A DNA stretch of 64,000 nt from Hymenobacter ruricola (GTDB lineage Bacteria; Bacteroidota; Bacteroidia; Cytophagales; Hymenobacteraceae): positions 496,001 to 560,000 of the forward strand of contig NZ_JADQDM010000001.1 of assembly GCF_015694525.1 (NCBI RefSeq), read 5' to 3'. The notes beneath the pieces are model-generated. The model saw only the letters and a program-made list of their open reading frames with translations, searched no databases and was not told where the DNA came from. Shown here piece by piece: positions 1 through 64,000 of this stretch. Numbering within the stretch: position 1 is the first letter of the stretch; each line of letters starts with the position of its first letter. The translations under genes were made by a program, and so were the position numbers.

Positions 1-28
1 GCCTTTTTTCACCTAATCCTTGCTTTTT

Positions 29-385
29 ATGCTTCAGCATCATGTGCGGCACTTGCTGCCCCATTGGCCGGAGGTGCCGCCCCGGCTCTGGCTCACGGCC
101 GGGGGCGTGGGCCTGGCCGGCCTCAGTTTGTGGTTCGAGCGGGAAATCTGGCAGCATCCGGTGCAGGCCGAGTTCTGGACCTGGGTGGCCCTGACGCTGC
201 TGTTGCTGGCCGGCGGACTGCAAACCATCGGCGTATTGCTGCGCTGGCCAGCCACCTACAGCGGGCCGCGCTGGATGCGGTTTGCCATTTGCTGCGTTTC
301 GCTGGCCCTGGGTCTGGGCGTGGGGCTGCTCACGCTGCTGTCCTTCATCAGCGGCCTGCGGGCGGCGTTTCTCAGCGCCGGCTGA
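29..385 (+). CDS. small membrane protein of unknown function
   Basis: A 118-residue hydrophobic protein; I do not recognise the family. The ATG at 29 is preferred over an in-frame TTG at 20. Hydrophobic stretches lie roughly at residues 18-35, 47-70 and 84-112, so two to three membrane spans are likely, with a short charged loop (FEREIWQHP) between the first two. The predicted C-terminus is short. The window begins only 28 bases upstream, so its promoter and upstream neighbour are not visible. Codon use matches the surrounding high-GC genes. The function is unknown. Confidence 0.6.
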   Translation: MLQHHVRHLLPHWPEVPPRLWLTAGGVGLAGLSLWFEREIWQHPVQAEFWTWVALTLLLLAGGLQTIGVLLRWPATYSGPRWMRFAICCVSLALGLGVGLLTLLSFISGLRAAFLSAG

Positions 386-457
386 GGCTAGGCTATCCGA
401 ATAGCAGGCAGTGCCATCACGCAAAGCTCGGGCGAGCAAAAGGGCAGTGGCTTTGCA

Positions 458-604
458 ATGAAAAAATTGCGTCTAAACAAGAAGCGCCTTCGTGAAGCTT
501 GCAGCTCGGCGGCGGCCAAAGCCCGCATTCACAGTAGCTCAACCATAAAGCAAGCCCTTGCTGCTGAAAATCGAAATAGTAACTTATCCAAGTTTATTGT
601 TTAG
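458..604 (+). CDS. candidate 48-residue basic peptide, uncertain
   Basis: A short reading frame begins ATG AAA AAA TTG and encodes MKKLRLNKKRLREAC followed by a Ser/Ala-rich stretch and a C-terminus ending SKFIV. The MKKLxLNKK opening resembles leader peptides of Bacteroidota ribosomal natural-product precursors. There is no Gly-Gly cleavage site, only one Cys, and no modification enzyme nearby. The local DNA is richer in A/T than the flanking genes. It occupies most of the otherwise empty 386-672 interval. It may well be chance. Confidence 0.22.
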   Translation: MKKLRLNKKRLREACSSAAAKARIHSSSTIKQALAAENRNSNLSKFIV

Positions 605-672
605 CTTGGCGGCCCGTTGGGCTTTCCAAGTCTGAGAAAGGCCCGTGACGACTTCACGCTTGCCTTTGCTTC

Positions 673-1065
673 ATGGCCCGTACGCTGCTTTTGGTTGTGC
701 TCTTCATCGCCTTGCTCGCCGAAGTAGCGCTGACCGGTGGGGCTTTTTTCGCGCCGGTGTTCACCCTGACGCAGTTTGGCGTGAAATACGGGCCCGAAAC
801 CACTTTCCTGGCCTACGTCACGGGCTGGCTGCTGGGGTTTGTGTCGCTGGTTGCGCTGGTGGCTTTCCTGCAGGTGTGGCAGCGCCGGCCGGGCTACGCC
901 ACCTGGTGTTACCTGCTGGGCTTCTGGTGGATTGGCATTGGCATCGGCATTTATTACGCCTTTGGCAAGCCCGACAACCTGCTGCTGGATTCGGTAAAAG
1001 GCCTGCTGATTGTGGTGCTGACCTGGCGCTGTCAGGCCAGCCGCCTCATGGCGCGGCGCTACTAG
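673..1065 (+). CDS. four-helix membrane protein of unknown function
   Basis: A 130-residue protein, mostly hydrophobic, with likely spans near residues 4-28, 43-68, 78-98 and 106-122 and a basic C-terminus (SRLMARRY). It begins with ATG at the first codon of the hydrophobic run. No catalytic motif is visible and I cannot name a family. It is followed after about 50 bases by another small membrane protein in the same direction, so the two may be co-transcribed. The function is unknown. Confidence 0.6.
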   Translation: MARTLLLVVLFIALLAEVALTGGAFFAPVFTLTQFGVKYGPETTFLAYVTGWLLGFVSLVALVAFLQVWQRRPGYATWCYLLGFWWIGIGIGIYYAFGKPDNLLLDSVKGLLIVVLTWRCQASRLMARRY

Positions 1066-1113
1066 CGGGCGCTGCCTATATTGGCGGTCCCTAAGCCCTT
1101 GTTCTGCCGCGCT

Positions 1114-1575
1114 ATGCCCACGTCGTCGCACCTGCACCCGCACACCGCCTTTCCCAAACTCTCGAAGCTGGGCCGGAGCCTGGCGGCCGCGCAAGTGCTG
1201 AAGGAAACGCTCAGCATCGTGTTTCTGGGGCTGCCGCTGGTGCAGGAAGAGCCGCTGGTGCTGCTCTCGGCGCTGCCGGGGCTGGTGCTGTACCTGTTGC
1301 ACTGGCAGCTGGCGTTGGGTAGGGTAGGGCGCCTGTTTGCGGGCGTGGTGTGGGTGCTCACGCTGCTTGATGAGCTGTGGGGCCTGCTGCTGTTTCAGGA
1401 GCTGGAGGCGCCCACCCGGGGCCAGGTCCGGATGCTGCACTGGAGCTACTTCCTGGGGCTGGGCATTATCCTGCTGGCTTTGGTTGAACTGGCTTGGCGC
1501 TGGCAGCGCAACAAGCTGCGCGCCCGGCGCAACGTGCACCACCAGGCCATCCTGGCGGGCCGGCAGCGCCGCTAG
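1114..1575 (+). CDS. membrane protein of unknown function
   Basis: A 153-residue protein with a short polar N-terminus (residues 1-25), likely membrane spans near 30-45, 50-66, 72-92 and 108-130, and a strongly basic tail rich in Arg/Gln. The ATG at 1114 is chosen because the longer frame opens with TTG and adds unconvincing sequence. An acidic residue in a span (LDELWG, about residue 88) is the only notable polar feature. Same orientation as the two membrane genes before it and the penicillin-binding protein after it, but a separate promoter for the latter is likely. The family is not recognised. Confidence 0.55.
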   Translation: MPTSSHLHPHTAFPKLSKLGRSLAAAQVLKETLSIVFLGLPLVQEEPLVLLSALPGLVLYLLHWQLALGRVGRLFAGVVWVLTLLDELWGLLLFQELEAPTRGQVRMLHWSYFLGLGIILLALVELAWRWQRNKLRARRNVHHQAILAGRQRR

Positions 1576-1635
1576 TTCGGATTTGTTCCGGGGCCGCCGC
1601 GCGGCTTATTGCGGACTTTTGGGGACCTGAACAGG

Positions 1636-1643
1636 TATATTTG
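1636..1643 (+). promoter_or_regulatory. candidate -7 promoter element of the PBP gene
   Basis: TATATTTG matches the Bacteroidota -7 consensus TAnnTTTG and lies about 50 bases upstream of the PBP start codon. No TTG sits at the ideal 19-21 base distance, so only half the promoter is convincing. Confidence 0.4.
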
Positions 1644-1693
1644 TCGTTCTTCGCGGCGGAGCTTATGGTTCCGCATTCTACTTGTTGCCTCGC

Positions 1694-4090
1694 ATGGCCG
1701 ATTCCCAACCGACAAGCTCTTCCCTTTCTTCGGGCCCGAAACCGAAAGCGCCGCGCCGCCGCCGCTGGCCCTTGCGGCTGGCCAGTTGGGCCTGGGTGGG
1801 GTTTGGCCTGCTGGTCATCCTGTTTTTGGTGTACCCGTTTTTGGTGAGCACCAATTTCATGTTCCTCTTCGGCAAGTCGCCCAGCCTTTCTGATTTGGAG
1901 AACCCCAAGGTGGAGCAGGCCTCGGAGCTATATACTTCGGACGGTGTGCTCATCGGCAAGTATTTCCGCGAAAACCGCTCGCCGGTGGCGCTCAATCAAA
2001 TGTCGCCGCTGCTCATCAAGGCCCTGATTGCGACGGAGGACGTGCGCTTCTACGAGCATTCGGGCATCGACCTGCAGGCCGTGGTGGGCGGCGCGTTTTC
2101 GTCGTTGCGCGGCGAGAAGCGCGGCGGCTCCACCATCACCCAGCAGCTGGCCAAAAACCTCTACAAAATCCGCCGGCAGCAGAGCCGTGGCGCCCTGGGC
2201 TACATCCCGGTGGTGAGCACCATCGTGGCCAAAACCAAGGAATGGCTCACGGCCGTGGACCTGGAGCAGCGGTACACCAAAGAGGAAATTCTGCGGATGT
2301 ACCTCAACACCGTGGAGTACGGTTCCAGCGCCTTCGGCATCAAGGTGGCGGCCAAAACCTTCTTCCACACCTCGCCCGACAGCCTCAAGCCCGAGGAAGC
2401 GGCCATGCTGGTGGGCGTGCTCAACAACCCCACGGCCTACAACCCCAAGTTCCATCCGGCCGCTGCCCTGCGCCGCCGCAACGTGGTGCTCGACCGCATG
2501 GGCCAGGCCGGCGTGCTGCCCGCCGCCCAGATTCAAGCCCTCAAGGCCACGCCCATCGTGCTCAACTACCACGTCGAGCCCCACATCGACGGGCCCGATA
2601 CCTACTTCCGCAGCGCCATCAGCCAGTTTGTGGACGCGTGGTGCGACAGCACCGGCCACGACATGTACCGCGACGGGATGAAAATCTACCTCACCATCGA
2701 CTCGCGCATGCAGGCCCACGCCGAGGAGGCCCTGCACGAGCGCATGAAGTCCTTGCAGCGGCAGTTCGACAACTTCTGGCGCAACCGCGGCAAAAACCCC
2801 TGGGTAGACGAAAAGGGCAACGAAATTCCCGACTTCATCCTGACCCAGATGAAGCGCACGGAGAGTTACAAGAGCCTCGCCGCGCGCTACAAAAACCAGC
2901 CCCAGCGCCTCGATTCGGCCCTGAATGCCAAGCGGCCGATGAAGGTATTCACCTGGAAGCACGACGACAACGACACCACGCTGGTGATGTCGCCGCTCGA
3001 TTCGCTGGCCTACTACAAGCACTTCCTGCAATCGGGCATGATGTGCATGGACCCCTTCACCGGCCAGATTAAGGCCTGGGTGGGCGGGCTCGATTTCCGC
3101 TTTTTCCAGTACGACCACGTGAAGCAGGGCAAGCGCCAGGCCGGCTCCACGTTCAAGCCCTTCGTGTACCTCACCGCCCTCGACAACGGCTACTCGCCCT
3201 GCGACCGCATTCGGGACCAGCGCGTGACCATCAACTACGTCGAAAACGGCAAGCCCATGGAGTGGCAGCCCGACAACGTGACCCGCGAATACACCGGCAT
3301 CAACATGACCTTGCGGCACGCCATGGCCCGCTCCGTGAACTCCGTGACGGCCCAACTGACCGAGAAAGTGGGCTGGGAAAACGTAGCCAAATACGCCCAC
3401 AAGGTCGGCATCACCTCGCCGCTGCTGCCGGTGCCCAGCATCGGCCTGGGCTCGGCCGGCGACGTGAGCGTGTACGAAATGGTGGACGCCTACAGCACCT
3501 TCCTCAACAACGGCTTCCGCTCCGACCCGCGCCTCGTCACCCGCATCGAAGACCGCAACGGCAACGTCATCCAGCAGTTCGACCCCGTGCAGCACCGCGC
3601 CATCCCGGCCGAAACCGCCTGGCTGATGACCTACATGCTGCGCGGCGGCATGGAAGAGCCCGGCGGCACCTCCCAGGCCCTCTGGGACTACGACCTCTGG
3701 CACAACGACAACCAAATCGGCGGCAAAACCGGCACCACCAGCAACTACTCCGACGGCTGGTACATGGGCATGACCAAGGACCTGATGACCGGCGTGTGGG
3801 TGGGCGGCGAAGACCGCAGCATCCACTTCACGGGCTCGCAGCAGGGCGAGGGCGGCCGCACGGCCCTGCCCATCTTCGGCAAGTTCATGGAGAAAATTTA
3901 CCAGGACAAGGAACTGGGCTACACGCCCGGCCACTTCCCCAAGCCCACCGTCAAAATCACCAAGAAGTACACCTGCGTGTCCGAATCGGAGCCGCGCCGC
4001 CGCGCCGTGGCCGTCGATACCATCGCTGCCGACAACCTGCTGGAGCAGATGAACAACGGCGGCGGCGTGCCGGACAGTTTGCGGCGCTAG
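1694..4090 (+). CDS. class A penicillin-binding protein (PBP1A-like)
   Basis: Bifunctional peptidoglycan synthase of 798 residues: it polymerises lipid II and cross-links the stem peptides on the outer face of the inner membrane. A short basic cytoplasmic tail (residues 1-27) precedes one membrane anchor (about 28-52). The GT51 glycosyltransferase domain shows the catalytic-Glu motif ATEDVRFYEH (about residue 115), then GGSTITQQLAKN and the LRMYLNTVEYG motif. The transpeptidase domain carries STFK (catalytic Ser) near residue 480, SVN near 553 and KTGTT near 678, so both active sites look intact. The ATG at 1694 is preferred over TTG codons 12 bases upstream. It ends tail-to-tail with the next gene, their stop codons overlapping. 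Confidence 0.95.
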   Translation: MADSQPTSSSLSSGPKPKAPRRRRWPLRLASWAWVGFGLLVILFLVYPFLVSTNFMFLFGKSPSLSDLENPKVEQASELYTSDGVLIGKYFRENRSPVALNQMSPLLIKALIATEDVRFYEHSGIDLQAVVGGAFSSLRGEKRGGSTITQQLAKNLYKIRRQQSRGALGYIPVVSTIVAKTKEWLTAVDLEQRYTKEEILRMYLNTVEYGSSAFGIKVAAKTFFHTSPDSLKPEEAAMLVGVLNNPTAYNPKFHPAAALRRRNVVLDRMGQAGVLPAAQIQALKATPIVLNYHVEPHIDGPDTYFRSAISQFVDAWCDSTGHDMYRDGMKIYLTIDSRMQAHAEEALHERMKSLQRQFDNFWRNRGKNPWVDEKGNEIPDFILTQMKRTESYKSLAARYKNQPQRLDSALNAKRPMKVFTWKHDDNDTTLVMSPLDSLAYYKHFLQSGMMCMDPFTGQIKAWVGGLDFRFFQYDHVKQGKRQAGSTFKPFVYLTALDNGYSPCDRIRDQRVTINYVENGKPMEWQPDNVTREYTGINMTLRHAMARSVNSVTAQLTEKVGWENVAKYAHKVGITSPLLPVPSIGLGSAGDVSVYEMVDAYSTFLNNGFRSDPRLVTRIEDRNGNVIQQFDPVQHRAIPAETAWLMTYMLRGGMEEPGGTSQALWDYDLWHNDNQIGGKTGTTSNYSDGWYMGMTKDLMTGVWVGGEDRSIHFTGSQQGEGGRTALPIFGKFMEKIYQDKELGYTPGHFPKPTVKITKKYTCVSESEPRRRAVAVDTIAADNLLEQMNNGGGVPDSLRR

Positions 4091-4749
4091 TGAATCCCGA
4101 GTTGCTCCCGAAAATCATTGTGTAAGCCCCACAACTCTGCAATGGGCACGGCTTTGCGGCTCACTTTATTCAAATCCTGGCCCTCTTCAGTGAACAGAAA
4201 CGGGACGCAATTGATGCCTTGGTCACCGCTAAGCTGCGCAACCTCCGCTTGCCAGCCTTTCCAGCGCATCCCGTCATAAAACTTTTCCAAATCGCCGGAA
4301 AAGCAGAAAACCAGGAAATCAGAGTAGCCGATGTCGAGCGGCTCCCATTCCAGATTGTCCGGTGCCAGGTAAAAGATTTCGCCCAAAGACTCCTGCCCGA
4401 AGGCCCCGCCATTGAGCGCGAAAAAACCTCCCAACGCATCGTCGGCAATCAACAGGAGCCCTGCTTGCTTGTCCTTGTTCCAACCCATCAAGTCACGGTT
4501 CAACCCTGGCGAGCCAGAACCCAAGATGCGGAGCCAACCATTATCCACGAGGATGCCGCCCGTTTCGTAAACCACCGCGCCCATCGGCGAACGGGTAGTC
4601 ACTTGAGCAGCTAATAAGGCGCTCTCGGCACGGGCAGCCGTTTTGGGCAACAGCCGCACGTCGTTTTCAGCGGCTGCAATCCAGTCCTGCACCAGCGGCC
4701 AGCCTGGGTCTTGGTTATTAATAAGCTCGGTTAATGGGCGTATTTGCAT
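4087..4749 (-). CDS. DUF2625 family protein
   Basis: A 220-residue soluble protein. The stretch TTRSPMGAVVYETGG, followed by DNGWLRILGSGS and the aromatic pattern around YSDFLVFCFSGDLEKFY, matches my recollection of the DUF2625 family, whose biochemical role is unknown. No signal peptide or membrane segment is present, so it should be cytoplasmic. The length is typical of the family (about 210-220). It converges on the penicillin-binding protein, with stops overlapping by four bases, and is followed on the same strand, 15 bases upstream, by the small RyR-domain gene. Nothing suggests a role in wall synthesis. Confidence 0.75.
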   Translation of the reverse strand: MQIRPLTELINNQDPGWPLVQDWIAAAENDVRLLPKTAARAESALLAAQVTTRSPMGAVVYETGGILVDNGWLRILGSGSPGLNRDLMGWNKDKQAGLLLIADDALGGFFALNGGAFGQESLGEIFYLAPDNLEWEPLDIGYSDFLVFCFSGDLEKFYDGMRWKGWQAEVAQLSGDQGINCVPFLFTEEGQDLNKVSRKAVPIAELWGLHNDFREQLGIH

Positions 4750-4764
4750 TGGTTACTCGTCACC

Positions 4765-4974
4765 TCAGCTACCCAACGCTTCAATGGCCGCATACACCGT
4801 CCGCACGGTCATGCGGTCCAGCTCCTTGGCCGGCTCACTGAGTTGGGCGTAGGGCACCATCAACTCCTCGCCGGTTTCGCTCTGGCGGGTGGTCACGCCC
4901 TGCGACTTCTTGGTTTGCATCCACGCTTCGTGGACTTTTTCGGCTACTAGTTCGAGGTCGGGTAATTGGGGCAT
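4765..4974 (-). CDS. small RyR-domain protein
   Basis: A 69-residue protein that consists almost entirely of one RyR-type repeat: AEKVHEAWMQTKKSQG near the N-terminus, then LMVPYAQLSEPAKELDR, the classical VHEAWm...vPYxxLxexxKexDr pattern first described in ryanodine receptors and found in many bacterial proteins. The start is the ATG at 4974; the much longer open frame upstream only reads through a tandem-repeat array and is not coding. No membrane segment is present. Bacterial RyR domains are often ligand-sensing modules; the ligand here is unknown. It may be co-transcribed with the DUF2625 gene just downstream. Confidence 0.75.
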   Translation of the reverse strand: MPQLPDLELVAEKVHEAWMQTKKSQGVTTRQSETGEELMVPYAQLSEPAKELDRMTVRTVYAAIEALGS

Positions 4975-5010
4975 GAGGCTGAAGGAGGGTGAAAATAAAA
5001 ATAGAACGTA

Positions 5011-5370
5011 TTTCCAGTGCCATCGGATGCCCGGCCGGAGCCATCGGATGCGTTTCCGGATGCATCGGATACATCTCCGGAGCCATCGGCCAGCTTCCGG
5101 ATGCGTCGGACGCCTCTCCGGAGCCATCGGACGCCTTTCCAGAAGCGTCGGACGAGTAACCGGGGCCGTCGGATGGCTTCCGGGCCCATCGGACGGGGTT
5201 CCGGGTGCGTTGGATGCCTTTCCGGACCCGTTGACTGGCTTGCGGATGCGTTGGAAGCATCTCCGGAGCCGTTGAATGACTTGCGGAGCCGTTGGAAGCC
5301 TTTCCGGAAGCGTTGGACGCGGTTCCGTAGCCGTTGAATGACGTGCGGAGGCGTTGTCCGGCTTGCAGGG
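5011..5370. repeat. array of about 17 degenerate 20-21 bp tandem repeats
   Basis: This intergenic stretch is built from about 17 imperfect units of 20 or 21 bases with the core TTCCGGAnnC followed by CATCGGAnGCC. Units near 5011-5200 mostly carry CATCGG or CGTCGG, whereas those from about 5200 on carry CGTTGG or CGTTGAA, so the array drifts along its length. Because unit length alternates between 20 and 21, no single reading frame is kept. It separates the RyR gene from the toxin-antitoxin pair. There are no spacers, so it is not a CRISPR array. Confidence 0.85.
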
Positions 5371-5392
5371 ACTAAAAACAATCTTAGACCAC

Positions 5393-5698
5393 TCACTCTC
5401 CTGAAAGAGCATCCACCACCAACGGCCGCAGGGCGGGGTGGAGCGTCAGCATCAGAATCTCGGAGTCGCTGACCAGCCGATAAACCACGCGATACTTTTT
5501 GTAGAACAATTCGCGTACCTCGGGGCGCTTCGCTTCTGGCACCACGCGGCCCAGCAGCGGCTGTTGTTCCAGCAATACGCCCTTGGCAAAAATCTCATTT
5601 GTCAACCGTTCCGCAGAGGCCGGAGCATACGGCAATAAGTATTCCCGCGCCTCGTGAATCTCCGCGATGATGCGCCGCGACCACCTTACTTTGACCAT
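5393..5698 (-). CDS. ParE/RelE-type toxin
   Basis: A 101-residue protein with the ParE/RelE-superfamily layout: an N-terminal helix pair beginning VRWSRRIIAEIHEAREYL, the central GRVVPE motif, then the beta strands RELFYKKYRVVYRL and a C-terminal strand ending LTLHPALRPL. Such toxins poison gyrase (ParE) or cleave mRNA on the ribosome (RelE). ParE is more likely because of the LGRxVPE...IRELFYxxYRxxYR pattern. Its start overlaps the end of the antitoxin gene by 13 bases, the usual translational coupling. Expression is probably autoregulated by the toxin-antitoxin complex. Confidence 0.85.
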   Translation of the reverse strand: MVKVRWSRRIIAEIHEAREYLLPYAPASAERLTNEIFAKGVLLEQQPLLGRVVPEAKRPEVRELFYKKYRVVYRLVSDSEILMLTLHPALRPLVVDALSGE

Positions 5699-5868
5699 TG
5701 CCGCAGCAATTCCCGGGCTTCCTCCGTCGAGTACGTTTCGCCGCGCTCACCCTGCCTGATGGCATCCTCAATTTTCTCAATGAAAATCAGCTTGTCCACC
5801 AGTTCATCAATGGAAAATTGGGATGGCAAATCTTTCAGCACCACGGAAATTTGCTCTTGGCTTATCAT
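5686..5868 (-). CDS. antitoxin of the ParE-type pair
   Basis: A 60-residue acidic protein encoded immediately upstream of the toxin, overlapping it by 13 bases. It shows a predicted helix-rich body (DELVDKLIFIEKIEDAIRQ) and a C-terminal segment with TYSTEEARELLRQW, the kind of tail that wraps the toxin. I see no clear ribbon-helix-helix or helix-turn-helix motif. The call rests on size, order and overlap with the recognisable toxin. It neutralises the toxin by direct binding in characterised systems of this layout. Confidence 0.75.
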   Translation of the reverse strand: MISQEQISVVLKDLPSQFSIDELVDKLIFIEKIEDAIRQGERGETYSTEEARELLRQWSK

Positions 5869-5924
5869 GTCAGCGTTTTTTGGCAGTTAATTTCCCTAAG
5901 CTACGCTTTGCTGTAGATTTTAAT

Positions 5925-6839
5925 TCACTCCCCCCCATACAGCGCCTCCAGCGCCCCGCGCAGCTCCGGGTACTCAAACCGGAAGCCCTGCGCCAGCACC
6001 TTAGCCGCGCTCACCCGCTGCGAGGCCAGCACGATTTCGCTCATCTCGCCCATGGCCAGCTTCAGCCCGAAGGCCGGCACCTTGGGCAAAATCAGCGGCC
6101 GGTGCAGCACCTCGGCCAGCTCCTTAGTGAACTCTTGGTTAGTCACCGGGTTCGGCGCCACCGCGTTGTAGGTGCCCTCCCAGGCTGCTCCTTCCAGCAT
6201 AGCGATAAACAGGCGGCAAAGGTCATCGAGGTGAATCCAGGACATGTACTGCTTGCCGCTGCCGAGCGCCGCGCCCGCGCCCAGCTTCACCGGCCGGGCA
6301 ATCTGGGGCAAGGCCCCGCCTTCTTTGCTCAGCACGATGCCGATGCGCGGCACCACCGTCCGAATGCCCAGCTTCGCAACGGGCTCGGCCGCCAGCTCCC
6401 ACTGGTGCGCCACGTCGGCCAGAAAGTCGTGCGTGGGCAGGCCGGGCGGCGTTTCTTCGGTCAGCAGCTTGTCGCCGGTATCGCCATACACGCCAATGGC
6501 GGAGGCCGAAATAAACGCCTGCACGTGGTGGCGCGGGTTGCCCAGCTCGCGGTGCAGCAGCGCCAGCCCGCCCAGCCGGCTGCTCATGATGTCGCGCTTG
6601 CGCTCGTCGGTCCACTTGCCGTCGCTCACGCTCGCCCCGGCCAGGTTCACAATGTAATCAGCGTAGAGAATGGCCGCGTCGTCCATCGTGCCCGCCCGCG
6701 GGTCCCAGCGGAAGCTGCGGAAGTGGCTGCTCTTGGCTGGCTCGCGGCTCAGCAGGGCCACCTCGTAGCCGCTGTCAATCAGCATTTCGGCCAGCCGCGT
6801 GCCAATGAGCCCGGTGCCGCCGGTGATGAGGACTTTCAT
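5925..6839 (-). CDS. TIGR01777-family NAD(P)-dependent epimerase (YfcH-like)
   Basis: A 304-residue short-chain-dehydrogenase-type protein. The Rossmann dinucleotide motif GGTGLIGTRL is at residues 7-16. VNLAGASV, then SASAIGVYGDTGD and the later GSGKQYMSWIHLDDL and NAVAPNPVTNQEF, are hallmarks of the TIGR01777 (YfcH, SDR39U) group; the last 45 residues fit its characteristic C-terminal domain. The substrate is unknown. Length is typical. It is probably transcribed alone: an inverted repeat lies between its start and the stop of folE. Confidence 0.9.
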   Translation of the reverse strand: MKVLITGGTGLIGTRLAEMLIDSGYEVALLSREPAKSSHFRSFRWDPRAGTMDDAAILYADYIVNLAGASVSDGKWTDERKRDIMSSRLGGLALLHRELGNPRHHVQAFISASAIGVYGDTGDKLLTEETPPGLPTHDFLADVAHQWELAAEPVAKLGIRTVVPRIGIVLSKEGGALPQIARPVKLGAGAALGSGKQYMSWIHLDDLCRLFIAMLEGAAWEGTYNAVAPNPVTNQEFTKELAEVLHRPLILPKVPAFGLKLAMGEMSEIVLASQRVSAAKVLAQGFRFEYPELRGALEALYGGE

Positions 6840-6842
6840 TTA

Positions 6843-6963
6843 TTAGCTGTTAGCCACTAGCTATTAGCTATTAGCTTTCGTTTGTAAAGAATATCAGACG
6901 TTTCTTTTGCGGACTTGGTATTTGGCAAAGCTAACAGCTACTAGCCAGTGGCTAACAGCTAAC
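6843..6963. repeat. imperfect inverted repeat built from TTAGCTGTTAGC units
   Basis: The arms 6843-6861 and 6945-6963 are complementary with one mismatch, and further copies of the TAGCTATTAGC-type unit lie inside. It fills the gap between the epimerase and folE. A related structure recurs at about 35027-35131. Confidence 0.7.
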
Positions 6964-6966
6964 GCA

Positions 6967-7626
6967 CTACTTCCCAATCTGCCGCAGAAACTCCCGCCGC
7001 AGGGCTTCGTCGGTGGCAAAACGGCCGCCGTACTCGCTGGTGAGGGTCGAGCTGCTGGTGTCGTTCACGCCGCGGCTCATCACGCACAAGTGGTCGGCTT
7101 CGATGAGCACGGCCACGTCGTCGGTGCCCAGGCTCTGCTTCAGCTCCTCGGCAATCTGGCGGGTGAGGCGCTCCTGCACCTGCGGGCGGCGCGCGTAGTA
7201 CTGCACCACCCGGTTGAGCTTGCTCAGGCCCACCACGTGCTCGCCGGGCAGATAAGCCACGTGGGCCTTGCCAACGATGGGCACAAAATGGTGCTCGCAG
7301 CACGAAAACAGCGTGATATCGCGCTCCACCAGCAATTGGTGGTAATCGTAGCGGTTGTCGAACATGCGCACTTCCGGCCGGTTCGCCGGGTCGAGGCCCT
7401 TGAACCACTCCTTGACGTACATTTTGGCCACGCGGCGCGGGGTGCCGGCCAGGCTGTCGTCGGTCAGGTCGAGGCCCAACTCGCGCATGATGGCCTCAAA
7501 GTGGCCGCTGATGGCCGCAATCTTGTCGTCGTCGCTGCGCGCGAAGGCATCGTCGCGGAGCGGGGTGCGCAGGCCCGGGGGCAGGTGCGAGTCGGTTGCC
7601 GGGGCCGGCCCGGAAGGGTTATCCAT
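6967..7626 (-). CDS. folE: GTP cyclohydrolase I
   Basis: Converts GTP to 7,8-dihydroneopterin triphosphate, the first step of folate and pterin synthesis, in the cytoplasm. The 219-residue protein contains the conserved SCCEHHFVPIVGKAHVAY segment, supplying the zinc-binding Cys and His; the YLPGEHVVGLSKLNR segment; and the second zinc Cys in DHLCVMSRGV. The N-terminal 35 residues are variable and Pro-rich. The ATG at 7626 overlaps the end of queD by eight bases, so the two genes are translationally coupled. The pairing suggests a shared supply of dihydroneopterin triphosphate. folB, at 36.4 kb, belongs to the same pathway. Confidence 0.95.
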   Translation of the reverse strand: MDNPSGPAPATDSHLPPGLRTPLRDDAFARSDDDKIAAISGHFEAIMRELGLDLTDDSLAGTPRRVAKMYVKEWFKGLDPANRPEVRMFDNRYDYHQLLVERDITLFSCCEHHFVPIVGKAHVAYLPGEHVVGLSKLNRVVQYYARRPQVQERLTRQIAEELKQSLGTDDVAVLIEADHLCVMSRGVNDTSSSTLTSEYGGRFATDEALRREFLRQIGK

Positions 7627-8026
7627 GGTATTCTACAAAGTTACGGTCCGTCTCGTAGAGCGTGACCGACAGGGCCAGGCCCGCGTCCAGGTGCGGGCGC
7701 AGGCGCTGCCAGATAACCACGGCGATGTTTTCGGCCGTGGGATTTAAAGTACGGAATTCTTCCGTGTCCAAATTCAGGTTGCGGTGGTCGTAGCGGTTCA
7801 GCACCTCATGCTTAATCACGTCGCTCAGCCGCTTGAGGTCGTAGACGTAGCCGGTTTCGGGGTCTACCGGGCCGGTGAGGCGCACGGTTAGGTTGTAGTT
7901 GTGGCCGTGGTAGTTAGGGTTGTTGCACTTGCCGAAAACGCGCTGGTTTTTCTCGTCGCTCCAGGTAGAATTGTGCAGGCGGTGGGCAGCATTGAAGTGC
8001 TCGGTGCGGCAAACGGTTACTTGCAT
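7619..8026 (-). CDS. queD: 6-carboxytetrahydropterin synthase family protein
   Basis: A 135-residue PTPS/QueD-fold enzyme acting on dihydroneopterin triphosphate, the product of the folE gene it overlaps. Zinc-ligand histidines are seen in FNAAHRL (about residue 15) and YHGHNY (about 40-42). The Cys of GKCNNPNYHGH is the expected catalytic residue, and NPTAENIAV and the C-terminal Glu in LYET complete the family signature. QueD serves queuosine synthesis; the closely related PTPS serves tetrahydrobiopterin. The sequence alone favours QueD but does not settle it. It is the first gene of the pair. Confidence 0.9.
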   Translation of the reverse strand: MQVTVCRTEHFNAAHRLHNSTWSDEKNQRVFGKCNNPNYHGHNYNLTVRLTGPVDPETGYVYDLKRLSDVIKHEVLNRYDHRNLNLDTEEFRTLNPTAENIAVVIWQRLRPHLDAGLALSVTLYETDRNFVEYHG

Positions 8027-8207
8027 AGACGCTTACAACCCGCGTTTACTCTGCTTTGTTGCGATGGAATTGCACTGACAGCATATTCTCTGAATCAAGG
8101 AATCGGGATAAATAGACTTAAGATATTATGGATTGAACAAAACCAATAAAAACAGCATTATTCCTAAAAAAATCCTTGCGAAGAGAATTTGCATGAAAGA
8201 AAGGTCT

Positions 8208-8215
8208 TAAATTTG
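8208..8215 (+). promoter_or_regulatory. candidate -7 promoter element of the secreted coiled-coil protein gene
   Basis: TAAATTTG fits TAnnTTTG and lies 77 bases before the next start codon, within an AT-rich 265-base interval (8027-8291) that otherwise holds nothing I recognise. A TTTG lies 16 bases upstream, a shorter spacing than usual. Confidence 0.4.
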
Positions 8216-8291
8216 AAAAGCCGGAAAACGACACCGCAGCCAGCAGCCTTTCCCCGACCATTTTTAAAGCTCTCTCTAAGTTATTATTACC

Positions 8292-8999
8292 ATGAAACGA
8301 AGCCTACTAATCCTACTTGTTGTATGCTTGGCCACGCTGGGCGGTTATGCCCAGAAATCTCCTGTGGATGAGGCCGATATGTCTATTGGCAACGTGCCCC
8401 GCACGGGCCAGCGCGTGAGCATGCAGCTCGACAACAAGCGCGTGGAGGCCGCCTGGCTGAAGCAGCTGAACGACAAGTTCGGCAGCAAGGTGAAGAACAA
8501 CAAAGGCGTGGTGACCATGGACGGCGTCATCATCGAAGAAATTGCACCTACCCCCATTCGCGTCATTTCCAAGGTCGACGCTACGCCCACCGGCACCACC
8601 GTGTGGTGGAGCATTGACCTGGGCAACGCCTACCTGGCGAAAGACAAAACGCCGGTGCAGTGGAAGTCGGCCGAGAAGTACCTGAAGGACTTCGCCCGCA
8701 TGATGTACCGCGAAGACCTGGTGTCGCAGATTGCCGAAGCCGAGCGCGCCCTGGTGGCCTCGCAGAACAACCACATGGCCGTGATTGAAAAGGCCAACAC
8801 CATCAAGAAAGACATCGAAAAGAACAAGGCGCGCAAGATTGAAATCCAGCAGATGCTGGCCGCCAACGCCGCCGAACTCCAGCAGTTCAACAACCTCATC
8901 GACGCCAACCTGAAAGAGCAGGAGGCCGCCCGCGGCGACATCGTGAACATGCGCGTGGCCCTGGAAGCCGTGAAGGACCGCATGAACAAGATTGAGTAA
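8292..8999 (+). CDS. exported coiled-coil protein of unknown function
   Basis: A 235-residue protein with a clear signal peptide (MKRSLLILLVVCLATLGGYA, cleavage likely after residue 20). Residues 40-125 form a compact globular region with a conserved-looking WWSIDLGNAYL segment. Residues 140-235 are heptad-like and charged (IAEAERALV, IEKANTIKKDIEKNKARKIEIQQML), giving a long predicted coiled coil to the C-terminus. It probably acts in the periplasm or on the outer membrane. I do not recognise a named family. A strong terminator follows directly, so it is probably monocistronic. Confidence 0.8.
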   Translation: MKRSLLILLVVCLATLGGYAQKSPVDEADMSIGNVPRTGQRVSMQLDNKRVEAAWLKQLNDKFGSKVKNNKGVVTMDGVIIEEIAPTPIRVISKVDATPTGTTVWWSIDLGNAYLAKDKTPVQWKSAEKYLKDFARMMYREDLVSQIAEAERALVASQNNHMAVIEKANTIKKDIEKNKARKIEIQQMLAANAAELQQFNNLIDANLKEQEAARGDIVNMRVALEAVKDRMNKIE

Positions 9000-9025
9000 G
9001 CAGGTTCCAAGTCTCGCGCTTGCCG

Positions 9026-9060
9026 AAAAGCCCCGCCATTGCTGGCGGGGCTTTTTTGTT
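9026..9060 (+). terminator. intrinsic terminator
   Basis: A perfect 12-bp stem (AAAAGCCCCGCC with GGCGGGGCTTTT, 6-base loop) followed by a T run, 26 bases after the stop of the coiled-coil protein. Confidence 0.9.
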
Positions 9061-9181
9061 TGCTCACCGAGCGGGGTTTGCTCACCGAGCGGGCCAACCC
9101 CGCAGGGCGTTGCTACGTTGGCAGAAGTAAGCGGCGCACCAGACGCCGCAATTGCTTACCGATTACCACAACACCCCACCC

Positions 9182-9604
9182 ATGGAAAAGAAAGATTCGC
9201 AGCACCAGGTGCACCTCGACAGCGCCATTCACCTGCTCACCGGCGACCTCGCCTCTACTGCCGAGCGGGCCGGCCTCGACAATCAGCTGCAACGCTGGAT
9301 TGAGGATTTGAAAGAAGCCAACAATCCGGCGTTTCACCAACTGGTGGTCGACCTGCAGGCTCTGAAAGCCCACTTTGGCAGCGGCACGCTCGACGTCAAT
9401 GTTATCGCGCCGCTGTTGGCTCGCCTGGGCACCGAAACCACCCAGGCCGCCAACTTCGCCGAAAACGTGAACACCGCCACCCGCGTCACCAAGCTGGGCG
9501 AAGTGCTCACCGCCGTGGCGCAGCAGCTACAAGGTGGCACGGTGGACGTTGACGGCAGTCTGCCGCAGGACTACTCGTCGCACAAGCCGAACGGCCAAAT
9601 CTAA
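9182..9604 (+). CDS. small soluble protein of unknown function
   Basis: A 140-residue protein starting at the ATG at 9182; an in-frame TTG 30 bases upstream adds only low-complexity residues. It is hydrophilic and predicted mostly helical, with DNQLQRWIEDLKEA and HQLVVDLQALKAHF amphipathic segments. The C-terminal 20 residues (DYSSHKPNGQI) look disordered. There is no signal peptide or membrane span. I cannot name a family. It stands alone between two strong terminators, so it has its own promoter somewhere in 9061-9181. Confidence 0.65.
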   Translation: MEKKDSQHQVHLDSAIHLLTGDLASTAERAGLDNQLQRWIEDLKEANNPAFHQLVVDLQALKAHFGSGTLDVNVIAPLLARLGTETTQAANFAENVNTATRVTKLGEVLTAVAQQLQGGTVDVDGSLPQDYSSHKPNGQI

Positions 9605-9626
9605 ACCCTTGGACTAGCCCAAACCT

Positions 9627-9662
9627 AAAAAAGCCGGCCCCACGCGTGGGGCCGGCTTTTTT
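9627..9662. terminator. bidirectional terminator, perfect 36-bp palindrome
   Basis: AAAAAAGCCGGCCCCACG is followed immediately by its exact reverse complement, giving an 18-bp stem with A and T runs at the two ends. It lies between two convergent genes (9182-9604 and rplS) and can serve both. Confidence 0.92.
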
Positions 9663-9693
9663 ATTATCAGCAGCTGATGAGCTGCGGCGGTGC

Positions 9694-10074
9694 TTAGGCG
9701 GTGGCCTTGCTGGCCACGTTCAAGCGGCGCTCTTTGATGCGAGCTTGCTTGCCCGAGAGGCCGCGCAGGTAGAACAGACGGGCGCGACGGACTTTGCCGC
9801 GACGCACCACTTCGATTTTCTCGATGTTGGGCGACAGCAAGGGGAAAATACGCTCGGTGCCGATTTGGTTCGAAATCTTGCGCACGGTAAAAGTTTCGCC
9901 GTTCGAGCTGGGGTTGCGGCGCTGCAGCACCACGCCCTGGAACTGCTGAATGCGCTCCTTGTTGCCCTCGCGGATTTTCACGTGCACGTTGATGGTGTCG
10001 CCGGCGGCGAAGTCCGGAAAGCTGGCGCGGCGCTCTTGCGATTCGGCCTGGATAAAGTCAAGTAGTACGCTCAT
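9694..10074 (-). CDS. rplS: 50S ribosomal protein L19
   Basis: A 126-residue structural protein of the large subunit at the 30S-50S interface. The sequence [22 protein letters not shown], the FTVRKIS segment and the C-terminal [11 protein letters not shown] are diagnostic. The ATG at 10074 gives the usual L19 N-terminus (MSVLLDFIQ); the longer frame upstream crosses the promoter and is not translated. It is the last member of the rpsP-rimM-trmD-rplS set but has a good promoter of its own in the 169-base gap after trmD. Confidence 0.97.
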
Positions 10075-10136
10075 GGCTGAGAAATTGCGAAAGACGGCGC
10101 CGCCGTCGGGAATTAGTATTTTATCGAAACGGAGCG

Positions 10137-10167
10137 CAAAGATAGGACTTTGAGTTGAGGATAGCAA
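10137..10167 (-). promoter_or_regulatory. promoter of rplS
   Basis: On the minus strand, TTG is separated by 20 bases from TATCTTTG (10144 down to 10137), matching the Bacteroidota housekeeping consensus TTG-N19..21-TAnnTTTG. It ends 62 bases before the rplS start codon. Confidence 0.7.
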
Positions 10168-10242
10168 GTCATTTGTAGAACATGCGTTAGCTTGTTCACT
10201 GATTTGCTGCTGATTCGAAAAACGAAGCTGCTGAATCTGGTT

Positions 10243-10917
10243 TTAGCCCAATAAATCGGGCCGCCGCGCCTGCGTACGGGTCAGCGCCTGCTCGTGCCGC
10301 CACTCCTCAATCTTGGGCGTATTGCCGGATAAGAGAATGTCCGGTACGGCTAGCCCGCGCCACTCGGCCGGCCGCGTGTACACTGGCGGCGCCAGCAAAT
10401 CATCCTGAAACGAATCGGACAAAGCGGATTCTTCATTGCCCAGCACGCCCGGCAGCAGCCGCACCACGGCATCAACCAAGATGGCCGCGCCGAGCTCGCC
10501 GCCGCTCAGCACGTAGTCGCCCACGCTGATTTCGTGGGTGATGTAGGTTTGGCGAATCCGCTCATCGATGCCTTTGTAATGACCACAAAGCATGATGATG
10601 TTCTGGAATAAGGACAGGCGGTTGGCCAGCGGCTGGCGCAGCGTCTCGCCATCGGGCGTGAGGTAGATGACGGCGTCGTAGGGCCGTTGGGCCTGTAGTT
10701 CGTCTATCCAAGCGGCAATGGGCTCCACGCGCAGCACCATGCCGGCGCCGCCACCAAACACGGCGTCGTCAATCTGCCCGTGCTTGTTGATGGCCTTATC
10801 GCGCAACTGATGCAGGTGGATTTCCACCAAGCCCTTGTCCTGCGCCCGCTTCACAATGGAATGGGCAAAAGGGCTGACCAGCAGCTCGGGCAGGCAGGTG
10901 AGGATGTCGATGCGCAT
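10243..10917 (-). CDS. trmD: tRNA (guanine-37-N1)-methyltransferase
   Basis: A SPOUT-class methyltransferase of 224 residues that methylates G37 next to the anticodon and prevents frameshifting. It begins [13 protein letters not shown] and contains [14 protein letters not shown] near residue 53. The trefoil-knot SAM-binding region is [12 protein letters not shown] followed by [14 protein letters not shown]; the [16 protein letters not shown] segment carries the catalytic Asp region. Length matches the short form of the family. It follows rimM in the classic order but is separated from it by a 77-bp palindromic element. Confidence 0.97.
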
Positions 10918-10926
10918 ATGGGAGTG

Positions 10927-11003
10927 TGTAGCGTGGACTCTGCGAGTCCGCGCCGGAGCGAACGTTCTTCTACAACGCGCGGACTCGCAGAGTCCACGCT
11001 ACA
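10927..11003. repeat. 77-bp palindromic element between rimM and trmD
   Basis: Two perfect 26-base complementary arms (10927-10952 and 10978-11003, beginning TGTAGCGTGGACTC) flank a 25-base loop. The element ends exactly where the rimM stop codon begins. An element with identical arms lies at 50941-51015. Confidence 0.9.
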
Positions 11004-11585
11004 TTATGCTTCCTCAAACTCGTCGGGCTCGTCCTGGTCGCGGGAGGAGGGCTTGAGGTACACATCGAGCAAGCCGTCGGGCAGGTTCACGTGGACTTGC
11101 TTTTTCTCGTGGTCGGCGTGGGTCACGATTTCATCAACCACTGGAATCAGCACTTCGTGGCCCTGGTAGCGCATGGCCAGCATGTCCTGTTGCGGCAGCT
11201 CATAGAAATTCTCAACGGTGCCCAACTCGCCCAGATTCGCATCCACTACGGTGAAGCCGATGACGTCGTGAAAATAAAACTGGTCTTCATCCAGCGCGGG
11301 TAGCTCGGCCAAGGGCAGGTAGAGCTGAGCGCCGCGCAAGGGCTCGGCTTCCTCGATGCGGTCGATGCCGCGCAGCTTCAGCAGCACGCGGTTGCCGGAC
11401 TGGGGCTGCACCTTTTCTATGTTGTGCTCCACCAGCTTGGTGGGGGCGGCGGGCAGGGCCAGGTACACCTTCTTGAGCTTGAGGTAATCGTCCACGTCGT
11501 CCACGTCGAAGTGGGCGGCCACGTGGCCGCGCAGGCCGTGCGTTTTGAGGAGGTAGCCGAGCTGATAGGTTTCGTCGAGGGTCAT
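11004..11585 (-). CDS. rimM: ribosome maturation factor RimM
   Basis: A 193-residue assembly factor that binds S19 in pre-30S particles. It has the N-terminal RimM domain (YQLGYLLKTHGLRGHVAAHFD, with variable strands to about residue 90) and the C-terminal PRC-barrel-like half (YFHDVIGFTVVD, then QDMLAMRYQGHEVLIPVVDEIV). The last 15 residues are acidic (DQDEPDEFEEA) and may be disordered. It lies between rpsP and trmD in the conserved translation operon. The stop codon TAA abuts the palindromic element. Confidence 0.95.
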   Translation of the reverse strand: MTLDETYQLGYLLKTHGLRGHVAAHFDVDDVDDYLKLKKVYLALPAAPTKLVEHNIEKVQPQSGNRVLLKLRGIDRIEEAEPLRGAQLYLPLAELPALDEDQFYFHDVIGFTVVDANLGELGTVENFYELPQQDMLAMRYQGHEVLIPVVDEIVTHADHEKKQVHVNLPDGLLDVYLKPSSRDQDEPDEFEEA

Positions 11586-11680
11586 GGCGGGCGGGGAAGG
11601 GAAACGAAAAAGAGTTTGGGGGTTGCCAGCCGGTCCGGCTCACAACTCCCAAACTCTTACGGTTTTTAGTAACCTAAAAA

Positions 11681-12226
11681 CTACTCGGCAGCTTCAGCGG
11701 TAGCCTCTTCGGCCGGAGCCTCGGTGGCTTCTTCAGCAGCCGGCGCGGGCGCGTTGGCGGCCAGCAGGGCAGCTTGCTTCTGACGCAGGGCTTCGGCACG
11801 AGCTTCTTTCACCTTGGTTTCGGCGGCGAAAGCAGCTTTGCGGGCTTCTTCCTTCGCATCAACCAGGCCGGTGCGCTTGCCTTCAATTTTGGCGTCTTTC
11901 TCTTGTTTCCAAGCATCGAAACGCTGGTCGGCCACTTCCTGGGTGATGGCGCCTTTGTCGACACCCAACTGCAGGTGACGGCGGTAGAGCACGCCGCGGT
12001 AGCTCAGCATGGCCCGTACGGTGTCGGTGGGCTGGGCACCGGTCATCATCCAGTAAAACGCGCGGTCGGCGTCGTAGTTGATGGTGGCGGGGTTGGTGTT
12101 GGGGTTGTAGGTGCCGAGTTTCTCGATGAAACGGCCGTCGCGGGGCGAGCGGGAGTCGGCTACTACGATGTCGTAAGTAGCGGCCTTTTTACGGCCGCGG
12201 CGGGCGAGGCGGATTTTAACTGCCAT
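11681..12226 (-). CDS. rpsP: 30S ribosomal protein S16 with long C-terminal tail
   Basis: The first about 85 residues are a standard S16 ([25 protein letters not shown], then [15 protein letters not shown] and [19 protein letters not shown]). The remaining about 95 residues are a charged, Ala/Glu-rich tail (ending in repeats of PAEEATAE), a feature seen in S16 of many Bacteroidota, so at 181 residues it is roughly twice the E. coli length. The ATG at 12226 is the true start; the longer frame crosses the promoter. First gene of the rpsP-rimM-trmD cluster. Confidence 0.97.
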
Positions 12227-12289
12227 AAACCGGTGGGGTTGTGCGACGCAGCTCGTGCGTCTGGTGAGGGTTTCCCGAAATTGGGAGTG

Positions 12290-12297
12290 CAAAGGTA
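12290..12297 (-). promoter_or_regulatory. -7 promoter element of the rpsP operon
   Basis: TACCTTTG on the minus strand (12297 down to 12290), 64 bases upstream of the rpsP start, matches TAnnTTTG. The -33 region has TTCC rather than TTTG at the expected place, so the -33 half is weak. Confidence 0.5.
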
Positions 12298-12349
12298 TAG
12301 GATAATAAGCAGCTTCGGAAGTAGCTTGCTCATATTTTGTTAAGCTATT

Positions 12350-12694
12350 ATGGTATTCATTACCATCGTCCCGGCTGAGCCGTTTGCGCAACATGCTATG
12401 GATGCGCAGTACTCACCGGGCTGGCTTCAAATTGATACCGGACTTAGCCGAATGGAATTGTTTCGGGGCGCTCCGGACATGATGGTAGCGTCTGCTCAGC
12501 AACTGTTTCAGCAGCTTGTGCGCATGAGCGAACGAAAAAGCGGGCGGGAGCAATGGCAAGCCTTGGGTGGTAACCAGAACTATTGGCTGATTAAGGAAAA
12601 AGGCCGGTTGTATCTGGATGATGGAGAAAGCCAACTTGTCTTTTCATTCACTGCTTTTCGCGATGCTTTGCAGCAGGCATTGCTACTGTTGTAG
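12350..12694 (+). CDS. small protein of unknown function
   Basis: A 114-residue soluble protein transcribed away from rpsP. The first ATG (12350) is used; a second in-frame ATG 48 bases later is possible. The sequence [19 protein letters not shown] and a helix [20 protein letters not shown] are visible but no family is recognised. Its base composition is lower in GC and its codon use less biased than the ribosomal cluster next to it. It ends just before a strong bidirectional terminator. The function is unknown. Confidence 0.6.
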
Positions 12695-12701
12695 CTTCAC
12701 T

Positions 12702-12756
12702 AAACCGCAATAAAAAACCCGTTTCTACTTTAGAAACGGGTTTTTTATTGCGGTTT
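12702..12756. terminator. bidirectional terminator with perfect 26-bp stem
   Basis: A perfect 26-bp inverted repeat with a 3-base loop, containing A and T runs on both sides of the GC core ACCCGTTTCTA. It lies between two convergent genes. Confidence 0.9.
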
Positions 12757-12776
12757 GTTATCGCGGTTTGGGTTAT

Positions 12777-13565
12777 TTATGCCGCCACGGCTTCGCGCTT
12801 GGGCTTGGCCAGTTTAGACATGGTGCTCAGGTTCATGTTTTTGCGCTTCACCTTGATGATACCCACTTTGTCGAGGCCCCAAATAGCCACGTAGGTGGGG
12901 TCGAATTCCCACCACTTCACGCCGAAGTTGACGCGCATGGGCAGCTTGTGGTGGTTGTTCTGGAACAACTCGCCAAAGGCGAGGAAATCCAGGGCCAGCG
13001 TGTTTTTAGATTTGTCGCGGTTGTCGAAGTTCTGGTAGCCGTATTTGTGGCCGCCCCAGTTCACGATGGCGCCGTGGATGGGGCCCATCAGGAAGTGGAT
13101 GGGCAGCAGCAGGTACTGCCACCACGCCGTGGCAAAGTTGATGTAGAACAGCACGTAGGCCGTGCCCCAGCCCAGGCGTGAGTAGACGGTGCCGCCGAAT
13201 TTATCGAGCCAGTTCCACTCTGGAATGTCGCCCTCGAAGCGCTTGGCGCCTTCGTGGTTGTTGTTCACCACGTCGTTGTAAATCACCTTGGTCTTCCACA
13301 TCATGTCGAACGCGTTGTTCGAGAAGTGGGGCGAGTGCGGGTCCAGCTCGGTGTCGGAGTAGGCGTGGTGCATGCGGTGCAGCAGCGCGTAGGCCCGCGG
13401 CGAAAGGAAGCTGCTGCCCTGGCAGAGGTAGGTGAACAAGAAGAAGAACTTCTCCCAGAACTTGTTCATCGTAAACATTTTATGCGCGGCGTAGCGGTGC
13501 AGGTAAAACGTCTGGGTGAACAGAGATAAGTAATAGTGGGCAACGAAGAAAATGAGGATGGCCAT
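12777..13565 (-). CDS. membrane fatty acid desaturase (acyl-CoA delta-9 type)
   Basis: A di-iron desaturase of 262 residues that introduces a double bond into fatty acyl chains in the inner membrane. The histidine clusters are present: HRYAAHK (residue 23 on), HRMHHAYSD (about 64-72) and QNNHHKLP (about 208-215), with aromatic membrane spans before and between them. The C-terminus is Lys-rich (KVKRKNMN). Length is somewhat shorter than the eukaryotic enzyme but usual for bacterial homologues. Probably adjusts membrane fluidity. It is monocistronic, with a promoter 68 bases upstream. Confidence 0.88.
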   Translation of the reverse strand: MAILIFFVAHYYLSLFTQTFYLHRYAAHKMFTMNKFWEKFFFLFTYLCQGSSFLSPRAYALLHRMHHAYSDTELDPHSPHFSNNAFDMMWKTKVIYNDVVNNNHEGAKRFEGDIPEWNWLDKFGGTVYSRLGWGTAYVLFYINFATAWWQYLLLPIHFLMGPIHGAIVNWGGHKYGYQNFDNRDKSKNTLALDFLAFGELFQNNHHKLPMRVNFGVKWWEFDPTYVAIWGLDKVGIIKVKRKNMNLSTMSKLAKPKREAVAA

Positions 13566-13632
13566 AAAGGGTTCTGAAGCTGAACTGCCCGCACAAGCAA
13601 AACGCCCGTCGTTAGGTTCAGTGGAGGTAACG

Positions 13633-13640
13633 CAAAATTA
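13633..13640 (-). promoter_or_regulatory. candidate -7 element of the desaturase gene
   Basis: TAATTTTG on the minus strand (13640 down to 13633) fits TAnnTTTG and is 68 bases upstream of the desaturase ATG. No matching -33 TTG was seen. Confidence 0.35.
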
Positions 13641-13724
13641 CGGCCACCGCCAGGGCGGGGGATAATTCGGTGCCAGAAGGCCAAAATCTTGCACGCGGCA
13701 AAACCGGCAACGTTTGCGGCGCCC

Positions 13725-14435
13725 CTACCGGTGGAATTCCCGCGCGGCGTCCCAGTGCGGCGCATCGGGCAAGGGCGCCACGAAGGTCATCTGCTCTTTC
13801 GTGACGGGGTGCTGCAGTTGCAGCTGGCGGGCGTGCAGGGCAATGCTCACGTCGGGCAGGGGCGCGATGAACCCGTACTTCACGTCGCCCACGATGGGCG
13901 TGCCGAGGCCGGTGGCCAACTGGGTCCGAATCTGGTGCGGGCGGCCCGTGACGGGGTTTACCTGGAGCAGAAAGCGGTTGCCGGCCGGGCCCAGCAGCTC
14001 GTATTTCAGTTCGGAGCGTAGGCCCTGGCCGTGGGCGGTGGGGTAGGCCTTGGTCACGTTGCGCACGGTGTCCTTCACCAGCCAGTGGATGAGGGTGCCG
14101 CTTTCCGGCACGGGCGGCTTGCCGGTGAGCGCCCAGTAGGTTTTGCTCATCAGGTTGTCGCGGAACATCTCGTTGAGGCGGCTGAGGGCTTTGCTGGTTT
14201 TGGCCAGCACCACCACGCCGCTCACGGGCCGGTCGATGCGGTGGGCCACGCCCACGAAGGCCTCGCCGGGCTTCTTGTACTTGAAGCGCAGGTACTCGGC
14301 GGCTTTTTTGGAGAGGGGCTCGTCGCCGGTGGCGTCGCCCTGCACGAGGAGGCCGGCCGGCTTGTTGATGACGAGGAGGTGGTTGTCTTCAAACAGAATT
14401 TCTCTGCCTTCAGACCAGAGGTTTGGTCGGTTCAC
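13725..14435 (-). CDS. RluA-family 23S/tRNA pseudouridine synthase
   Basis: Isomerises specific uridines in rRNA or tRNA to pseudouridine. It opens with ILFEDNHLLVINKPAGLLVQGD; the catalytic Asp is in AHRIDRPVSGVVVLAKT; the RPHQIRTQLA motif and the C-terminal LHARQLQLQHP are typical of RluA-type enzymes. There is no S4 domain, so it is the short form. The start is uncertain: a GTG at 14435 leaves 16 residues before the conserved region, while the only upstream ATG (14519) adds an Arg/Pro-rich extension that does not look like protein. The site specificity (RluA, RluC or TruC-like) cannot be told. Confidence 0.88.
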   Translation of the reverse strand: MNRPNLWSEGREILFEDNHLLVINKPAGLLVQGDATGDEPLSKKAAEYLRFKYKKPGEAFVGVAHRIDRPVSGVVVLAKTSKALSRLNEMFRDNLMSKTYWALTGKPPVPESGTLIHWLVKDTVRNVTKAYPTAHGQGLRSELKYELLGPAGNRFLLQVNPVTGRPHQIRTQLATGLGTPIVGDVKYGFIAPLPDVSIALHARQLQLQHPVTKEQMTFVAPLPDAPHWDAAREFHR

Positions 14436-14591
14436 GCGGCGGGGGCGGGCGGAAGGTTGGATGGCGCAAGAGCGGGCCAGGAACCCACACGGGGGCTTCC
14501 GCACGTCATCAGACCACACTCACCGGGCGCTCCGCTCTTGCTTTTGGTGCCGCGAAGATACGAAGCCGCGCGGGAGTGAAACCGTAGCGGC

Positions 14592-16070
14592 TCAGGCTGC
14601 TGCCGACTCCTCAGGGGCCAGCCCGGGGGGCGCGGGGTTGTACCAGTCCACGTTGCGGGAGAGGAACATCACGGCGCCCAGCACCACCACCAGCCCAATG
14701 CTGCCGACCAGCAGGGCGTAGTCCTGCAATTGCAGCACCACGAATAGGAACCCGTACACGAGCGTGAGCACGCCGGCCGTGACCAGCGTGAGGCGCCGGT
14801 GCCGGAAGCTGGCCGCCGCGTAGGCCGTCACCAACCCCACGATGACCACGGCCGACAGCGCATAGGCGGCATCAAAAGGCATTTGCTCGGCTAGGGCCAG
14901 CAGCAGCACGTAGAAAATGACCAGCGCCAACCCCACCAGAATGTACTGGAACGGGTGGAAGCGCCGCCGGTTGAGCACTTCCACGAAGAAGAAAATGAGA
15001 AAGGTGAGCGTGAGCGGCAGCAACGCGTATTTGGCGGCGCGCATGGTTTTCTGGTATTCGTTCACGGGCACCAGCAGGCGCACGCCGAAGGTGGACTCGT
15101 CCACGGCCGGGCGGTCGGTGTCGGTGCGCCAGTGCTGCGGGAAGTTGCGGTTGAGGTGCAGCACCTGCCAGTCGGCCGTAAAATCTTTGCCGCTCAGGGT
15201 GCGGCGAGTGGGCAAAAAGGCCCCGATGAAGCTGGGGTCGGCCCAGGGGGCGCTCAGGTGCAGGGTGGTTTGGCGGCCGAGGGGGGCCACAATCAGGCCG
15301 GTGCTGCCGTTCAGGTCGAGGTCGAAGGAGAAGGTGTGGCGGCGGGTGAGGGCGGCCTCGTCGGGCACGGGAATGGCTACGCTCACGCCGCTGGTGGTTT
15401 GCCCGCGGCTTTCCATGTCGGCGTCCTCTTCGTGGTACTTGGAATACCGGTTGCGCTCGTTCAGCACCGTGCTGAACTGCGTGCTGACGGTGGGCGCGTT
15501 GCCGTAGGGCAGCACTTCGGCGCTGGGCACGCCCGGCTCGAAGGGGTGAGCGCGGCCGTCCCAGTTCAGCGCCAGCCCGTTGCGGATGCCTTTCATGTCG
15601 GAAATGCCCACCGTCACAAAGGCTTCGGACCAGCGCACGGCCTCGGGCGAAACACCCAAATCGGCCAGGCGCGGCGCCTGGAAGGCGCCTTGCACGTGCA
15701 GGCCCGCCCGGTACACCACCGCTTCGTAGATGCCGCGGTGGCGGCGCTCAGGTGCCAGCGTGCCGGTGGTGGCCAGCGTGTCGGGCAGCAGGCTGAGGTA
15801 GCGCACCACTTCACTCACCACGCCTTTTTCGCTCACCACGCGGGCGGTGTAGGGCAGCACCAGCACGGGGCCCAGCACCAGCTGCGAGCCACCCCACTGG
15901 CTGCTGATTTCGGCGGTGGCCGCGTCGCGGTTTTCGGCCCGCTCGGTAATGAGGCTCTCCACCATGCTCGACGGGATGAGCAACAGCACCAGCAGCACGG
16001 CGATGATGACGACCTTGAAGGTGATGGACCAGCTAATGGAAGACGTCAGGCGATTGGCGGAGGGACCCAT
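14592..16070 (-). CDS. creD: CreD-like inner membrane protein
   Basis: A 492-residue inner membrane protein of the CreD family, linked in enterobacteria to envelope integrity and to the CreBC response. An N-terminal span (about 15-35) is followed by a large periplasmic domain (about 40-310, with LGPVLVLPY, FGVRLLVPVNEYQKTMRAAKYALL) and then six closely spaced C-terminal spans (FLIFFFVEVL to MFLSRNVDWY). The ATG at 16070 is preferred to 16100 because a TAnnTTTG promoter box lies across 16098-16105. No creBC genes are adjacent, as usual in this phylum. Confidence 0.9.
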   Translation of the reverse strand: MGPSANRLTSSISWSITFKVVIIAVLLVLLLIPSSMVESLITERAENRDAATAEISSQWGGSQLVLGPVLVLPYTARVVSEKGVVSEVVRYLSLLPDTLATTGTLAPERRHRGIYEAVVYRAGLHVQGAFQAPRLADLGVSPEAVRWSEAFVTVGISDMKGIRNGLALNWDGRAHPFEPGVPSAEVLPYGNAPTVSTQFSTVLNERNRYSKYHEEDADMESRGQTTSGVSVAIPVPDEAALTRRHTFSFDLDLNGSTGLIVAPLGRQTTLHLSAPWADPSFIGAFLPTRRTLSGKDFTADWQVLHLNRNFPQHWRTDTDRPAVDESTFGVRLLVPVNEYQKTMRAAKYALLPLTLTFLIFFFVEVLNRRRFHPFQYILVGLALVIFYVLLLALAEQMPFDAAYALSAVVIVGLVTAYAAASFRHRRLTLVTAGVLTLVYGFLFVVLQLQDYALLVGSIGLVVVLGAVMFLSRNVDWYNPAPPGLAPEESAAA

Positions 16071-16097
16071 GCGGCGTTTGTGAAGTACTTTGTTTTG

Positions 16098-16105
16098 CAA
16101 AGCTA
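16098..16105 (-). promoter_or_regulatory. -7 promoter element of creD
   Basis: TAGCTTTG on the minus strand matches TAnnTTTG, 28 bases upstream of the ATG at 16070. It overlaps the alternative start at 16100 and so argues against that start. Confidence 0.45.
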
Positions 16106-16148
16106 ACGATTCAATCGTTGTAATTGGTATAGGTTGAATAAAATAAAA

Positions 16149-16194
16149 AAAGGCGGCGGCTGATGCGCCTCAAAGCACATCGGCCGCCGCCTTT
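16149..16194 (-). terminator. terminator of panB
   Basis: A perfect 12-bp stem (AAAGGCGGCGGC with GCCGCCGCCTTT) with a further GATG/CATC pairing inside. On the minus strand it is followed by a T-rich run and lies 30 bases after the panB stop. Confidence 0.8.
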
Positions 16195-16223
16195 CTACCA
16201 GGCGGTTAGTATTTGGCAATGAG

Positions 16224-17039
16224 CTAGTAGCCTTCTTCTTTGCTGGGAAATTCGCGGTTTTTTACGTCGGCCACGTAGTGCTGCACCGCCGCGGTCATCA
16301 CGTCGTGCAACTCGGCGTAGCGGCGCAGGAAGCGGGGCTCAAAGCCCTTGGTGAGGCCCAGCATGTCGTGCACTACCAGCACCTGGCCGTCCACGTCGGG
16401 CCCGGCGCCGATGCCGATGACGGGAATGGTCAGCTCCTCGGCTACCTGCTTGGCCAGCGAGGCCGGGATTTTCTCCAGCACCAGCCCGAAACAGCCGATT
16501 TCCTGGAGCAGGCGGGCGTCTTCGAGCAGCTTCTGGGCCTCGGCTTCCTCCTTGGCTCGCACGGTGTAGGTACCGAATTTGTAGATGCTCTGGGGCGTGA
16601 GGCCCAAGTGGCCCATCACCGGAATCCCGGCCGTGAGAATGCGGATGATGCTGTCCTTCACCTCGGCGCCGCCTTCCAGCTTCACGCCATGCCCGCCGCT
16701 TTCTTTCATGATGCGAATGGCCGACTGCAGCGCCACCGACGAGTTGCCCTGGTAGGAGCCAAAGGGCATGTCGACCACCACAAAGGCCCGCTTCACGGCG
16801 CGCACCACGCCTTGGGCGTGGTAAATAATCTGGTCGAGCGTGATGGGCAGGGTGGTTTCGTGGCCGGCCATCACGTTGGAGGCCGAGTCGCCGACGAGCA
16901 GCACGTCGATGCCGGCGCCGTCGAGGATTTGGGCCATCGAGAAGTCGTAGGCCGTGAGCATGGAAATTTTTTCCCCCCGCTGCTTCATGGCCAGCATTTG
17001 GTGGGTGGTGACGAGTTTGACTTCCTTGTGCTGGGACAT
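16224..17039 (-). CDS. panB: 3-methyl-2-oxobutanoate hydroxymethyltransferase
   Basis: First committed enzyme of pantothenate synthesis: transfers a hydroxymethyl group from methylenetetrahydrofolate to ketoisovalerate to make ketopantoate. The 271-residue TIM barrel shows [35 protein letters not shown] (Mg-binding Asp), [12 protein letters not shown], and KLEGGAEV with the catalytic Glu region [16 protein letters not shown] and HDMLGL. Length equals the usual PanB. The ATG at 17039 gives a normal N-terminus; upstream frame sequence is Pro/Arg-rich non-coding. panC is not nearby. Confidence 0.96.
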
Positions 17040-17200
17040 AGCAGGGCGGGCGGGGGCCGGAAAGGCCGGGTGAAAAGCCGTTTGACGGGGCAAAGCTGGC
17101 AACAATTTCGTTACCCGCTGCCCGGCGCCCAGCAAAAAGCCCCTGGCCAAAGCGCAGGGGCTAAAACGGGTTTATTGAAAAATTCCTGAAAATCAGCCAG

Positions 17201-17584
17201 CTACTCGCCCTCTTCCGGCGCGGAACCCGGGTCCAGGTCTTGCTGGGGCAGCGACGACGCCTCAGAGTGCGCGGGCCAGGCCGGGGCCTGCAACGCCAGC
17301 AGGCCCGGCAGTTGGGCGGGGTCGGTCACGACCACCACGGGCGTGGGGGGCAGGGCCTCCTGCTGCAGGGCGGCCGCCAGGGCCCCGCCGTCCAGGTCGC
17401 CCGGCAAGGCGCCGCAGAGCACCACCAGGTCGGGGTGTACGAGGCGGGCGGCTTTGAGGGCGGCGTCGGCGCGGGCTTCCACGCGCACCACTTCGTGGCC
17501 GGCTTCGTGCAGGTAGTGCTCAACGGCGGCGGCCTGCTGGGCCGAGTCGGCGGCGAGGAGCACGCGGAGGAAGAACGGGTTCAT
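17201..17584 (-). CDS. receiver-like protein lacking the phospho-acceptor Asp
   Basis: A 127-residue protein with the fold pattern of a CheY-type receiver: RVLLAADS (strand 1), AAAVEHYLHEAGHEVVRVEARADAALKAARLVHPDLVVLCGALPGDLDG spread over residues 18-66 and VVVVTDPAQL (strand 4). At the place of the phosphorylated Asp, after DLVVL, there is Cys, and the acidic pair of strand 1 is reduced to ADS, so conventional phosphorylation looks impossible. The last 25 residues are acidic and probably disordered. It is a stand-alone gene; no kinase is adjacent. It may be a pseudo-receiver or a chance resemblance. Confidence 0.6.
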   Translation of the reverse strand: MNPFFLRVLLAADSAQQAAAVEHYLHEAGHEVVRVEARADAALKAARLVHPDLVVLCGALPGDLDGGALAAALQQEALPPTPVVVVTDPAQLPGLLALQAPAWPAHSEASSLPQQDLDPGSAPEEGE

Positions 17585-17707
17585 GGCAGCAGAAAGTAGG
17601 AGGTGTGTTCAAAACAACCTCCCAAGGCCTTGCGGCGCTGGCAATAGCGTTCAACCCCGGTCCCGGCCCCGCCAACGGCCCCAATCTCCCCGCGAACGGC
17701 TCACGGA

Positions 17708-20700
17708 TTACTGGTACTGGGCGTAGCGGTTCCGATTAATCTTCAAATCCTGCAATAAGCTGCTCTTGGCCGCGATGGTGAAGTTGTAGCCTTTGGTGAT
17801 GCCGAAGGGAATCCAGGTGCCGTTGATTTGCCAGCAGTGCAGGTCGCGGAAGAAGGTAAGATTGGGGTACGTCACGGTTTGGTGCGTGATGTCGTAGCCC
17901 AGGTTGTAGCTCACGCGCAGGTTTTCAGTGAGCTTGATGGAACCCGTGACGCCCACCGTGTTGAGGGCCAGAATGGGCGGGCGCTTGCCGCCGTTGGCGT
18001 CGATGTAAGCCTGGGTAAGAGGCACGGTGTTGGTGGTGTAGCCAGCCGCGTAGGTGAGGGCCAGCTCCCAAGGAATGTCAAAATCGACGTAGTCGGCGTA
18101 GTAGTTGGGCGGACCCACGGTGCCCAGGCTGGGGTCGTTGGTGGGGGCCACGGCGCGGGGCACCACGCTTTTCTTTTTGCCGGTGGCGGGGTTGAAGCTG
18201 TAGGTGGCCCCAAAGTTGGCCGAGGCCAGGCGCAGCAGCCGGCGCGGGTTGCCCTCAAACAAAAACCGGTTGATGGTGCGGCCCGAAGCGTCGCGCTGGT
18301 AGGGCTCGAAGCTGGCGTTGCTGTTGAGGTTCAGCTTCCGGGCAATCTGGGTGCGGAAGTTGACGTTGAGCGGCGAGAGGTGCAGGGTGTCGCCGGGCGA
18401 GGCGAAGTTGTAGCTCATGCTGAAATCGAGCCCTTCGATGAGGCTGGACTTGCGAAACGGGTTGAGGCCGGTGGTGTCCTTGTCGTCCCGGATTTTCATT
18501 TCCACCGAGTTTTGCAGGCTGAACGCGAGCAGGCTTTGCCGGCTGCTGCTGGGCGCGCCGTACAGGAAATTTTCGTAGGAGTTGAAGGCGTAGGCGTTGA
18601 GGGTGCGCGTGTCCGTGACGACACGGCCAAACTGGTCCACGAAGCCATTGAGTACGTTTTGGCCCTGTGGGTACACCGGCACGTTCTGCGGAAACACGTT
18701 ATTGCGGCCCAGGTCCGGGGCCCAGGTGTAGTTCAGGCTGGGCGTCACCTTGTGCCGCAGGGCCTGAATCTTGTGAGTGCCCTTGCGTACCACCGTGCCG
18801 TAGAACGTGGTGTTGAGACTAGCCGAGCCCGAATAGGTATTGATGCGGTTAAAGCCGTACACCGTGTCGATGCGCACGGCCTGGGCCACCGGGCTGTAGC
18901 GGTAGCGCAGGCTTTTGGCGTACCACACCTCGCTGTAGCTCACCGAGGGGCTGAGCTTGAAATACGGGCCCACGCTGTACGAGCCCAGCCCGATGCCGAA
19001 CTGGTGCTGCATGCCGTTGCGCGAGTTTTGCAGCAGCTTGCCCAGGTTGCCGAAGCTGAGCGGAATGCGAGTAATGTCGGTGGTGCCGCCCAGCAGGGGC
19101 AGGCCGTTGGGCAGGCTGCGGGCGCTAATCTGGTTGCTCACCTCGTTGCGGGCCGTCAGGTTGTAGCTGACCGTGAACTGCTCGTAAGTGGCCGCGCCGA
19201 GCTTGCCGCCCGCGCCCGGCTGGATGCCGAACCACTGGTAGGGGTACTGCCGGGCCACGCCCACGCTGATGTCGGGCAGGGTGAAGGTCATGGTGCCGTC
19301 GGTGCCCTGGCTCTGGCTCAGGCGGATGTCGTAGTTGACGGGCGAGTTCCGAATCTGCTTCGAGTAGCTGATGCTGGAACTGAACTGCGTGGACAAGTAG
19401 CGCCGCGGGTCGATGCTGTAGGACCGGTTGTAGGCGCTGGTGCCGGCGTTCACGCTGGCCGAAAAACGCCCGCCGCCGGGCTTGGGCACCGGCGAGTGGT
19501 TCCAGGTAATCCAGAACGAGTTTTCGGCCGGCGGCTTGATGTATTCTGGGTTGGTGGTGAGCGAGCCGGGGTCCAGAATCTGGGCCACAGGCCGGGTGGT
19601 GAAGCGGAAGTTGAAATTGCCCTGGAAAGTGTAGCGCTTCAGGTAGCTCACATCGGCCGTGGCGCCCCAGCCGCCGAAGGTTTGGGCGTTGCCGGCGTAC
19701 ACGTCGCCGGTGAGGCGCACGCCGATGTAGTCGTTCGGCGCGAAGTAATAGCCGCCGTTGGTGAGGTAGAAGCCGCGGTCGGCGGCCTGCCCGAAGGTAG
19801 GAATGAGCACGCCCGAGCCGCGGCTCTTGTTGGGTGTAGGGAAAAAGCCGAACAGAAAGCCCAGCGGCGTGGGCACGTCGCCAATCACCAGGTTAAAAGG
19901 GCCCGTCACCACCTTGTCGCCCGGAATCACCTTCATTTTCTTGGCCTGAATGTAGAAGTGCGGGTGCTCCAGGTTGCAGGTGGTGTAGTGGCCCATCAGG
20001 CCGTTGATGTCGCCGTTGGGCAGGCGCTTGATGACTTGGGCGCCCACGTAGCCTTCGCCCTGCGTGGTCACGGCCTCGGTCACCTTGGCTTTCTTGCTTT
20101 TGAAGTTGTAGGCAATGCTGCCGGCTTCGTAGGTCGAGCCTTTGTCCACGAGTACCGGCCGGCCCACCACCTTGTTGCGGTTCAGCGAGTCGACCCGGCT
20201 GTTGGCCTGCATGGTGTTGGTGCCGTAGTTCACCGTGATGAGGGCCGCTTTCAGGTTCGTGTCGCCGTACTTCACGTTGGCGCTCTCGTACAGCCGCGCC
20301 ACCTTATTGGGCACGTCGAACTGAATGGAGTCCTTGGCCGTGTAGTTGATGGTGGTTTCGACCTGGCCCTTGCGCTTGGCGGCCAGCTGCAGCGAGTCGC
20401 CGGAGCGGCTCACGCCGTTCACCAGGCCGGTGGTGTCGGTGGGGGCGAGGCCGGGCAGGCGGGTGGTGCCGCCGGGGGCCAGCGTGTCGGGCACGGGCTT
20501 GTGCGAGGCACCGGGCACGCGGGGCTGGCCGGCGTTCACGGCGCCGGGCGGGGGCGGGCCCACGGGGTCGCGCGGGTCGGCCGAAATGTTGCGCACCGGC
20601 GGGGTGGGGGCGCTGCCGGGCCGCTGGCCGGGCTTGGCCTTCGGGAGGGGCCGGGCCGGCAGCACGGGCGCCTGGTCGGGGGTGGCCGGCGTGGCCAGAA

Positions 20701-20923
20701 TGGCCTTGCGCCGCGCCTTGCGGGCCTGAATTTTGGCTTTGCGGGGCGTCTGGCCTTGCGGGGTGGCCGGCGTTACGGCCTGGCCCCAGGCCGCGCCGGT
20801 GCCGCTGAGGAGCAACAGAAAAAACAGCGCCCGCCGCAAAACAGGGCGCGTTGCGGCACTGCGGAAACGGCGCGGCCGTTCCCGAAAATCAGCGGCAGAA
20901 AAGGGGCCAAACCAAACAGGCAA
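17708..20923 (-). CDS. lptD: LptD-like LPS assembly outer membrane protein
   Basis: A very large (1071 residues here) outer membrane protein of the Bacteroidota LptD type, which inserts lipopolysaccharide into the outer leaflet. After a signal sequence (RRALFFLLLLSGTGAAWG) comes a Pro/Lys-rich linker, then an OstA/LptA-like domain (NYTAKDSIQFD, YESANVKYGDTNLKAALITVNY, VDKGSTYEAGSIAYNFK), then a long beta-barrel with alternating aromatic strands up to the C-terminal NRYAQYQ. The start is uncertain: TTG at 20923, or TTG at 20839 which yields a textbook signal peptide. The ATG at 21019 would lie upstream of the likely promoter and overlap the divergent amidase. Confidence 0.85.
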   Translation of the reverse strand: MPVWFGPFSAADFRERPRRFRSAATRPVLRRALFFLLLLSGTGAAWGQAVTPATPQGQTPRKAKIQARKARRKAILATPATPDQAPVLPARPLPKAKPGQRPGSAPTPPVRNISADPRDPVGPPPPGAVNAGQPRVPGASHKPVPDTLAPGGTTRLPGLAPTDTTGLVNGVSRSGDSLQLAAKRKGQVETTINYTAKDSIQFDVPNKVARLYESANVKYGDTNLKAALITVNYGTNTMQANSRVDSLNRNKVVGRPVLVDKGSTYEAGSIAYNFKSKKAKVTEAVTTQGEGYVGAQVIKRLPNGDINGLMGHYTTCNLEHPHFYIQAKKMKVIPGDKVVTGPFNLVIGDVPTPLGFLFGFFPTPNKSRGSGVLIPTFGQAADRGFYLTNGGYYFAPNDYIGVRLTGDVYAGNAQTFGGWGATADVSYLKRYTFQGNFNFRFTTRPVAQILDPGSLTTNPEYIKPPAENSFWITWNHSPVPKPGGGRFSASVNAGTSAYNRSYSIDPRRYLSTQFSSSISYSKQIRNSPVNYDIRLSQSQGTDGTMTFTLPDISVGVARQYPYQWFGIQPGAGGKLGAATYEQFTVSYNLTARNEVSNQISARSLPNGLPLLGGTTDITRIPLSFGNLGKLLQNSRNGMQHQFGIGLGSYSVGPYFKLSPSVSYSEVWYAKSLRYRYSPVAQAVRIDTVYGFNRINTYSGSASLNTTFYGTVVRKGTHKIQALRHKVTPSLNYTWAPDLGRNNVFPQNVPVYPQGQNVLNGFVDQFGRVVTDTRTLNAYAFNSYENFLYGAPSSSRQSLLAFSLQNSVEMKIRDDKDTTGLNPFRKSSLIEGLDFSMSYNFASPGDTLHLSPLNVNFRTQIARKLNLNSNASFEPYQRDASGRTINRFLFEGNPRRLLRLASANFGATYSFNPATGKKKSVVPRAVAPTNDPSLGTVGPPNYYADYVDFDIPWELALTYAAGYTTNTVPLTQAYIDANGGKRPPILALNTVGVTGSIKLTENLRVSYNLGYDITHQTVTYPNLTFFRDLHCWQINGTWIPFGITKGYNFTIAAKSSLLQDLKINRNRYAQYQ

Positions 20924-20946
20924 AGTATAGTAGCGGTTAATTCGTT

Positions 20947-20954
20947 TACTTTTG
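20947..20954 (+). promoter_or_regulatory. -7 promoter element of the amidase gene
   Basis: TACTTTTG fits TAnnTTTG, 48 bases before the GTG start of the amidase. It lies inside the divergent lptD/amidase promoter region. Confidence 0.45.
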
Positions 20955-20963
20955 GGGCTTCTA

Positions 20964-20994
20964 CAAAGGTAGCAGGTCGCTACCGCCCCTTCAA
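20964..20994 (-). promoter_or_regulatory. promoter of lptD
   Basis: On the minus strand TTG is followed after 20 bases by TACCTTTG (20971 down to 20964), a full match to the phylum's consensus. Transcription would begin near 20957, which excludes the ATG at 21019 as the lptD start and favours a downstream TTG. Confidence 0.65.
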
Positions 20995-21002
20995 CGAACA
21001 AC

Positions 21003-21851
21003 GTGCGGATTATTGTCATCCTGGCCAGTGCCGCCTTTTTGCTGCTGGGCGCTGCGAGTGGCGAGTGGAAAGCCAAGGCCCAGACCACGGCCGACTCCAC
21101 CCGGATTGCGGCCGATTCGGCCCTGCTGCCCGACGCCAATTCGCCCTACCGCTACCGCCTGCGCACGGTGGTGCTCGACGCCGGCCACGGCGGCAAAGAC
21201 CGGGGCTGCGCCGGCGCCTCCGCCCGCGAAGCCGACGTGGCCCTGGGCATCATCCTGGCCCTGGGCAAGCAGATTGAAGAAAACCTGCCCGACGTGAAGG
21301 TGGTGTACACCCGCAAAACCAACGTGTTTGTGGAACTCGACGAGCGGGCTGCCATTGCCAACCGCAACCACGCCGACCTCTTCATCTCGGTGCACTGCAA
21401 CGCCGGCCCCAGCGCCGGCCACGGCACCGAAGTCTGGACCATGGGCCTGCACAAAACCACCGCCAACCTGGGCGTGGCCCAGCGCGAAAACTCGGTTATT
21501 CTGCAAGAAAAAAACTACCAGACCCGTTACAACGGCTTCGACCCCAACTCGCCCCAGAGCCACATCATGTTCTCGCTCTTCCAGTCGGCCTACATCACCA
21601 ACAGCCTGCGCTTTGCTCAGCGCGTGGAGCGCCAGCTGCGCACCAGCGTGAAGCGCCCGAGCCGCGGCGTGAAGCAGGCCGGCTTCATCGTGCTCTGGAA
21701 GTCTACCATGCCGTCGGTGCTCATCGAAGCGGGCTTCCTCACCAACCCCACCGAAGAACGGTATTTGAACGACAAAGCCAATCAGTCGTATATGGCCGCA
21801 GGCATCTACCGCGCGTTCCGCGAATACAAGCGCGAGCTGGAGGGCGGGTAG
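21003..21851 (+). CDS. N-acetylmuramoyl-L-alanine amidase (Amidase_3)
   Basis: Zinc amidase of 282 residues that cuts the bond between muramic acid and the stem peptide during cell separation. It begins with GTG and a signal peptide (MRIIVILASAAFLLLGAASG). The catalytic domain starts VVLDAGHGGKDRG (first zinc His), followed by the zinc Glu in ASAREADVALG, the second zinc His in LFISVHCNAG, and the catalytic Glu in SVLIEAGFLTNPTEE. No SPOR or LysM domain is attached. It is divergent from lptD and is followed after about 120 bases by the MCE gene. Confidence 0.93.
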   Translation: MRIIVILASAAFLLLGAASGEWKAKAQTTADSTRIAADSALLPDANSPYRYRLRTVVLDAGHGGKDRGCAGASAREADVALGIILALGKQIEENLPDVKVVYTRKTNVFVELDERAAIANRNHADLFISVHCNAGPSAGHGTEVWTMGLHKTTANLGVAQRENSVILQEKNYQTRYNGFDPNSPQSHIMFSLFQSAYITNSLRFAQRVERQLRTSVKRPSRGVKQAGFIVLWKSTMPSVLIEAGFLTNPTEERYLNDKANQSYMAAGIYRAFREYKRELEGG

Positions 21852-21970
21852 CAGCCGGCCCTACGGTTGGGGCTAGTATTTCCTCATCCGGCCGACCCTG
21901 CACCGACCGGCTCTCGTAGGTGGTCAAGCCAGGTAGCCTATTCTCAATTTATCACTCAATACCTCTACAA

Positions 21971-22978
21971 GTGTCTAAAGAAATAAAAGTGGCGCTGCTG
22001 GCCATCGTCGCTATTGTCGCCCTCGTGGTAGGCTATAACTTTTTGAAAGGCAGCAACCTGCTGTCCAATGACCGCACGTATTACGCGGTGTACCCTTCGG
22101 CCGACGGCCTCACCGTGGGCGCCCAGGTGCTGCTCAACGGCATCAAAGTGGGCCAGGTGAAGAACCTGGAGCTGCAGCCCGAAAAAGGCAACAACGTGCG
22201 CGCTACGCTGGAGCTGGAGAAGGGCATCACCGTGGGCGACTCCACCACGGCCGGCCTCAGCGGCTCGCTGCTGGGCTCGAAAACCATCACGCTTTTCATG
22301 GGCCGGAACACCAAGGAGTTCAGCGGCGGCGAGGAGTTGCGTACTAAGTCGGCGGTGAGCAGCATCGACGCTTTCCAGGCCAAGGCCCTGCCCGTGCTCG
22401 ACACGGTGGGCGCGACGCTGGCCCACATCAACGGCTTCCTGAACAAGGACGCCCAAACCAGCATTCAGGGCACGCTGGCCGGCGCCCGCGCTAGCACCGA
22501 AGCCCTGCAAAAGCTCATCGTGGCCAACCAAGCCAACATCGCCCTCATTACCCGCAACCTGGCCCAGATGAGCACCGCCCTGAACCGCACCACCGGCAAG
22601 CTCGACAAAATCGCCGTGAACTTCGGCCAGCTCTCCGACTCGCTGAAAACCGCGCCCGTGGGCCCGGCCCTGCGCCGCCTCAATGCCACGCTGGCCGACG
22701 CCCAAACCACCGTGCAAAGCCTCAACACGGCCCTCAGCGACCAGAAAGGCTCGATGGGCAAGCTGCTGCACGACTCCACGCTCTATAATAACTTGGCCGC
22801 CACCACTGCCAGTTCCAACGAGCTGCTGACCGACCTCAAGGCCAACCCCAAGCGCTACGTGCACTTTTCGGTGTTCGGCGGCGGCAAGGACAAGAGCAAG
22901 GTAGAAACCGAGAAGAAGCCCGACGGCACCACCACGACCGAAGTGAAAAAGGTGGACGCCAACCCGGTGCTGAAGTAG
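21971..22978 (+). CDS. MlaD-family (MCE) lipid-transport protein
   Basis: A 335-residue single-pass protein of the inner membrane whose MCE domain is expected to form a ring carrying phospholipids between membranes. The GTG at 21971 gives MSKEIKVALLAIVAIVALVVGY, a short cytoplasmic tail plus one anchor; an upstream GTG at 21920 adds 17 unlikely residues. The MCE domain spans about residues 35-120 (TYYAVYPSADGLTVGAQVLLNGIKVG split by strands, then SLLGSKTITLF). A helical region to about 290 (ADAQTTVQSLN, KGSMGKLLHDSTLYNNL) and a Lys-rich tail follow. No permease or ATPase gene is adjacent. Confidence 0.9.
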   Translation: MSKEIKVALLAIVAIVALVVGYNFLKGSNLLSNDRTYYAVYPSADGLTVGAQVLLNGIKVGQVKNLELQPEKGNNVRATLELEKGITVGDSTTAGLSGSLLGSKTITLFMGRNTKEFSGGEELRTKSAVSSIDAFQAKALPVLDTVGATLAHINGFLNKDAQTSIQGTLAGARASTEALQKLIVANQANIALITRNLAQMSTALNRTTGKLDKIAVNFGQLSDSLKTAPVGPALRRLNATLADAQTTVQSLNTALSDQKGSMGKLLHDSTLYNNLAATTASSNELLTDLKANPKRYVHFSVFGGGKDKSKVETEKKPDGTTTTEVKKVDANPVLK

Positions 22979-22988
22979 GTTTTGAACG

Positions 22989-23082
22989 GTCATGTTGAGC
23001 TTGCCGAGACATCTCGCATGCCGAAGTAATTCTATGCGATTGCAACGGAGTGAGCAAGATGTCTCGACAAGCTCGACATGAC
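22989..23082. repeat. palindromic intergenic element (GTCATGTTGAGC type)
   Basis: The two ends are near-perfect reverse complements over about 29 bases (GTCATGTTGAGCTTGCCGAG at one end, its complement with a few mismatches at the other) around a 36-base centre. Same design as other GTCAT...ATGAC elements in the window. Confidence 0.8.
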
Positions 23083-23114
23083 GGGCAATTCCCAAACGAC
23101 GTTCAAACTACCCG

Positions 23115-23122
23115 TACCTTTG
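23115..23122 (+). promoter_or_regulatory. -7 promoter element of the acyl-CoA carboxylase gene
   Basis: TACCTTTG matches TAnnTTTG, 62 bases upstream of the ATG at 23185, immediately before a terminator-like hairpin. Confidence 0.5.
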
Positions 23123-23148
23123 AAATCCGCCCCCGGGCGGATTTTTTT
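23123..23148 (+). terminator. hairpin with T run in the carboxylase leader
   Basis: A perfect 10-bp stem (AAATCCGCCC with GGGCGGATTT, 2-base loop) followed by seven T. It could stop read-through from the MCE gene; the predicted carboxylase transcript starts inside the left arm. Confidence 0.65.
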
Positions 23149-23184
23149 GCGCCCATTCCCACCAAATCCCACCCCGCATTCCTT

Positions 23185-24813
23185 ATGAACGTCGAGTTCA
23201 ACCGCAACGAAGACCAACTCAAGCAGCTCAGCTTCAACCTCACCCAAAAGCTCCAGAAAGTCGCTCTTGGCGGTGGCCAGAAGCGCATCGAGGCCCACAA
23301 GGCCAAGGGCAAGCTCACCGCCCGCGAGCGGATTGACTACCTGCTGGATAAGGGCGCGGCGCAGGTCGAAATCGGCGCTTTCGCGGGCGAGGGGATGTAC
23401 AAGGAAGAGGGCGGCTGTCCCGGCGGCGGCGTGGTCGTTGTGATGGGTTACGTGGCCGGGCGGCAGTGCGTGGTGGTGGCCAACGACGCCACCGTGAAGG
23501 CCGGCGCCTGGTTTCCCATCACCGCCAAAAAGAACCTGCGGGCCCAGGAAATCAGCATTGAAAACAAGCTGCCCATCATCTACCTCGTCGACTCGGCCGG
23601 CGTGTATTTGCCCATGCAGGACGAGATTTTCCCAGACAAGGAGCATTTCGGCCGCATCTTTCGCAACAATGCGGTGATGAGCAGCATGGGCATCGTGCAG
23701 ATTTCGGCCATCATGGGGCCGTGCGTGGCCGGCGGGGCCTACTTACCCATCATGAGCGACGAGGCCATGATTGTGAACGGCACGGGCTCGGTGTTCCTGG
23801 CGGGCTCCTATCTGGTGAAGTCGGCCATCGGCGAAAGCATCGACAACGAGGCGCTGGGCGGCGCAAGCATGCATTCCGAAGTCTCGGGCGTGACGGACTA
23901 CAAGTTCGATACCGACGAGGAGTGCCTGACGCACATCCGCAACATCTTCGACAAGATGGGTGGGCAGGCGTCGGCCGGTTTCAGCCGCGTGGCCCCGGCC
24001 AAGCCGGCGCAGGACGAGCAGGAAATCTACGGCCTGCTGCCCGCCGACCGCGTGAAGCCCTACGACATGATGGACATCATCAACCGCCTGGTTGATAACT
24101 CGGAGTTCGAGCCCTACAAGGACCTGTATGGCCAGACGCTCATCTGCGGGCTGGCGCGCATTGATGGCTGGGCGGTGGGCATCGTGGCCAACCAGCGCAA
24201 AATCGTGAAGAGCAAGAAAACCGGCATGCAGATGGGCGGCGTCATCTACTCCGACTCGGCCGATAAGGCGGCGCGCTTCATCATGAACTGCAACCAGAAG
24301 CGCATCCCGCTGGTGTTTCTGCACGATGTGTCGGGCTTCATGGTGGGCAGCCAATCGGAGCAGGGCGGCATCATCAAGGACGGCGCCAAGATGGTGAATG
24401 CCATGAGCAACTCGGTGGTGCCCAAGTTCACGGTCATCGTGGGCAACAGCTACGGGGCCGGCAACTACGCCATGTGCGGCAAGGCCTACGACCCGCGCCT
24501 CATCGTGGCCTGGCCCACCGCCCAGCTAGCGGTAATGAGCGGCGCGGCGGCGGCCAACACGCTGCTGCAAATCCAGGTGGCCTCGCTCAAAGCCAAGGGT
24601 GAAGTCATCACCCCCGAAGCCGAAAAGGAGCTGCTCGACCGCATCAAGGCGCGCTACGAGGAGCAACTCTCGCCCTACTACGCCGCGGCCCGCCTCTGGG
24701 TCGATGCCGTGATTGACCCGCTCGAAACGCGCAAGGTGATTTCGGAAGGCATCGCGGCCGCTAATCATGCGCCGATTGAGAAGGCGTATAATGTGGGCGT
24801 GATTCAGGTGTGA
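23185..24813 (+). CDS. acyl-CoA carboxylase beta subunit (methylcrotonyl-CoA carboxylase-like)
   Basis: Carboxyltransferase subunit of a biotin-dependent acyl-CoA carboxylase, 542 residues. The N-half has KLTARERIDYLLD, then YLVDSAGVYLPMQDEIFPD and the oxyanion-forming IMGPCVAGGAYLPIMSDE. The C-half has FLHDVSGFMVG, GNSYGAGNYAMCGKAYDPR and the late AVMSGAAAAN. The YLPxQxxxFPDxxHFGR pattern favours the methylcrotonyl-CoA (leucine degradation) over the propionyl-CoA branch, though substrate cannot be proved. The ATG at 23185 is chosen because a promoter and hairpin lie upstream in the longer frame. No biotin-carrying alpha subunit is adjacent. Confidence 0.93.
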   Translation: MNVEFNRNEDQLKQLSFNLTQKLQKVALGGGQKRIEAHKAKGKLTARERIDYLLDKGAAQVEIGAFAGEGMYKEEGGCPGGGVVVVMGYVAGRQCVVVANDATVKAGAWFPITAKKNLRAQEISIENKLPIIYLVDSAGVYLPMQDEIFPDKEHFGRIFRNNAVMSSMGIVQISAIMGPCVAGGAYLPIMSDEAMIVNGTGSVFLAGSYLVKSAIGESIDNEALGGASMHSEVSGVTDYKFDTDEECLTHIRNIFDKMGGQASAGFSRVAPAKPAQDEQEIYGLLPADRVKPYDMMDIINRLVDNSEFEPYKDLYGQTLICGLARIDGWAVGIVANQRKIVKSKKTGMQMGGVIYSDSADKAARFIMNCNQKRIPLVFLHDVSGFMVGSQSEQGGIIKDGAKMVNAMSNSVVPKFTVIVGNSYGAGNYAMCGKAYDPRLIVAWPTAQLAVMSGAAAANTLLQIQVASLKAKGEVITPEAEKELLDRIKARYEEQLSPYYAAARLWVDAVIDPLETRKVISEGIAAANHAPIEKAYNVGVIQV

Positions 24814-24864
24814 GGAGAATAGCAGTTGACTGCGCTGTGACCTGAAGTATAGGTAACTTTCAGA

Positions 24865-25275
24865 ATGGAAATATTGTGTGTCGCCATCGGATTCGGCTAC
24901 GTGTTCTATATGTGCAACGGATTCCTGACATTAACACCCAAGAAAAAGCCGTACAATGCCCTGTTTGATACAAAAGTGTATTTAACGCATTTGGGCTTGG
25001 CTCTTGTGTTGGCAGTCTTCGGATTCTGGTATTTCAGAAATGCTGGTTTCCAAACGGCGTCTTTCTTTGTGCCAGCAGTGTTTCTGGTTATTTTTCTGAT
25101 AGCTGATAACCTAGTCCAGTTAATAACTGGACGACATCTGATTATTGCTGACCGTTGGGATAGTAAACCGCCCAGCTACAACTGGTACATCGACGGATTG
25201 ATGAGTATTTTGCTGCTTACGGTTTCTTTGTGCTCACCATTTGTATTGGAGCAATACTTTCGGGTTAGGTTTTGA
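24865..25275 (+). CDS. membrane protein of unknown function, AT-richer than its surroundings
   Basis: A 136-residue protein with likely membrane spans near residues 4-22, 45-62, 70-88 and 112-130 and a polar loop DRWDSKPPSYNWYIDG before the last span. The family is not recognised. Its DNA is visibly richer in A and T (for example at 24941-25060) than the preceding carboxylase gene, which suggests more recent arrival. It begins the short accessory patch that also holds a broken kinase gene and a toxin-antitoxin pair. Confidence 0.65.
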   Translation: MEILCVAIGFGYVFYMCNGFLTLTPKKKPYNALFDTKVYLTHLGLALVLAVFGFWYFRNAGFQTASFFVPAVFLVIFLIADNLVQLITGRHLIIADRWDSKPPSYNWYIDGLMSILLLTVSLCSPFVLEQYFRVRF

Positions 25276-25300
25276 TGGGCTATTCTTTGCCCTATAGCGA

Positions 25301-25387
25301 ATGAAAACCCTCTACCTCCTGGCCGGCCCCAACGGCGCGGGCAAAACCACTGCCTGCGCCCCACCCGCCGCGCCTCCCGTAACTTAG
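25301..25387 (+). pseudogene. remnant of a zeta-toxin-like P-loop kinase gene
   Basis: A 28-codon frame starts ATG and reads MKTLYLLAGPNGAGKTTA, the N-terminus and Walker A motif typical of zeta-toxin/UDP-GlcNAc-kinase-like proteins, then continues as CAPPAAPPVT and stops. Everything after the P-loop is missing, so the gene has been cut by a deletion. It lies directly upstream of an intact toxin-antitoxin pair. Confidence 0.6.
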
Positions 25388-25411
25388 AGAAACCACCCCA
25401 CCACTAACCCC

Positions 25412-25645
25412 ATGCCAACCCTCACCCTGCACCTGCACCTGCCCGATTCACTGGACCTGAGCGCCAAAGAAGTGACCATGCTGCTGGCCACGCGCCTCTA
25501 CGAGCAGGGCAAGCTCTCGCTGGGGCAGGCCGCCGAGCTGGCCGGCTACAGCAAGCGCACCTTTATGGAACTGCTGGGCGACTACGGCGTGTCGGTATTC
25601 AACTACCCGGCCGAGGACATTGCGCGCGACGCGGCAAATGCCTGA
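25412..25645 (+). CDS. UPF0175 family antitoxin
   Basis: A 77-residue protein of the UPF0175 type: a beta strand (LTLHLHLPDSLDL), then EVTMLLATRLYEQGKLSLGQAAELAGYSKRTFMELLGDYG split over two helices, where AAELAGYSKRTFMELL is a helix-turn-helix-like DNA-binding segment, and the C-terminal VSVFNYPAEDIARD. Such proteins are found upstream of DUF3368 toxins and are regarded as their antitoxins. It overlaps the next gene by eight bases, indicating coupled translation, and probably represses the pair's promoter. Confidence 0.88.
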   Translation: MPTLTLHLHLPDSLDLSAKEVTMLLATRLYEQGKLSLGQAAELAGYSKRTFMELLGDYGVSVFNYPAEDIARDAANA

Positions 25646-26093
25646 ACTCATCATCGCCGATGCCAGCTGCCTGATTGTGCTGACCAAAATCGGTCAGTTG
25701 GATTTGCTGCGCCAGCTTTACGGCACGGCTACGACCACACCCGTGGTGGCCGCCGAATACGGGTTGCCACTGCCGGAATGGATAAGGCAGGAGGCGGCTA
25801 TCGACGCGGCCCGGGAGCAACTGCTGGCACTGCTGGTAGATGCCGGCGAAGCCAGCGCCATTGCGCTGGCTTTGGAAAGGCCGGGATGTACGCTGATTTT
25901 GGACGACTACAAGGCACGAAAAACGGCTGAAAAGTTGTCGATTCAGCTTACTGGTACGTTTGGGGTGCTATTGCGGGCCAAGCGGCAAGGGCTGGTTTCG
26001 GCCGTGAAGCCGCTGCTTGACCAAATCAGGCAAACCAATTTCCGGTTTTCGGATGCCCTCGAAATAGCTGTGCTCAAGCAAGCCGGCGAATAG
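25638..26093 (+). CDS. DUF3368 PIN-like toxin
   Basis: A 151-residue PIN-superfamily protein, a probable metal-dependent ribonuclease. Acidic residues sit where PIN domains coordinate metal: IIADASCLI (strand 1), DAGEASAIALALE (GEA-type motif, about residue 75), LILDDYKARKTAEKL (about residue 95) and the C-terminal FRFSDALEIAVLKQ. The ATG at 25638 overlaps the antitoxin end by eight bases; the longer frame upstream lies within the antitoxin gene. The UPF0175/DUF3368 pairing supports a toxin role. Confidence 0.88.
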   Translation: MPELIIADASCLIVLTKIGQLDLLRQLYGTATTTPVVAAEYGLPLPEWIRQEAAIDAAREQLLALLVDAGEASAIALALERPGCTLILDDYKARKTAEKLSIQLTGTFGVLLRAKRQGLVSAVKPLLDQIRQTNFRFSDALEIAVLKQAGE

Positions 26094-26102
26094 CCCCCCC
26101 CC

Positions 26103-26573
26103 ATGACCACCGCCGAACTCGAACGCCGCCTGCTGGCCGAGGGCTGCAACCCCGACAACTACGCCCTCAACACGCGCAGCTACGACGGCTTCTGCCTGAT
26201 GCGGCAGGAGGCGCAGTGGAACGTATTTTACTCCGAGCGGGGCCACGACCAGCCGCCCATCTTCACCTCGCCCGACGAGGACGCCGCCTGCCGGTTCTTC
26301 TTCGACTTCGTCATGAAGATGGAGCACCGCCACCTCATCGCCATGCTACGCTCGGAGCCGGCGGCGCAGGCACTGCGGGCGCGGCTGGAAGCGCAGGGCA
26401 TTGCCACGCACGCCTACCGGCTGCACTACGCCCAGAACGACTACCGCCAAGTTGTCAGCGTGGTGGGAAAGGATATTTTTCGGGTCCGGGCGCTGCTGGG
26501 CAAGGTGCCGGTGGAAGATGCCGACGAGGCCCGGCCGGGATTCTGGGAGCGGCTGCGACATATTTGGGGGTAG
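26103..26573 (+). CDS. cytoplasmic protein of unknown function, immunity-protein-like
   Basis: A 156-residue soluble protein with no signal peptide. It begins TAELERRLLAEGCNPDNY, then LNTRSYDGFCLMRQ, WNVFYSERGHDQPP and DEDAACRFFFDFVM. This layout of small acidic alpha/beta protein with EGxxxxxY and FYxERGxxxxxxxF resembles immunity proteins of polymorphic toxin systems and some uncharacterised housekeeping-like proteins. I cannot assign a numbered family. No toxin gene is adjacent: it follows the DUF3368 gene by nine bases and may share its transcript. Confidence 0.6.
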   Translation: MTTAELERRLLAEGCNPDNYALNTRSYDGFCLMRQEAQWNVFYSERGHDQPPIFTSPDEDAACRFFFDFVMKMEHRHLIAMLRSEPAAQALRARLEAQGIATHAYRLHYAQNDYRQVVSVVGKDIFRVRALLGKVPVEDADEARPGFWERLRHIWG

Positions 26574-26622
26574 AAAACCGCAGGGCTAGCGCCTTGGGTT
26601 CCCGTGCGCTTACAACATCCCG

Positions 26623-27561
26623 ATGCCTCGCACTTCCATCAAAACCTACAGCACCGCCGCCTTCCGGCAGGCCTACATCCAGCCCGAGCCGCCGCTGGCA
26701 CCGCTGCTCCAACCGGGTTTCGAGCGGTTTTTTATGGTGCGGGTCGAGGACATGATTCGGCTGATGAAGCTGCCCGTGCCGCCCACGCGCACCGACGCCA
26801 GCACGCTCATTGTGCTCACCGAGGGCGAGGCGGTGATGAGCATCGGCAGCGAAACCCACACCATTCACCAGCACGAATGCCTGGTGGTGCCGGCCGGGCA
26901 GGTCTTCGCCTTCGAAAGCGGCGTGGACCAAAACCGCGGCTACCTCTGCAATTTTCACGGCGACTTCCTCCTCGGCCGGTTTGCCCGGCCCGGCTTGCTG
27001 CGCGAGTTTGAGTTTCTCAGCATTTGGGGGCACCCGTGCATTCGTTTGGGAGAGCAAGGGGCCGCATTTGTCCGGCCGTTGCTGGAGCGCCTGCTCGGCG
27101 AGTACTCGGCCCGCGGGCTAACCCGGCCGGAACTGTTACAGGCCTATCTGGTTGCCTTGCTCCACGAATTGCAACAAGTGTATGAGCCCGTGGCCGCGGG
27201 CCTGCGCCCCGCGGCGACGCATCTCGCCAATCAATTCCGGGAGTTGCTGCAGGCCCACTTCCGCCGCCAGCAGCGCGTGGCCGATTATGCGGCGCAGCTG
27301 CACGTGTCGCCCAATCACCTCAACAAAGCCGTGAAAGCCAGCACCGGCAAGTCGCCCACCACCTGGATTGCCGAGGCCGTGGTGCTCGAAGCCAAGGTGC
27401 TGCTGCACCAAAGCCGCCTTTCCGTGGCCGATGTGGCCGCCGAAGTGGGCCTGGCAGACCCGTCGTATTTCAGCCGGCTCTTCAAAAAGTACGAAGGGCT
27501 GACGCCGCTGGAATTTCGCCGGCGGATTGAAAAATCCGGAAACCGGCTGCTTTCATCCTAG
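26623..27561 (+). CDS. AraC-family transcriptional regulator
   Basis: A 312-residue regulator with an N-terminal cupin-like sensor domain (about 40-170: TLIVLTEGEAVMSIGSE, HQHECLVVPAGQVFAFE) and a C-terminal AraC DNA-binding domain with two helix-turn-helix units: VADYAAQLHVSPNHLNKAVK and VADVAAEVGLADPSYFSRLFKKYEGLTPLEFRR in two parts. The effector is unknown. The two membrane-protein genes that follow in the same direction (27610 and 28074) are possible targets. There is no upstream gene sharing its transcript convincingly. Confidence 0.92.
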   Translation: MPRTSIKTYSTAAFRQAYIQPEPPLAPLLQPGFERFFMVRVEDMIRLMKLPVPPTRTDASTLIVLTEGEAVMSIGSETHTIHQHECLVVPAGQVFAFESGVDQNRGYLCNFHGDFLLGRFARPGLLREFEFLSIWGHPCIRLGEQGAAFVRPLLERLLGEYSARGLTRPELLQAYLVALLHELQQVYEPVAAGLRPAATHLANQFRELLQAHFRRQQRVADYAAQLHVSPNHLNKAVKASTGKSPTTWIAEAVVLEAKVLLHQSRLSVADVAAEVGLADPSYFSRLFKKYEGLTPLEFRRRIEKSGNRLLSS

Positions 27562-27609
27562 CCGGCGCCGCGCCCGCGCGCAGACCTTTGCCGCATCCAT
27601 TTCCCCACG

Positions 27610-28071
27610 ATGTACGCCACGGTTCTGACGCTCCATTCGGCCTTTCGCTGGCTCGTATTGCTGAGCCTGATTCACGCCATTTTTCGCGCCTGGTCCGGCC
27701 TCGCGGCCGGGCGGCCCTTCACCAAAACCGATGATGCCGTGCGGCACTGGACGGCCACCCTGGCGCACGTGCAGCTGCTGCTGGGCATGGCGCTTTACTT
27801 CAGCAGCCCCGTGGTGCGGGCCAATCTGGCCAGCCTGCGCGGCACTGGCGTCACCCTGGATGCCGCCTTTTTTGCGGTGCTGCACCCGTTGCTGATGCTG
27901 GTTTCGGTGGTTGTCATCACCATTGGCTCGGCGCTGGCCAAGCGGCGGCCCACGCCGCGTGAGCAGTTCCAAACCATGCTGGTGTGGTACGGCGGGGCCC
28001 TGTTGAGCATCTTTTTATTCATTCCGTGGCCGTTTTCGCCCTTGGCCAGCCGGGCTTTTTTCAGAACGTAG
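27610..28071 (+). CDS. four-helix membrane protein, cytochrome-b-like annotation group
   Basis: A 153-residue membrane protein with likely spans near residues 10-28, 50-68, 82-108 and 122-142. Histidines at LTLHSAFRW, TATLAHVQLL and VLHPLLML lie in or near the spans and could bind haem; Bacteroidota proteins of this size and pattern are often labelled cytochrome b-like on weak grounds. It lies directly after the AraC gene and two bases before the DUF3817 gene, so the latter is surely co-transcribed. Confidence 0.7.
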   Translation: MYATVLTLHSAFRWLVLLSLIHAIFRAWSGLAAGRPFTKTDDAVRHWTATLAHVQLLLGMALYFSSPVVRANLASLRGTGVTLDAAFFAVLHPLLMLVSVVVITIGSALAKRRPTPREQFQTMLVWYGGALLSIFLFIPWPFSPLASRAFFRT

Positions 28072-28073
28072 AC

Positions 28074-28394
28074 ATGGCCGGATTTTTCAATTCCAACGTG
28101 AAGCAGCTGCGCCTGGTGGGGCTGCTGGAGGGCATTTCGCTGCTGGTGCTGCTGGGGGTGGCCGTGCCGATGAAACACCTGTACGGCGACCCCGCGCTGG
28201 TGCGGGCGCTGGGGCCGGTGCACGGGCTGCTGTTCCTGCTGTTTGTCATCAAAACGCTGAGCGTAGGGGTGGAGCAGCGCTGGAAATTCAGCGAAACCAC
28301 CTGGAAGGTGCTGCTGGCCTGTTTCGTGCCGTTCGGGACGTTCTACATCGACCAGCGCATTCTGCGCCGGCTTCCGCCCGAGGCGGCCGAGTAG
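28074..28394 (+). CDS. DUF3817 membrane protein
   Basis: A 106-residue membrane protein with three likely spans: LRLVGLLEGISLLVLLGVAVPM, VHGLLFLLFVIKTLSV and TWKVLLACFVPFGTFYIDQ. The LxGxxEGxSLLxLLxxAxPxKxxxG start, the central LGPVHGLLFLLF and the PFGTFxxD end are the DUF3817 signature. The function of the family is unknown. The ATG at 28074 follows the stop of the preceding gene by two bases, indicating an operon. Confidence 0.88.
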   Translation: MAGFFNSNVKQLRLVGLLEGISLLVLLGVAVPMKHLYGDPALVRALGPVHGLLFLLFVIKTLSVGVEQRWKFSETTWKVLLACFVPFGTFYIDQRILRRLPPEAAE

Positions 28395-28533
28395 AGCCCC
28401 GGCGCGGCTTGTGTCAATCCGGCGGGTGAGGCGTGCTGGTCCGCCATCGGATGCGGCAGTCTGCCGCCGGCGTCTCAACCAGTAATTAAAAATATTTTTT
28501 GCCAACCGAGTACGCGATGCCAACTCCGTGACG

Positions 28534-28541
28534 TACGTTTG
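28534..28541 (+). promoter_or_regulatory. -7 promoter element of the ABC/GntR operon
   Basis: TACGTTTG matches TAnnTTTG, 40 bases before the first start codon. The predicted transcription start (about 28548) falls inside the palindromic operator next to it. Confidence 0.55.
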
Positions 28542-28543
28542 TG

Positions 28544-28565
28544 GTGTACTAGATAATTAGTACAC
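28544..28565. promoter_or_regulatory. palindromic operator, probable GntR (YtrA-type) site
   Basis: GTGTACT, eight bases, then AGTACAC: a perfect 7-bp inverted repeat ending 16 bases before the ABC ATPase start. YtrA-subfamily GntR repressors bind palindromes of the GTGTA...TACAC type, and such a regulator is encoded third in this operon, so autorepression is the simplest reading. Confidence 0.7.
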
Positions 28566-28581
28566 TAAAACAAACAAGCAC

Positions 28582-29439
28582 ATGGTGCGCATCCGAAACC
28601 TCCACTTTGGGTACTCCAAGAAGCACCCGCTCTTTCAGGCCCTCAACCTGTCGCTGGACCGGGGCCACATCTACGGCCTGCTGGGCAAGAACGGGGCCGG
28701 CAAAACCACCCTGCTCAAGAACATTGTGGGGCTGGCCTTCCCCTGGCAAGGCACCTGCCTGATTGACGAGCAGCCCGCCGCCGCCCGCAAGCCCGCCGTG
28801 CTCGAAGACCTGTTTTTCCTGCCCGAGGAAGTGTACGCACCGGCCCTCACGGCCGAGCAGTTTGTGGCCCACACGGCCGGCTTCTATCCGCGCTTCAGCA
28901 CCGAGCAGCTGTACGAGTACCTCGAAGAGCTGGAAGTGCCGCGCGGCCAGAAGCTGAACAAGTTCTCGCACGGCCAGCAGAAGAAGTTCATGATTGCCTT
29001 CGCCTTGGCCGCCAACACCGGCCTGCTGGTGCTCGACGAGCCCACCAACGGCCTCGACATTCCCAGCAAGGTGCAGTTCCGCAAAATCCTGGCTTCGGCC
29101 CTGAGCGAAGAGCGCTGCATGGTCATTTCCACCCACCAGGTGCGCGACCTCGAAAGCCTGATTGACACCGTGGTGGTGGTGCACAACCGCGAAATCGTGC
29201 TCAACCACGACATCGACCAGCTGGCCGAGCGGCTCACCTTCGCGCGGGGCGCGGCGGCCGAAGCGCCGGGCGCTTTCTACCAGGGCGCATCGGTGGGCGG
29301 CCCGGTGGCTATCCGGCCCAACGAGGCCGGCGCCTACAGCCGCGTCGATTTGGAATTGCTCTTCAACGCCCTCACCAGCGGCGACGCCACCGCCCTGCAC
29401 ACCTACTTAAACCAGCCCCGCCATGAATCCGTCCAGTAA
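28582..29439 (+). CDS. ABC transporter ATP-binding protein
   Basis: A 285-residue ATPase subunit. Walker A is GKNGAGKTT (residues 35-43); the signature is FSHGQQKKF (about 130, HGQQ replacing the usual SGGQ); Walker B is LLVLDEPTNGLD (about 152); the switch His is in VISTHQVRD. The C-terminal 70 residues are an extra domain. First gene of the operon with a permease, a GntR regulator and an exported protein; its end overlaps the permease start by 17 bases. The arrangement resembles Ytr-type systems responding to envelope stress, but the substrate is unknown. Confidence 0.93.
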   Translation: MVRIRNLHFGYSKKHPLFQALNLSLDRGHIYGLLGKNGAGKTTLLKNIVGLAFPWQGTCLIDEQPAAARKPAVLEDLFFLPEEVYAPALTAEQFVAHTAGFYPRFSTEQLYEYLEELEVPRGQKLNKFSHGQQKKFMIAFALAANTGLLVLDEPTNGLDIPSKVQFRKILASALSEERCMVISTHQVRDLESLIDTVVVVHNREIVLNHDIDQLAERLTFARGAAAEAPGAFYQGASVGGPVAIRPNEAGAYSRVDLELLFNALTSGDATALHTYLNQPRHESVQ

Positions 29440-30214
29440 CCAAACCTTTTCTTTTCCGCGCTTTGCGCGCTTGTTCAGCCGGCACACCACCGAGCACCTG
29501 CCCGGCTACGGCATGTCCGTGGGCGTGCTGGCGGGCTTCCTGCTGCTGCTGCTGGGCCTGGCCGCCTACTCCGGCAACGGCGTGCTGAGCATGAAGGGAC
29601 AGGCCGAGTTCTTCGTCTTTTTCCTGCTGATTTCGGCCATCATTTTCACCAGTACCATCTTTTCGCAGTTTGGCGAGAAGCGGCAGGCCACGGTGGCGCT
29701 GCTGCTGCCGGCCTCGCACCTGGAGAAGTACCTGGTGGGGTGGCTGTATTCGATGCCCATTTTCCTGCTGGTGTTCACGAGCGTTTTTTACGCGGTTGAT
29801 GCCTTGGTGCTGTACGGCGGGGCCCCGGCGGGCCACACCCCGGAGCTGCTCAACGTGTTTGGCAACGCCGATGCGGTGAAGGCCATGGCGGGCTTGCTGG
29901 TGCTGCTGCACGCCGTTTGGCTGTGCGGGGCCATCTACTTCGAGAAAACGCATTTCATCAAGACGGGCTTCGCGCTCTTCACGCTGCTGCTGGGGCTGTC
30001 GCTGGTCAATTACCAGGCGCTGAAGGTGCTGGTGGGCGGCGAGCTACGGCCGGCCCCGCCGTTCACCACGCTGACGCTGATGGAGGGCGGCACGCACGTC
30101 TACAACCTTGGCCTGCCCATGAGCAGCATGCAGTGGCTGAGCTACCTGCCCCTCGGGCTGACCCTGCTGCTGTGGGTGGCGGCCTACTTCCGCCTCACGG
30201 AAAAGCAGCTGTAA
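29423..30214 (+). CDS. ABC transporter membrane protein
   Basis: A 263-residue membrane protein with about six likely spans (for example YGMSVGVLAGFLLLLLGLAAY, FFVFFLLISAIIFTS, MPIFLLVFTSVFYAV, LLVLLHAVWLCGAIYF, LFTLLLGLSLVNY, YLPLGLTLLLWVAAYF). The region EKRQATVALLLPASHLEKYLVGW, spread over residues 90-112, is typical of Bacteroidota ABC-2-like permeases in GntR-linked operons. It has no ATPase domain and must pair with the preceding gene. It is followed 11 bases later by the regulator. Confidence 0.85.
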   Translation: MNPSSNQTFSFPRFARLFSRHTTEHLPGYGMSVGVLAGFLLLLLGLAAYSGNGVLSMKGQAEFFVFFLLISAIIFTSTIFSQFGEKRQATVALLLPASHLEKYLVGWLYSMPIFLLVFTSVFYAVDALVLYGGAPAGHTPELLNVFGNADAVKAMAGLLVLLHAVWLCGAIYFEKTHFIKTGFALFTLLLGLSLVNYQALKVLVGGELRPAPPFTTLTLMEGGTHVYNLGLPMSSMQWLSYLPLGLTLLLWVAAYFRLTEKQL

Positions 30215-30225
30215 TTCTTCTCTCT

Positions 30226-30642
30226 ATGGAATTCCGCGACAACGAAGCCATCTACCTGCAAATAGCCGGGTACGTGAGCGAAAACATTCTGCGCCAGCAG
30301 TGGCCGCCCGACGACAAAATCCCGTCCGTGCGCGACCTGGCCGGCGAGCTGCAAGTGAACCCCAACACGGTGATGCGCACCTACGAGTTTCTGCAAAACC
30401 AGGGCGTGCTGTACAACAAGCGCGGCATCGGCTTCTTCGTGGCGCCCGACGCCGAAGCCAAAGTGAAGCAGTTTCGGCGGGCGCGCTTCCTGCAGCAGGA
30501 ACTGCCCGAGCTGTTCAAAACCATTTTCCTGCTCGACATCAGCCTCGAAGAGCTGGAGCAGCGCTACGCCCAGTTCAAGGCCGACCAAGCGGCCGCTCTT
30601 TCCACCGCCCCCACAATTTCCAACGGACATGAAAACCAGTAA
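30226..30642 (+). CDS. GntR-family regulator (YtrA subfamily)
   Basis: A 138-residue repressor: an N-terminal winged helix (DNEAIYLQIAGYVSENIL, KIPSVRDLAGELQVNPNTV, MRTYEFLQNQGVLYNKRGIGFFV) and only a short helical C-terminal region (about 70-135: QEL, EELEQRYAQF) instead of a ligand domain, which is the YtrA-type arrangement. The ATG at 30226 is the natural start. The palindrome at 28544-28565 before the operon is its likely operator. It overlaps the next gene by 14 bases. Confidence 0.92.
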   Translation: MEFRDNEAIYLQIAGYVSENILRQQWPPDDKIPSVRDLAGELQVNPNTVMRTYEFLQNQGVLYNKRGIGFFVAPDAEAKVKQFRRARFLQQELPELFKTIFLLDISLEELEQRYAQFKADQAAALSTAPTISNGHENQ

Positions 30643-31363
30643 TAAATGGCTGCTGGCGGCCCTGCTGCTGCTGCTCGGCTCCCTCACCGCCTACAACATG
30701 GGCCTGCGCGCCGAGTACGCCAAGGGCACCTACAAAGACCCCGCGCAAACCACCACGGCCCTCAACTTCAAGAATTTCAGCGAAGTTGACGTGCAGGCGG
30801 CCAGCCAGATGGGCGTGAAAATAGTGGCCGGCCCCTACGGCGTGCGCCTCAACAAGCAAGCCGAGAAATACGTGAAAGTGACCCAGCAAGGCCAGCGCCT
30901 CACCGTCCGCCTGGCCTTCCCCGAGCAGCAGGAGTCGCTGGGTGGGCGGCAGGGCGTGGTGATTATCAGCTGCCCGCAACTCCGGCAGCTGACCGCCGGC
31001 GCGGCCTACCAGGTGAAAGGGAAAGTGCTCACCGACAAAGCGCCCGGCTACGACCGCGCCCTGCGGGTGGAAGGTTTCCGGCAGGACAGCCTCTGGGTGC
31101 GGCAGGACCTGGGCTCGCAGGTAGAAATGGCTAACAACCAGCTCGGCTACCTGCGCGCCGAAACCGGCCGCAGCCCGGGCAGCCGCTCGGTGCTGCACAT
31201 CGCCAACACCAACCGCATCCAGGCCGCCGACCTGAACGTGCAGCGCCTGGCCGAACTAAAGCTGGAAGCCGGCGGCATCAAGCAGCTGCGCACCCATTTT
31301 GGCGACAGCGCCCAAGCCACGCTCACGGGCGCCGGGCTGAGCAACCTGGGCCAACACCAATAG
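30629..31363 (+). CDS. exported GIN-like (DUF2807-related) protein
   Basis: A 244-residue protein with an N-terminal hydrophobic segment (WLLAALLLLLGSLTAYNMG) that is a signal or anchor. The following region, FKNFSEVDVQAASQMGVKI, then YVKVTQQGQRLTVRLAF and VIISCPQLRQLTAGAAYQVKG, has the repeating short-strand character of the head-GIN/DUF2807 adhesin-like domain, a right-handed beta-helix. It is the last gene of the ABC/GntR operon and overlaps the regulator gene, so it is part of the same response. Its molecular role is not known. The GIN assignment is by pattern only. Confidence 0.7.
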   Translation: MKTSNKWLLAALLLLLGSLTAYNMGLRAEYAKGTYKDPAQTTTALNFKNFSEVDVQAASQMGVKIVAGPYGVRLNKQAEKYVKVTQQGQRLTVRLAFPEQQESLGGRQGVVIISCPQLRQLTAGAAYQVKGKVLTDKAPGYDRALRVEGFRQDSLWVRQDLGSQVEMANNQLGYLRAETGRSPGSRSVLHIANTNRIQAADLNVQRLAELKLEAGGIKQLRTHFGDSAQATLTGAGLSNLGQHQ

Positions 31364-31389
31364 TAGGCTTTTCTCATCCTTTTTTCTGC

Positions 31390-31440
31390 AAAAAGGCCGG
31401 TGGCGGGCGAATCTCCGGATTCGCTCGTGACCGGCCTTTT
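31390..31440 (+). terminator. terminator of the ABC/GntR operon
   Basis: AAAAGGCCGGT and ACCGGCCTTTT pair around an inner GCGAATC/GATTCGC stem, 30 bases after the last stop codon of the operon. Confidence 0.8.
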
Positions 31441-31574
31441 GGCGCTTGGTCGTGCCGCCAAAACCATCCCGACGAAACTTGTAGCGCCCGCGGCAGTGTT
31501 GCTGAAATTTGCCCGGTTTGGCTCATTTAACCCCGTTTTGGGCGTTAATTTGCTCAGCCGTGCCTTCTTCTGCA

Positions 31575-32408
31575 ATGACCAACAAAGAAATAAAAGCCCT
31601 CATCTCGCTGCTCGACGACCCGGAAATCGCGCCCCAGATTCAGGACAAAATCCAGAACCTGGGCGAAAGCATCATTCCGTTTCTGGAAGAGTCGTGGGAG
31701 GAAACCCTCGACGGCCAGCAGCAGCAGCGGCTGGAGGATTTGATTCATCACCTGCAATTTGAGGGCCTGCAGCAGCGCCTGCGCGTGTGGCGCGAAGCCG
31801 GGGCCACCGACCTGCTCGAAGGCATGTGGCTGCTCAACACCTATCAATATCCCGATGCCGACCTGCAGGCCCTGAACCGCGCCATCGAGCAGCTTCGCTT
31901 CGAGGCCTGGACGGCCCTGCGCCCCGACATGCACCCCGCCGACCAGGTGCAGGCCCTGAACCACATCATGTTCCGGGTGCACAAGTTTGCGGCCAACACC
32001 CAGCACTTCCACTCGCCGGCCAACTCCATGCTGCAGCGCGTGATTGAGACCAAGCGCGGCAACCCGCTCACGCTGTGCGTGATTTATTTGTTGGTGGCCC
32101 AGCGCCTCAATCTGCCGGTTTTCGGGGTGAACCTGCCCAACCTGTTCGTGCTCACCTTCCGCCCCGAACTCAAAGGCGCCGAACCCTTCTACATCAACTG
32201 CTACAACCGCGGCCTCGTGCTCTCGCGCACCGACATCGAGCACTACGTGAGCCAGCTCAACATCTCCTCCAATCCGATGTTCTACGAACCCTGTTCGAAC
32301 ATCGACATCGTGCGCCGCGCCCTGCGCAACCTGCAAATGAGCTTCGAGAAGCTGCAGGAGCCCATGAAAGCCGCCGAAGTGGCCGTGCTGCTCAGCATCC
32401 TGGAGTAG
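31575..32408 (+). CDS. transglutaminase-like (SirB1/DUF1266-type) protein
   Basis: A 277-residue soluble protein. Residues 1-90 contain HEAT-like helices (EIKALISLLDDPEIA, IQDKIQNLGESIIPFLEESWEE in part). Residues 95-240 match the SirB1/YchA transglutaminase-like domain: ALNHIMFRVHKFAAN, then SPANSMLQRVIETKRGNPLTLCVIYLLVAQRL in two parts, and LPVFGVNLPNLFVLTF. In this group the classical Cys is often replaced, and here the sequence around GNPLTLC retains one Cys. The function is unknown. The ATG at 31575 is used; the longer frame upstream crosses a non-coding leader. Confidence 0.82.
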   Translation: MTNKEIKALISLLDDPEIAPQIQDKIQNLGESIIPFLEESWEETLDGQQQQRLEDLIHHLQFEGLQQRLRVWREAGATDLLEGMWLLNTYQYPDADLQALNRAIEQLRFEAWTALRPDMHPADQVQALNHIMFRVHKFAANTQHFHSPANSMLQRVIETKRGNPLTLCVIYLLVAQRLNLPVFGVNLPNLFVLTFRPELKGAEPFYINCYNRGLVLSRTDIEHYVSQLNISSNPMFYEPCSNIDIVRRALRNLQMSFEKLQEPMKAAEVAVLLSILE

Positions 32409-32421
32409 CCGGGGCCCACAT

Positions 32422-32599
32422 CTGTCATTGCGAGGAGGCACGACGAAGCAACCCGTCCTGTTCCGAGCGACCAGCCTTGAATGGTGATAAGAGCCCAAAT
32501 AGAAGCCCCGGCACTGCGCAGTGCCGGGGCTTTTCGCTTTATTAGAATGTCTGGTTTTGACAGGGCGGATTGCTTCGTCGTGCCTCCTTGCAATGACAG
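32422..32599. repeat. 178-bp palindromic element (GTCATTGCGAGG type) with nested terminator
   Basis: The outer 30-base arms (32422-32451 and 32570-32599) are complementary with one mismatch. Inside, at 32503-32532, lies a GC-rich perfect hairpin (AAGCCCCGGCACTGC and complement) followed by T residues, suited to terminate the transglutaminase-like gene and, in the other direction, the redoxin gene. Confidence 0.85.
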
Positions 32600-32608
32600 G
32601 CGCAGAGG

Positions 32609-33208
32609 TTATTGCTTAATCAGGCAGCCGGTGGCGCGCTTGCCTTCCACGGCGGCGGCACGGCCGGCCAGCACGTTTTCCAGCGCCTGCCTGAGGTAGT
32701 ATTGCTGCACGCTGCCCGCCACCTGGGGGTTGTCGTCGATGGCGCCGCGGTAGCGGATGGCGAACCCGCCGGCCACGGGTTGCAGCACCACGGCTTCTTC
32801 GGTTTTGGTGACGCCGAGCAGGTTGTCGACCTGCTGGCTGGCGTCGGTGAGGGTGGGTAGCTCCACTTCGCCCGGGGCCGCGGTGCCCGGCGCATCAAGG
32901 AAAATGGGGACGTTGACGAACAAAAACTGCACGCCCCGGCCGCGGTAAGCATTGCTGAGCGACGCCAGCCGCTCCTGGTAGAGGCGCGAAAAGGCGCAGG
33001 TCGGGTTCAGAAACACCACCACCACGGCCTTGCTGCCGGCGTAGCTTTTCAGGGCCACGTCGGCGTTGGCGGCGGTTTTGAGGGTGAAGTCGGCCACGGT
33101 AGGGCCGGCCTGGGCCCGGGCCACGCCCACGGCCAGCGTCACGGCCAGCAGGGCCACGGCGGCGAGGATAGAAATTCGGCGGAAGGACATGGCAAGGGAG
33201 TTAAACAA
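32609..33208 (-). CDS. exported redoxin-domain protein
   Basis: A 199-residue protein (193 if the second ATG at 33190 is used) with a signal peptide (ISILAAVALLAVTLAVGVARA). The thioredoxin-like domain follows: VADFTLKTAANADVALKSY, then VVVVFLNPTCAFSRLYQERL with a single Cys in place of the CxxC motif, FLFVNVPIFLDAPG and a C-terminal GCLIK. Proteins with this layout in Bacteroidota are annotated as redoxin or thiol-specific antioxidant family. The second Cys near the end may be the resolving or haem-related Cys. It is monocistronic. Confidence 0.82.
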   Translation of the reverse strand: MFNSLAMSFRRISILAAVALLAVTLAVGVARAQAGPTVADFTLKTAANADVALKSYAGSKAVVVVFLNPTCAFSRLYQERLASLSNAYRGRGVQFLFVNVPIFLDAPGTAAPGEVELPTLTDASQQVDNLLGVTKTEEAVVLQPVAGGFAIRYRGAIDDNPQVAGSVQQYYLRQALENVLAGRAAAVEGKRATGCLIKQ

Positions 33209-33229
33209 GTCAAATGTAAGCGCCGCCGC

Positions 33230-33919
33230 TTAGGGAATCGGTTCGTGGCAATACGTGAGCACGTAGCCGGGCGACGGCTGGGAATAGCAAATGCAGTGCC
33301 GCGTCTCGGCGCCGCTCAAAACCAGCGTGGCCGGGATTTCGCCGGCTTCCCGCCACTCAAATTCGCCCAGCAACAGCTGCGTTTTGAAAATGATGCCGCG
33401 CTGCGCGGCCAGCTTGTACAGCGTCTCCTTGGCGCTCCACAGCAGGGTGTAGTGGGCGCTGGCGTCGGCGGCCCCCGGCGAGTGGGCGGCCTGCGCCGCC
33501 GCCCACTCGCCGGGGGCCAGAAACTTGCTGGCCAGTCGCTGGGCTTTGTCGCGAATTTCTTCCACGTCGACCCCTGCCCGGCCGCCCCGGGCCAGCACGG
33601 CCGCCACCCACTGGCCCGAGTGCGACAGCGAAACCGTGTCGCCCAGGCCGGCGCCCACCAGCCAGGGGCGCCCGGTGGCATCGTTGCGCACTTGAATTTC
33701 AGCCGGAAAAGCCAGCTCCGCTTCGCTCAGTAACCGATGTATCAGCACCCGGCCACTCAGCCACTGGGCCTGGCGCCGGGCATCGGCGGTGGCGGGCAGC
33801 AGCGTTTGGTAGGTGCTGGCCTGGGGCAGCAGCGGCCACAGCTCGGCGGGCGTTTCGGTGAGGTGCCAGAGGCCCAGCACGGCAGTAGGAGAGAGGCGCT
33901 GGAGGGAGTGCAGGGGCAT
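33230..33919 (-). CDS. 4'-phosphopantetheinyl transferase (Sfp type)
   Basis: Transfers phosphopantetheine from CoA to a carrier-protein serine. The 229-residue pseudo-dimeric protein has the Mg-binding RAGVDVEEIRD motif (about residue 115), the FLAPGEWAA segment and the WSAKETLYKLAAQRG motif (about 160), with SLSHSGQWVAAVL before them. The length matches Sfp, larger than AcpS. No polyketide or peptide synthetase gene is in the window, so a fatty-acid or lone carrier-protein target is as likely as a secondary-metabolite one. Confidence 0.92.
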   Translation of the reverse strand: MPLHSLQRLSPTAVLGLWHLTETPAELWPLLPQASTYQTLLPATADARRQAQWLSGRVLIHRLLSEAELAFPAEIQVRNDATGRPWLVGAGLGDTVSLSHSGQWVAAVLARGGRAGVDVEEIRDKAQRLASKFLAPGEWAAAQAAHSPGAADASAHYTLLWSAKETLYKLAAQRGIIFKTQLLLGEFEWREAGEIPATLVLSGAETRHCICYSQPSPGYVLTYCHEPIP

Positions 33920-33943
33920 GGGTGTGGTTGAATATTGGGCGCG

Positions 33944-34035
33944 TTGTTATCCTGAGCGCAGCGAAGGACCTTGTCAGGCCTGAACAAGTCTTTTCCGTTT
34001 TAACCTGATAAAGTCCTTCGCTGCGCTCAGGATGA
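33944..34035. repeat. palindromic element (ATCCTGAGCGCAGCGAAGGA type)
   Basis: The left arm ATCCTGAGCGCAGCGAAGGA and the right arm TCCTTCGCTGCGCTCAGGAT are exact reverse complements at the outer ends of a 92-bp unit with a 40-base centre. The same arms recur at 49663-49765 and, altered, at 57486-57589. Confidence 0.85.
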
Positions 34036-34076
34036 CGGGTGGGCCATTCTCAAGCGGCCTCACCTCCAAACAAAGC

Positions 34077-34084
34077 TACCTTTG
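34077..34084 (+). promoter_or_regulatory. -7 promoter element of the WD40 gene
   Basis: TACCTTTG lies only 11 bases before the ATG at 34096, so the predicted messenger would have a leader of about five bases. Confidence 0.5.
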
Positions 34085-34095
34085 CGGGGCCCGTC

Positions 34096-35031
34096 ATGTC
34101 TGAAATCTTTCGCCCGCCCGTCACCAGAATAGCCACCCTCGCCGGCCACCGCGACGCGGTGTACGCTCTCACCTTGGGCGCGGGCAGCACCATCTATTCG
34201 GGCAGCGCCGACGGCATGGTGGTGGGCTGGGACGCCGCCGAGCCCACCCGCGACGGCGAGCTGCTGGCCCGCGTTGAAAACTCGGTGTATGCCCTGCGCC
34301 ACTTGCCCGGGCAGAATATGCTGGTGCTGGGCCACAATTTTCAGGGCATTCAGGCCATTGATTTGGCGGGCAGAAAATTAGCGCACGCCACGGCCCTGCC
34401 GCCGGTGGCCATCTTTGAAATGGTGGTTTCGGAAAGCCGGCAGCGCCTGTACGTGGCCCTGGGCGACGGCACGCTGGCCGTGCTGGCCCTGCCCGATTTC
34501 CGGCTGGCGAAACTCCTGCGCCTCGCCCCCAAAAGCCTGCGCTGCCTGGCCCTGCACGAGGGCCGCGGCGAGCTGACCGTGGGCAGCTCCGACACCTTCA
34601 CCCGCATCCTGGACCTGGACTCGCTGGAAACCAAACTTACTCTCGGTGAAAGCACCAATTCGGTGTTTTCGGTGGCGTATTCGCCGGATGGCGCGCGTCT
34701 GCTCACGGCCGGCCGCGACGCCCAGATTCGCAGCTGGGACGTGGCCGCGGACTACGCGCTGGCCGGCACCGTGCCGGCCCACATGTACACCATCAATAAC
34801 CTGGCCTTTAGCCCTGACGGGCGCTACCTGGCCTCGTGCAGCCTCGACAAAAGCATTAAATTGTGGGATGCGGCCACGCTCACGCTGCTGCGCGTGCTCG
34901 ACCGGGCCCGCTCGGCCGGGCACGGCACGTCGGTGAACCGGCTGGTTTGGCCGGGCACCGAAAACCGGCTAGTTTCGTGTAGCGACGACCGCAGCCTGGC
35001 CGTATGGGCCCTGGAAGCTGTTAACCAATAG
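34096..35031 (+). CDS. WD40 repeat protein
   Basis: A 311-residue cytoplasmic protein that should form a seven-bladed beta-propeller. WD-type units are clear at the start (LAGHRDAVYAL, YSGSADGMVVGWD) and end (VFSVAYSPDGARLLTAGRD, IRSWDVAADY, INNLAFSPDGRYLASCSLD, IKLWDAATL, LVSCSDDRSLAVWAL); the middle blades are weaker. No signal peptide. It is a scaffold or binding protein; partner unknown. The ATG at 34096 sits almost on the predicted transcription start. It is followed by a repeat and the DivIVA gene. Confidence 0.88.
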   Translation: MSEIFRPPVTRIATLAGHRDAVYALTLGAGSTIYSGSADGMVVGWDAAEPTRDGELLARVENSVYALRHLPGQNMLVLGHNFQGIQAIDLAGRKLAHATALPPVAIFEMVVSESRQRLYVALGDGTLAVLALPDFRLAKLLRLAPKSLRCLALHEGRGELTVGSSDTFTRILDLDSLETKLTLGESTNSVFSVAYSPDGARLLTAGRDAQIRSWDVAADYALAGTVPAHMYTINNLAFSPDGRYLASCSLDKSIKLWDAATLTLLRVLDRARSAGHGTSVNRLVWPGTENRLVSCSDDRSLAVWALEAVNQ

Positions 35032-35131
35032 CTATTAGCTGTTAGCTTCTCCGAAAAAATAGACTGATTCTGCGACGGCCGCCTAACGACCACCCCAGCT
35101 AATAGCCAGCAGCTAAAAGCTAACAGCCAAT
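35027..35131. repeat. inverted repeat of TAGCTATTAGC/TTAGCTGTTAGC units
   Basis: Units such as TAGCTATTAGCTGTTAGCTT at the left and their imperfect complement (AAGCTAACAGCCAATA) at the right flank a 40-base AT-rich centre, between the WD40 and DivIVA genes. Same family as the element at 6843-6963. Confidence 0.65.
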
Positions 35132-35135
35132 AATC

Positions 35136-36200
35136 ATGAAAATCACCGCCCTTGATATCCGCCAGAAAACGTTTGAAAAATCCTTTCGTGGGGTTGACAA
35201 GGACGAGGTGCAGGCCTTTCTAAACACCATTTCGCAGCAGTGGGAGCGGATGGGCGACGAGAACCGCGAGCTGCGCCTCAAGCTGGAGCACGCCCAGCAG
35301 GACGTGCAGAAGATGCGCGAGGTGGAAAGCAGCCTCTACCGCACCCTGAAAACGGCCGAGGACACCAGCAACAACATCACCGAGCAGGCCCAGCGCGACG
35401 CCGACCTGCGCATCCGCGAGGCCCAGTTTCAGGCCGAAACTATCCTCAACGACGCCCGCCAGCGCGCCCGCACCGTGGTGGACGAAGCCTACCAGCAAGC
35501 CGAAAAAACCGTGGCCGACATGCAGCGCGAAGTCACGGGCCTGGGCCAGGAGTGCCAGCGCCTGGAGCAGCAGCTCGACACCCTGGTGCGCGACCTGCAC
35601 CACCTGGCCTCCGATGCGCTGGACAAGGTGGAGAAAGCCCGCAACCGGCCCAAGGGCGGCACGGCGGCCATCCTTTCCCGCGCCGCGCGCGTACACGTGG
35701 AGCGGCCCAAAGAACCGGCCGCCGACCTCACCCCTGAGCCCACGCCCGCCATGCAAGTCACGTCCACTTCCGCCGTTTCATCCGCCGCTGCCGTGGCTGC
35801 GGCTACCCCGGCCGCTTTCGCGCCCGGCGCCCGCAGCCGCTCCGAAGCGCAACTGGAGCAGGCCGCTGAAACCACCGGCTACAATCCCAAGCCCGGCCAG
35901 CAGCCCGACCCCAACACGGCCCCCCAGCCCGACATTGAGCGGCCCAACGCACCCGCCGAAAACCCCGGCATCTCGCCCGCGCCCAACATCGAGCAGCCGG
36001 CGCCCTCGCAGGTGCCCCAGCCGGGCGCCCCGCGCGTAGAGCCCACCGCGCCCGATATTCAGCCCATCGGCCCCAGCCATCCGGAAATCAACCAGCCCTC
36101 GCCCGTGACGCATCCCGGCCAGCCCGGCCAGCCCGGCATGGCCGCCACGCCAGAGCCGGCTGTGGCCGAAGTCGAGAAGTCATTCTTCGACGAAATCTAG
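35136..36200 (+). CDS. DivIVA-domain protein with Pro-rich tail
   Basis: A 354-residue protein. Residues 1-60 are the membrane-curvature-binding DivIVA head (MKITALDIRQKTFEKSF, GVDKDEVQAFLNTI). Residues 60-165 form a long coiled coil (ELRLKLEHAQQDVQ, ARTVVDEAYQQAEKTVADM). From about 190 to 345 it is Pro/Ala/Gln-rich and probably disordered (repeats of QPxxPxxxQP), ending in an acidic VEKSFFDEI. DivIVA proteins mark poles or septa; in Bacteroidota the role is not well defined. No signal peptide. It precedes folB by 180 bases but has its own terminator. Confidence 0.9.
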   Translation: MKITALDIRQKTFEKSFRGVDKDEVQAFLNTISQQWERMGDENRELRLKLEHAQQDVQKMREVESSLYRTLKTAEDTSNNITEQAQRDADLRIREAQFQAETILNDARQRARTVVDEAYQQAEKTVADMQREVTGLGQECQRLEQQLDTLVRDLHHLASDALDKVEKARNRPKGGTAAILSRAARVHVERPKEPAADLTPEPTPAMQVTSTSAVSSAAAVAAATPAAFAPGARSRSEAQLEQAAETTGYNPKPGQQPDPNTAPQPDIERPNAPAENPGISPAPNIEQPAPSQVPQPGAPRVEPTAPDIQPIGPSHPEINQPSPVTHPGQPGQPGMAATPEPAVAEVEKSFFDEI

Positions 36201-36256
36201 ACCACGGATTTTTCGGATTCGACGGATTGGTCGGATTCTGTAGCCGTCATTTTTTG

Positions 36257-36291
36257 AAGAAAGCCTGTCTGCGGACGGGCTTTCTTTTTTT
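36257..36291 (+). terminator. terminator of the DivIVA-type gene
   Basis: GAAAGCC...GGCTTTC stem with inner GTC/GAC pairing and a run of seven T, 57 bases after the stop codon. Confidence 0.85.
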
Positions 36292-36378
36292 GTGGCTGAC
36301 CTTTGCGGCCGGAGCGAAAGCGGGCCCCACAGGCCGCAAACCACCAACTCACCCATCCACCAATCCACCACTCACCGC

Positions 36379-36744
36379 ATGGGCCAAATCGCACTCGAAG
36401 GCATGGAGTTTTTCGCCTTTCACGGCTACTACGACGAGGAGCAGAAAATCGGGAATAAGTACGGGGTCGACCTTTACATCAGCACCAACCTGCTGGCGGC
36501 CGGCGCCTCCGACAAGCTCCAGCAGACCATAAACTACGAGGTGCTCTACCGTCTGGTGGCCGAAGAGATGCGGGCCCCCGCCCGGCTGCTGGAGCACGTG
36601 GCCCACCGCGTGCTCGACCGCATCATGGCCGAGCTGCCGCACGTGCGCAAGGTGAAAGTGAGCGTGAGCAAGTTCAACCCGCCGCTGGGCGGCATCTGCC
36701 ACCGCGCCCGCGTGACGCTGGCCAAGCGGCGCACGGAAGCCTAG
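36379..36744 (+). CDS. folB: dihydroneopterin aldolase
   Basis: Cleaves dihydroneopterin to hydroxymethyl-dihydropterin and glycolaldehyde in folate synthesis, downstream of the folE reaction encoded at 7 kb. The 121-residue protein begins IALEGMEFFAFHGYYDEEQKIG (substrate-binding Glu and Tyr region), has INYEVLYRLVAEEM and LLEHVAHRVLDRI (LLEhla signature), then VKVSVSKFNPPLGG (catalytic Lys region). Length is the usual about 120. The ATG at 36379 is the first reasonable start. It is preceded by a terminator, so it has its own promoter. Confidence 0.95.
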   Translation: MGQIALEGMEFFAFHGYYDEEQKIGNKYGVDLYISTNLLAAGASDKLQQTINYEVLYRLVAEEMRAPARLLEHVAHRVLDRIMAELPHVRKVKVSVSKFNPPLGGICHRARVTLAKRRTEA

Positions 36745-36885
36745 TCTTCTGCTTGGCGTTAGCGCCGAATGGCCAGCGACTGCGCCGCTGGTGTTTCAGT
36801 CAGTGGCGCAGGTAACGTTATCAAGCTGGACTTGACAAAATTAGCACGTTGATTTAGATACAGTTGTAAAGGTTTGGGTGATTAG

Positions 36886-36901
36886 TACGAAAGAATTCGT
36901 A
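36886..36901. promoter_or_regulatory. operator 1 of the BlaI-type regulator
   Basis: TACGAA, four bases, TTCGTA: a perfect inverted repeat (18 bp with the flanking G and C), upstream of the -33 element. One of three. Confidence 0.75.
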
Positions 36902-36908
36902 CTCCGTG

Positions 36909-36941
36909 TTTGCAACTACGAAGCGTTTCGTAATATCTTTG
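36909..36941 (+). promoter_or_regulatory. promoter of the BlaI/M56 operon
   Basis: TTTG (36909-36912), 21 bases, TATCTTTG (36934-36941): a full match to the phylum's promoter consensus. The start point is predicted near 36948, leaving a leader of about 40 bases before the regulator ATG. Operators flank and occupy it. Confidence 0.75.
36917..36932. promoter_or_regulatory. operator 2 of the BlaI-type regulator
   Basis: TACGAA, four bases, TTCGTA, lying exactly in the spacer between the -33 and -7 promoter elements. Confidence 0.78.
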
Positions 36942-36949
36942 CTGCATCC

Positions 36950-36965
36950 TACGAAATAATTCGTA
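36950..36965. promoter_or_regulatory. operator 3 of the BlaI-type regulator
   Basis: TACGAA, four bases, TTCGTA (18 bp palindrome with flanking C and G), beginning at the predicted transcription start, 33 bases from operator 2 (operators 1 and 2 are 31 bases apart). Confidence 0.78.
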
Positions 36966-36986
36966 GCAACCTCACGTTTCGACCAC

Positions 36987-37412
36987 ATGAGCAAAGCACC
37001 GCCCCCCAAACCTACGGATTCCGAGCTGGAAATCCTGCACGTGCTGTGGCAGCACGGGCCGGCCACCGTGCGGGCCATCAACGACCACCTCAGCCAGCGC
37101 CGTCAGGCGGAAGTGGGCTACACCACCACGCTCAAAATCCTGCAGCTGATGCTGGAAAAGGGCTTGGTGCGGCGCGACGATGCCGACCGCAGCCACGTGT
37201 ACCGGGCCGCGGTACGCGAGCAGGAAACCCAGGGCCTGCTCCTCGACAAGTTCGTGGACGCCACGTTCGGCGGCTCGGCCCTGAAGCTGGTGATGCAGGC
37301 CCTGGGCAGCCGCCAGACTTCGGCCGACGAGCTGGCCCAAATTCGCCGGCTGCTCAACGACATTGAAATCCAAAATTCCACTCCTAATCCCAACGACGAT
37401 GACCGCGCTTGA
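36987..37412 (+). CDS. BlaI/MecI/CopY-family repressor
   Basis: A 141-residue winged-helix repressor: PTDSELEILHVLWQHGPATVRAINDHL in two parts, YTTTLKILQLMLEKGLVRRDD (recognition region) and a C-terminal dimerisation helix pair (GLLLDKFVDATFGGSALKLVMQALG). In BlaI the scissile site lies in the dimerisation part. It overlaps the M56 gene by 14 bases, the standard BlaI-BlaR1 order. Three TACGAA-N4-TTCGTA palindromes around its promoter are the expected binding sites, so it represses its own operon until the membrane partner is activated. Confidence 0.95.
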   Translation: MSKAPPPKPTDSELEILHVLWQHGPATVRAINDHLSQRRQAEVGYTTTLKILQLMLEKGLVRRDDADRSHVYRAAVREQETQGLLLDKFVDATFGGSALKLVMQALGSRQTSADELAQIRRLLNDIEIQNSTPNPNDDDRA

Positions 37413-40314
37413 GAATTTCGCTTCGCCCGCGCTGACGCGGGCCCTGGGTTGGACGCTCCTGCACTCGCTGTGGCAGGGGGCACTGGTGGCGGCCGTGCTG
37501 GCGGGTGCGCTGCTGCTGCTGCGCCGCCAGCGCGCCGAGGTGCGCTACGTGGCTTCGGCCGGGGCGCTGGGCATGATGGTGGCGCTGGCCGGCATCACGT
37601 TTGGGCTGTATTTCCGGGCCGGCGGCGGACCGGCAAAAAGCGAGGTGCTAACCACGCGCATCGTAGAATCTGCCCGCACGGTCCCATCGAAGCAGGGCGA
37701 GCGGCCGGCGTTGCGGCCCGCTACTACGACTGAAACCGTGACCACCGTGGTGGTATCGGCTGCTGACAAAGCATCGGCCGGGGCAGAGGCGCCAGTTTTG
37801 ACGGCCCAGAACCAGGCTGACGCTTCGGCCATGCCCAACTGGCTGGCCGTGGGGCTGCGGTATTTCGACAAGCATATGCCGCTGCTGGTGCTGGGCTGGC
37901 TGCTGGGCCTGCTGGCCATGAGCCTGCGCATGCTGGGCGGGCTGCTGTACGTGCAGCGGCTGCGGCGCTACCGCGTGCGGCCATTGGGGGCGGTGTGGCA
38001 GGAGCGGCTGGCGGCGCTGGCGGCCCGCAGCGGCGTGCGCCGCCCAGTGGCGCTGCTAGAGTCGGCGTTGGTGCAGGTGCCGCTGGTGGTGGGCCACGTG
38101 CGCCCCGTGATACTGCTGCCCCTGGGCGCGGTGGCCGGGCTGTCGGCGGCGCATCTGGAAGCCATTCTGGCCCACGAGTTGGCCCACGTGCTGCGCCGCG
38201 ACTACCTCGTAAACCTGCTGCAAACCGTGGCCGAATCCTTGTTCTTCTACCACCCCGCCGTGTGGTTTATGGCCCGCTGCGTGCGCACCGAGCGCGAAAA
38301 CTGCTGCGACGACACGGCCACGGCCTTGTGCGGCGGCGACTCGCTCCGGCTGGCCCGGGCCCTCACGGCGCTGGCCGAGTGGAGCCAGAGCGCCGTGGTG
38401 ACCACCTCGCCGCGCCTGGCGCTGGCGGCCATGGGCGGCCGCGGCGCGCTCCTGAACCGGGTGCGCCGGCTGGTGCAGCGGCGCCCGGCGGCGCCCACGC
38501 TGGCGGAAGGCTGCATGGCCGGGGCGCTGGTGCTGGGCGGGCTGGGCCTGCTGGGCGGCAGCGTGGCGTTGGCCGGGCCGCTTTCGCGGCCGGCAGCTGC
38601 TAGTGCCCAGCCGGCTGCTTTTGATTGGCAAACCGGTCCGGTACAAAACGCCGCCCGGCCTACTGCTCCGGCCGACACTACGAAGCGGGCCGCAGCCGCG
38701 AAATCAGGGGCTGCCGCGACGCCAGCGGCTGGCACCGCTGCCACAGAGGCCGCGGCGGCGAAAGCCCGTGAACTGGCCGCGGCTGATGAAGACACCCACG
38801 GTTCGGATGCGACGATGGGCGACACCATCTTCCGCCGCAACGTGCGGGAGCGCCGCGACGGCCGCCGCGTCATTGTCGACGGCCGTGAGGCGGCGCCGGT
38901 GCTCGCCGGGCCCGGCACAGTGGTGGTGACGAAAGACAAAAAAGGCCGGATAACGGACTTGGTGGTGAATGGCCAGCGCGTGGAAACCGCCACCGGCAAA
39001 GTCAAAGCCAAAAGCAAAAACGACAAGGATGCGCAGGTAGAAGTCATCCAGGTCGACCCCGCTTCCGGGCCTCAGTCGCGCACCTACGTCTACGGCGGCA
39101 ACTCCAACGGCAACGCGCCCTACGTGTACCAGTGGCCGCAGGCCAACGGCGGCACTTACGTCGAGCTTGGCCCACTGGCGGCATCCCCGCAGGGGCTCAA
39201 TGAACTGCGCCGCTTGGCGCCCCGGTCCAACGGCCGCACGTTCGTGGAGGTAGCCCCGGGCAATTTCAACCAACTCTGGAACCGCAACAGCTCCGGCAAT
39301 TTCACCCAAACCTTCCGTTCCCAACTGCCCGGCGGCCCGGCCGGCCCCGACCCCAGCCTGGCCCAAACGCGCGACGCCCTGCGCGCCGCCGAGCGCGGCC
39401 TGCGCGAAGCCAGCGCCGTGAAAAACCTGAGCGCCGAACAGCGCAAGCGCCTCAACAGCCGCCTCGATGAGGTGCGGGCCCAACTCAAGCGCCTCGACAG
39501 CGCCCCGCACAGCCTCCGCTTCGGCGACCAGTCGGCGAGCAGCTTCCGTAGCATCGAGTCGCAGGGCCTGCAGGAGGAGCTGCGGGCGCAGGAGGAAGAG
39601 CTGCGCGCGCGGCAGCAGGAGCTGCGTGACCGCCAGCAGGAACTGCGCGACCGCGCGGCCGAAATGGGGGAGCGCCTCCGCGAAGAGCGGGAGGAGCAGC
39701 GGGAAGAGCGCAGCCGCGTGGCAGAGCGCCGCAGCGTGAACGAAGAAGTGCTGGTGAGTGAGCTGCTCAAGGACGGCCTCATCAAAGACCGCAACAACTT
39801 CCAGTTTCGCCTTACGGCGCGCGAGCTGGTGGTAGATGGCAAAACGCAGCCCCAGAAAGTGCTGGACAAGTACGTGAAGCTGTACGAAAAGAACAGCGGC
39901 CGCAAAATGACGGCCACCAGCTCCGTATCGGTGGGCCGCAACGGGACTTCCACCACCATCAGCGACCATGATGCCGCCCCGCCGCGGCTGCCCCGCCCGC
40001 CGCGCGCCCCCATGCCTCCCGCCCCGATGGGGCCAAGCGGTGCCCTGGCGCCGCCACCACCCGCGCCGCTACTGGACGCGCCCGCGCCGCCGCGCCCGCC
40101 CCGCGCCCCGAGCGTGGACACCCGCGCGCTGCGTGACGAGCTGCGCAAAGACGGCCTGGTTGGCGAAAACGACAAAAGCTTCAGCCTGCAACTCAACTCT
40201 TCGGGCCTCACGGTGAACGGCAAAAAAGTGTCGGACGACCAGGCGGCCAAATACCGCAAGCTGCTGGATGCCCGCGAAGGCAGCACCTACAACATGTCCA
40301 TCTCGCTCGACTAA
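37399..40314 (+). CDS. M56 (BlaR1-like) membrane metallopeptidase with long C-terminal sensor
   Basis: A 971-residue membrane protease expected to relieve repression by the adjacent BlaI-type regulator. Spans lie near residues 14-36, 45-70 and 165-190. The gluzincin site is HELAHVLRRD (about 258), followed by the RTERENCCDD region (about 297), and another span lies near 375-396 before a very long exported part. That part has an Ala-rich linker, a domain at about 470-620 with Asn/Gly-rich loops, a charged coiled coil of RQQELRDRQQELRD type (about 720-780), and two copies of a small domain (VSELLKDGLIKD at 783-835; LRDELRKDGLVGEN at 905-964) separated by a Pro-rich linker. There is no penicillin-binding domain as in BlaR1. 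Confidence 0.92.
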   Translation: MTALENFASPALTRALGWTLLHSLWQGALVAAVLAGALLLLRRQRAEVRYVASAGALGMMVALAGITFGLYFRAGGGPAKSEVLTTRIVESARTVPSKQGERPALRPATTTETVTTVVVSAADKASAGAEAPVLTAQNQADASAMPNWLAVGLRYFDKHMPLLVLGWLLGLLAMSLRMLGGLLYVQRLRRYRVRPLGAVWQERLAALAARSGVRRPVALLESALVQVPLVVGHVRPVILLPLGAVAGLSAAHLEAILAHELAHVLRRDYLVNLLQTVAESLFFYHPAVWFMARCVRTERENCCDDTATALCGGDSLRLARALTALAEWSQSAVVTTSPRLALAAMGGRGALLNRVRRLVQRRPAAPTLAEGCMAGALVLGGLGLLGGSVALAGPLSRPAAASAQPAAFDWQTGPVQNAARPTAPADTTKRAAAAKSGAAATPAAGTAATEAAAAKARELAAADEDTHGSDATMGDTIFRRNVRERRDGRRVIVDGREAAPVLAGPGTVVVTKDKKGRITDLVVNGQRVETATGKVKAKSKNDKDAQVEVIQVDPASGPQSRTYVYGGNSNGNAPYVYQWPQANGGTYVELGPLAASPQGLNELRRLAPRSNGRTFVEVAPGNFNQLWNRNSSGNFTQTFRSQLPGGPAGPDPSLAQTRDALRAAERGLREASAVKNLSAEQRKRLNSRLDEVRAQLKRLDSAPHSLRFGDQSASSFRSIESQGLQEELRAQEEELRARQQELRDRQQELRDRAAEMGERLREEREEQREERSRVAERRSVNEEVLVSELLKDGLIKDRNNFQFRLTARELVVDGKTQPQKVLDKYVKLYEKNSGRKMTATSSVSVGRNGTSTTISDHDAAPPRLPRPPRAPMPPAPMGPSGALAPPPPAPLLDAPAPPRPPRAPSVDTRALRDELRKDGLVGENDKSFSLQLNSSGLTVNGKKVSDDQAAKYRKLLDAREGSTYNMSISLD

Positions 40315-40335
40315 CCGACTCCCCTTATTTCTGCA

Positions 40336-40369
40336 GAAGGCCGGCTTTCCGTTGGGAGCCGGCCTTTTT
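40336..40369 (+). terminator. terminator of the BlaI/M56 operon
   Basis: AAGGCCGGCT and AGCCGGCCTT stem followed by T residues, 22 bases after the M56 stop. Confidence 0.85.
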
Positions 40370-40477
40370 GCTGCCAGCGCCGGCCGGTTTTCGGGGGCTT
40401 TTGCGGGCGGCAAGCAACTTTCATTCCCCAACCGGCATCTGTTGGCCTCTACTAAAGCCGCTTTCTTGAACAGGTCT

Positions 40478-43081
40478 ATGTACCGCTTTTTACTGGTGTT
40501 TTTTTGGGTGTTGATGGGACTGGGCGCGGCGCGGGGGCAAACCCCGGTTGCGCCAACCGACGCCGCCACCCCCGCGCCCAAGCGCCAGCTGCAGGCCGTG
40601 CGCATCAGCGCCCCGCCCAAGCTCGACGGGGTGCTGGACGAAGCCGTGTGGCAGGCGGCGCCCGTGGCCTCGCAGTTCTACGAGCTGGAGCCCACGCCCG
40701 GCCGCCTGGAAAAGTACCCCACCGAAGTGCGCGTGCTCTACGACGACGCGGCCATTTACGTGGGCGCTGTGATGCACGACGTCTCGCCCGATTCAGTGCT
40801 GCGCGAGCTGAGCGCGCGCGACAACATTGGCAATTCGGACTGGTTTGGGGTGTTTTTCGATACCTACAACGACCACCTCAACGGCTACGAGTTCATCGTG
40901 ACCTCGGGCGGCGTGCAGGTGGACCTGCGCCAGTCGCCGGCCAACGGCGAAGACGGCAGCTGGAACGCCGTGTGGGACTCGCGCACCGCCCTGCGCGGCA
41001 CCGACTGGGTGGCCGAGCTGCGCATTCCCTACTCGGCCATTCGCTTCAGCAGTGCCCCGGAGCAGGCCTGGGGGCTGAATTTTGGGCGGCAGCGGCGCGT
41101 GTCCCGGCAAAAGTTTTTCTGGAACGAGGTGAAGCCGCAGGTCAGCGGGTTCGTGAACCAGTGGGGCCTGCTCACGGGCCTGCGCGACCTCAAGCCGCCG
41201 CTGCGCCTCTCGCTCACGCCCTACGTCTCGGCCTACGTCAACCATTACCCCTACCACGAGCAGGGCAAGCAGAACACGAACACCAGCCTCAACGGCGGGG
41301 CCGACGTGAAGTGGGGCATCAACGAAAGCTTCACGCTCGACGCCACGCTGGTGCCGGATTTTGGCCAGGTGCTGAGCGACAACCGAGTGCTCAACCTCTC
41401 GCCCTTTGAGGTGCAATACAACGAAAACCGGGCGTTTTTCACCGAAGGCACCGAACTGTTCAACAAGGGTAACCTGTTCTACTCGCGCCGCGTGGGGGCC
41501 ACGCCCATCGGTTTTGACGGGGTGGAGGGGCAGCTGCGTCCCGGCAAGCTCGACCGCGACGGCCACCGGCAGCCCGGCGAGTTTGTGGTGCAAAACCCCG
41601 GCGTGACGCGGCTGCTGAACGCCACCAAAGTCTCGGGCCGCACCCGCAAGGGCCTGGGCGTGGGCGTGTTCAACGCGGTGAGCAACGACGTGTACGCCAC
41701 CCTGCAGGACAGCACCAGCGGCGCCCGCCGCGACGTGCTGACCCAGCCCTTCACCAACTACAACATCGTGGTGCTCGACCAGAGCCTCAAAAACAATTCC
41801 TACGTCTCGCTCATCAACACCAACGTGACGCGCGCCGGCCAGACCTACGACGCCAACGTGACCGGCGGCCTGTTTCGCTTCGCCAACAAGGAGAATTCCT
41901 ACGCCGTCGAAGGGCGCCTGCTGTACTCGCACCGCCAGGGCAAAGCCTTCGGCTCCGACGAGGAAATTGATGACCCCAGCGGCTACAAATACTACGTGAA
42001 CCTGAGTAAAATCAGCGGCAACTTTACCTGGGGCGTCGACCACGGCATCGAGTCGCACACCTACAACCCCAACGACCTGGGCCTGCTCTTCGCCAACAAC
42101 AACATTTCGCAGTCCGTTTTTGCCAACTACAACATTTACAAGCCGTTCTGGAAGCTGAACAAGCTGCGTACCTACGCCAGCGTGAGCCACTCGCTGCTGG
42201 AGCGGCCCACGCGCTACCAGGACATGGGCCTGTACCTGGGCGGCAACACCACCATCACCAAAAACTTCCTGAGCCTGGGCGTCGACCTTTCGCTCATCCC
42301 CGTCACCCGCGACTATTTCGACCCGCGCCGCGCGCCCCTGGGCCGCTACTACGTGCGCAAGCCGGCCAACACCGGCCTGAGCGGCTTCGTGTCGTCGGAT
42401 TACCGCAAAAAGTTTGCCTACGACATCAGCGGCGGCGTCCGGCTGTTTGCGCCCGACGGCGCCCGCACCGGCCGCACTTCCGTGTCCATCAGCCTGAGCC
42501 CGCGCTACCGGGTCAGCAACCGGCTCAGCTTCGTGTACTCGCTGGACGCGGAGCGCAACCAGAACCAGATTGGCTACGCCGGCGGCCTCGATGCCAGCCT
42601 GCCCGGCGATACGGCGGTGTTTCGGCGCTTCGGCGGCGAGGAGGGCGACGTGCTGCTGGGCCGCCGCCACGTGACCACCGTCACGAACACGGCCACGGCC
42701 ACCTACACCTTCACCAACCGCATGTCGTTCAACATCCGCCTGCGGCACTACGTGAGCAACGTGCACTACCGCGACTTCTCGCGCCTGCACCCCGACGGCC
42801 TGGAAACGCCCGAGCCCGGCTACCCGCGCAACCGCGACAACACGTTCAACGCCTTCAACATCGACGCCGTGTACTCGTGGTGGTTTGCGCCCGGCTCGCA
42901 GGTCAGCATCGTCTGGAAAAACGCCAACAACCCCGACCTCAACTACTACGAGGGCGTGGCCGCCACGCCGCTGTATTTCGATAACCTGAACAGCACCCTC
43001 AACACGCCGCACAACAACAACGTGTCCATCAAGGTGCTGTATTACCTGGACTACCTGGCGCTGCGGCCCCGGAAGGGGTAG
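40478..43081 (+). CDS. DUF5916 outer membrane protein with CBM9-like N-terminus
   Basis: An 867-residue exported protein. A signal peptide (MYRFLLVFFWVLMGLGAARG) is followed by a carbohydrate-binding-family-9-like domain (about 40-230: PPKLDGVLDEAVWQAAP, VRVLYDDAAIYVGAVMHD, DWFGVFFDTYNDHLNGYEF, ELRIPYSAIRF), then the DUF5916 region, which looks like an outer membrane beta-barrel (VDLSL, alternating aromatic strands, NENRAFFTEGTELF) up to LDYLALRPRKG. The ATG at 40478 is chosen because it starts the signal peptide. Role unknown; the family is common in Cytophagales. It is monocistronic. Confidence 0.88.
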   Translation: MYRFLLVFFWVLMGLGAARGQTPVAPTDAATPAPKRQLQAVRISAPPKLDGVLDEAVWQAAPVASQFYELEPTPGRLEKYPTEVRVLYDDAAIYVGAVMHDVSPDSVLRELSARDNIGNSDWFGVFFDTYNDHLNGYEFIVTSGGVQVDLRQSPANGEDGSWNAVWDSRTALRGTDWVAELRIPYSAIRFSSAPEQAWGLNFGRQRRVSRQKFFWNEVKPQVSGFVNQWGLLTGLRDLKPPLRLSLTPYVSAYVNHYPYHEQGKQNTNTSLNGGADVKWGINESFTLDATLVPDFGQVLSDNRVLNLSPFEVQYNENRAFFTEGTELFNKGNLFYSRRVGATPIGFDGVEGQLRPGKLDRDGHRQPGEFVVQNPGVTRLLNATKVSGRTRKGLGVGVFNAVSNDVYATLQDSTSGARRDVLTQPFTNYNIVVLDQSLKNNSYVSLINTNVTRAGQTYDANVTGGLFRFANKENSYAVEGRLLYSHRQGKAFGSDEEIDDPSGYKYYVNLSKISGNFTWGVDHGIESHTYNPNDLGLLFANNNISQSVFANYNIYKPFWKLNKLRTYASVSHSLLERPTRYQDMGLYLGGNTTITKNFLSLGVDLSLIPVTRDYFDPRRAPLGRYYVRKPANTGLSGFVSSDYRKKFAYDISGGVRLFAPDGARTGRTSVSISLSPRYRVSNRLSFVYSLDAERNQNQIGYAGGLDASLPGDTAVFRRFGGEEGDVLLGRRHVTTVTNTATATYTFTNRMSFNIRLRHYVSNVHYRDFSRLHPDGLETPEPGYPRNRDNTFNAFNIDAVYSWWFAPGSQVSIVWKNANNPDLNYYEGVAATPLYFDNLNSTLNTPHNNNVSIKVLYYLDYLALRPRKG

Positions 43082-43098
43082 GAGGTGGAAGATAGGCT

Positions 43099-43197
43099 GT
43101 CATGCAGAGCGCAGCGAAGCATCTTTACCGCGCAATGCAATCCTTTTGATTGAGATTAGTGGCGGCGGGCAAGATGCTTCGCTGCGCTCTGCATGAC
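43099..43197. repeat. palindromic element (GTCATGCAGAGC type)
   Basis: Perfect 27-base arms (43099-43125 and 43171-43197; GTCATGCAGAGCGCAGCGAA... and complement) around a 45-base centre, between two convergent genes. Confidence 0.88.
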
Positions 43198-43239
43198 GAC
43201 CTGTTTTGTGCGCGCCATCCTCACACATTCCAACACATT

Positions 43240-43590
43240 CTAGCACAGCACTTCGATGAGCAGCCCGCCGGGCGCCCGAAAGTAGAACGTCCAGGAATTG
43301 TGGGCTTTGCGGGGCTCGGCCACGTCGTAGCCGTCGGCGCGCAGCTGCTGGTTGATTTCGTTTACCCGGGCCTCGGTTTCCTGCACGAAGCCGATGTGGA
43401 AGTCTTCCGGGTAAGCCACGGCGCTGGCTTTGTTCAGGTTGCTCAGCGTCAGGGTGAAGCCGTCTTCGCCGCGCAATACCGCGAAGGCCGGGCTGCCGGG
43501 CATCAGGCGCCGGAACCCAAAGTATTTCTCAAAGAAAAGCTGGGTTTCGAGGACGTCGCTCACGGCGAGGTTCAGGTGATTGAGTTTCAT
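43240..43590 (-). CDS. VOC (glyoxalase/bleomycin-resistance-like) protein
   Basis: A 116-residue vicinal-oxygen-chelate protein: KLNHLNLAVSDVLETQLFFEKYFGFR at the start and the second repeat HIGFVQETEARVNEINQQL, DGYDV, SWTFYFRAPGGLLIEVL at the end. Possible metal ligands are His at residue 4, His in DFHIGF and Glu in IEVLC. The substrate cannot be inferred; such single-domain proteins include antibiotic-binding and dioxygenase-like members. It is transcribed leftwards, alone. Confidence 0.88.
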   Translation of the reverse strand: MKLNHLNLAVSDVLETQLFFEKYFGFRRLMPGSPAFAVLRGEDGFTLTLSNLNKASAVAYPEDFHIGFVQETEARVNEINQQLRADGYDVAEPRKAHNSWTFYFRAPGGLLIEVLC

Positions 43591-43668
43591 AGCGAAGGGG
43601 TTAGAAGCAGATGCAGGCCCAAAGATGGCGCTAGTTGCCAGGCCATTCCGCGCCGGCCACAGTATGGG

Positions 43669-44223
43669 TTACTCAATTACTGTCACGCGTGACTTGTCGT
43701 AGAGCGCCAGCCAGTCGCGCCGCAGAATGGCGTACAGCAACTCGTCCTCGAACTCGCCCCGCTCGTTCACGCCCGACTCGCGCATGATGCCTTCAAACTG
43801 AAAGCCCGGCGTCTTGGCAATCGAGCGTTGCGAGGAAACGTTGGACACGCGGTGGCCGGTGGCCACGCGGTTCAGGCCCAGCAGCTCGAAGGCCAGGTAA
43901 AATAGGTGCGGCTTGCTGCGCGGCGTCACGCCCCGGCCGCGCATGTGCCGGAACACGTCGGCCCCGGTCGAGCCGGCGCTTTCCTCCCAGCTGTCCACGG
44001 AAAGCAGGCTCAGGCCGGCCAGCTCGCCGCCCAGCAGCGAGTAAAAGCCGAAGTTGGTGCGGCGGCCGTTTTCGTAGCGCGGCAGGTAGCTGCGAAACAG
44101 CTCGTCCAGCATTTCTTTCGAGTCCGGAAAGCCCTGAAACAAGGCAAAAATATCCGTCAGCTTGTCCTCGTTGATGAGGTGCAGCGTGATGGAATCGGAG
44201 TGCAGAGCGGTAAACGAGCGCAT
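43669..44223 (-). CDS. GNAT-family N-acetyltransferase (RimJ/RimL-like)
   Basis: A 184-residue acetyltransferase of the RimJ/RimL-like type. SITLHLINEDKLTDIFALFQ begins the fold, FYSLLGGELAGLSLLSV provides strand 4, and ELLGLNRVATGHRVSNVSSQRSIAKTPGFQFEG carries the acetyl-CoA and family signature (VxxxNxxSxRxxxKxGF, here KTPGFQF). The usual QxxGxG loop is weakly conserved (ADVFRHMRGRGVTPR). Substrate, a protein N-terminus or small amine, is unknown. Confidence 0.85.
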   Translation of the reverse strand: MRSFTALHSDSITLHLINEDKLTDIFALFQGFPDSKEMLDELFRSYLPRYENGRRTNFGFYSLLGGELAGLSLLSVDSWEESAGSTGADVFRHMRGRGVTPRSKPHLFYLAFELLGLNRVATGHRVSNVSSQRSIAKTPGFQFEGIMRESGVNERGEFEDELLYAILRRDWLALYDKSRVTVIE

Positions 44224-44316
44224 GAAACCGGGGGAGAAAGGAGGGATAATAATTGTTTCCGCAGACGCGGTTTCGTCCGGTTCCTTACAAGTGCGCGTCC
44301 CTCAATCGGCGGCGCG

Positions 44317-45942
44317 CTACTTCACGGCCGTCATCCGGTCGGCCAGCTTCACGGCTTCGTAGAGGTTCACGATGCCGCCGGTTTTCGAGAGCGTGGCGAA
44401 ATCGACCAGCTGCTTGGTGCCGGGCTTGTACACCCGCGTGTGGTACGGCACCGCCGACTGCATAATCACCTGCTTGAGCTGCAGCGCGGTGAGCTGCGGA
44501 AAGTACGACTTGAGCACCGCCGCCACGCCCGCCACCACCGGGGCGGCCATGCTGGTGCCGCTGTAGGTGGAGTAGGTGTTGGCCGGCGTGGAAGAATAAA
44601 TGTCGACGCCGGGCGCAAACAGGTCCACCGTCTGCTGGCCGTAGTTCGAGAACGTGGCCGTCAGGGCCGGCGTGTTGAGGCGGCTGCTGGCGCCCACGGT
44701 CAGCTCGTTCGCAATGTCCTGGCCGTTGAGGTAGCGGCTGGAGGGGAAATTTTGCTCCCGGTCGGTGTCGAGGCTGCTGTTGCCGGCGGCGTGCACCAGC
44801 AGCACGCCCTTCTGGTCGGCGTACTGCATGGCCGCGTCCACGAGGGCCTTGTCCGGCGAAAAGTCTTTGCCGAAGCTCATGCTGATAATCTGGGCGCCGT
44901 TGTCCACGGCGTAGCGAATGGCGTTGGCCACGTCCTTGTCGCGCTCGTCGCCGCTGGGCGTGGAGCGCACGCTCATGACGCGCACCGGGCCGCCGGCCAC
45001 GCCGTCGGCCCCGAGCCCGTTGCCGCGCACCCCCGCGATGATGCCCGCGCAGTGCGTGCCGTGGCTGGCATCGGGGCCCTGCGAGTCGGGGTTGCCGTAG
45101 CCGGTTTCGGTGAGGTTATTTACGTCGTCGCCCACCAGCGGGCGCGGGTTGTAGGCGGGGTTGAGGCTTTTCTCCACGCGGTTGCGCGAGTGGGTCAGGG
45201 CCTCGTCCAGCGCTTTCAGTTCCTCGTCGGTGCTGCCGAAATGGGTGCGGCGCAGATACGCATACAACGACTTGGCGCTGGGCACGTCGGGCCGCGACAC
45301 CATGGCTTGGCGCAAAACGGCCGTGTCGAGCACGGCTACGTTCAGGGCCGTCTTCATCTTTGCGAAGGAAAACGTGTTGCTGGCAAACGCCTCTTTCAAA
45401 ACAGCCAGTTGCTTGTTTTCCGCGTCCAGGTCTTTCTCAAAAGACTTTTTCGCGCGCTCGTACTGGTCGAATTTTACCTGGTCTTCGGGCGAAAGCTTTT
45501 TGCGCTTGGCGCCCTCAAACTGGGCCCGGTACTGCGCCACGATGCGGGTTTGTTCCAGGGTTTCCACGGCAATGTTCTGCCCGTCTTTGCCGCCGAGGAA
45601 GTTCCAGCCGCGCACGTCGTCCACGTAGCCGTTGTGGTCGTCGTCGAGGCCGTTGTCGGCCACTTCGGTGGGCTTGCGCCAAAGCAGGGCCTTCAAATCC
45701 TGGTGGGTCGAGTCGATGCCCGAGTCGATGACGGCCACGAGCACGGGCGCGGGCTTGCGGTTGGCCAGCAACTCGCGGTAGGCCTTGTCGGCGCTGATGC
45801 CGGGCACGCCGTCGGCCTGCAGGTCGAGGTGCTGCCAGCGGCGCACTTGCTCCGGCGTTTGGGCGCGGGCGCTGAGGGCGGCGAGCGAGAGCAGGCCCAG
45901 CAAAGCCAGGCGCGAAAAGGGCAGGGAAGCAGCAGGCAACAT
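44317..45942 (-). CDS. exported subtilisin-like serine protease (S8)
   Basis: A 541-residue secreted or periplasmic protease with a signal peptide (LPFSRLALLGLLSLAALSARA). The triad is complete: Asp in VAVIDSGIDSTH (about residue 73), His in HGTHCAGIIAG (about 293) and Ser in GTSMAAPVVAGVAAVL (about 457), with the oxyanion Asn in HAAGNSS. The Asp-His gap of about 220 residues is far longer than in classical subtilisins and contains a charged helical insert (about 105-240), a pattern known in several Bacteroidota S8 proteases. No type IX sorting domain is seen. The ATG at 45942 begins the signal peptide. Confidence 0.93.
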   Translation of the reverse strand: MLPAASLPFSRLALLGLLSLAALSARAQTPEQVRRWQHLDLQADGVPGISADKAYRELLANRKPAPVLVAVIDSGIDSTHQDLKALLWRKPTEVADNGLDDDHNGYVDDVRGWNFLGGKDGQNIAVETLEQTRIVAQYRAQFEGAKRKKLSPEDQVKFDQYERAKKSFEKDLDAENKQLAVLKEAFASNTFSFAKMKTALNVAVLDTAVLRQAMVSRPDVPSAKSLYAYLRRTHFGSTDEELKALDEALTHSRNRVEKSLNPAYNPRPLVGDDVNNLTETGYGNPDSQGPDASHGTHCAGIIAGVRGNGLGADGVAGGPVRVMSVRSTPSGDERDKDVANAIRYAVDNGAQIISMSFGKDFSPDKALVDAAMQYADQKGVLLVHAAGNSSLDTDREQNFPSSRYLNGQDIANELTVGASSRLNTPALTATFSNYGQQTVDLFAPGVDIYSSTPANTYSTYSGTSMAAPVVAGVAAVLKSYFPQLTALQLKQVIMQSAVPYHTRVYKPGTKQLVDFATLSKTGGIVNLYEAVKLADRMTAVK

Positions 45943-46534
45943 AAGACCGGAAAAGCGGGAAGGAATGAGGTAAAATTCAGGCCGGAACAACGGCGCAACG
46001 AAGCTATTTAAAAAGTCGCAATGGCGCCGGCCGCGGCCGGGTTTCGGGCGAGGAAGGGGGTTGGCGCGCCGGGTGCCAGCAAGAAGATTTCGAGCCGCGG
46101 CCCGTTCACGTCGCCTTCGAGCCTAGGCCCAGATTCCTGTTCAAGGCCCAAAAACGGGTTCTATTGTAGGGAAGTAAAAAAGGAAACGGCTGAGACAACC
46201 GCACCCCGGCAGCGCACATCTTCCCAGCAGGAGCCCGCCAGGCAAGCGAAGGCCGCGCTGAAACGCCGGGCACTTAGCAGGCGGTTTCTCCCGCCAGCGG
46301 CCGATAGTGAACAATTGCCCACTATCGGACAGCTTTTCCTAGGCTTAATAGCGAGTATATGAATGCAATTGACTGATTACGAGAAAAATACTTGTTTGGC
46401 ACGAGAATGGAATTACTCCTGATGCCCTTGGGCAGTCACCGCTCAAAACCGGACACGAGCCGCTGACTGGCGCCGGCCTCCCCGGGGCAACTTTTCAACT
46501 CTTCACCCCCACAACCCTTTTTCTGCAAAAACTT
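45943..46534. other. intergenic stretch, no gene seen
   Basis: A 592-base interval between two divergently oriented genes. An open frame at 46021-46362 has no protein-like character and is not counted. A perfect 9-bp inverted repeat with a 10-base spacer (CCGATAGTG at 46301-46309 and complement at 46320-46328) lies next to an AT-rich segment (46340-46400) that could hold the promoter of the gene at 46535. Nothing else was recognised. Confidence 0.5.
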
Positions 46535-47011
46535 ATGAAAACCCTCCTCAACCCCCGCCTGGCCCACCTCGCCACCCAAGTATCTGCCGCTGCGCAGGGC
46601 GCCCGCCCGGTGCTGCTGGGCGCCCTCGGGCTGCTGGGCCTCGGCCTGGCCCAGCCCGCCCAGGCCCAAACGCCTGCTGCTCAAGAATCCGTGCAAGTAT
46701 CGCAGCCCGACGGCGAGAGCCTGCGCGTCCGCATCTACAACCCCGCCAACAAGGCCCTCACGCTGCGCGTGGTGCACCTCGGCAACGGCCGCTGGGTGCT
46801 GAATGAAACCCACCATGCTTCGTATGGCACCCGCCTGAAGTTCGACGACCTGCCCACCGGCCACTACGCCGTCATTGTGCGGCTGGGCGAGGAGCACTAC
46901 CGCTACGCGGTGGATGTGGACGGCAAAACGCCCGGCAGTGCCACCATCGCCGTGCGCGAACTGACCACGCGCCGCGTGGAAAACGTGCTGGCCAGCGCTA
47001 CGGCGTTGTAG
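46535..47011 (+). CDS. exported small protein of unknown function
   Basis: A 158-residue protein with an unusually long N-terminal region before a hydrophobic signal segment (VLLGALGLLGLGLAQPAQA, about 25-44). The mature part has a beta-rich appearance (VRIYNPANKALTLRVVHLG, WVLNETHHASYGTRL, DDLPTGHYAVIVRLGEEHY), compatible with an immunoglobulin-like or transthyretin-like fold. No family is recognised. Its last 14 bases overlap the end of meaB on the other strand. Confidence 0.65.
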   Translation: MKTLLNPRLAHLATQVSAAAQGARPVLLGALGLLGLGLAQPAQAQTPAAQESVQVSQPDGESLRVRIYNPANKALTLRVVHLGNGRWVLNETHHASYGTRLKFDDLPTGHYAVIVRLGEEHYRYAVDVDGKTPGSATIAVRELTTRRVENVLASATAL

Positions 47012-48005
47012 GGCCGGCGCGGTCTGTTAGGTCCAGTAGTTCCGTGGCCGCTGCGAAGGGCGTAACCCTTCCGGCGGCCACGTCCTGTTGGAGGGCGGGC
47101 AGGCGGGCGCGCACAGCGGCAGCGGCGTAAAAGCGCGTTTCTAACTCCTGCACAATGCTTTCGTGCAGCCACTGGAGCTGCTGCTGCTGCCGCCGCTGCT
47201 GGAAATAGCCGCTCTGCCGGGTGGCAGCGGCGTAGCTTTCAATGGCCCGCCACACCTCGGCCAGCCCGGTGCCGGCCACGGCGGAAGTGAGCAGCACCGG
47301 CGGCACCTGCCCCGAGGGCGCGGCCGGAAACAGGTGCAGCGCGCTTTGGTAGTCGACGCGGGCGCGGCGGGCGGCCTGCTCATTGCCCTGGTCGGCCTTG
47401 GTGATGCACAGGGCGTCGGCCATTTCCATGATGCCACGCTTCATGCCCTGCAGTTCGTCGCCGGCGCCGGCCAGCAGCAGCAGCAGGAAAAAATCGACCA
47501 TGCCGTGCACGGCGGTTTCGGACTGGCCCACGCCCACGGTTTCCACGAAAATGACGTCGTGGCCCGCCGCTTCGCACAGCAGCAGGGCCTCGCGGGTGGC
47601 GCGGGCCACGCCGCCCAGGCTGCGCCCGGCGGGGGAGGGGCGAATGAAGGCCGCGGCGTGCGCCGAGAGCCAGGGCATGCGGGTTTTGTCGCCCAATATG
47701 CTGCCGCCGCCGCGCTGGCTGCTGGGGTCCACGGCCAGCACGGCCAGCTTTTTTCCCTGGGTTTCGACCAAGTAACGGCCCAGCGCTTCGATGAAGGTGC
47801 TTTTGCCTACGCCCGGCACGCCCGTGATGCCCACGCGCAGGCTGCGGCCGGTGTGGGGCAGTACGGCCTGCAGCACCTGCTGGCCCAGCAGTTGGTCGGC
47901 GGGCAGGGTGCTTTCGACCAGCGTGATGGCGCGGCCCAGCACCGTGCGGGAGCCGGCCCGGATGCCGGCGGCGTATTCGGCGGCGGAAAGGCGTTTGGGA
48001 GGCAA
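46998..48005 (-). CDS. meaB: methylmalonyl-CoA mutase-associated GTPase MeaB
   Basis: A 335-residue G3E-family GTPase that loads and protects the B12 cofactor of methylmalonyl-CoA mutase. The nucleotide-binding motifs are GITGVPGVGKSTFIEAL (P-loop, about residue 58), VDPSSQRGGGSILGDKTRM (switch I region), FVETVGVGQSE (G3 region) and ITKADQGNE (NKxD variant TKAD). Residues 1-50 and 270-335 are the helical arms. The mutase genes are not in the window, but their presence in the genome is implied. It lies alone, convergent with the preceding gene. Confidence 0.94.
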   Translation of the reverse strand: MPPKRLSAAEYAAGIRAGSRTVLGRAITLVESTLPADQLLGQQVLQAVLPHTGRSLRVGITGVPGVGKSTFIEALGRYLVETQGKKLAVLAVDPSSQRGGGSILGDKTRMPWLSAHAAAFIRPSPAGRSLGGVARATREALLLCEAAGHDVIFVETVGVGQSETAVHGMVDFFLLLLLAGAGDELQGMKRGIMEMADALCITKADQGNEQAARRARVDYQSALHLFPAAPSGQVPPVLLTSAVAGTGLAEVWRAIESYAAATRQSGYFQQRRQQQQLQWLHESIVQELETRFYAAAAVRARLPALQQDVAAGRVTPFAAATELLDLTDRAGPTTP

Positions 48006-48200
48006 TATATTGACGAGTAGGCGTTAGCTTGCGCCTGCAAAGAACGGGCGTTTTGGCAATGTGGGCCACCAAACGGCAATTGTCGACGCTCTGGCGGCGT
48101 TGGACGACTGCAGTTGGCGCCCCCGGCCGGGCGCGGGTTCTTTGCGGCCACCCGTTTCCTCCCGCCTCCTCTCATCCCTCTCTTCCTTATTGGTTTCTGA

Positions 48201-49631
48201 ATGAAAGCATCTTTCCACCCTTTTTTGCTGGCCCTGGGGCTGGCGCTGCCGGGCACGGCCCTGGCCCAAAACGAGCTGAGTAACTTTTCGGCCACCGGCC
48301 GGGGCGGCGTCATCAACACCTTCGCCACCGATTACCAGGTCATTGGCATCAACCCCGCCAACCTGGGGCGCAGCACCGATTTCAAGGTGGCTTTCACCAT
48401 CGGCGAAATTGGGGCGGGCGTGGGGTCGCAGTCGCTCACCAAAACCATGTTCAAGCACATTCTCTACGACGGCAAGCAGAGCCTGACGCCCGCCGACCGC
48501 ACCCTGCTGGTGCAGCAGCTCACCGGCGACAACGTGCTGAACCTGAACGTGGACGCCACCACCCTGGGCCTGGCCATCACGCTGCCCAACGGCCTGGGCG
48601 GCATTGCCTTCAGCAACCGCCAGCGCGTGGCCGGCCACCTGGCCCTGAACGGCAACGCAGCCGACATCATCGTGAACGGCCAGAACGCCGCCGTCATCAA
48701 GCAGTATTACCCCACGCCCAACACCAGCGGCACGCCCACGCCCACCAACCCCAGCGCGCCCAACGTGTCGGCGGTGCTGGACGGCACCAGCATTCAGGCG
48801 GCCTGGACCAGCGAGTACAACATTTCCTACGGCGTGCAGGTGCTCGACAAAACCGGCTTTAAGCTGTCGGCCGGGGTGGGCTACCGCTACATCCAGGGCA
48901 TCGGCATTTCCGACGTGCGGGTGAGCGGCGGCACGCTGTACGCTTACAACGCCCTGTCGCCGCTGTTCAACGTGAATTACGGCAACCTGGCCACCAGTCC
49001 CAGCTTCAACCTGGAAAGCGGCTCCGGCCTGAGCCCGGTGGGCAAAGGCAACGGCTTCGACTTCGGCCTGGCGGCCGAGATTGGCAAAATGGTGCGCGTG
49101 GGCGCGTCGGTCACCGACATTGGCTCGATGACCTGGACCGGCAACGTGCTGCAGGCCACCGACCAGAAGCTGCAGCAAACCTCCTCAAGCGGCCTGGAGA
49201 CCTACGACGTTTTCACTGAAATCAGCAAGCAGTTCGACCAGAACGCCCAAAGCCTCTTCACCTACGAGGCGGCCAAGGAGCGCAAGGCCGCGCTGCCGGC
49301 CAAGCTGCGCCTGGGCGGCGGCGTGCGCATCAGCCAGTTTTTTGAAGCCGGCCTCGACGTGACCATGCCCCTGAACAAAGTGGCCGGCAACCTCACCGCG
49401 CCCTTCGTGGGCGTGGGCGTCGACTACAAACCCCTGCACTGGCTGAAGCTGAGCAGCGGCTTCACGGGCGGCGCGGGCTACGGCAAGAGCCTGCCGCTGG
49501 GCCTCACCTTCGTGACGCCCGTGTGGGAAGCCGGCATCAGCACGCGCGACGTGGTGGGCCTGTTGAGCGAAGAGTCGCCGTACTCGTCGGTGGCGTTTGG
49601 CCTGCTCCGCTTCAAGTTCGGCGGCGAGTAA
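48201..49631 (+). CDS. DUF5723 outer membrane protein
   Basis: A 476-residue exported protein with a signal peptide (MKASFHPFLLALGLALPGTALA). The next segment, DYQVIGINPANLGR, is the NPA-type motif seen in FadL/OmpP1-like and DUF5723 barrels of Bacteroidota. The rest shows alternating glycine-rich strands (LSAGVGYRYIQGIGISDVRV in part, VGVGVDYKPLHWLKLSSGF) and a final strand YSSVAFGLLRFKFGG with the C-terminal aromatic pattern of outer membrane barrels. Cargo unknown. A long hairpin terminator follows. Confidence 0.85.
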   Translation: MKASFHPFLLALGLALPGTALAQNELSNFSATGRGGVINTFATDYQVIGINPANLGRSTDFKVAFTIGEIGAGVGSQSLTKTMFKHILYDGKQSLTPADRTLLVQQLTGDNVLNLNVDATTLGLAITLPNGLGGIAFSNRQRVAGHLALNGNAADIIVNGQNAAVIKQYYPTPNTSGTPTPTNPSAPNVSAVLDGTSIQAAWTSEYNISYGVQVLDKTGFKLSAGVGYRYIQGIGISDVRVSGGTLYAYNALSPLFNVNYGNLATSPSFNLESGSGLSPVGKGNGFDFGLAAEIGKMVRVGASVTDIGSMTWTGNVLQATDQKLQQTSSSGLETYDVFTEISKQFDQNAQSLFTYEAAKERKAALPAKLRLGGGVRISQFFEAGLDVTMPLNKVAGNLTAPFVGVGVDYKPLHWLKLSSGFTGGAGYGKSLPLGLTFVTPVWEAGISTRDVVGLLSEESPYSSVAFGLLRFKFGGE

Positions 49632-49662
49632 GCAGCGAGTAATTAGTCGGCGCATTAAATAA

Positions 49663-49765
49663 AAAAAGGCTGTCATCCTGAGCGCAGCGAAGGACCTTCT
49701 CACGCTTGAACTAGCTGTTCTAACGTGAGAAGGTCCTTCGCTGCGCTCAGGATGACAGCCTTTTT
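49663..49765. terminator. 42-bp perfect hairpin, bidirectional terminator made from a GTCATCCTGAGC element
   Basis: Arms 49663-49704 and 49724-49765 are exactly complementary over 42 bases with a 19-base loop, and the ends are A and T runs. The core is the same ATCCTGAGCGCAGCGAAGGA arm found at 33944. It lies between convergent genes. Confidence 0.92.
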
Positions 49766-49785
49766 CAATCCTCATTAAGCTCTGC

Positions 49786-50874
49786 CTACGGCACCACCAC
49801 AAACGCCGGCAGGCCCAGCTTGCTGCGGCGGCCGCCCAGCTTCAGGCCTTCGTCCACGTACTTGCAGTCGGCGCCCAGCGCGTTGGGCTGTTCGATGACG
49901 CCGAGGTTGGGGTTGTCTTCGCGGGCCACGTAGATGCGGCCGTCGGGCCCGCGCTGCAGGGCGCCGATTTTGCGATTGGCCGACTTGCCCACCAGCGTTT
50001 TGGCTTTGGTTTTGAGGTCGAACTGCCAGATTTCGGTTTGCCCGCCGCCCACGCCGTTGCAGGTGCCGTACACTTTCGAGCCGTCGGGCGAAAACTCCAC
50101 GCCGTAGGCTTCGGCAAAGGGCCCGAAGCTGCGCGGGTTGCTCACTTTGCCGGTGGCGCGGTCAAAATCGTAGATTTCAAACTTGTTGGTTTCGCGCCAG
50201 AGCGCGGCGGCCAGGTGCTTGCCGTCGGGCGAAAACTTGAGCGCGCCGATGGCGTTGCGGCCGGGGCCGGCGTTCATGCTGCCCACGTTGCTCATCAGCG
50301 GCTTGGCCGACACGCCGTCGGCCGTCACGAGGTAAGAAACAAAGGCGTTGGAGTTCCAGCGGTGGGCCACCACCCAGGTGTCGCGGCCGTTCTGGTGGCG
50401 CACGGCGGCCAGCTTTTCGGCCACGGGCTGCACCAGCAGCAGGTTCACGCGCGGCAGGTCGCCGAAGTTGTCGTCGCGGGTCATGTCCACTATCGAGTAG
50501 CGCAGGCCGTTGGGCGTGCCCTGCGGCGCCACCGTGAAAATGTAGAACACGTTGCCGGAGCCCGGGTCGGGCACGATGAGGGCCGACTGCGTGCTGCTGC
50601 CGCTGCCCATCAGCTGGTGGCCGTTGGGCATGGGCTGGTGCTTGCGGTTCCACACGGTTTCGCCGTTGGTGTAGAACAGCAGCTCGCCTTTGGAGGTGGT
50701 GGCCACGGCGCAGCCTTCGTAGGTGCTCATTTTGCCGTCGTTCAGCGGCTTGGGCGTTCCGTCGGCGAAGGTGAGGCCGGCCTGCTGGCCGAAATACCAG
50801 AGGTCGGTGAGCCGCTGGGCCTGGGCCGCGAAAGCAAAAAACAAGGAAGACAACGCAAGCAAAAAGCGTCTCAT
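49786..50874 (-). CDS. exported beta-propeller-like protein
   Basis: A 362-residue protein with a signal peptide (MRRFLLALSSLFFAFAAQA). The start of the mature chain, LTDLWYFGQQAGLTFADG, is typical of Bacteroidota surface or gliding-associated proteins. Repeated propeller-like units follow (ALIVPDPGSGNVFYIFT, GALKFSPDGKHLAAALW, AYGVEFSPDGSKVYGTC, RGPDGRIYVAREDN). Unlike many relatives, it lacks a C-terminal sorting domain and ends at LPAFVVVP. The ATG at 50874 opens the signal peptide; the longer frame runs into a palindromic element. Function unknown. Confidence 0.82.
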   Translation of the reverse strand: MRRFLLALSSLFFAFAAQAQRLTDLWYFGQQAGLTFADGTPKPLNDGKMSTYEGCAVATTSKGELLFYTNGETVWNRKHQPMPNGHQLMGSGSSTQSALIVPDPGSGNVFYIFTVAPQGTPNGLRYSIVDMTRDDNFGDLPRVNLLLVQPVAEKLAAVRHQNGRDTWVVAHRWNSNAFVSYLVTADGVSAKPLMSNVGSMNAGPGRNAIGALKFSPDGKHLAAALWRETNKFEIYDFDRATGKVSNPRSFGPFAEAYGVEFSPDGSKVYGTCNGVGGGQTEIWQFDLKTKAKTLVGKSANRKIGALQRGPDGRIYVAREDNPNLGVIEQPNALGADCKYVDEGLKLGGRRSKLGLPAFVVVP

Positions 50875-50940
50875 GGGCAAGGGAAATCGGTTGGTTTCGC
50901 GGCTAAACGAAAAAACCGTGCCCAATGGTGCGGCGCGGCT

Positions 50941-51015
50941 TGTAGCGTGGACTCTGCGAGTCCGCGTTCCGTTAGGATGTTCGCCCCGGCGCGGACTCGC
51001 AGAGTCCACGCTACA
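50941..51015. repeat. 75-bp palindromic element with arms identical to 10927-11003
   Basis: The 26-base arms (50941-50966 and 50990-51015) are identical in sequence to those between rimM and trmD; only the 23-base centre differs. Confidence 0.9.
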
Positions 51016-51021
51016 AGCTGC

Positions 51022-51801
51022 CTACCGCGCCACCGCCAGCGCCCCGGCCTGCATCACGTCGTGGTGCTGCTCAAAGTAGGCGTAGCCCGGCATCAAACCC
51101 CGCCAGAAAGCCTGGTGGGGGCTGTTGCGGCGCCGGGCCAGCTCGGCTTCGGTGATGGGGAAGGGAAAGATGTGCACCGGAATGACGGCCTGCCCGGCGG
51201 CGCGGGCGGCTACGGCCAGCAGGTACACTTCCTCGATGCCCGCGTCGGTGATGGGCATGCAGCCGATGGAGGCCTCGCCGCCGTGGATGAAGATGTCGCC
51301 GCCGGGGTTGGGCTCGCCCAGGGCGCGGTCGGCGGCGTTGGGGTAGTTCAGGCCCAGCGAGAGGTAGTAGTTGCTTTTGGGGTTGAAGCGGTCGATTTCG
51401 TAGAAGCCCTCGGGCACTTGGTAGTCGCCGGCCCGGCGCTTGGGGCCCAGCGTGCCCGAAGTGGCCGATAGGGGGTAGGTTTCAAACAATTGGAAGGGGC
51501 CGCCGCCCTGGTTGCGGGCCCACACTTCCAGTTCGGCGCGGCTCTTTATCATCCGAATAAACACCTCCAGCCGCTTGGATTCGAGCGCGTGCGTGCGCAG
51601 CCGCGCGGCCAGCTGCGGCCCAATGGCTGCCTGCGCCGCCCGCACCCGCGGAAACCGCAGCTGCTCCTTCCAGAACAAGGCCGGGCTTTTCCCAACCAGG
51701 CTATCCGCCGGCATCTTGCTGCTGGGCGTGGTACACCCCTGGGCAACTAACTGGAATGCGGATAGCAGCAACAACCCGCAGCACGACAAACGACGCAACA
51801 T
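51022..51801 (-). CDS. L,D-transpeptidase (YafK-like)
   Basis: A 259-residue exported protein. The signal sequence (RLSCCGLLLLSAFQLVAQ) is followed by a Cys in AQGC, so it may be a lipoprotein. The YkuD-type catalytic motif is IFIHGGEASIGCMPI (His about 170, Cys about 178), with LGLNYPNAADRAL before it as in the YafK group (DUF2459-free form). These enzymes make or cut meso-DAP cross-links in peptidoglycan or attach proteins to it. The ATG at 51801 gives the signal peptide directly. Confidence 0.9.
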   Translation of the reverse strand: MLRRLSCCGLLLLSAFQLVAQGCTTPSSKMPADSLVGKSPALFWKEQLRFPRVRAAQAAIGPQLAARLRTHALESKRLEVFIRMIKSRAELEVWARNQGGGPFQLFETYPLSATSGTLGPKRRAGDYQVPEGFYEIDRFNPKSNYYLSLGLNYPNAADRALGEPNPGGDIFIHGGEASIGCMPITDAGIEEVYLLAVAARAAGQAVIPVHIFPFPITEAELARRRNSPHQAFWRGLMPGYAYFEQHHDVMQAGALAVAR

Positions 51802-51977
51802 AAAAACCCGAGCGGTGAAAGTGGAGAATGCGCTTACAACGGCATTCGGCTGTTTCTATTTTGTGGGTGGGGAAAATGGTTGGGCGAGCGTGGGCGCCCG
51901 CGTCTGCCCAGCCTTCCCGTGTGCTCGGCTACCTTCGCAGCCGCTAGCGCAACCATGCCACTGCGCGGCTTTTGCGC

Positions 51978-54443
51978 ATGCTTTCTTTCAACAAACTCCG
52001 CCGCCTGGCCCCGTTGCTGGCGCTGCTGAACTGCACCGGCAACCCCAGCACCCGGCCCGCGCCCGAGGCGCCCGGCGTGCTGCCGGGTCCCAGTGCCGGC
52101 ACCTCCCAAACCCGGTTGCCCAACGGCTGGCAGCTCAGCCCCGCCGGCACCGCCACGCCCCTCGGCGACCTGCCCCTCAACCTGCAAATCAGCCCCGACG
52201 GCCGCCTGGTCGCCGTGGTGAACGCCGGCTGGGGCCAGAACTCGGTGCAATTGCTCGACGCCGCCACCGGCCAGTTGCTCGACACCAAAGTGGTGCCTAC
52301 GGCCTGGGCCGGCCTGGCCTTCGCGCCCGATGGCCGCACGCTCTACGCTTCGGGCGGGCAGTCGAACCGGGTGCACTGCTTCAAAGTGGAGGGCCGGGAG
52401 CTACAGCCCGACAGCGCCATTGTGCTAGGCGAAAAGTGGCCCAAAAGCAAAATCGGCGTGGCGGGCCTGGCCGTGGATGGGCGACGCCAGCAGCTCTACG
52501 CCGTCACGCGCGAAGACAATTCGCTCTACACCCTCGACCTGAAAGCGCGCAAAGTCCTGCGCACCCTCCGGCTGCCGGCCGAGGCCTACGGCGCCCTGCT
52601 CAGCCCCGATGGTGCACGGCTCTACATCAGCCTGTGGGGCGGCCACGCGGTGGCGGTGTACGATGTCGAAAAGCAGGCGCTGCTGGCATCCATCCCCGTG
52701 GAAAGTCACCCCAACGACCTGGCCCTGACCCGCGACGGCCGCCGCCTCTTCGTGGCCAACGCCAACAGCAACTCGGTTTCGGTCATCGACACCCGCGCCG
52801 GGCGCGTGACCGAAACCCTGAACACGGCCCTTTTCCCGGCCTCGCCCGCCGGCAGCACGCCTAACGGCGTGGCCCTGAGCGCCGACGAAACCCAACTTTT
52901 CATCGCCAACGCCGACAACAACTGCCTGGCCGTGTTCGACGTGCGCGACCCGGCTGCCAGCCGCCCGCTGGGCTTCGTGCCCACGGGTTGGTACCCCACG
53001 GCGGTGCGCGTGGCAGGCACGCAATTATTGGTGGCGAACGGCAAGGGTAGCACTTCGCTGGCCAATCCCAACGGCCCCAACCCCGGGCGCGACGTGGGCG
53101 AGAAGGGCGCCGGCTACATCGGCGGGCTGCTAAAAAGCTCGCTCACGCGCCTGCCCGTGCCCGATGCGGCGGCCCTGGCCACGTTTTCGGCCCAGGTGTA
53201 CGCCAACACGCCCTACTCCAAAACCCGCGAAGCCTCGCCCGATGTGCCGGCTGGCAACCCCGTGCCGCCGCGCGTGGGGGAGAAGTCGCCCATCAGGCAC
53301 GTGTTCTACATCATCAAGGAAAACCGCACCTACGACCAGGTGCTCGGCGACGTGCCGGCCGGCAACGGCGACGCCAGCCTCTGCCTCTTCCCCGAAAAGG
53401 TGACGCCCAACCACCACGCCCTCACGCGGGAGTTTGTGCTGCTCGATAATTTCTACGTGGATGCCGAGGTGAGCGCCGACGGCCACAACTGGAGCACGGC
53501 CGCTTACGCCACCGATTTCGTGGAGAAAACCTGGCCCGGCCACTACAGCGGCCGCGGCGGCGACTACGATTTTGAGGGCAACAAGGGCGAAGTGGCCGAG
53601 CCCCAAGACGGCTTCTTGTGGGACTACTGCCTGCGCGCCGGCCGCACGTTCCGCTCCTACGGCGAGTTCGTATTCGGCGGCAAGCCCACCACGCCCGCCA
53701 TTGCCGCCAACTACTGCAAGGCGTATTCCGGCTTCAACCTGAAGGTGAAGGACGTGGACCGCGAAAAGGTCTGGGAGCAGGATTTCGACCAACTCGTGGC
53801 CGCCGGCAAGTTGCCCGACCTCAGCATCATCCGCCTGCCCAACGACCACACCTACGGCGCCCGCAAGGGCGAGCTGCACCCTTGGTCCTACGCCGCCGAC
53901 AACGACCTCGCCCTCGGCCGCCTCATCGAGCACCTTTCCCAAAGCCCCGTCTGGAAGGAATCGGTGGTGATGATAGTGGAAGACGACGCCCAAAACGGCC
54001 CCGACCACGTCGACGCCCACCGCTCTACGGCCTACCTCATCGGGCCCTACATCCGGCGCCACGCCGTGGTGCACACTGCCTACACCACTTCCGGTATGCT
54101 GCGCACGCTGGAACTCATCCTCGGCCTGCCGCCCATGAGCCAGTACGATGCCGCCGCGCTGCCGCTCTGGGCCTGCTTCACGCCCAAGCCAAACTTCAAG
54201 CCTTACGCCCTGCGCCCCGCCACCACCCCGCAGGATGTGCGCAACACCGCCTTCAACGCCCCCGCCCGCCGCGCCCTGAAATTCGACATGCGCCGCGAAG
54301 ACGCCGCGCCGGACTTGGCCTTCAACGAAAACATCTGGCAAGCCATTCGGGGCGAGCGCAGCCGCATGCCGGCTCCGCGCCGCGCCGCTTTTTTGCGCGA
54401 GGCGAAGGCCGAGCGGGAGGAGGAAAAAAGCGATGATGATTGA
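51978..54443 (+). CDS. beta-propeller phosphoesterase fusion (YVTN plus PF04185-type)
   Basis: An 821-residue exported protein whose hydrophobic N-terminus (RLAPLLALLNC) resembles a lipoprotein signal with Cys at about residue 18. Residues 50-370 are a YncE/YVTN-type propeller (LQISPDGRLVAVVNAGWG, LALTRDGRRLFVANANSNSVSVIDTRAG in parts). Residues 440-750 are a phosphoesterase of the phospholipase C/acid phosphatase group (HVFYIIKENRTYDQVLGD, HALTREFVLLDNFYVDAEVS in part, then VMIVEDDAQNGPDHVDAHRS), with the metal-binding Asp, Glu and His positions visible. The last 60 residues are charged. The ATG at 51978 is preferred over TTG six bases upstream. Confidence 0.9.
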   Translation: MLSFNKLRRLAPLLALLNCTGNPSTRPAPEAPGVLPGPSAGTSQTRLPNGWQLSPAGTATPLGDLPLNLQISPDGRLVAVVNAGWGQNSVQLLDAATGQLLDTKVVPTAWAGLAFAPDGRTLYASGGQSNRVHCFKVEGRELQPDSAIVLGEKWPKSKIGVAGLAVDGRRQQLYAVTREDNSLYTLDLKARKVLRTLRLPAEAYGALLSPDGARLYISLWGGHAVAVYDVEKQALLASIPVESHPNDLALTRDGRRLFVANANSNSVSVIDTRAGRVTETLNTALFPASPAGSTPNGVALSADETQLFIANADNNCLAVFDVRDPAASRPLGFVPTGWYPTAVRVAGTQLLVANGKGSTSLANPNGPNPGRDVGEKGAGYIGGLLKSSLTRLPVPDAAALATFSAQVYANTPYSKTREASPDVPAGNPVPPRVGEKSPIRHVFYIIKENRTYDQVLGDVPAGNGDASLCLFPEKVTPNHHALTREFVLLDNFYVDAEVSADGHNWSTAAYATDFVEKTWPGHYSGRGGDYDFEGNKGEVAEPQDGFLWDYCLRAGRTFRSYGEFVFGGKPTTPAIAANYCKAYSGFNLKVKDVDREKVWEQDFDQLVAAGKLPDLSIIRLPNDHTYGARKGELHPWSYAADNDLALGRLIEHLSQSPVWKESVVMIVEDDAQNGPDHVDAHRSTAYLIGPYIRRHAVVHTAYTTSGMLRTLELILGLPPMSQYDAAALPLWACFTPKPNFKPYALRPATTPQDVRNTAFNAPARRALKFDMRREDAAPDLAFNENIWQAIRGERSRMPAPRRAAFLREAKAEREEEKSDDD

Positions 54444-54520
54444 AAGAACAAGAGAAAGAACTTCATGCAGCGCGCAGCGAAGCATGACCGTAAGACAACC
54501 CCTCAATCACCCCGCACCCC

Positions 54521-55186
54521 ATGCAGCTAAAACCCCTTTTCACCTTCCTCTCCGGCCTCGCCAGGCACAACGAGCGGCCCTGGTTTCAGGAGCGCAAAGC
54601 CACCTACGACCAGCTACGCGCCCAGTTCATTGAGGACGCCGAGTACTGGTTTCGGGAACTCCAGCAGCTCGACCCCGCGCTGGCCGGGCCCGAAGGCCGC
54701 AAAAGCGTCTTCCGCATCTACCGCGACGTGCGCTTCAGCAACAACAAGGACCCTTATAAAACGCACTTTTCGGCGTACTTCACCGCCAGCGGCAAGGACG
54801 TGGAAACGTCGGGTTACTACGTCCAAATCGGTCCGAATGGCAGCACGCTCATTGCCGGCGGCATGTACCAGCCCGACAAAGACCAGCTCGCCGCCATCCG
54901 CCAGGAAATCGACTACAACGCCGACGAGCTGAAAGCCCTGCTGGCCGCGCCCGATTTCCACCGCTACTTTGGGGCGCTGGGCGGCGAGCGCCTCAAAAAA
55001 GCCCCGGCCAGCTACTCCGTCGACCACCCCGAAATCGAATTGCTCAAGCACAAAAGCTTCGTGGCTACCCACCCGATGGCCGACGCCGACGTGCTGAGCC
55101 ACGACGATTTCCGGGCCTACGTGCTGGAAGTTTTCCGGGCCCTGGTGCCGCTCTGCCAGTTCCTGCGCCACGCCATCAGCCAGTAG
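54521..55186 (+). CDS. DUF2461 (TIGR02453) family protein
   Basis: A 221-residue cytoplasmic protein. LTFLSGLARHNERPWFQERK-like opening (LFTFLSGLARHNERPWF), FRIYRDVRFSNNKDPYKTHF (the RDxRFSxDKxPYK signature), GYYVQIGPNGSTLIAGGMY and the later LKKAPASYSVDHPEIELLKHKSF in part are diagnostic of DUF2461. The function of the family is not established. It follows the phosphoesterase gene by 77 bases in the same direction and is followed directly by the hairpin-rich region. Confidence 0.92.
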   Translation: MQLKPLFTFLSGLARHNERPWFQERKATYDQLRAQFIEDAEYWFRELQQLDPALAGPEGRKSVFRIYRDVRFSNNKDPYKTHFSAYFTASGKDVETSGYYVQIGPNGSTLIAGGMYQPDKDQLAAIRQEIDYNADELKALLAAPDFHRYFGALGGERLKKAPASYSVDHPEIELLKHKSFVATHPMADADVLSHDDFRAYVLEVFRALVPLCQFLRHAISQ

Positions 55187-55200
55187 ACCGGTGGGTATTT

Positions 55201-55475
55201 AATCGGGGGTCCGACCCTCAATTTCGAGGGTCGGACCCCCGATTTCGAGCCAATGAGGCCCGATTTCGAGGGTTGAACCCCGGAAATAGAGCCAAGTTGG
55301 CCGGAAATCGGGGGCCTGACCCTGGAAATCGGTCCTCATTAGCTCGATTTTGACCTGATTTGGCTCGATTTCGAGGGTCGACCCCCCGAAATCGAGCCAG
55401 ATTGGGCCGATTTCCAGCCGCAGAAGCCCGATTTCGAACCTCAGACGTTCGAAATCGGGCTTCTGCGGCTGGAAA
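55201..55475. repeat. hairpin-rich region built of about 21-bp GATTTCGAG/GAAATCG units
   Basis: Units of about 21 bases centred on CGATTTCGAG, or its complement, recur about ten times. They are nested in three perfect inverted repeats: a 19-bp stem (55201-55219 with 55226-55244), a 12-bp stem (55362-55373 with 55387-55398) and a 29-bp stem with a 7-base loop (55411-55439 with 55447-55475). The region separates two convergent genes and could terminate both, but is far more elaborate than a terminator. No protein-like frame. Confidence 0.88.
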
Positions 55476-55498
55476 CCGTAGATGGAACGACGGCCGGG

Positions 55499-56002
55499 CT
55501 ACCAGGTTAGCACTTCCTGCTCGTGGCCGGCCCGGAACAGCGCGCTCTGCTTTTTGCCGTTGGCCTCCAGGTTCACGATGTTCATCTCGTCGCCGAATGC
55601 TTCCAGCATCATGGCCTGGCGCAGCTGCACGCCGGACACCGGGCCGGGCAGCGGCACCTTGCAAAACAGCCAGTAGCCGTCGTTTTCGGGCTGCATGCCC
55701 AGCACCTGCAGCGGCAGGGCCGCGCCGGCCACGGTGCGCACCTGCAAGGTGCGCTGCAGGTAGGCGGCGGCCAGCGCGAGGGGGCGTGGGCCGGCGTCGG
55801 TCAGGTTCACCGGCTTGGGCTGGCCCTGCGAAATGGCCTTTTCAAAGTCGTCGGTAAACACCTTCACCGACAGCTCCAGCTGCTGCTTGGCCGCGTTGTG
55901 GCGCAGCTCCGTGATGGTGCTGTGGTAGGCGTGCCAGGCCGGGGCCGCGCCGGCCAGCGGCAACAGTAGCACAGCAGCTAAAGCGGCAAGGAGGTAGCGC
56001 AC
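55499..56002 (-). CDS. DUF6702 exported protein
   Basis: A 167-residue protein with a signal peptide (MRYLLAALAAVLLLPLAGAAPA). The mature chain opens WHAYHSTITELRHNAAKQQLELSVKVFTDDFEKAI in two parts, the typical H(A/P)(Y/F)HxSxTEMxYNxxxxxxExSxxxFxDDxExAL pattern of DUF6702, and ends LGMQPENDGYWLFCKVPLP. The role is unknown; homologues are often near metalloproteases and regulators of iron or envelope function. It lies 54 bases downstream of rseP on the same strand, so probably co-transcribed. Confidence 0.85.
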   Translation of the reverse strand: MRYLLAALAAVLLLPLAGAAPAWHAYHSTITELRHNAAKQQLELSVKVFTDDFEKAISQGQPKPVNLTDAGPRPLALAAAYLQRTLQVRTVAGAALPLQVLGMQPENDGYWLFCKVPLPGPVSGVQLRQAMMLEAFGDEMNIVNLEANGKKQSALFRAGHEQEVLTW

Positions 56003-56056
56003 GGGCAGCGGAAAATGAAAGGCGAAAGCTTTGGTGAACAGTAGCCGGCCACCGGG

Positions 56057-57466
56057 CTAGGGCTGGGGTGGCGTCACGGGCTTGGCCGGCGGCGCCTGCT
56101 CGGTTTTGGGCTCTTCTTTGGGAAACAGCTTCATTACCTGCTTGAACACGAGCACGTAGGCCATCAGGCCCAGAATCAGCACCGTGCCCACGCGCTGGGC
56201 GCCTTCCATGAAGGCATCCGACGGCTTGCGGCGCATTATCATCTCGTAGAGCAGGAACACCACGTGGCCGCCGTCGAGGGCCGGAATGGGCAGCAGGTTC
56301 ATGAAAGCCAGCACCATGCTCAGGCCGCCGGCCAGGCCCCAGAAGTGCTGCCAGTCCCACACGCCGCCAAACTGCTGGGCAATTTCCACCGGCCCGCCGA
56401 TGCTTTCCGACGCCGACAGCTCGCCGCGGCCAATCTTGGCAAAGGCGCGGGCCTGCAGGCCAATCACGCCAAAGGCTTTCTTCACGCCCACCGGCACCGA
56501 CTCGCCCAGGCCGTAGTAGCGGGTCGAGGTCTTCATGGTCGACTTCATTTCGAAGCCCAAAAGGCCCGTTTTGCCCACCACCACCGACAGCGGCAGGAGC
56601 TGGCCCTGGCGGTCCACTTCCAGCGCCACGCGCTGGTTTTTGTGGGCCTTGAGCACGGCTTTCAGCTCATCGTAGTACTGCACCGGCTGGCCGCCGGCCT
56701 TCACAATCTTGTCGCCGGCCAGCAGGCCGGCTTTGTCGGCGGCGCTGCCCGGTTGCACCGCTTTCACGCTGAAGGTGATGCGCGGGCTCACAAAAAAGCT
56801 GTCCTGGTCGGCCTGCTTGCTGAATTTGGTAAGGAAGTCCTGCGGGACCTTGATGTCGGCCAGCTGCCCGTCGCGCTCCACGGTGTAGTAGGCGTTGTCG
56901 CCCATCAGCACGTCGGGCTTGTACACGTCGTCGAACTCGGTGAAGGGCCGGCCGTTGATTTTCACGATTTTATCGCCCGTCCGAAACCCGATGGAGCGGC
57001 CCAGGCCGTTGGCCACCACGCCGTAGCGCGCCTCCGAAGCCGGCAAATACGTGTCGCCCCACTTGTAGGAAACCGCCGCGAAAATCACGATGCCCAGAAT
57101 TACGTTCATGATGATGCCGCCCAGCATCACCAGCAGGCGCTGCCAGGCCGGCTTGCCCCGGAACTCGTCGGGCTGCGGCTCGCCGGCCAGGGCCGAGGCG
57201 TCCTGCGTCTCGTCTATCATGCCGTGAATCTGCACGTAGCCGCCCAGCGGAAACCAGCCGATGCCGTACTCCGTCTCGCCAATTTTCTTTTTCACCAACG
57301 CGAAGTTGGCCACGTTGGGCATCGGAAACAGGAAGTCGAAGAAGATGTAAAACTTATCGACCCGGATTTTAAACAGCTTGGCGAAGGCAAAATGGCCGAA
57401 TTCGTGCAAGCCAACAAGGATGGAAAGCGCCAGCACAAGCTGGCCAATCATGGTGAGGATAGCCAA
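56057..57466 (-). CDS. rseP: RseP-type site-2 (M50) membrane metalloprotease
   Basis: A 469-residue intramembrane protease that cleaves anti-sigma factors or signal peptides within the membrane. The HEFGHFAFAK zinc site is at residues 21-30 in the first span, and the third ligand is in MNLLPIPALDGGH near residue 405. Between them lie two PDZ domains (about 125-300: RSIGFRTGDKIVKINGR, AGLLAGDKIVKAGGQ). The FYIFFDFLF element near residue 40 fits the family. The C-terminal 45 residues are Pro/Lys-rich. Together with dxr upstream and DUF6702 downstream it forms a leftward cluster. Confidence 0.95.
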   Translation of the reverse strand: MAILTMIGQLVLALSILVGLHEFGHFAFAKLFKIRVDKFYIFFDFLFPMPNVANFALVKKKIGETEYGIGWFPLGGYVQIHGMIDETQDASALAGEPQPDEFRGKPAWQRLLVMLGGIIMNVILGIVIFAAVSYKWGDTYLPASEARYGVVANGLGRSIGFRTGDKIVKINGRPFTEFDDVYKPDVLMGDNAYYTVERDGQLADIKVPQDFLTKFSKQADQDSFFVSPRITFSVKAVQPGSAADKAGLLAGDKIVKAGGQPVQYYDELKAVLKAHKNQRVALEVDRQGQLLPLSVVVGKTGLLGFEMKSTMKTSTRYYGLGESVPVGVKKAFGVIGLQARAFAKIGRGELSASESIGGPVEIAQQFGGVWDWQHFWGLAGGLSMVLAFMNLLPIPALDGGHVVFLLYEMIMRRKPSDAFMEGAQRVGTVLILGLMAYVLVFKQVMKLFPKEEPKTEQAPPAKPVTPPQP

Positions 57467-57485
57467 GGGGGAATATTATTAATCT

Positions 57486-57589
57486 GTCATCCTGAGCGGA
57501 GCGAAGGACCTTATCACGCTCGCGCTGCTTATTTGTGAGTGAATCTGACTAGGGCAGCCGTGATAAGATGCTTCCTTCGTCAGCATGAC
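57486..57589. repeat. diverged palindromic element (GTCATCCTGAGC type)
   Basis: The left end carries GTCATCCTGAGCGGAGCGAA and the right end GATGCTTCCTTCGTCAGCATGAC-like sequence; the two arms are only partly complementary, as if the halves belong to two sub-families. Confidence 0.65.
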
Positions 57590-57597
57590 AACGATTC

Positions 57598-58764
57598 TTA
57601 AACCAACGTTTCGGCGATGCGCCGCGTTTCCGCGTCGGTCGCCACCAAATCGGCCAGTATTGGCTCGGCAAGGTACGATACCCGCGCCAGGCACTCGGCC
57701 ACCAGGTCCGACATCTGCCGGAAGCCGACCTGCTCCCGCAAAAATGCGGCCACGGCGACTTCGTTGGCCGCGTTGAGCACGCAGGGCGCGTTGCCGCCCC
57801 GCCGCATGGCCCCAAACGCCAGCTCCAGGTTGGGAAACGCTACTCGGTCAGGCGCCTCAAAGGTGAGCGTAGGGTAGTCGAGAAACGAGAAGCGCGGGAA
57901 GGCATTGGCCAGCCGCTGCGGGTAGCCGAGGGCGTACTGAATGGGTAGCTTCATGTCGGGCAAACCCATTTGGGCCTTCAGAGAGCCGTCCTCGAACTGC
58001 ACCAGCGAGTGCACGATGCTTTGCGGGTGCACCACCACGTCGATTTGCTCATTGGTGAGCCCAAACAGCCACTTGGCCTCAATTACCTCCAGGCCCTTGT
58101 TCATGAGCGAGGCCGAGTCGATGGTGATTTTGGCGCCCATGTCCCAATTGGGGTGTTTGAGGGCCTGCGCTTTGGTCACGCTTTCCATCTGCTGGGCCGA
58201 GCGGCCGCGGAAAGGCCCGCCCGAAGCCGTGAGGATGATTTTCTCGATGGGATTCCGTTCCTCGCCCACCAGGCACTGGAAAATGGCCGAATGCTCGGAG
58301 TCGACGGGCAGCAGGCGCACGCGGTGCTGCCGCACCAAACCCGTAATCAGCTCGCCGGCCACCACCAGGGTTTCCTTGTTGGCCAGGGCAATGTCTTTGC
58401 CGGCCCGGATGGCGGCCACCGTGGGCAGCAGGCCCGCGTAGCCCATCAGGGCGGTGAGCACGATGTCGATTTCGGGGCGCGTCACCGCTTCGGCCAGGGC
58501 GGCCGCCCCGGCCAGCACCTCGGTTTCGGGCTGGCCGGCCAGGGCCGCTTTTAGGGGCTGGTAAAAGCTTTCATCGCCGATGACGACCACGGCCGGCCGA
58601 AACTCCTGCGCCTGCCGCGCCAGCAGCTCCCACTGCCGCTGCGCGCTGAGCACCGCCACCCGGAACCGGCCCGGCTGCTGCCGCAGCACTTCCAGCGCCT
58701 GCGTGCCGATGGAGCCCGTAGCGCCCAGCAAGGCCAGCGTTTTCACCTCATTTTTTTCAACCAT
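57598..58764 (-). CDS. dxr: 1-deoxy-D-xylulose-5-phosphate reductoisomerase
   Basis: Second enzyme of the MEP isoprenoid pathway, converting DXP to MEP with NADPH. The 388-residue protein starts with the nucleotide-binding LGATGSIGTQALEVL; the active-site segments are ANKETLVVAGELI (about residue 132), LPVDSEHSAIFQCL (metal-binding Asp and Glu, about 155), ILTASGGPFRG, HPNWDMGAKITIDSASLMNKG in part and the C-terminal NAANEVAVAAFL. The ATG at 58764 lies 25 bases after a TAnnTTTG box. It is upstream of rseP on the same strand, as in many bacteria. Confidence 0.97.
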   Translation of the reverse strand: MVEKNEVKTLALLGATGSIGTQALEVLRQQPGRFRVAVLSAQRQWELLARQAQEFRPAVVVIGDESFYQPLKAALAGQPETEVLAGAAALAEAVTRPEIDIVLTALMGYAGLLPTVAAIRAGKDIALANKETLVVAGELITGLVRQHRVRLLPVDSEHSAIFQCLVGEERNPIEKIILTASGGPFRGRSAQQMESVTKAQALKHPNWDMGAKITIDSASLMNKGLEVIEAKWLFGLTNEQIDVVVHPQSIVHSLVQFEDGSLKAQMGLPDMKLPIQYALGYPQRLANAFPRFSFLDYPTLTFEAPDRVAFPNLELAFGAMRRGGNAPCVLNAANEVAVAAFLREQVGFRQMSDLVAECLARVSYLAEPILADLVATDAETRRIAETLV

Positions 58765-58788
58765 AATTCGCTAAACACGGAAACTCCG

Positions 58789-58796
58789 CAAAAGTA
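58789..58796 (-). promoter_or_regulatory. -7 promoter element of dxr
   Basis: TACTTTTG on the minus strand (58796 down to 58789) matches TAnnTTTG, 24 bases upstream of the dxr ATG. Confidence 0.5.
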
Positions 58797-58818
58797 CGGC
58801 GCCCCCGCGTGGCCGGGC

Positions 58819-59517
58819 CTATACGCGCCGGAGCGTGGCTGCCACAAACTGGTCGATGACCGCCGCAATAGCTTTGACTTCGGCCGCTACCCCATCGGTG
58901 AGGGCCGCTGGCGTGGTGCTTTCGGCCAGGGCCGTGAGCTGGGCCAGCTGCCCGCCAATGGCGCGGTACACGGGCTCCCAGAGCACGGCGGTACTGTCGG
59001 CGTGGGCGCCCAGAGTGCGGCGCAGCTCCAGCAGACGCATCACTAGGCCAGCCAGCGTGGCCAGCAGGGCGCGCTCGATGGGGGCAAACGGCCGGGGCGG
59101 GCCATCGTACACGCACAGCGAGCCGAGGTTGTAACCCTCGGGCGTGCGCAGGTTGTGGCCGGCGTAGAAATGCAGGTCCAGCTGCTGTAACAGGGAAATG
59201 TCGACGCCCGGAGCACTGGCCCGGTCCAGGTCCTCAAACACGGCCGTGTCGTCCTGCAAAATGGTGGCCGAGCACAGGCTTTGGTTGCGCGGAATGCGTT
59301 CGATTTCCACCGGCAAATTGTAGGGCGCTTTCACCAGCACCTCGTCTTTCTCCACGATGGAGAGCATGGCGTTGGACACGCCAAACAGGCGGGCGGTGGC
59401 GGCCACCACGTCGTCGAGCACTTTTTCGCTGCGGGCGTCCAGCAGCTGGTAGCGCTCAAGCGCGTGCAAACGGGCGGCGTCGTTGGCCGGAATCAGGGAA
59501 GCAGGAAGTTCGGTCAA
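58819..59517 (-). CDS. GAF-domain protein, paralogue of the next gene
   Basis: A 232-residue cytoplasmic protein. A TTG at 59517 gives MTELPASLIPANDAARL, aligning with the start of the neighbouring paralogue; the longer frame upstream lies in non-coding sequence. The GAF domain spans about 10-165: LDARSEKVLDDVVAATARLF, VSNAMLSIVEKDEVLVKAPY, SLCSATILQDDTAVFEDLD, FYAGHNLRTPEGYNLGSLC. The C-terminal 60 residues are helical. Ligand unknown; the pattern ERIPRNQSLCSATILQ resembles sensors that bind small molecules or haem. It is probably a product of a local duplication. Confidence 0.85.
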   Translation of the reverse strand: MTELPASLIPANDAARLHALERYQLLDARSEKVLDDVVAATARLFGVSNAMLSIVEKDEVLVKAPYNLPVEIERIPRNQSLCSATILQDDTAVFEDLDRASAPGVDISLLQQLDLHFYAGHNLRTPEGYNLGSLCVYDGPPRPFAPIERALLATLAGLVMRLLELRRTLGAHADSTAVLWEPVYRAIGGQLAQLTALAESTTPAALTDGVAAEVKAIAAVIDQFVAATLRRV

Positions 59518-59639
59518 AATAAGAAGGAAGGGCAACAGGGCCGCGATGAGGAAGTGCGGCTCTAAGCTGGCGCAGCCGAAACGGCCCGGCCACCGGCCTT
59601 GTGTAACCGCAAGCGCGCACAGGAAGTTGCCGCCCGGGC

Positions 59640-60353
59640 TTACGGGCGCCGCAGCGTGGCCACCAAAAACTGGTCGATGATGCCCACGATGGCGCCCGCT
59701 TCCTGCGCCACGGCGGGCGAAAGCTGCCTGGGCGCGCTGCGCGGCGCCACCCGCTCGGCCAGGGCGCCGAGGCGGCCCAGCTGCTCGCTGATGGACCGGT
59801 ACACGATTTCCCAGAGGGCCACGGTGGCCCCGGCGTGGGCGCCCAGCAGGCGGCGCAGCTCCAGCAGGCGCATCACCAGGCCGGCCATGCGGCCCAGCAA
59901 CGACCGTTCGGCGGGCGTGAAGCGGCGGGGCGGGCCATCGAGCAGGCAAAGAGCGCCGAGGTTGTGGCCGTCGGGGGTGCGCAGGCTGTGGCCGGCGTAG
60001 AAATGCAGGCCCAGATGCCGCACCAGTGAAATGTCGACGCCGGGGGCGCTGGTCTGGTCCAGGTCCTCAAACACGGCCGTGTCGTCCTGCAAAATGGTGG
60101 CCGAGCACAGGCTTTGCTCGCGGGGCACCCGCTCGATGGGAGCGGGCAGGTTGTAGGGCGCTTTCACGAGCACCGTGTCTTTTTCCACGATGGAAATCAT
60201 GGCGTTGGACACCTGGAAGAGGCGGGCGGTGGTGGCCACCACGTCGTCGAGCACTTTTTCGCTGCGGGCGTCCAGCAGCTGGTAGCGGTCGAGGGCACCG
60301 AGCCGGGCGGCGTCGTTGGCCGGAATCAGAGAAGCGAGTAGAGAGTTCATCAT
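59640..60353 (-). CDS. GAF-domain protein, paralogue of the previous gene
   Basis: A 237-residue cytoplasmic protein very similar along its whole length to the gene at 58819-59517: both have SLIPANDAARL near the start, LDARSEKVLDDVVA, SNAM(L/I)SIVEKD, SLCSATILQDDTAVFEDLD and FYAGH(N/S)LRTP(E/D)G. Differences cluster in the C-terminal helical part (here LGALAERVAPRSAPRQLSP). The start may be either of two adjacent ATG codons (60353 or 60350). It is the upstream member of the pair, with 122 bases between them, and a separate promoter for each is possible. No kinase or cyclase domain is attached. Confidence 0.88.
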   Translation of the reverse strand: MMNSLLASLIPANDAARLGALDRYQLLDARSEKVLDDVVATTARLFQVSNAMISIVEKDTVLVKAPYNLPAPIERVPREQSLCSATILQDDTAVFEDLDQTSAPGVDISLVRHLGLHFYAGHSLRTPDGHNLGALCLLDGPPRRFTPAERSLLGRMAGLVMRLLELRRLLGAHAGATVALWEIVYRSISEQLGRLGALAERVAPRSAPRQLSPAVAQEAGAIVGIIDQFLVATLRRP

Positions 60354-60521
60354 CCGAGTAGAAGGGTGGAAAGGTCGATAGCAAGCTAACGAAAAAAAGC
60401 TACGCTTGGCTGCGGAAGCTGAGCGGTGGGTGGTTCGTCGGGTGTTTTAAGGGGTTTGTGTTTGAAAAAGAGGAGTTGAGCGGCGCGGCGCTTAAGCGGA
60501 GGCCGCGCTACCTTTGGAACC

Positions 60522-61688
60522 GTGTCTGCCGCTGCCCCATTTATTTGCGACTACGACGTGGCCATCATCGGCGCCGGCCCGGCGGGCGCGGCCTGCGCCC
60601 TGGCCTTGCGCGCGAGCGGCCTGCGCGTGGCGCTGCTCGACAAAGCCCAGTTCCCGCGCGACAAAGTGTGCGGCGACGCCATTCCGGGCCACGCCCTGAA
60701 GGCCCTGCGCCAGCTCGACCCCGCGTTTGCCGAGGCGCTGTGGCAACTGCAGCCGCTGGACGCCGTGCGCCAGTCGCGCCTGGTGGCGCCCAACGGCGAC
60801 AGCCTCTGGATGCAGTGGAAGCTGCCCAGCTTCAACAGCCCGCGCGAAACCTTCGACACCGCGCTGCTGGAGCTGGTGCGCCTGCACACGCCCACCACCA
60901 TTCTGGAAAACACCATCCTCAAAGGCCTGCACGTGGCCGCCGAGTGCGTGCACCTGCATCTGGCCGAAGGCGCCGAACTGACCTGCCAGCTGGTCATTGG
61001 CTGCGACGGGGCCAACTCCGTGGTGCGCCGCCAGCTGCTGCCCCTGCCGCTCGACCGCGCCCACCACTGCGCCGGCGTGCGGGCCTACTTCGAGAACATC
61101 AAAGGCGCCGAGGCGGGCCTCACCGAATACTTTTTCACCAAAGACTACCTGCAGGGCTACCTCTGGATTTTTCCCGTGGGCCAGGGCCGCTACAACGTGG
61201 GCCTGGGCATGCTCTCCGAAACCGTGGCCCGCCACAAAGTGGACCTGAAGCAGGTGCTGCCCGAGCTGCTGGCCCGCCACCCCGCCCTGGCCGGGCGCTT
61301 CGGGCAGGCCCGGCAGCTGGGCGCCATTCAGGGGTTTGGGCTGCCGCTGGGCGGCGGACGCACGGTGCCGCTGAGTGGCGCGCGGTTCCTGCTGTGCGGC
61401 GACGCGGCCTCGCTCATCGACCCCATTCAGGGCCACGGCATCGACACGGCCATGCAGAGCGGGATGCTGGCCGCGGGACAGGTGCTGGCCTGCTTTGGGA
61501 AACGGGATTTCAGCGCCGCTTTCCTCCGGAAGTACGACCAGCAGGTGGCGCACCGCATCAGCCGCAAGCTGGCCAAAAGCTACCGCCTCATGCGCTTCCT
61601 CAGCAACAAGCCCTGGCTGGTGAACGCGGGCGTGCGCCTGGCCCGCGTGCCGGGCCTGAAGCCCTGGGTGCAGAAGGCGATAGGGTAG
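60522..61688 (+). CDS. geranylgeranyl-reductase-family FAD oxidoreductase
   Basis: A 388-residue flavoprotein starting with GTG. The FAD-binding GxGxxG motif is IIGAGPAGAACALAL (about residue 14), followed by the KVCGDAIPG substrate-side motif (PxxKxCGxxxxP of the TIGR02032 family), IGCDGANSVVRRQL (about 155) and FLLCGDAASLIDPIQGHGIDTA (second FAD motif, about 295). Enzymes of this family reduce isoprenoid or related double bonds, or act as hydroxylases; the substrate here is unknown. The GTG gives a normal 12-residue lead before the Rossmann fold. Confidence 0.9.
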   Translation: MSAAAPFICDYDVAIIGAGPAGAACALALRASGLRVALLDKAQFPRDKVCGDAIPGHALKALRQLDPAFAEALWQLQPLDAVRQSRLVAPNGDSLWMQWKLPSFNSPRETFDTALLELVRLHTPTTILENTILKGLHVAAECVHLHLAEGAELTCQLVIGCDGANSVVRRQLLPLPLDRAHHCAGVRAYFENIKGAEAGLTEYFFTKDYLQGYLWIFPVGQGRYNVGLGMLSETVARHKVDLKQVLPELLARHPALAGRFGQARQLGAIQGFGLPLGGGRTVPLSGARFLLCGDAASLIDPIQGHGIDTAMQSGMLAAGQVLACFGKRDFSAAFLRKYDQQVAHRISRKLAKSYRLMRFLSNKPWLVNAGVRLARVPGLKPWVQKAIG

Positions 61689-61715
61689 GGGCGAAACTCT
61701 AGTAAGCATACCGCC

Positions 61716-62474
61716 ATGGCTTTCAGCGACATCGAATACCGGGAATGCCCGCCGCCACCGGCCCTGGCCGCCTTTGTGGAAAGCTTCTGGATGCTGGTCA
61801 ACCACGCCGATGAGGCGCAGCCGATGGTGCTCATCCCCGACGGGCGGATTGATGTGTTCTTTTCCCGTCCCGCGGCCGGGCCTTATGAGGTGACGTTGCG
61901 CGGGCTCGACACGCACCCCGGCCCGCAGGCCATTCCACCGCACCAGCCCGTGTGGGCCATCAGCTGGAAACTGCTGGCGGCCGAATACCTGCTGCCGGTG
62001 CGGGTGGCCGGCTTGCGGGAAAGCGGCTGCCGGCTGGCGCCCGACTTCCTGGGCCTGAACGAGGCCGACCTGCACGATTTTGACGGCTTTTGCGCCACCG
62101 CTGCGGCACACATCGAGCCCTTGCTGCCTCAGGAAATCGACGCCCGAAAGCGCATTCTGTTTGACCGGCTTTACGCCACCAACGGGGCCACGGCGGTGGA
62201 GGCCCTGGCCACGGCGGCGGGCTGGAGCAGCCGGCAAATCAATCGGTACTTCACCCAGATGTTTGGCCTTTCGCTAAAAGCCTACGCCAACATTCTGCGG
62301 TTTCGGGCGGCCCTGCCCCAGCTCAAAGCCGGCAAGCTCTTCCCGGAAGAAAACTTTGCCGACCAGGCCCATTTCATCCGCGAAGTCCGGAAATACGCGG
62401 GCGTGGTGCCCAAAGAGCTGGCCCGCAACCAAGACGACCGATTTATACAATTATCCGCTTTGCCGGAGCAATAG
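61716..62474 (+). CDS. AraC-family regulator with DUF6597-type N-terminus
   Basis: A 252-residue transcriptional regulator. The N-terminal part is DUF6597-like (FSDIEYRECPPPPALAAFVESFW in two parts, MVLIPDGRIDVFFS), often attached to AraC domains in this phylum. The C-terminal AraC DNA-binding domain starts near 165 with VEALATAAGWSSRQINRYFTQMFGLSLKAYANILRFRAAL in parts, then FADQAHFIREVRKYAGVVPKEL (second helix-turn-helix). It is followed 31 bases later by the TetX-like monooxygenase, which is its likeliest target. Confidence 0.9.
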   Translation: MAFSDIEYRECPPPPALAAFVESFWMLVNHADEAQPMVLIPDGRIDVFFSRPAAGPYEVTLRGLDTHPGPQAIPPHQPVWAISWKLLAAEYLLPVRVAGLRESGCRLAPDFLGLNEADLHDFDGFCATAAAHIEPLLPQEIDARKRILFDRLYATNGATAVEALATAAGWSSRQINRYFTQMFGLSLKAYANILRFRAALPQLKAGKLFPEENFADQAHFIREVRKYAGVVPKELARNQDDRFIQLSALPEQ

Positions 62475-62505
62475 TTTTGCGCTGAACTTAAAAATATGTT
62501 CAGCT

Positions 62506-63675
62506 ATGTTATTGCAAAACAAACAAGTAGCCATTGTGGGCGGTGGCCCTGGCGGCCTCACCCTGGCCCGCCTGCTCCAGCAAAACGGTGCCGCCGTGCG
62601 CGTGTATGAGCGCGACCGCAGCCGCCACGGGCGGGTGCAAGGCGGCACCCTGGACCTGCACCACGAATCGGGACTGGCTGCCCTGCGCGCCGCCGGTCTG
62701 CTCGAAGAATTCAAGGCCCGCTACCGCCCCGGCGCCGACAAACTGCGCCTGACCGACAAGCACGCCGCCGTGGCCTACGACCAGCACGCCGAGGCGCCGG
62801 CCGATACCTTCGGCGACGAATCCTTTCGCCCCGAAATCGACCGGGGCCCGTTGCGCGACATCCTGCTCGACTCGCTGCAGCCCGATACGGTGGTCTGGGA
62901 CAGTCAGCTCGCTTCGGTGCAGCCGCTGGGCGCGGGCTGGCAGCTGGCGTTTCGAAATGGCACAACGGCCACGGCCGATATCCTCATCGGCGCCGACGGC
63001 GCCAACTCCAAAATTCGCCCGCTGCTCACGCCCATCAAGCCATTTTACTCGGGGGTGACCATAGTGGAAGGCAGCGTGTATGATTCGGCGCAAAACGCGC
63101 CCCGCCTCCACGAGTTGGCGCAAGGCGGCAAAATCTTCGCGCTGGACGATGCAAAAACCCTGGTGGTAAGCGCCAAAGGCGACGGCAGCCTGAATTTCTA
63201 CACTGGCTGCAAAACTGCCGAAACCTGGGCCCGCGACAGCGGCATCGACTTCTCGAACGCGCCCGAGGTACTGGCCTGGTTCCGGCAGGAGTTTGCCGGC
63301 TGGGATGAGCGTTGGGCAGAGCTTTTCGCCGATGAAGCCACGCCCTGCGTGCCCCGCCCGCAGTACTGCATGCCCCTCGACCAAACCTGGCCCGCCCAAC
63401 CCAACATCACCCTCCTCGGCGACGCCGCCCACCTCATGCCGCCCTACGCCGGCGAAGGCGTGAACATGGCCATGCTTGACGCCCTTGAATTAAGTACTTG
63501 CCTGACCGACGACCAGTTTCCGGATTTGCAAGCCGCCATCAGCCATTACGAGCAGCGGATGCGCCAGCGTGCTTCGGCAGTAGCCCGGGAGACGATGGAG
63601 CAGACTGCGGCCTTGCACGCGGCGGGCGCTTTGGGGTACTTGGTGGGCTTTTTTGGAGAAGCGAAGTTTGGATGA
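62506..63675 (+). CDS. TetX-like FAD-dependent monooxygenase
   Basis: A 389-residue class A flavin monooxygenase. The FAD motif is VAIVGGGPGGLTLARLLQQNG (in part), followed by VYERDRS, GGTLDLHHESG and PEIDRGPLRDILLDSL (TetX: PEINRNDLRAILLNSL), ADILIGADGANSKIR, FAGWDERWAELF and ITLLGDAAHLMPPYAGEGVNMAMLDALEL in two parts. The overall length and every one of these motifs match Tet(X), the tetracycline-inactivating enzyme of Bacteroidota, but substrate-pocket residues cannot be judged here. Other members of this group act on unrelated substrates. It probably forms a unit with the AraC regulator just upstream. Confidence 0.85.
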   Translation: MLLQNKQVAIVGGGPGGLTLARLLQQNGAAVRVYERDRSRHGRVQGGTLDLHHESGLAALRAAGLLEEFKARYRPGADKLRLTDKHAAVAYDQHAEAPADTFGDESFRPEIDRGPLRDILLDSLQPDTVVWDSQLASVQPLGAGWQLAFRNGTTATADILIGADGANSKIRPLLTPIKPFYSGVTIVEGSVYDSAQNAPRLHELAQGGKIFALDDAKTLVVSAKGDGSLNFYTGCKTAETWARDSGIDFSNAPEVLAWFRQEFAGWDERWAELFADEATPCVPRPQYCMPLDQTWPAQPNITLLGDAAHLMPPYAGEGVNMAMLDALELSTCLTDDQFPDLQAAISHYEQRMRQRASAVARETMEQTAALHAAGALGYLVGFFGEAKFG

Positions 63676-64000
63676 CCTCACCCCCTGGCCCCTCTCCCCA
63701 AGAAGAAGAGGCACCGGCCATGCACTACACGGGCCTTCTAAGGTTCTGGCCTGGCCCGCACCGCCCGGCAAACGCAAGCGCGTTTCTTTAGTGGCCCTCG
63801 GCGGCAGGCGCATCGTGTGCAGCGGCAATGGCGGGACCGGTGGGAAACTGGATGATGCTGGGAAGCAGCAATGCTGGGCCGATTCAGGTAGAAAAGCTAC
63901 TGCGTGAACGGCGACGAATGCAAGTTTGCGGCAACAATACCCCGCGCAAGGGCCATCGATGGGGGCTGGCTGGACGACCTTAAAGACCTCATCAAAGCTG
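63676..64000. other. end of window, no complete gene recognised
   Basis: After the TetX-like gene, 325 bases carry no convincing complete gene. An AAGAAGAAGAGG purine run is at 63700-63711. A frame entering at a GTG at 63904 (VNGDECKFAATIPRAR...) runs open to the edge of the window and looks somewhat protein-like, but it is too short to judge. A frame at 63653-63907 overlaps the end of the monooxygenase gene and has no protein character. Confidence 0.4.

Follow-up and report, generated by a model that had tools for sequence, protein, structure and literature searches.

In the staphylococcal BlaI/BlaR1 and MecI/MecR1 systems, a BlaI-family repressor is encoded beside an M56 zinc protease. The locus described here, part of a 64-kb stretch of DNA (the window, meaning the whole stretch that was analyzed), shares this pairing and, in all likelihood, repression of its own operon. 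It differs from the staphylococcal pairs in having an array of three sites on one promoter, alanine in place of phenylalanine at P1' in both partners, and an M56 protein in which, unlike BlaR1 and MecR1, no β-lactam sensor domain is detected. The operators differ as well: those of the staphylococcal systems are of the TACA/TGTA type, according to PMC7253601, whereas those of the window read TACGAA-N4-TTCGTA.

Two further families invite comparison. The C. thermocellum repressors BlaI_0696 and BlaI_1845 resemble the window system in their small autoregulatory regulons and ordered inverted-repeat arrays, but they use GTCTAT/GACTAT half-sites, with space for two dimers per target, as opposed to TACGAA and three in the window; operators also differ between BlaI groups (PMC8457756). 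The CopR/CopY copper repressors are homologous, have more than one operator, and are discussed in terms of polymerase occlusion, but their operator is RNYKACANNTGTMRNY and they carry metal-binding Cys-X-Cys motifs (PMC7253601). A CopY model scores the window BlaI at 39.1 bits, below its cut-off of 121.95. A literature search, with most subscription papers outside its reach, found no description of the operator, the triple array, or the Phe-to-Ala change; the matches in PMC12578637 proved to be the name of a gene deletion, a chemical code, and a reference, and those in PMC10470040 two rows of tabulated data. We regard the window system, as judged from its sequence, as a variant of the BlaI/M56 switch that appears not to have been described previously.

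In the reading that we favor, with a probability of about 80%, the region upstream of blaI would be the promoter through which a BlaI/M56 proteolytic switch regulates itself, occluded by BlaI bound to three operators. BlaI dimers would sit beside the -33 element, within the -33/-7 spacer, and at the transcription start, together keeping RNA polymerase off its promoter contacts; with polymerase excluded from the promoter, blaI-M56 would be nearly silent and self-limiting. On sensing an envelope signal, the M56 protein would cut BlaI through its zinc protease, probably at Q104-A105, so that the operators are vacated and blaI-M56 is switched on, together, in some relatives, with outer-membrane barrel-type genes that carry the same operators.

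The blaI-M56 unit and its predicted promoter

The unit comprises the following features, given in window coordinates.

36886..36901, no strand assigned: operator 1, a perfect copy of TACGAA-N4-TTCGTA upstream of the -33 element
36909..36912, + strand: -33-like TTTG, between operators 1 and 2
36917..36932, no strand assigned: operator 2, a perfect copy of TACGAA-N4-TTCGTA within the -33/-7 spacer
36934..36941, + strand: -7 box TATCTTTG, between operators 2 and 3
36946..36948, + strand: predicted transcription start region, placed from the -7 box
36950..36965, no strand assigned: operator 3, a perfect copy of TACGAA-N4-TTCGTA just past the predicted start
36987..37412, + strand: BlaI-type repressor, 141 aa (PF03965, 86.3 bits, cut-off 22.6, E 2.4e-24)
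37399..40314, + strand: M56 membrane metallopeptidase with a HELAH motif (PF05569, 97.8 bits, cut-off 31, E 8.3e-28)
40337..40369, + strand: 10-bp perfect hairpin and T run after M56, found by eye; probable terminator of the blaI-M56 unit

The Pfam scores of the two proteins (for M56, from a run started at codon 2, with the start ATG at 37399) bear out their identification as a BlaI/M56 pair in the initial annotation. The window BlaI matched five solved sequences, including 2g9w, 1sd4, and 1sd6, and an M56 profile built from 20 relatives aligns to the BlaR1 structures 8exp/8exs; HEXXH and the downstream glutamate are invariant in a 20-sequence alignment. The M56 reading frame overlaps blaI by 14 nt. 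At the distal hairpin, a terminator scan with loops limited to 8 reported only a weaker overlapping stem; in total the scan found 9 terminators, which is no excess over the shuffles (mean 7.3).

Upstream of the unit lies a gene for FolB (dihydroneopterin aldolase) and past the hairpin a DUF5916 gene, both by Pfam assignment. Among 78 loci recovered as relatives in a BlaI search, several of which end early, an M56 match is present in 76, FolB in 55, and DUF5916 in 40. The possibility that DUF5916 is the third member of the operon was rejected because the strong hairpin separates it from M56 in the window.

The Bacteroidota promoter consensus, as given in two sources, consists of -33 TTTG and -7 TAnnTTTG (PMC7366714, PMC2483708). 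The window has both elements, and they occupy the positions that had been claimed for them, TTTG between sites 1 and 2 and TATCTTTG between sites 2 and 3. A sigma-70 promoter scan found none. Operator 3 had been placed on the predicted start; in the window it lies just downstream of 36946-36948, but such an overlap would be expected in those relatives where sites 2 and 3 are 27 or 28 bp apart.

Putative operator arrays in the genome and in relatives

The three perfect palindromes begin exactly at 36886, 36917, and 36950, as had been reported, with start-to-start distances of 31 and 33 bp. They remain the only matches to TACGAA-N4-TTCGTA in the window even when two mismatches are allowed, and none of 100 dinucleotide shuffles yielded three or more sites. 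Across the 5.96-Mb genome the perfect motif occurs six times, in two groups of three (reversed control, 0). The second array (C24:398351/398378/398408, spacings 27 and 30) stands directly 5' of a paralogous blaI/M56 pair, so that each of the six perfect sites precedes one or the other of two blaI/M56 pairs, both belonging to a single BlaI clade. An outer-membrane barrel gene lies 3' of the C24 pair. A chance origin of the palindromes was ruled out by the shuffles, the reversed control, and a triple-array control (described below).

With one mismatch allowed, the genome yields 10 sites against 8 in the reversed control; the four imperfect sites therefore represent no excess, and a larger regulon in this genome was rejected on the same comparison. 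The initial annotation had offered the palindrome as a motif for finding the rest of the regulon, and the genome scan shows that it serves this purpose, retrieving just the two blaI/M56 operons here and other targets in relatives. A relaxed TACGA-N5/6-TCGTA pattern gives 12 sites in the genome (control, 8), 8 of which are accounted for by the three BlaI promoters. The pair at C24:466515/466675 forms no array, and one of its sites lies inside a coding frame.

The Hymenobacter group makes up 62 of the 78 BlaI loci (L049-L108, L125, and L126, with L076 included although named only to family). Three TACGA-N6-TCGTA sites precede blaI in 61 of the 62, the middle site being degraded in L085. Half-site invariance is built into this result because the sites were searched with the TACGA/TCGTA pattern; the full TACGAA/TTCGTA form is found at 113 of 183 sites (by position, 33, 29, and 51 of 61), and the four bases at the center are variable. 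Among the other 16 loci (Adhaeribacter, Fibrella, and MAGs of several phyla), three relaxed sites occur in 5, and the others have two, one, or none, two loci being without any. In two Aminicenantes MAGs (L109 and L119), the same palindromes upstream of blaI flank TTGACA-type promoters.

The position of site 2 relative to the promoter is nearly constant in the 61 Hymenobacter-group arrays. TTG begins 7 nt 5' of this site in 57 loci (6 nt in two, not found in two), and TTTG begins 4 or 5 nt 3' of it in all 61, although the TA of TAnnTTTG, which the window has, is absent in the 33-bp relatives inspected. Given these near-fixed offsets, site 2 would fill the promoter spacer, with sites 1 and 3 outside both elements, a layout that supports the earlier proposal of operators arranged round a promoter, one that is probably of Bacteroidota type.

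The distance between sites 1 and 2 is 31 bp in 59 of the 61 loci (29 and 30 bp in the other two), and sites 2 and 3 are separated by 33 bp in 26, 32 bp in 1, 28 bp in 11, and 27 bp in 23. DNA has a helical repeat of ~10.5 bp per turn, at which 31 bp corresponds to ~2.95 turns, 33 bp to ~3.1, 28 bp to ~2.7, and 27 bp to ~2.6. A spacing of about three helical turns, as first noted, thus describes the window and the 31-bp interval but fails for sites 2-3 in 34 of the 61 relatives and for the 27-bp spacing of the C24 array. Strict phasing of all three sites is unsupported, since sites 2 and 3 are mostly 33, 28, or 27 bp apart. Judged from these sequences, array spacing follows promoter anatomy, and site 3 keeps no constant helical phase.

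Candidate targets, BlaI groups, and the identity of the binding protein

Within the genus, 114 of 120 genomes contain at least one perfect site (358 sites in total versus 37 for the reversed control), and the six that do not all carry an orthologous BlaI with three TACGA-N6-TCGTA sites. We fetched 30 of the genus-wide site loci, one per genome, as a sample. BlaI adjoins the sites in 17 of these, and in eight (L019, L022, L030, L032, L035, L039, L040, and L042) the sites lie upstream of outer-membrane-type proteins, whose fragments all match CarboxypepD_reg above cut-off and in five cases the TonB plug. Five of the eight have two sites that flank a -7-like box of TTTG or TTTA type, with a spacing of 23 bp in four loci and 24 bp in one; the other three have sites 57 bp apart (two) or a 31/27 triple (one), with the upstream site imperfect in each. 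A switch of this kind would be linked to outer-membrane-type genes and not to β-lactamase, and its palindrome would constitute an explicit operator code for the BlaI group throughout the sampled Hymenobacter genomes and at some loci of other genera and phyla.

A MarR-family gene stands beside the two-site array of an outer-membrane-type gene in two loci (L022, 1005-1436; L030, 1601-2035), and BlaI control of these MarR-adjoining targets is less sure for that reason. The remaining five non-BlaI loci of the sample are L027, L028, L031, L033, and L048. Before a SusC-like gene in L033 (about 1488-1529), a long perfect inverted repeat is centered on TACGAA-N4-TTCGTA, and it looks like a hairpin and not an operator array; in L027 (1501-1537), a pair of sites with a spacing of 21 bp precedes the gene for a small protein that has no Pfam match.

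The window genome encodes four BlaI proteins. The window and C24 proteins separate from the C25 and C12 groups, with branch support of 100/100, in a midpoint-rooted tree built from 42 sequences, of which 25 belong to the window clade; this analysis carries a long-branch warning. Upstream regions were compared for the best 30 of 53 C25-type and the best 30 of 54 C12-type matches, from 61 genomes each. Of the 30 C25-type loci (L129-L158), 27 have two copies of TACGA-N5-TCGTA, always at a spacing of 19 bp, and the other 3 have one copy. Of the 30 C12-type loci (L159-L188), 26 have one or more copies of ACTAA-N4-TTAGT, and none has the TACGA type. Neither the N5 nor the ACTAA palindrome occurs in any of the 62 window-type loci. 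The C25-type operator, as seen for instance in L017 (about 1862-1895), has a spacer one base shorter than that of the window operator. The C12-type BlaI group adjoins an M56 gene, and its ACTAA-N4-TTAGT is often followed by a box like TACGTTTG (L015, about 1890-1930).

A helix that, by analogy with the MecI/BlaI structures, would be the DNA reader has GYTTTLK.LQLM in both the window and C24 BlaI, where C25 has PYTTLASTLRNL and C12 has AYNTVSTIIRIL. Because palindrome type tracks BlaI group, the promoter under the control of each BlaI is most likely its own; this assignment is resolved to the BlaI group and treats the window and C24 proteins as one. A search for the triple-array pattern that was blind to BlaI, run over 395 Bacteroidota genomes, returned 10 arrays, distributed over 9 genomes, against 0 in the control; two of the arrays are those of the window genome. 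A BlaI gene lies downstream of nine of the ten, at a distance of about 430 bp in L192. The tenth (L194, 1501-1572, the same place as L048) has no BlaI nearby, and a LytTR response regulator follows about 330 bp on.

How the sites act, and through which protein, could be explained in other ways. The initial annotation envisaged cooperative, near-complete silencing by three in-phase dimers, which on one face of the DNA would touch and bind together, with helical phase setting the spacing. The 31-bp interval at 2.95 turns and the 33-bp interval of the 26 loci at 3.1 turns suit such an arrangement, and the C. thermocellum BlaI targets have ordered inverted-repeat pairs in what is apparently a strict requirement (PMC8457756). 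In the form proposed, however, it is not supported, because only the 31-bp interval is near-fixed and sites 2 and 3 are out of phase in over half of the loci, at ~2.6-2.7 turns; the C24 array, with 27 and 30 bp, departs from it as well, and the near-fixed TTG and TTTG beside site 2 would be sufficient alone to explain the spacing. We therefore consider phase-set cooperativity unlikely, though worth keeping in view, and promoter occlusion would account for the layout better. It is far less probable that the palindromes are bound by some other regulator, with BlaI no more than a neighbor. A MarR-family protein would be the candidate at the two-site outer-membrane-type arrays, since the adjoining gene matches PF12802/PF01047 above cut-off in both of the loci of this kind for which ORFs were listed (L022 and L030), and the array in L194 has no BlaI at hand. 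Against this stand the position of the arrays, immediately upstream of blaI at 61 of the 62 Hymenobacter-group loci, the distinct palindromes that two further BlaI groups have at the same place, and the frequency of FolB as the upstream neighbor of the blaI arrays.

The probable cleavage site and the M56 partner

When the window BlaI is aligned to S. aureus BlaI and the S. aureus residue numbers are placed on the alignment, Q104-A105 falls at the position of the N-Phe cut. For the staphylococcal system, cleavage of BlaI is reported at the Asn101-Phe102 bond and self-cleavage of BlaR1 at Ser283-Phe284, the F284A variant being autocleavage-deficient; Phe at P1' is described as almost invariant in BlaI, whereas in the autocleavage loop bulky hydrophobic residues are preferred (PMC9834060). 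The P1' residue is Ala in all 64 Hymenobacter-group BlaI proteins of the clade, the window and C24 proteins among them; outside the group it is Ala in 14 of 16 (Val and Leu once each), and the QALG stretch is invariant in 63 of 63 proteins. On the protease side, the M56 profile alignment sets LALA-A opposite BlaR1 LSHS-F284. The loop residue, taken by text pattern, is Ala in 60 of 60 readable M56 proteins from the 64 of the Hymenobacter group (4 not found). Among the 16 outside it, where the alignment is unsure, the residue is A in 3, M in 3, L in 3, F in 1, V in 1, unassigned in 1, and not found in 4. Because the loop residue is mixed there, the joint switch to Ala is firm only inside the Hymenobacter group.

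The C25 and C12 groups keep phenylalanine. Of their 60 BlaI proteins 58 could be read at this position, and all 58 have LVSFF or LISFF; of their 60 M56 loops 59 were readable, every one with a Phe, although the aligned P1' residue of L154 is Leu. The text-pattern analysis behind these readings, which also took in loci of the window clade, picked wrong stretches in a few rows (e.g., L062, L088, L122, and L124). By contrast, 65 of 72 readable loops of the window clade are without Phe, and Phe is present in the other seven: L060, where it lies one position later, and six loci outside the Hymenobacter group. A Tyr-x3-Leu/Ile motif, which corresponds by alignment to BlaR1 Tyr261/Ile265, is present in the same 59 C25/C12 loops and absent in 67 of 72 of the window clade. 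Tentatively, and with slightly more doubt than conviction, we suggest that the clade is a separately specialized proteolytic switch, in which the BlaI cleavage site (L-V-M-Q-A-L-G) and the M56 loop (L-A-[LM]-[AS]-A) would have changed jointly from Phe to Ala at P1', with loss of the pocket Tyr, and the pair would be insulated from other BlaI/M56 pairs at the level of both protease and DNA. With three operator types and two cleavage-site types in one cell, the BlaI paralogues offer a ready-made system for studying how cross-talk between related proteolytic switches is avoided.

The same substitutions could be read differently. A BlaI cleavage site that lacks the almost invariant Phe does not assure S. 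aureus-like cleavage, and M56 might not cut BlaI at the classical place, so that the Phe-to-Ala lineage would act by binding, cut elsewhere, or leave another protease to finish. The autocleavage deficiency of S. aureus BlaR1 F284A (PMC9834060, as above) and the uniform Ala at the aligned P1' of both partners agree with such a departure, but the invariant HEXXH and downstream glutamate count against it, as does the invariant QALG, which is what would be expected of a recognized substrate. We judge non-classical action improbable, a shade more so than phase-set cooperativity, and retain cleavage of BlaI by its M56 partner, probably at Q104-A105, as the preferred reading.

No penicillin-binding-protein-like sensor domain was detected in either M56 protein, both of which gave only M56 and M48 Pfam matches at E<=0.001. 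The blaR1_generic model scored M56 at 72.1 bits, below its cut-off of 400; no Pfam domain exceeded its cut-off in the outer (predicted C-terminal) part of the window M56, and a PDB fold search with the predicted C-terminal part returned no match at E<=0.001. For the last 280 residues of M56, AlphaFold2 predicts a long helix together with a small helix/strand domain that is present twice (mean pLDDT 79, pTM 0.40). In this predicted outer part (window 39472-40311), the long helix is charged, and a Pro-rich linker joins the two small-domain copies.
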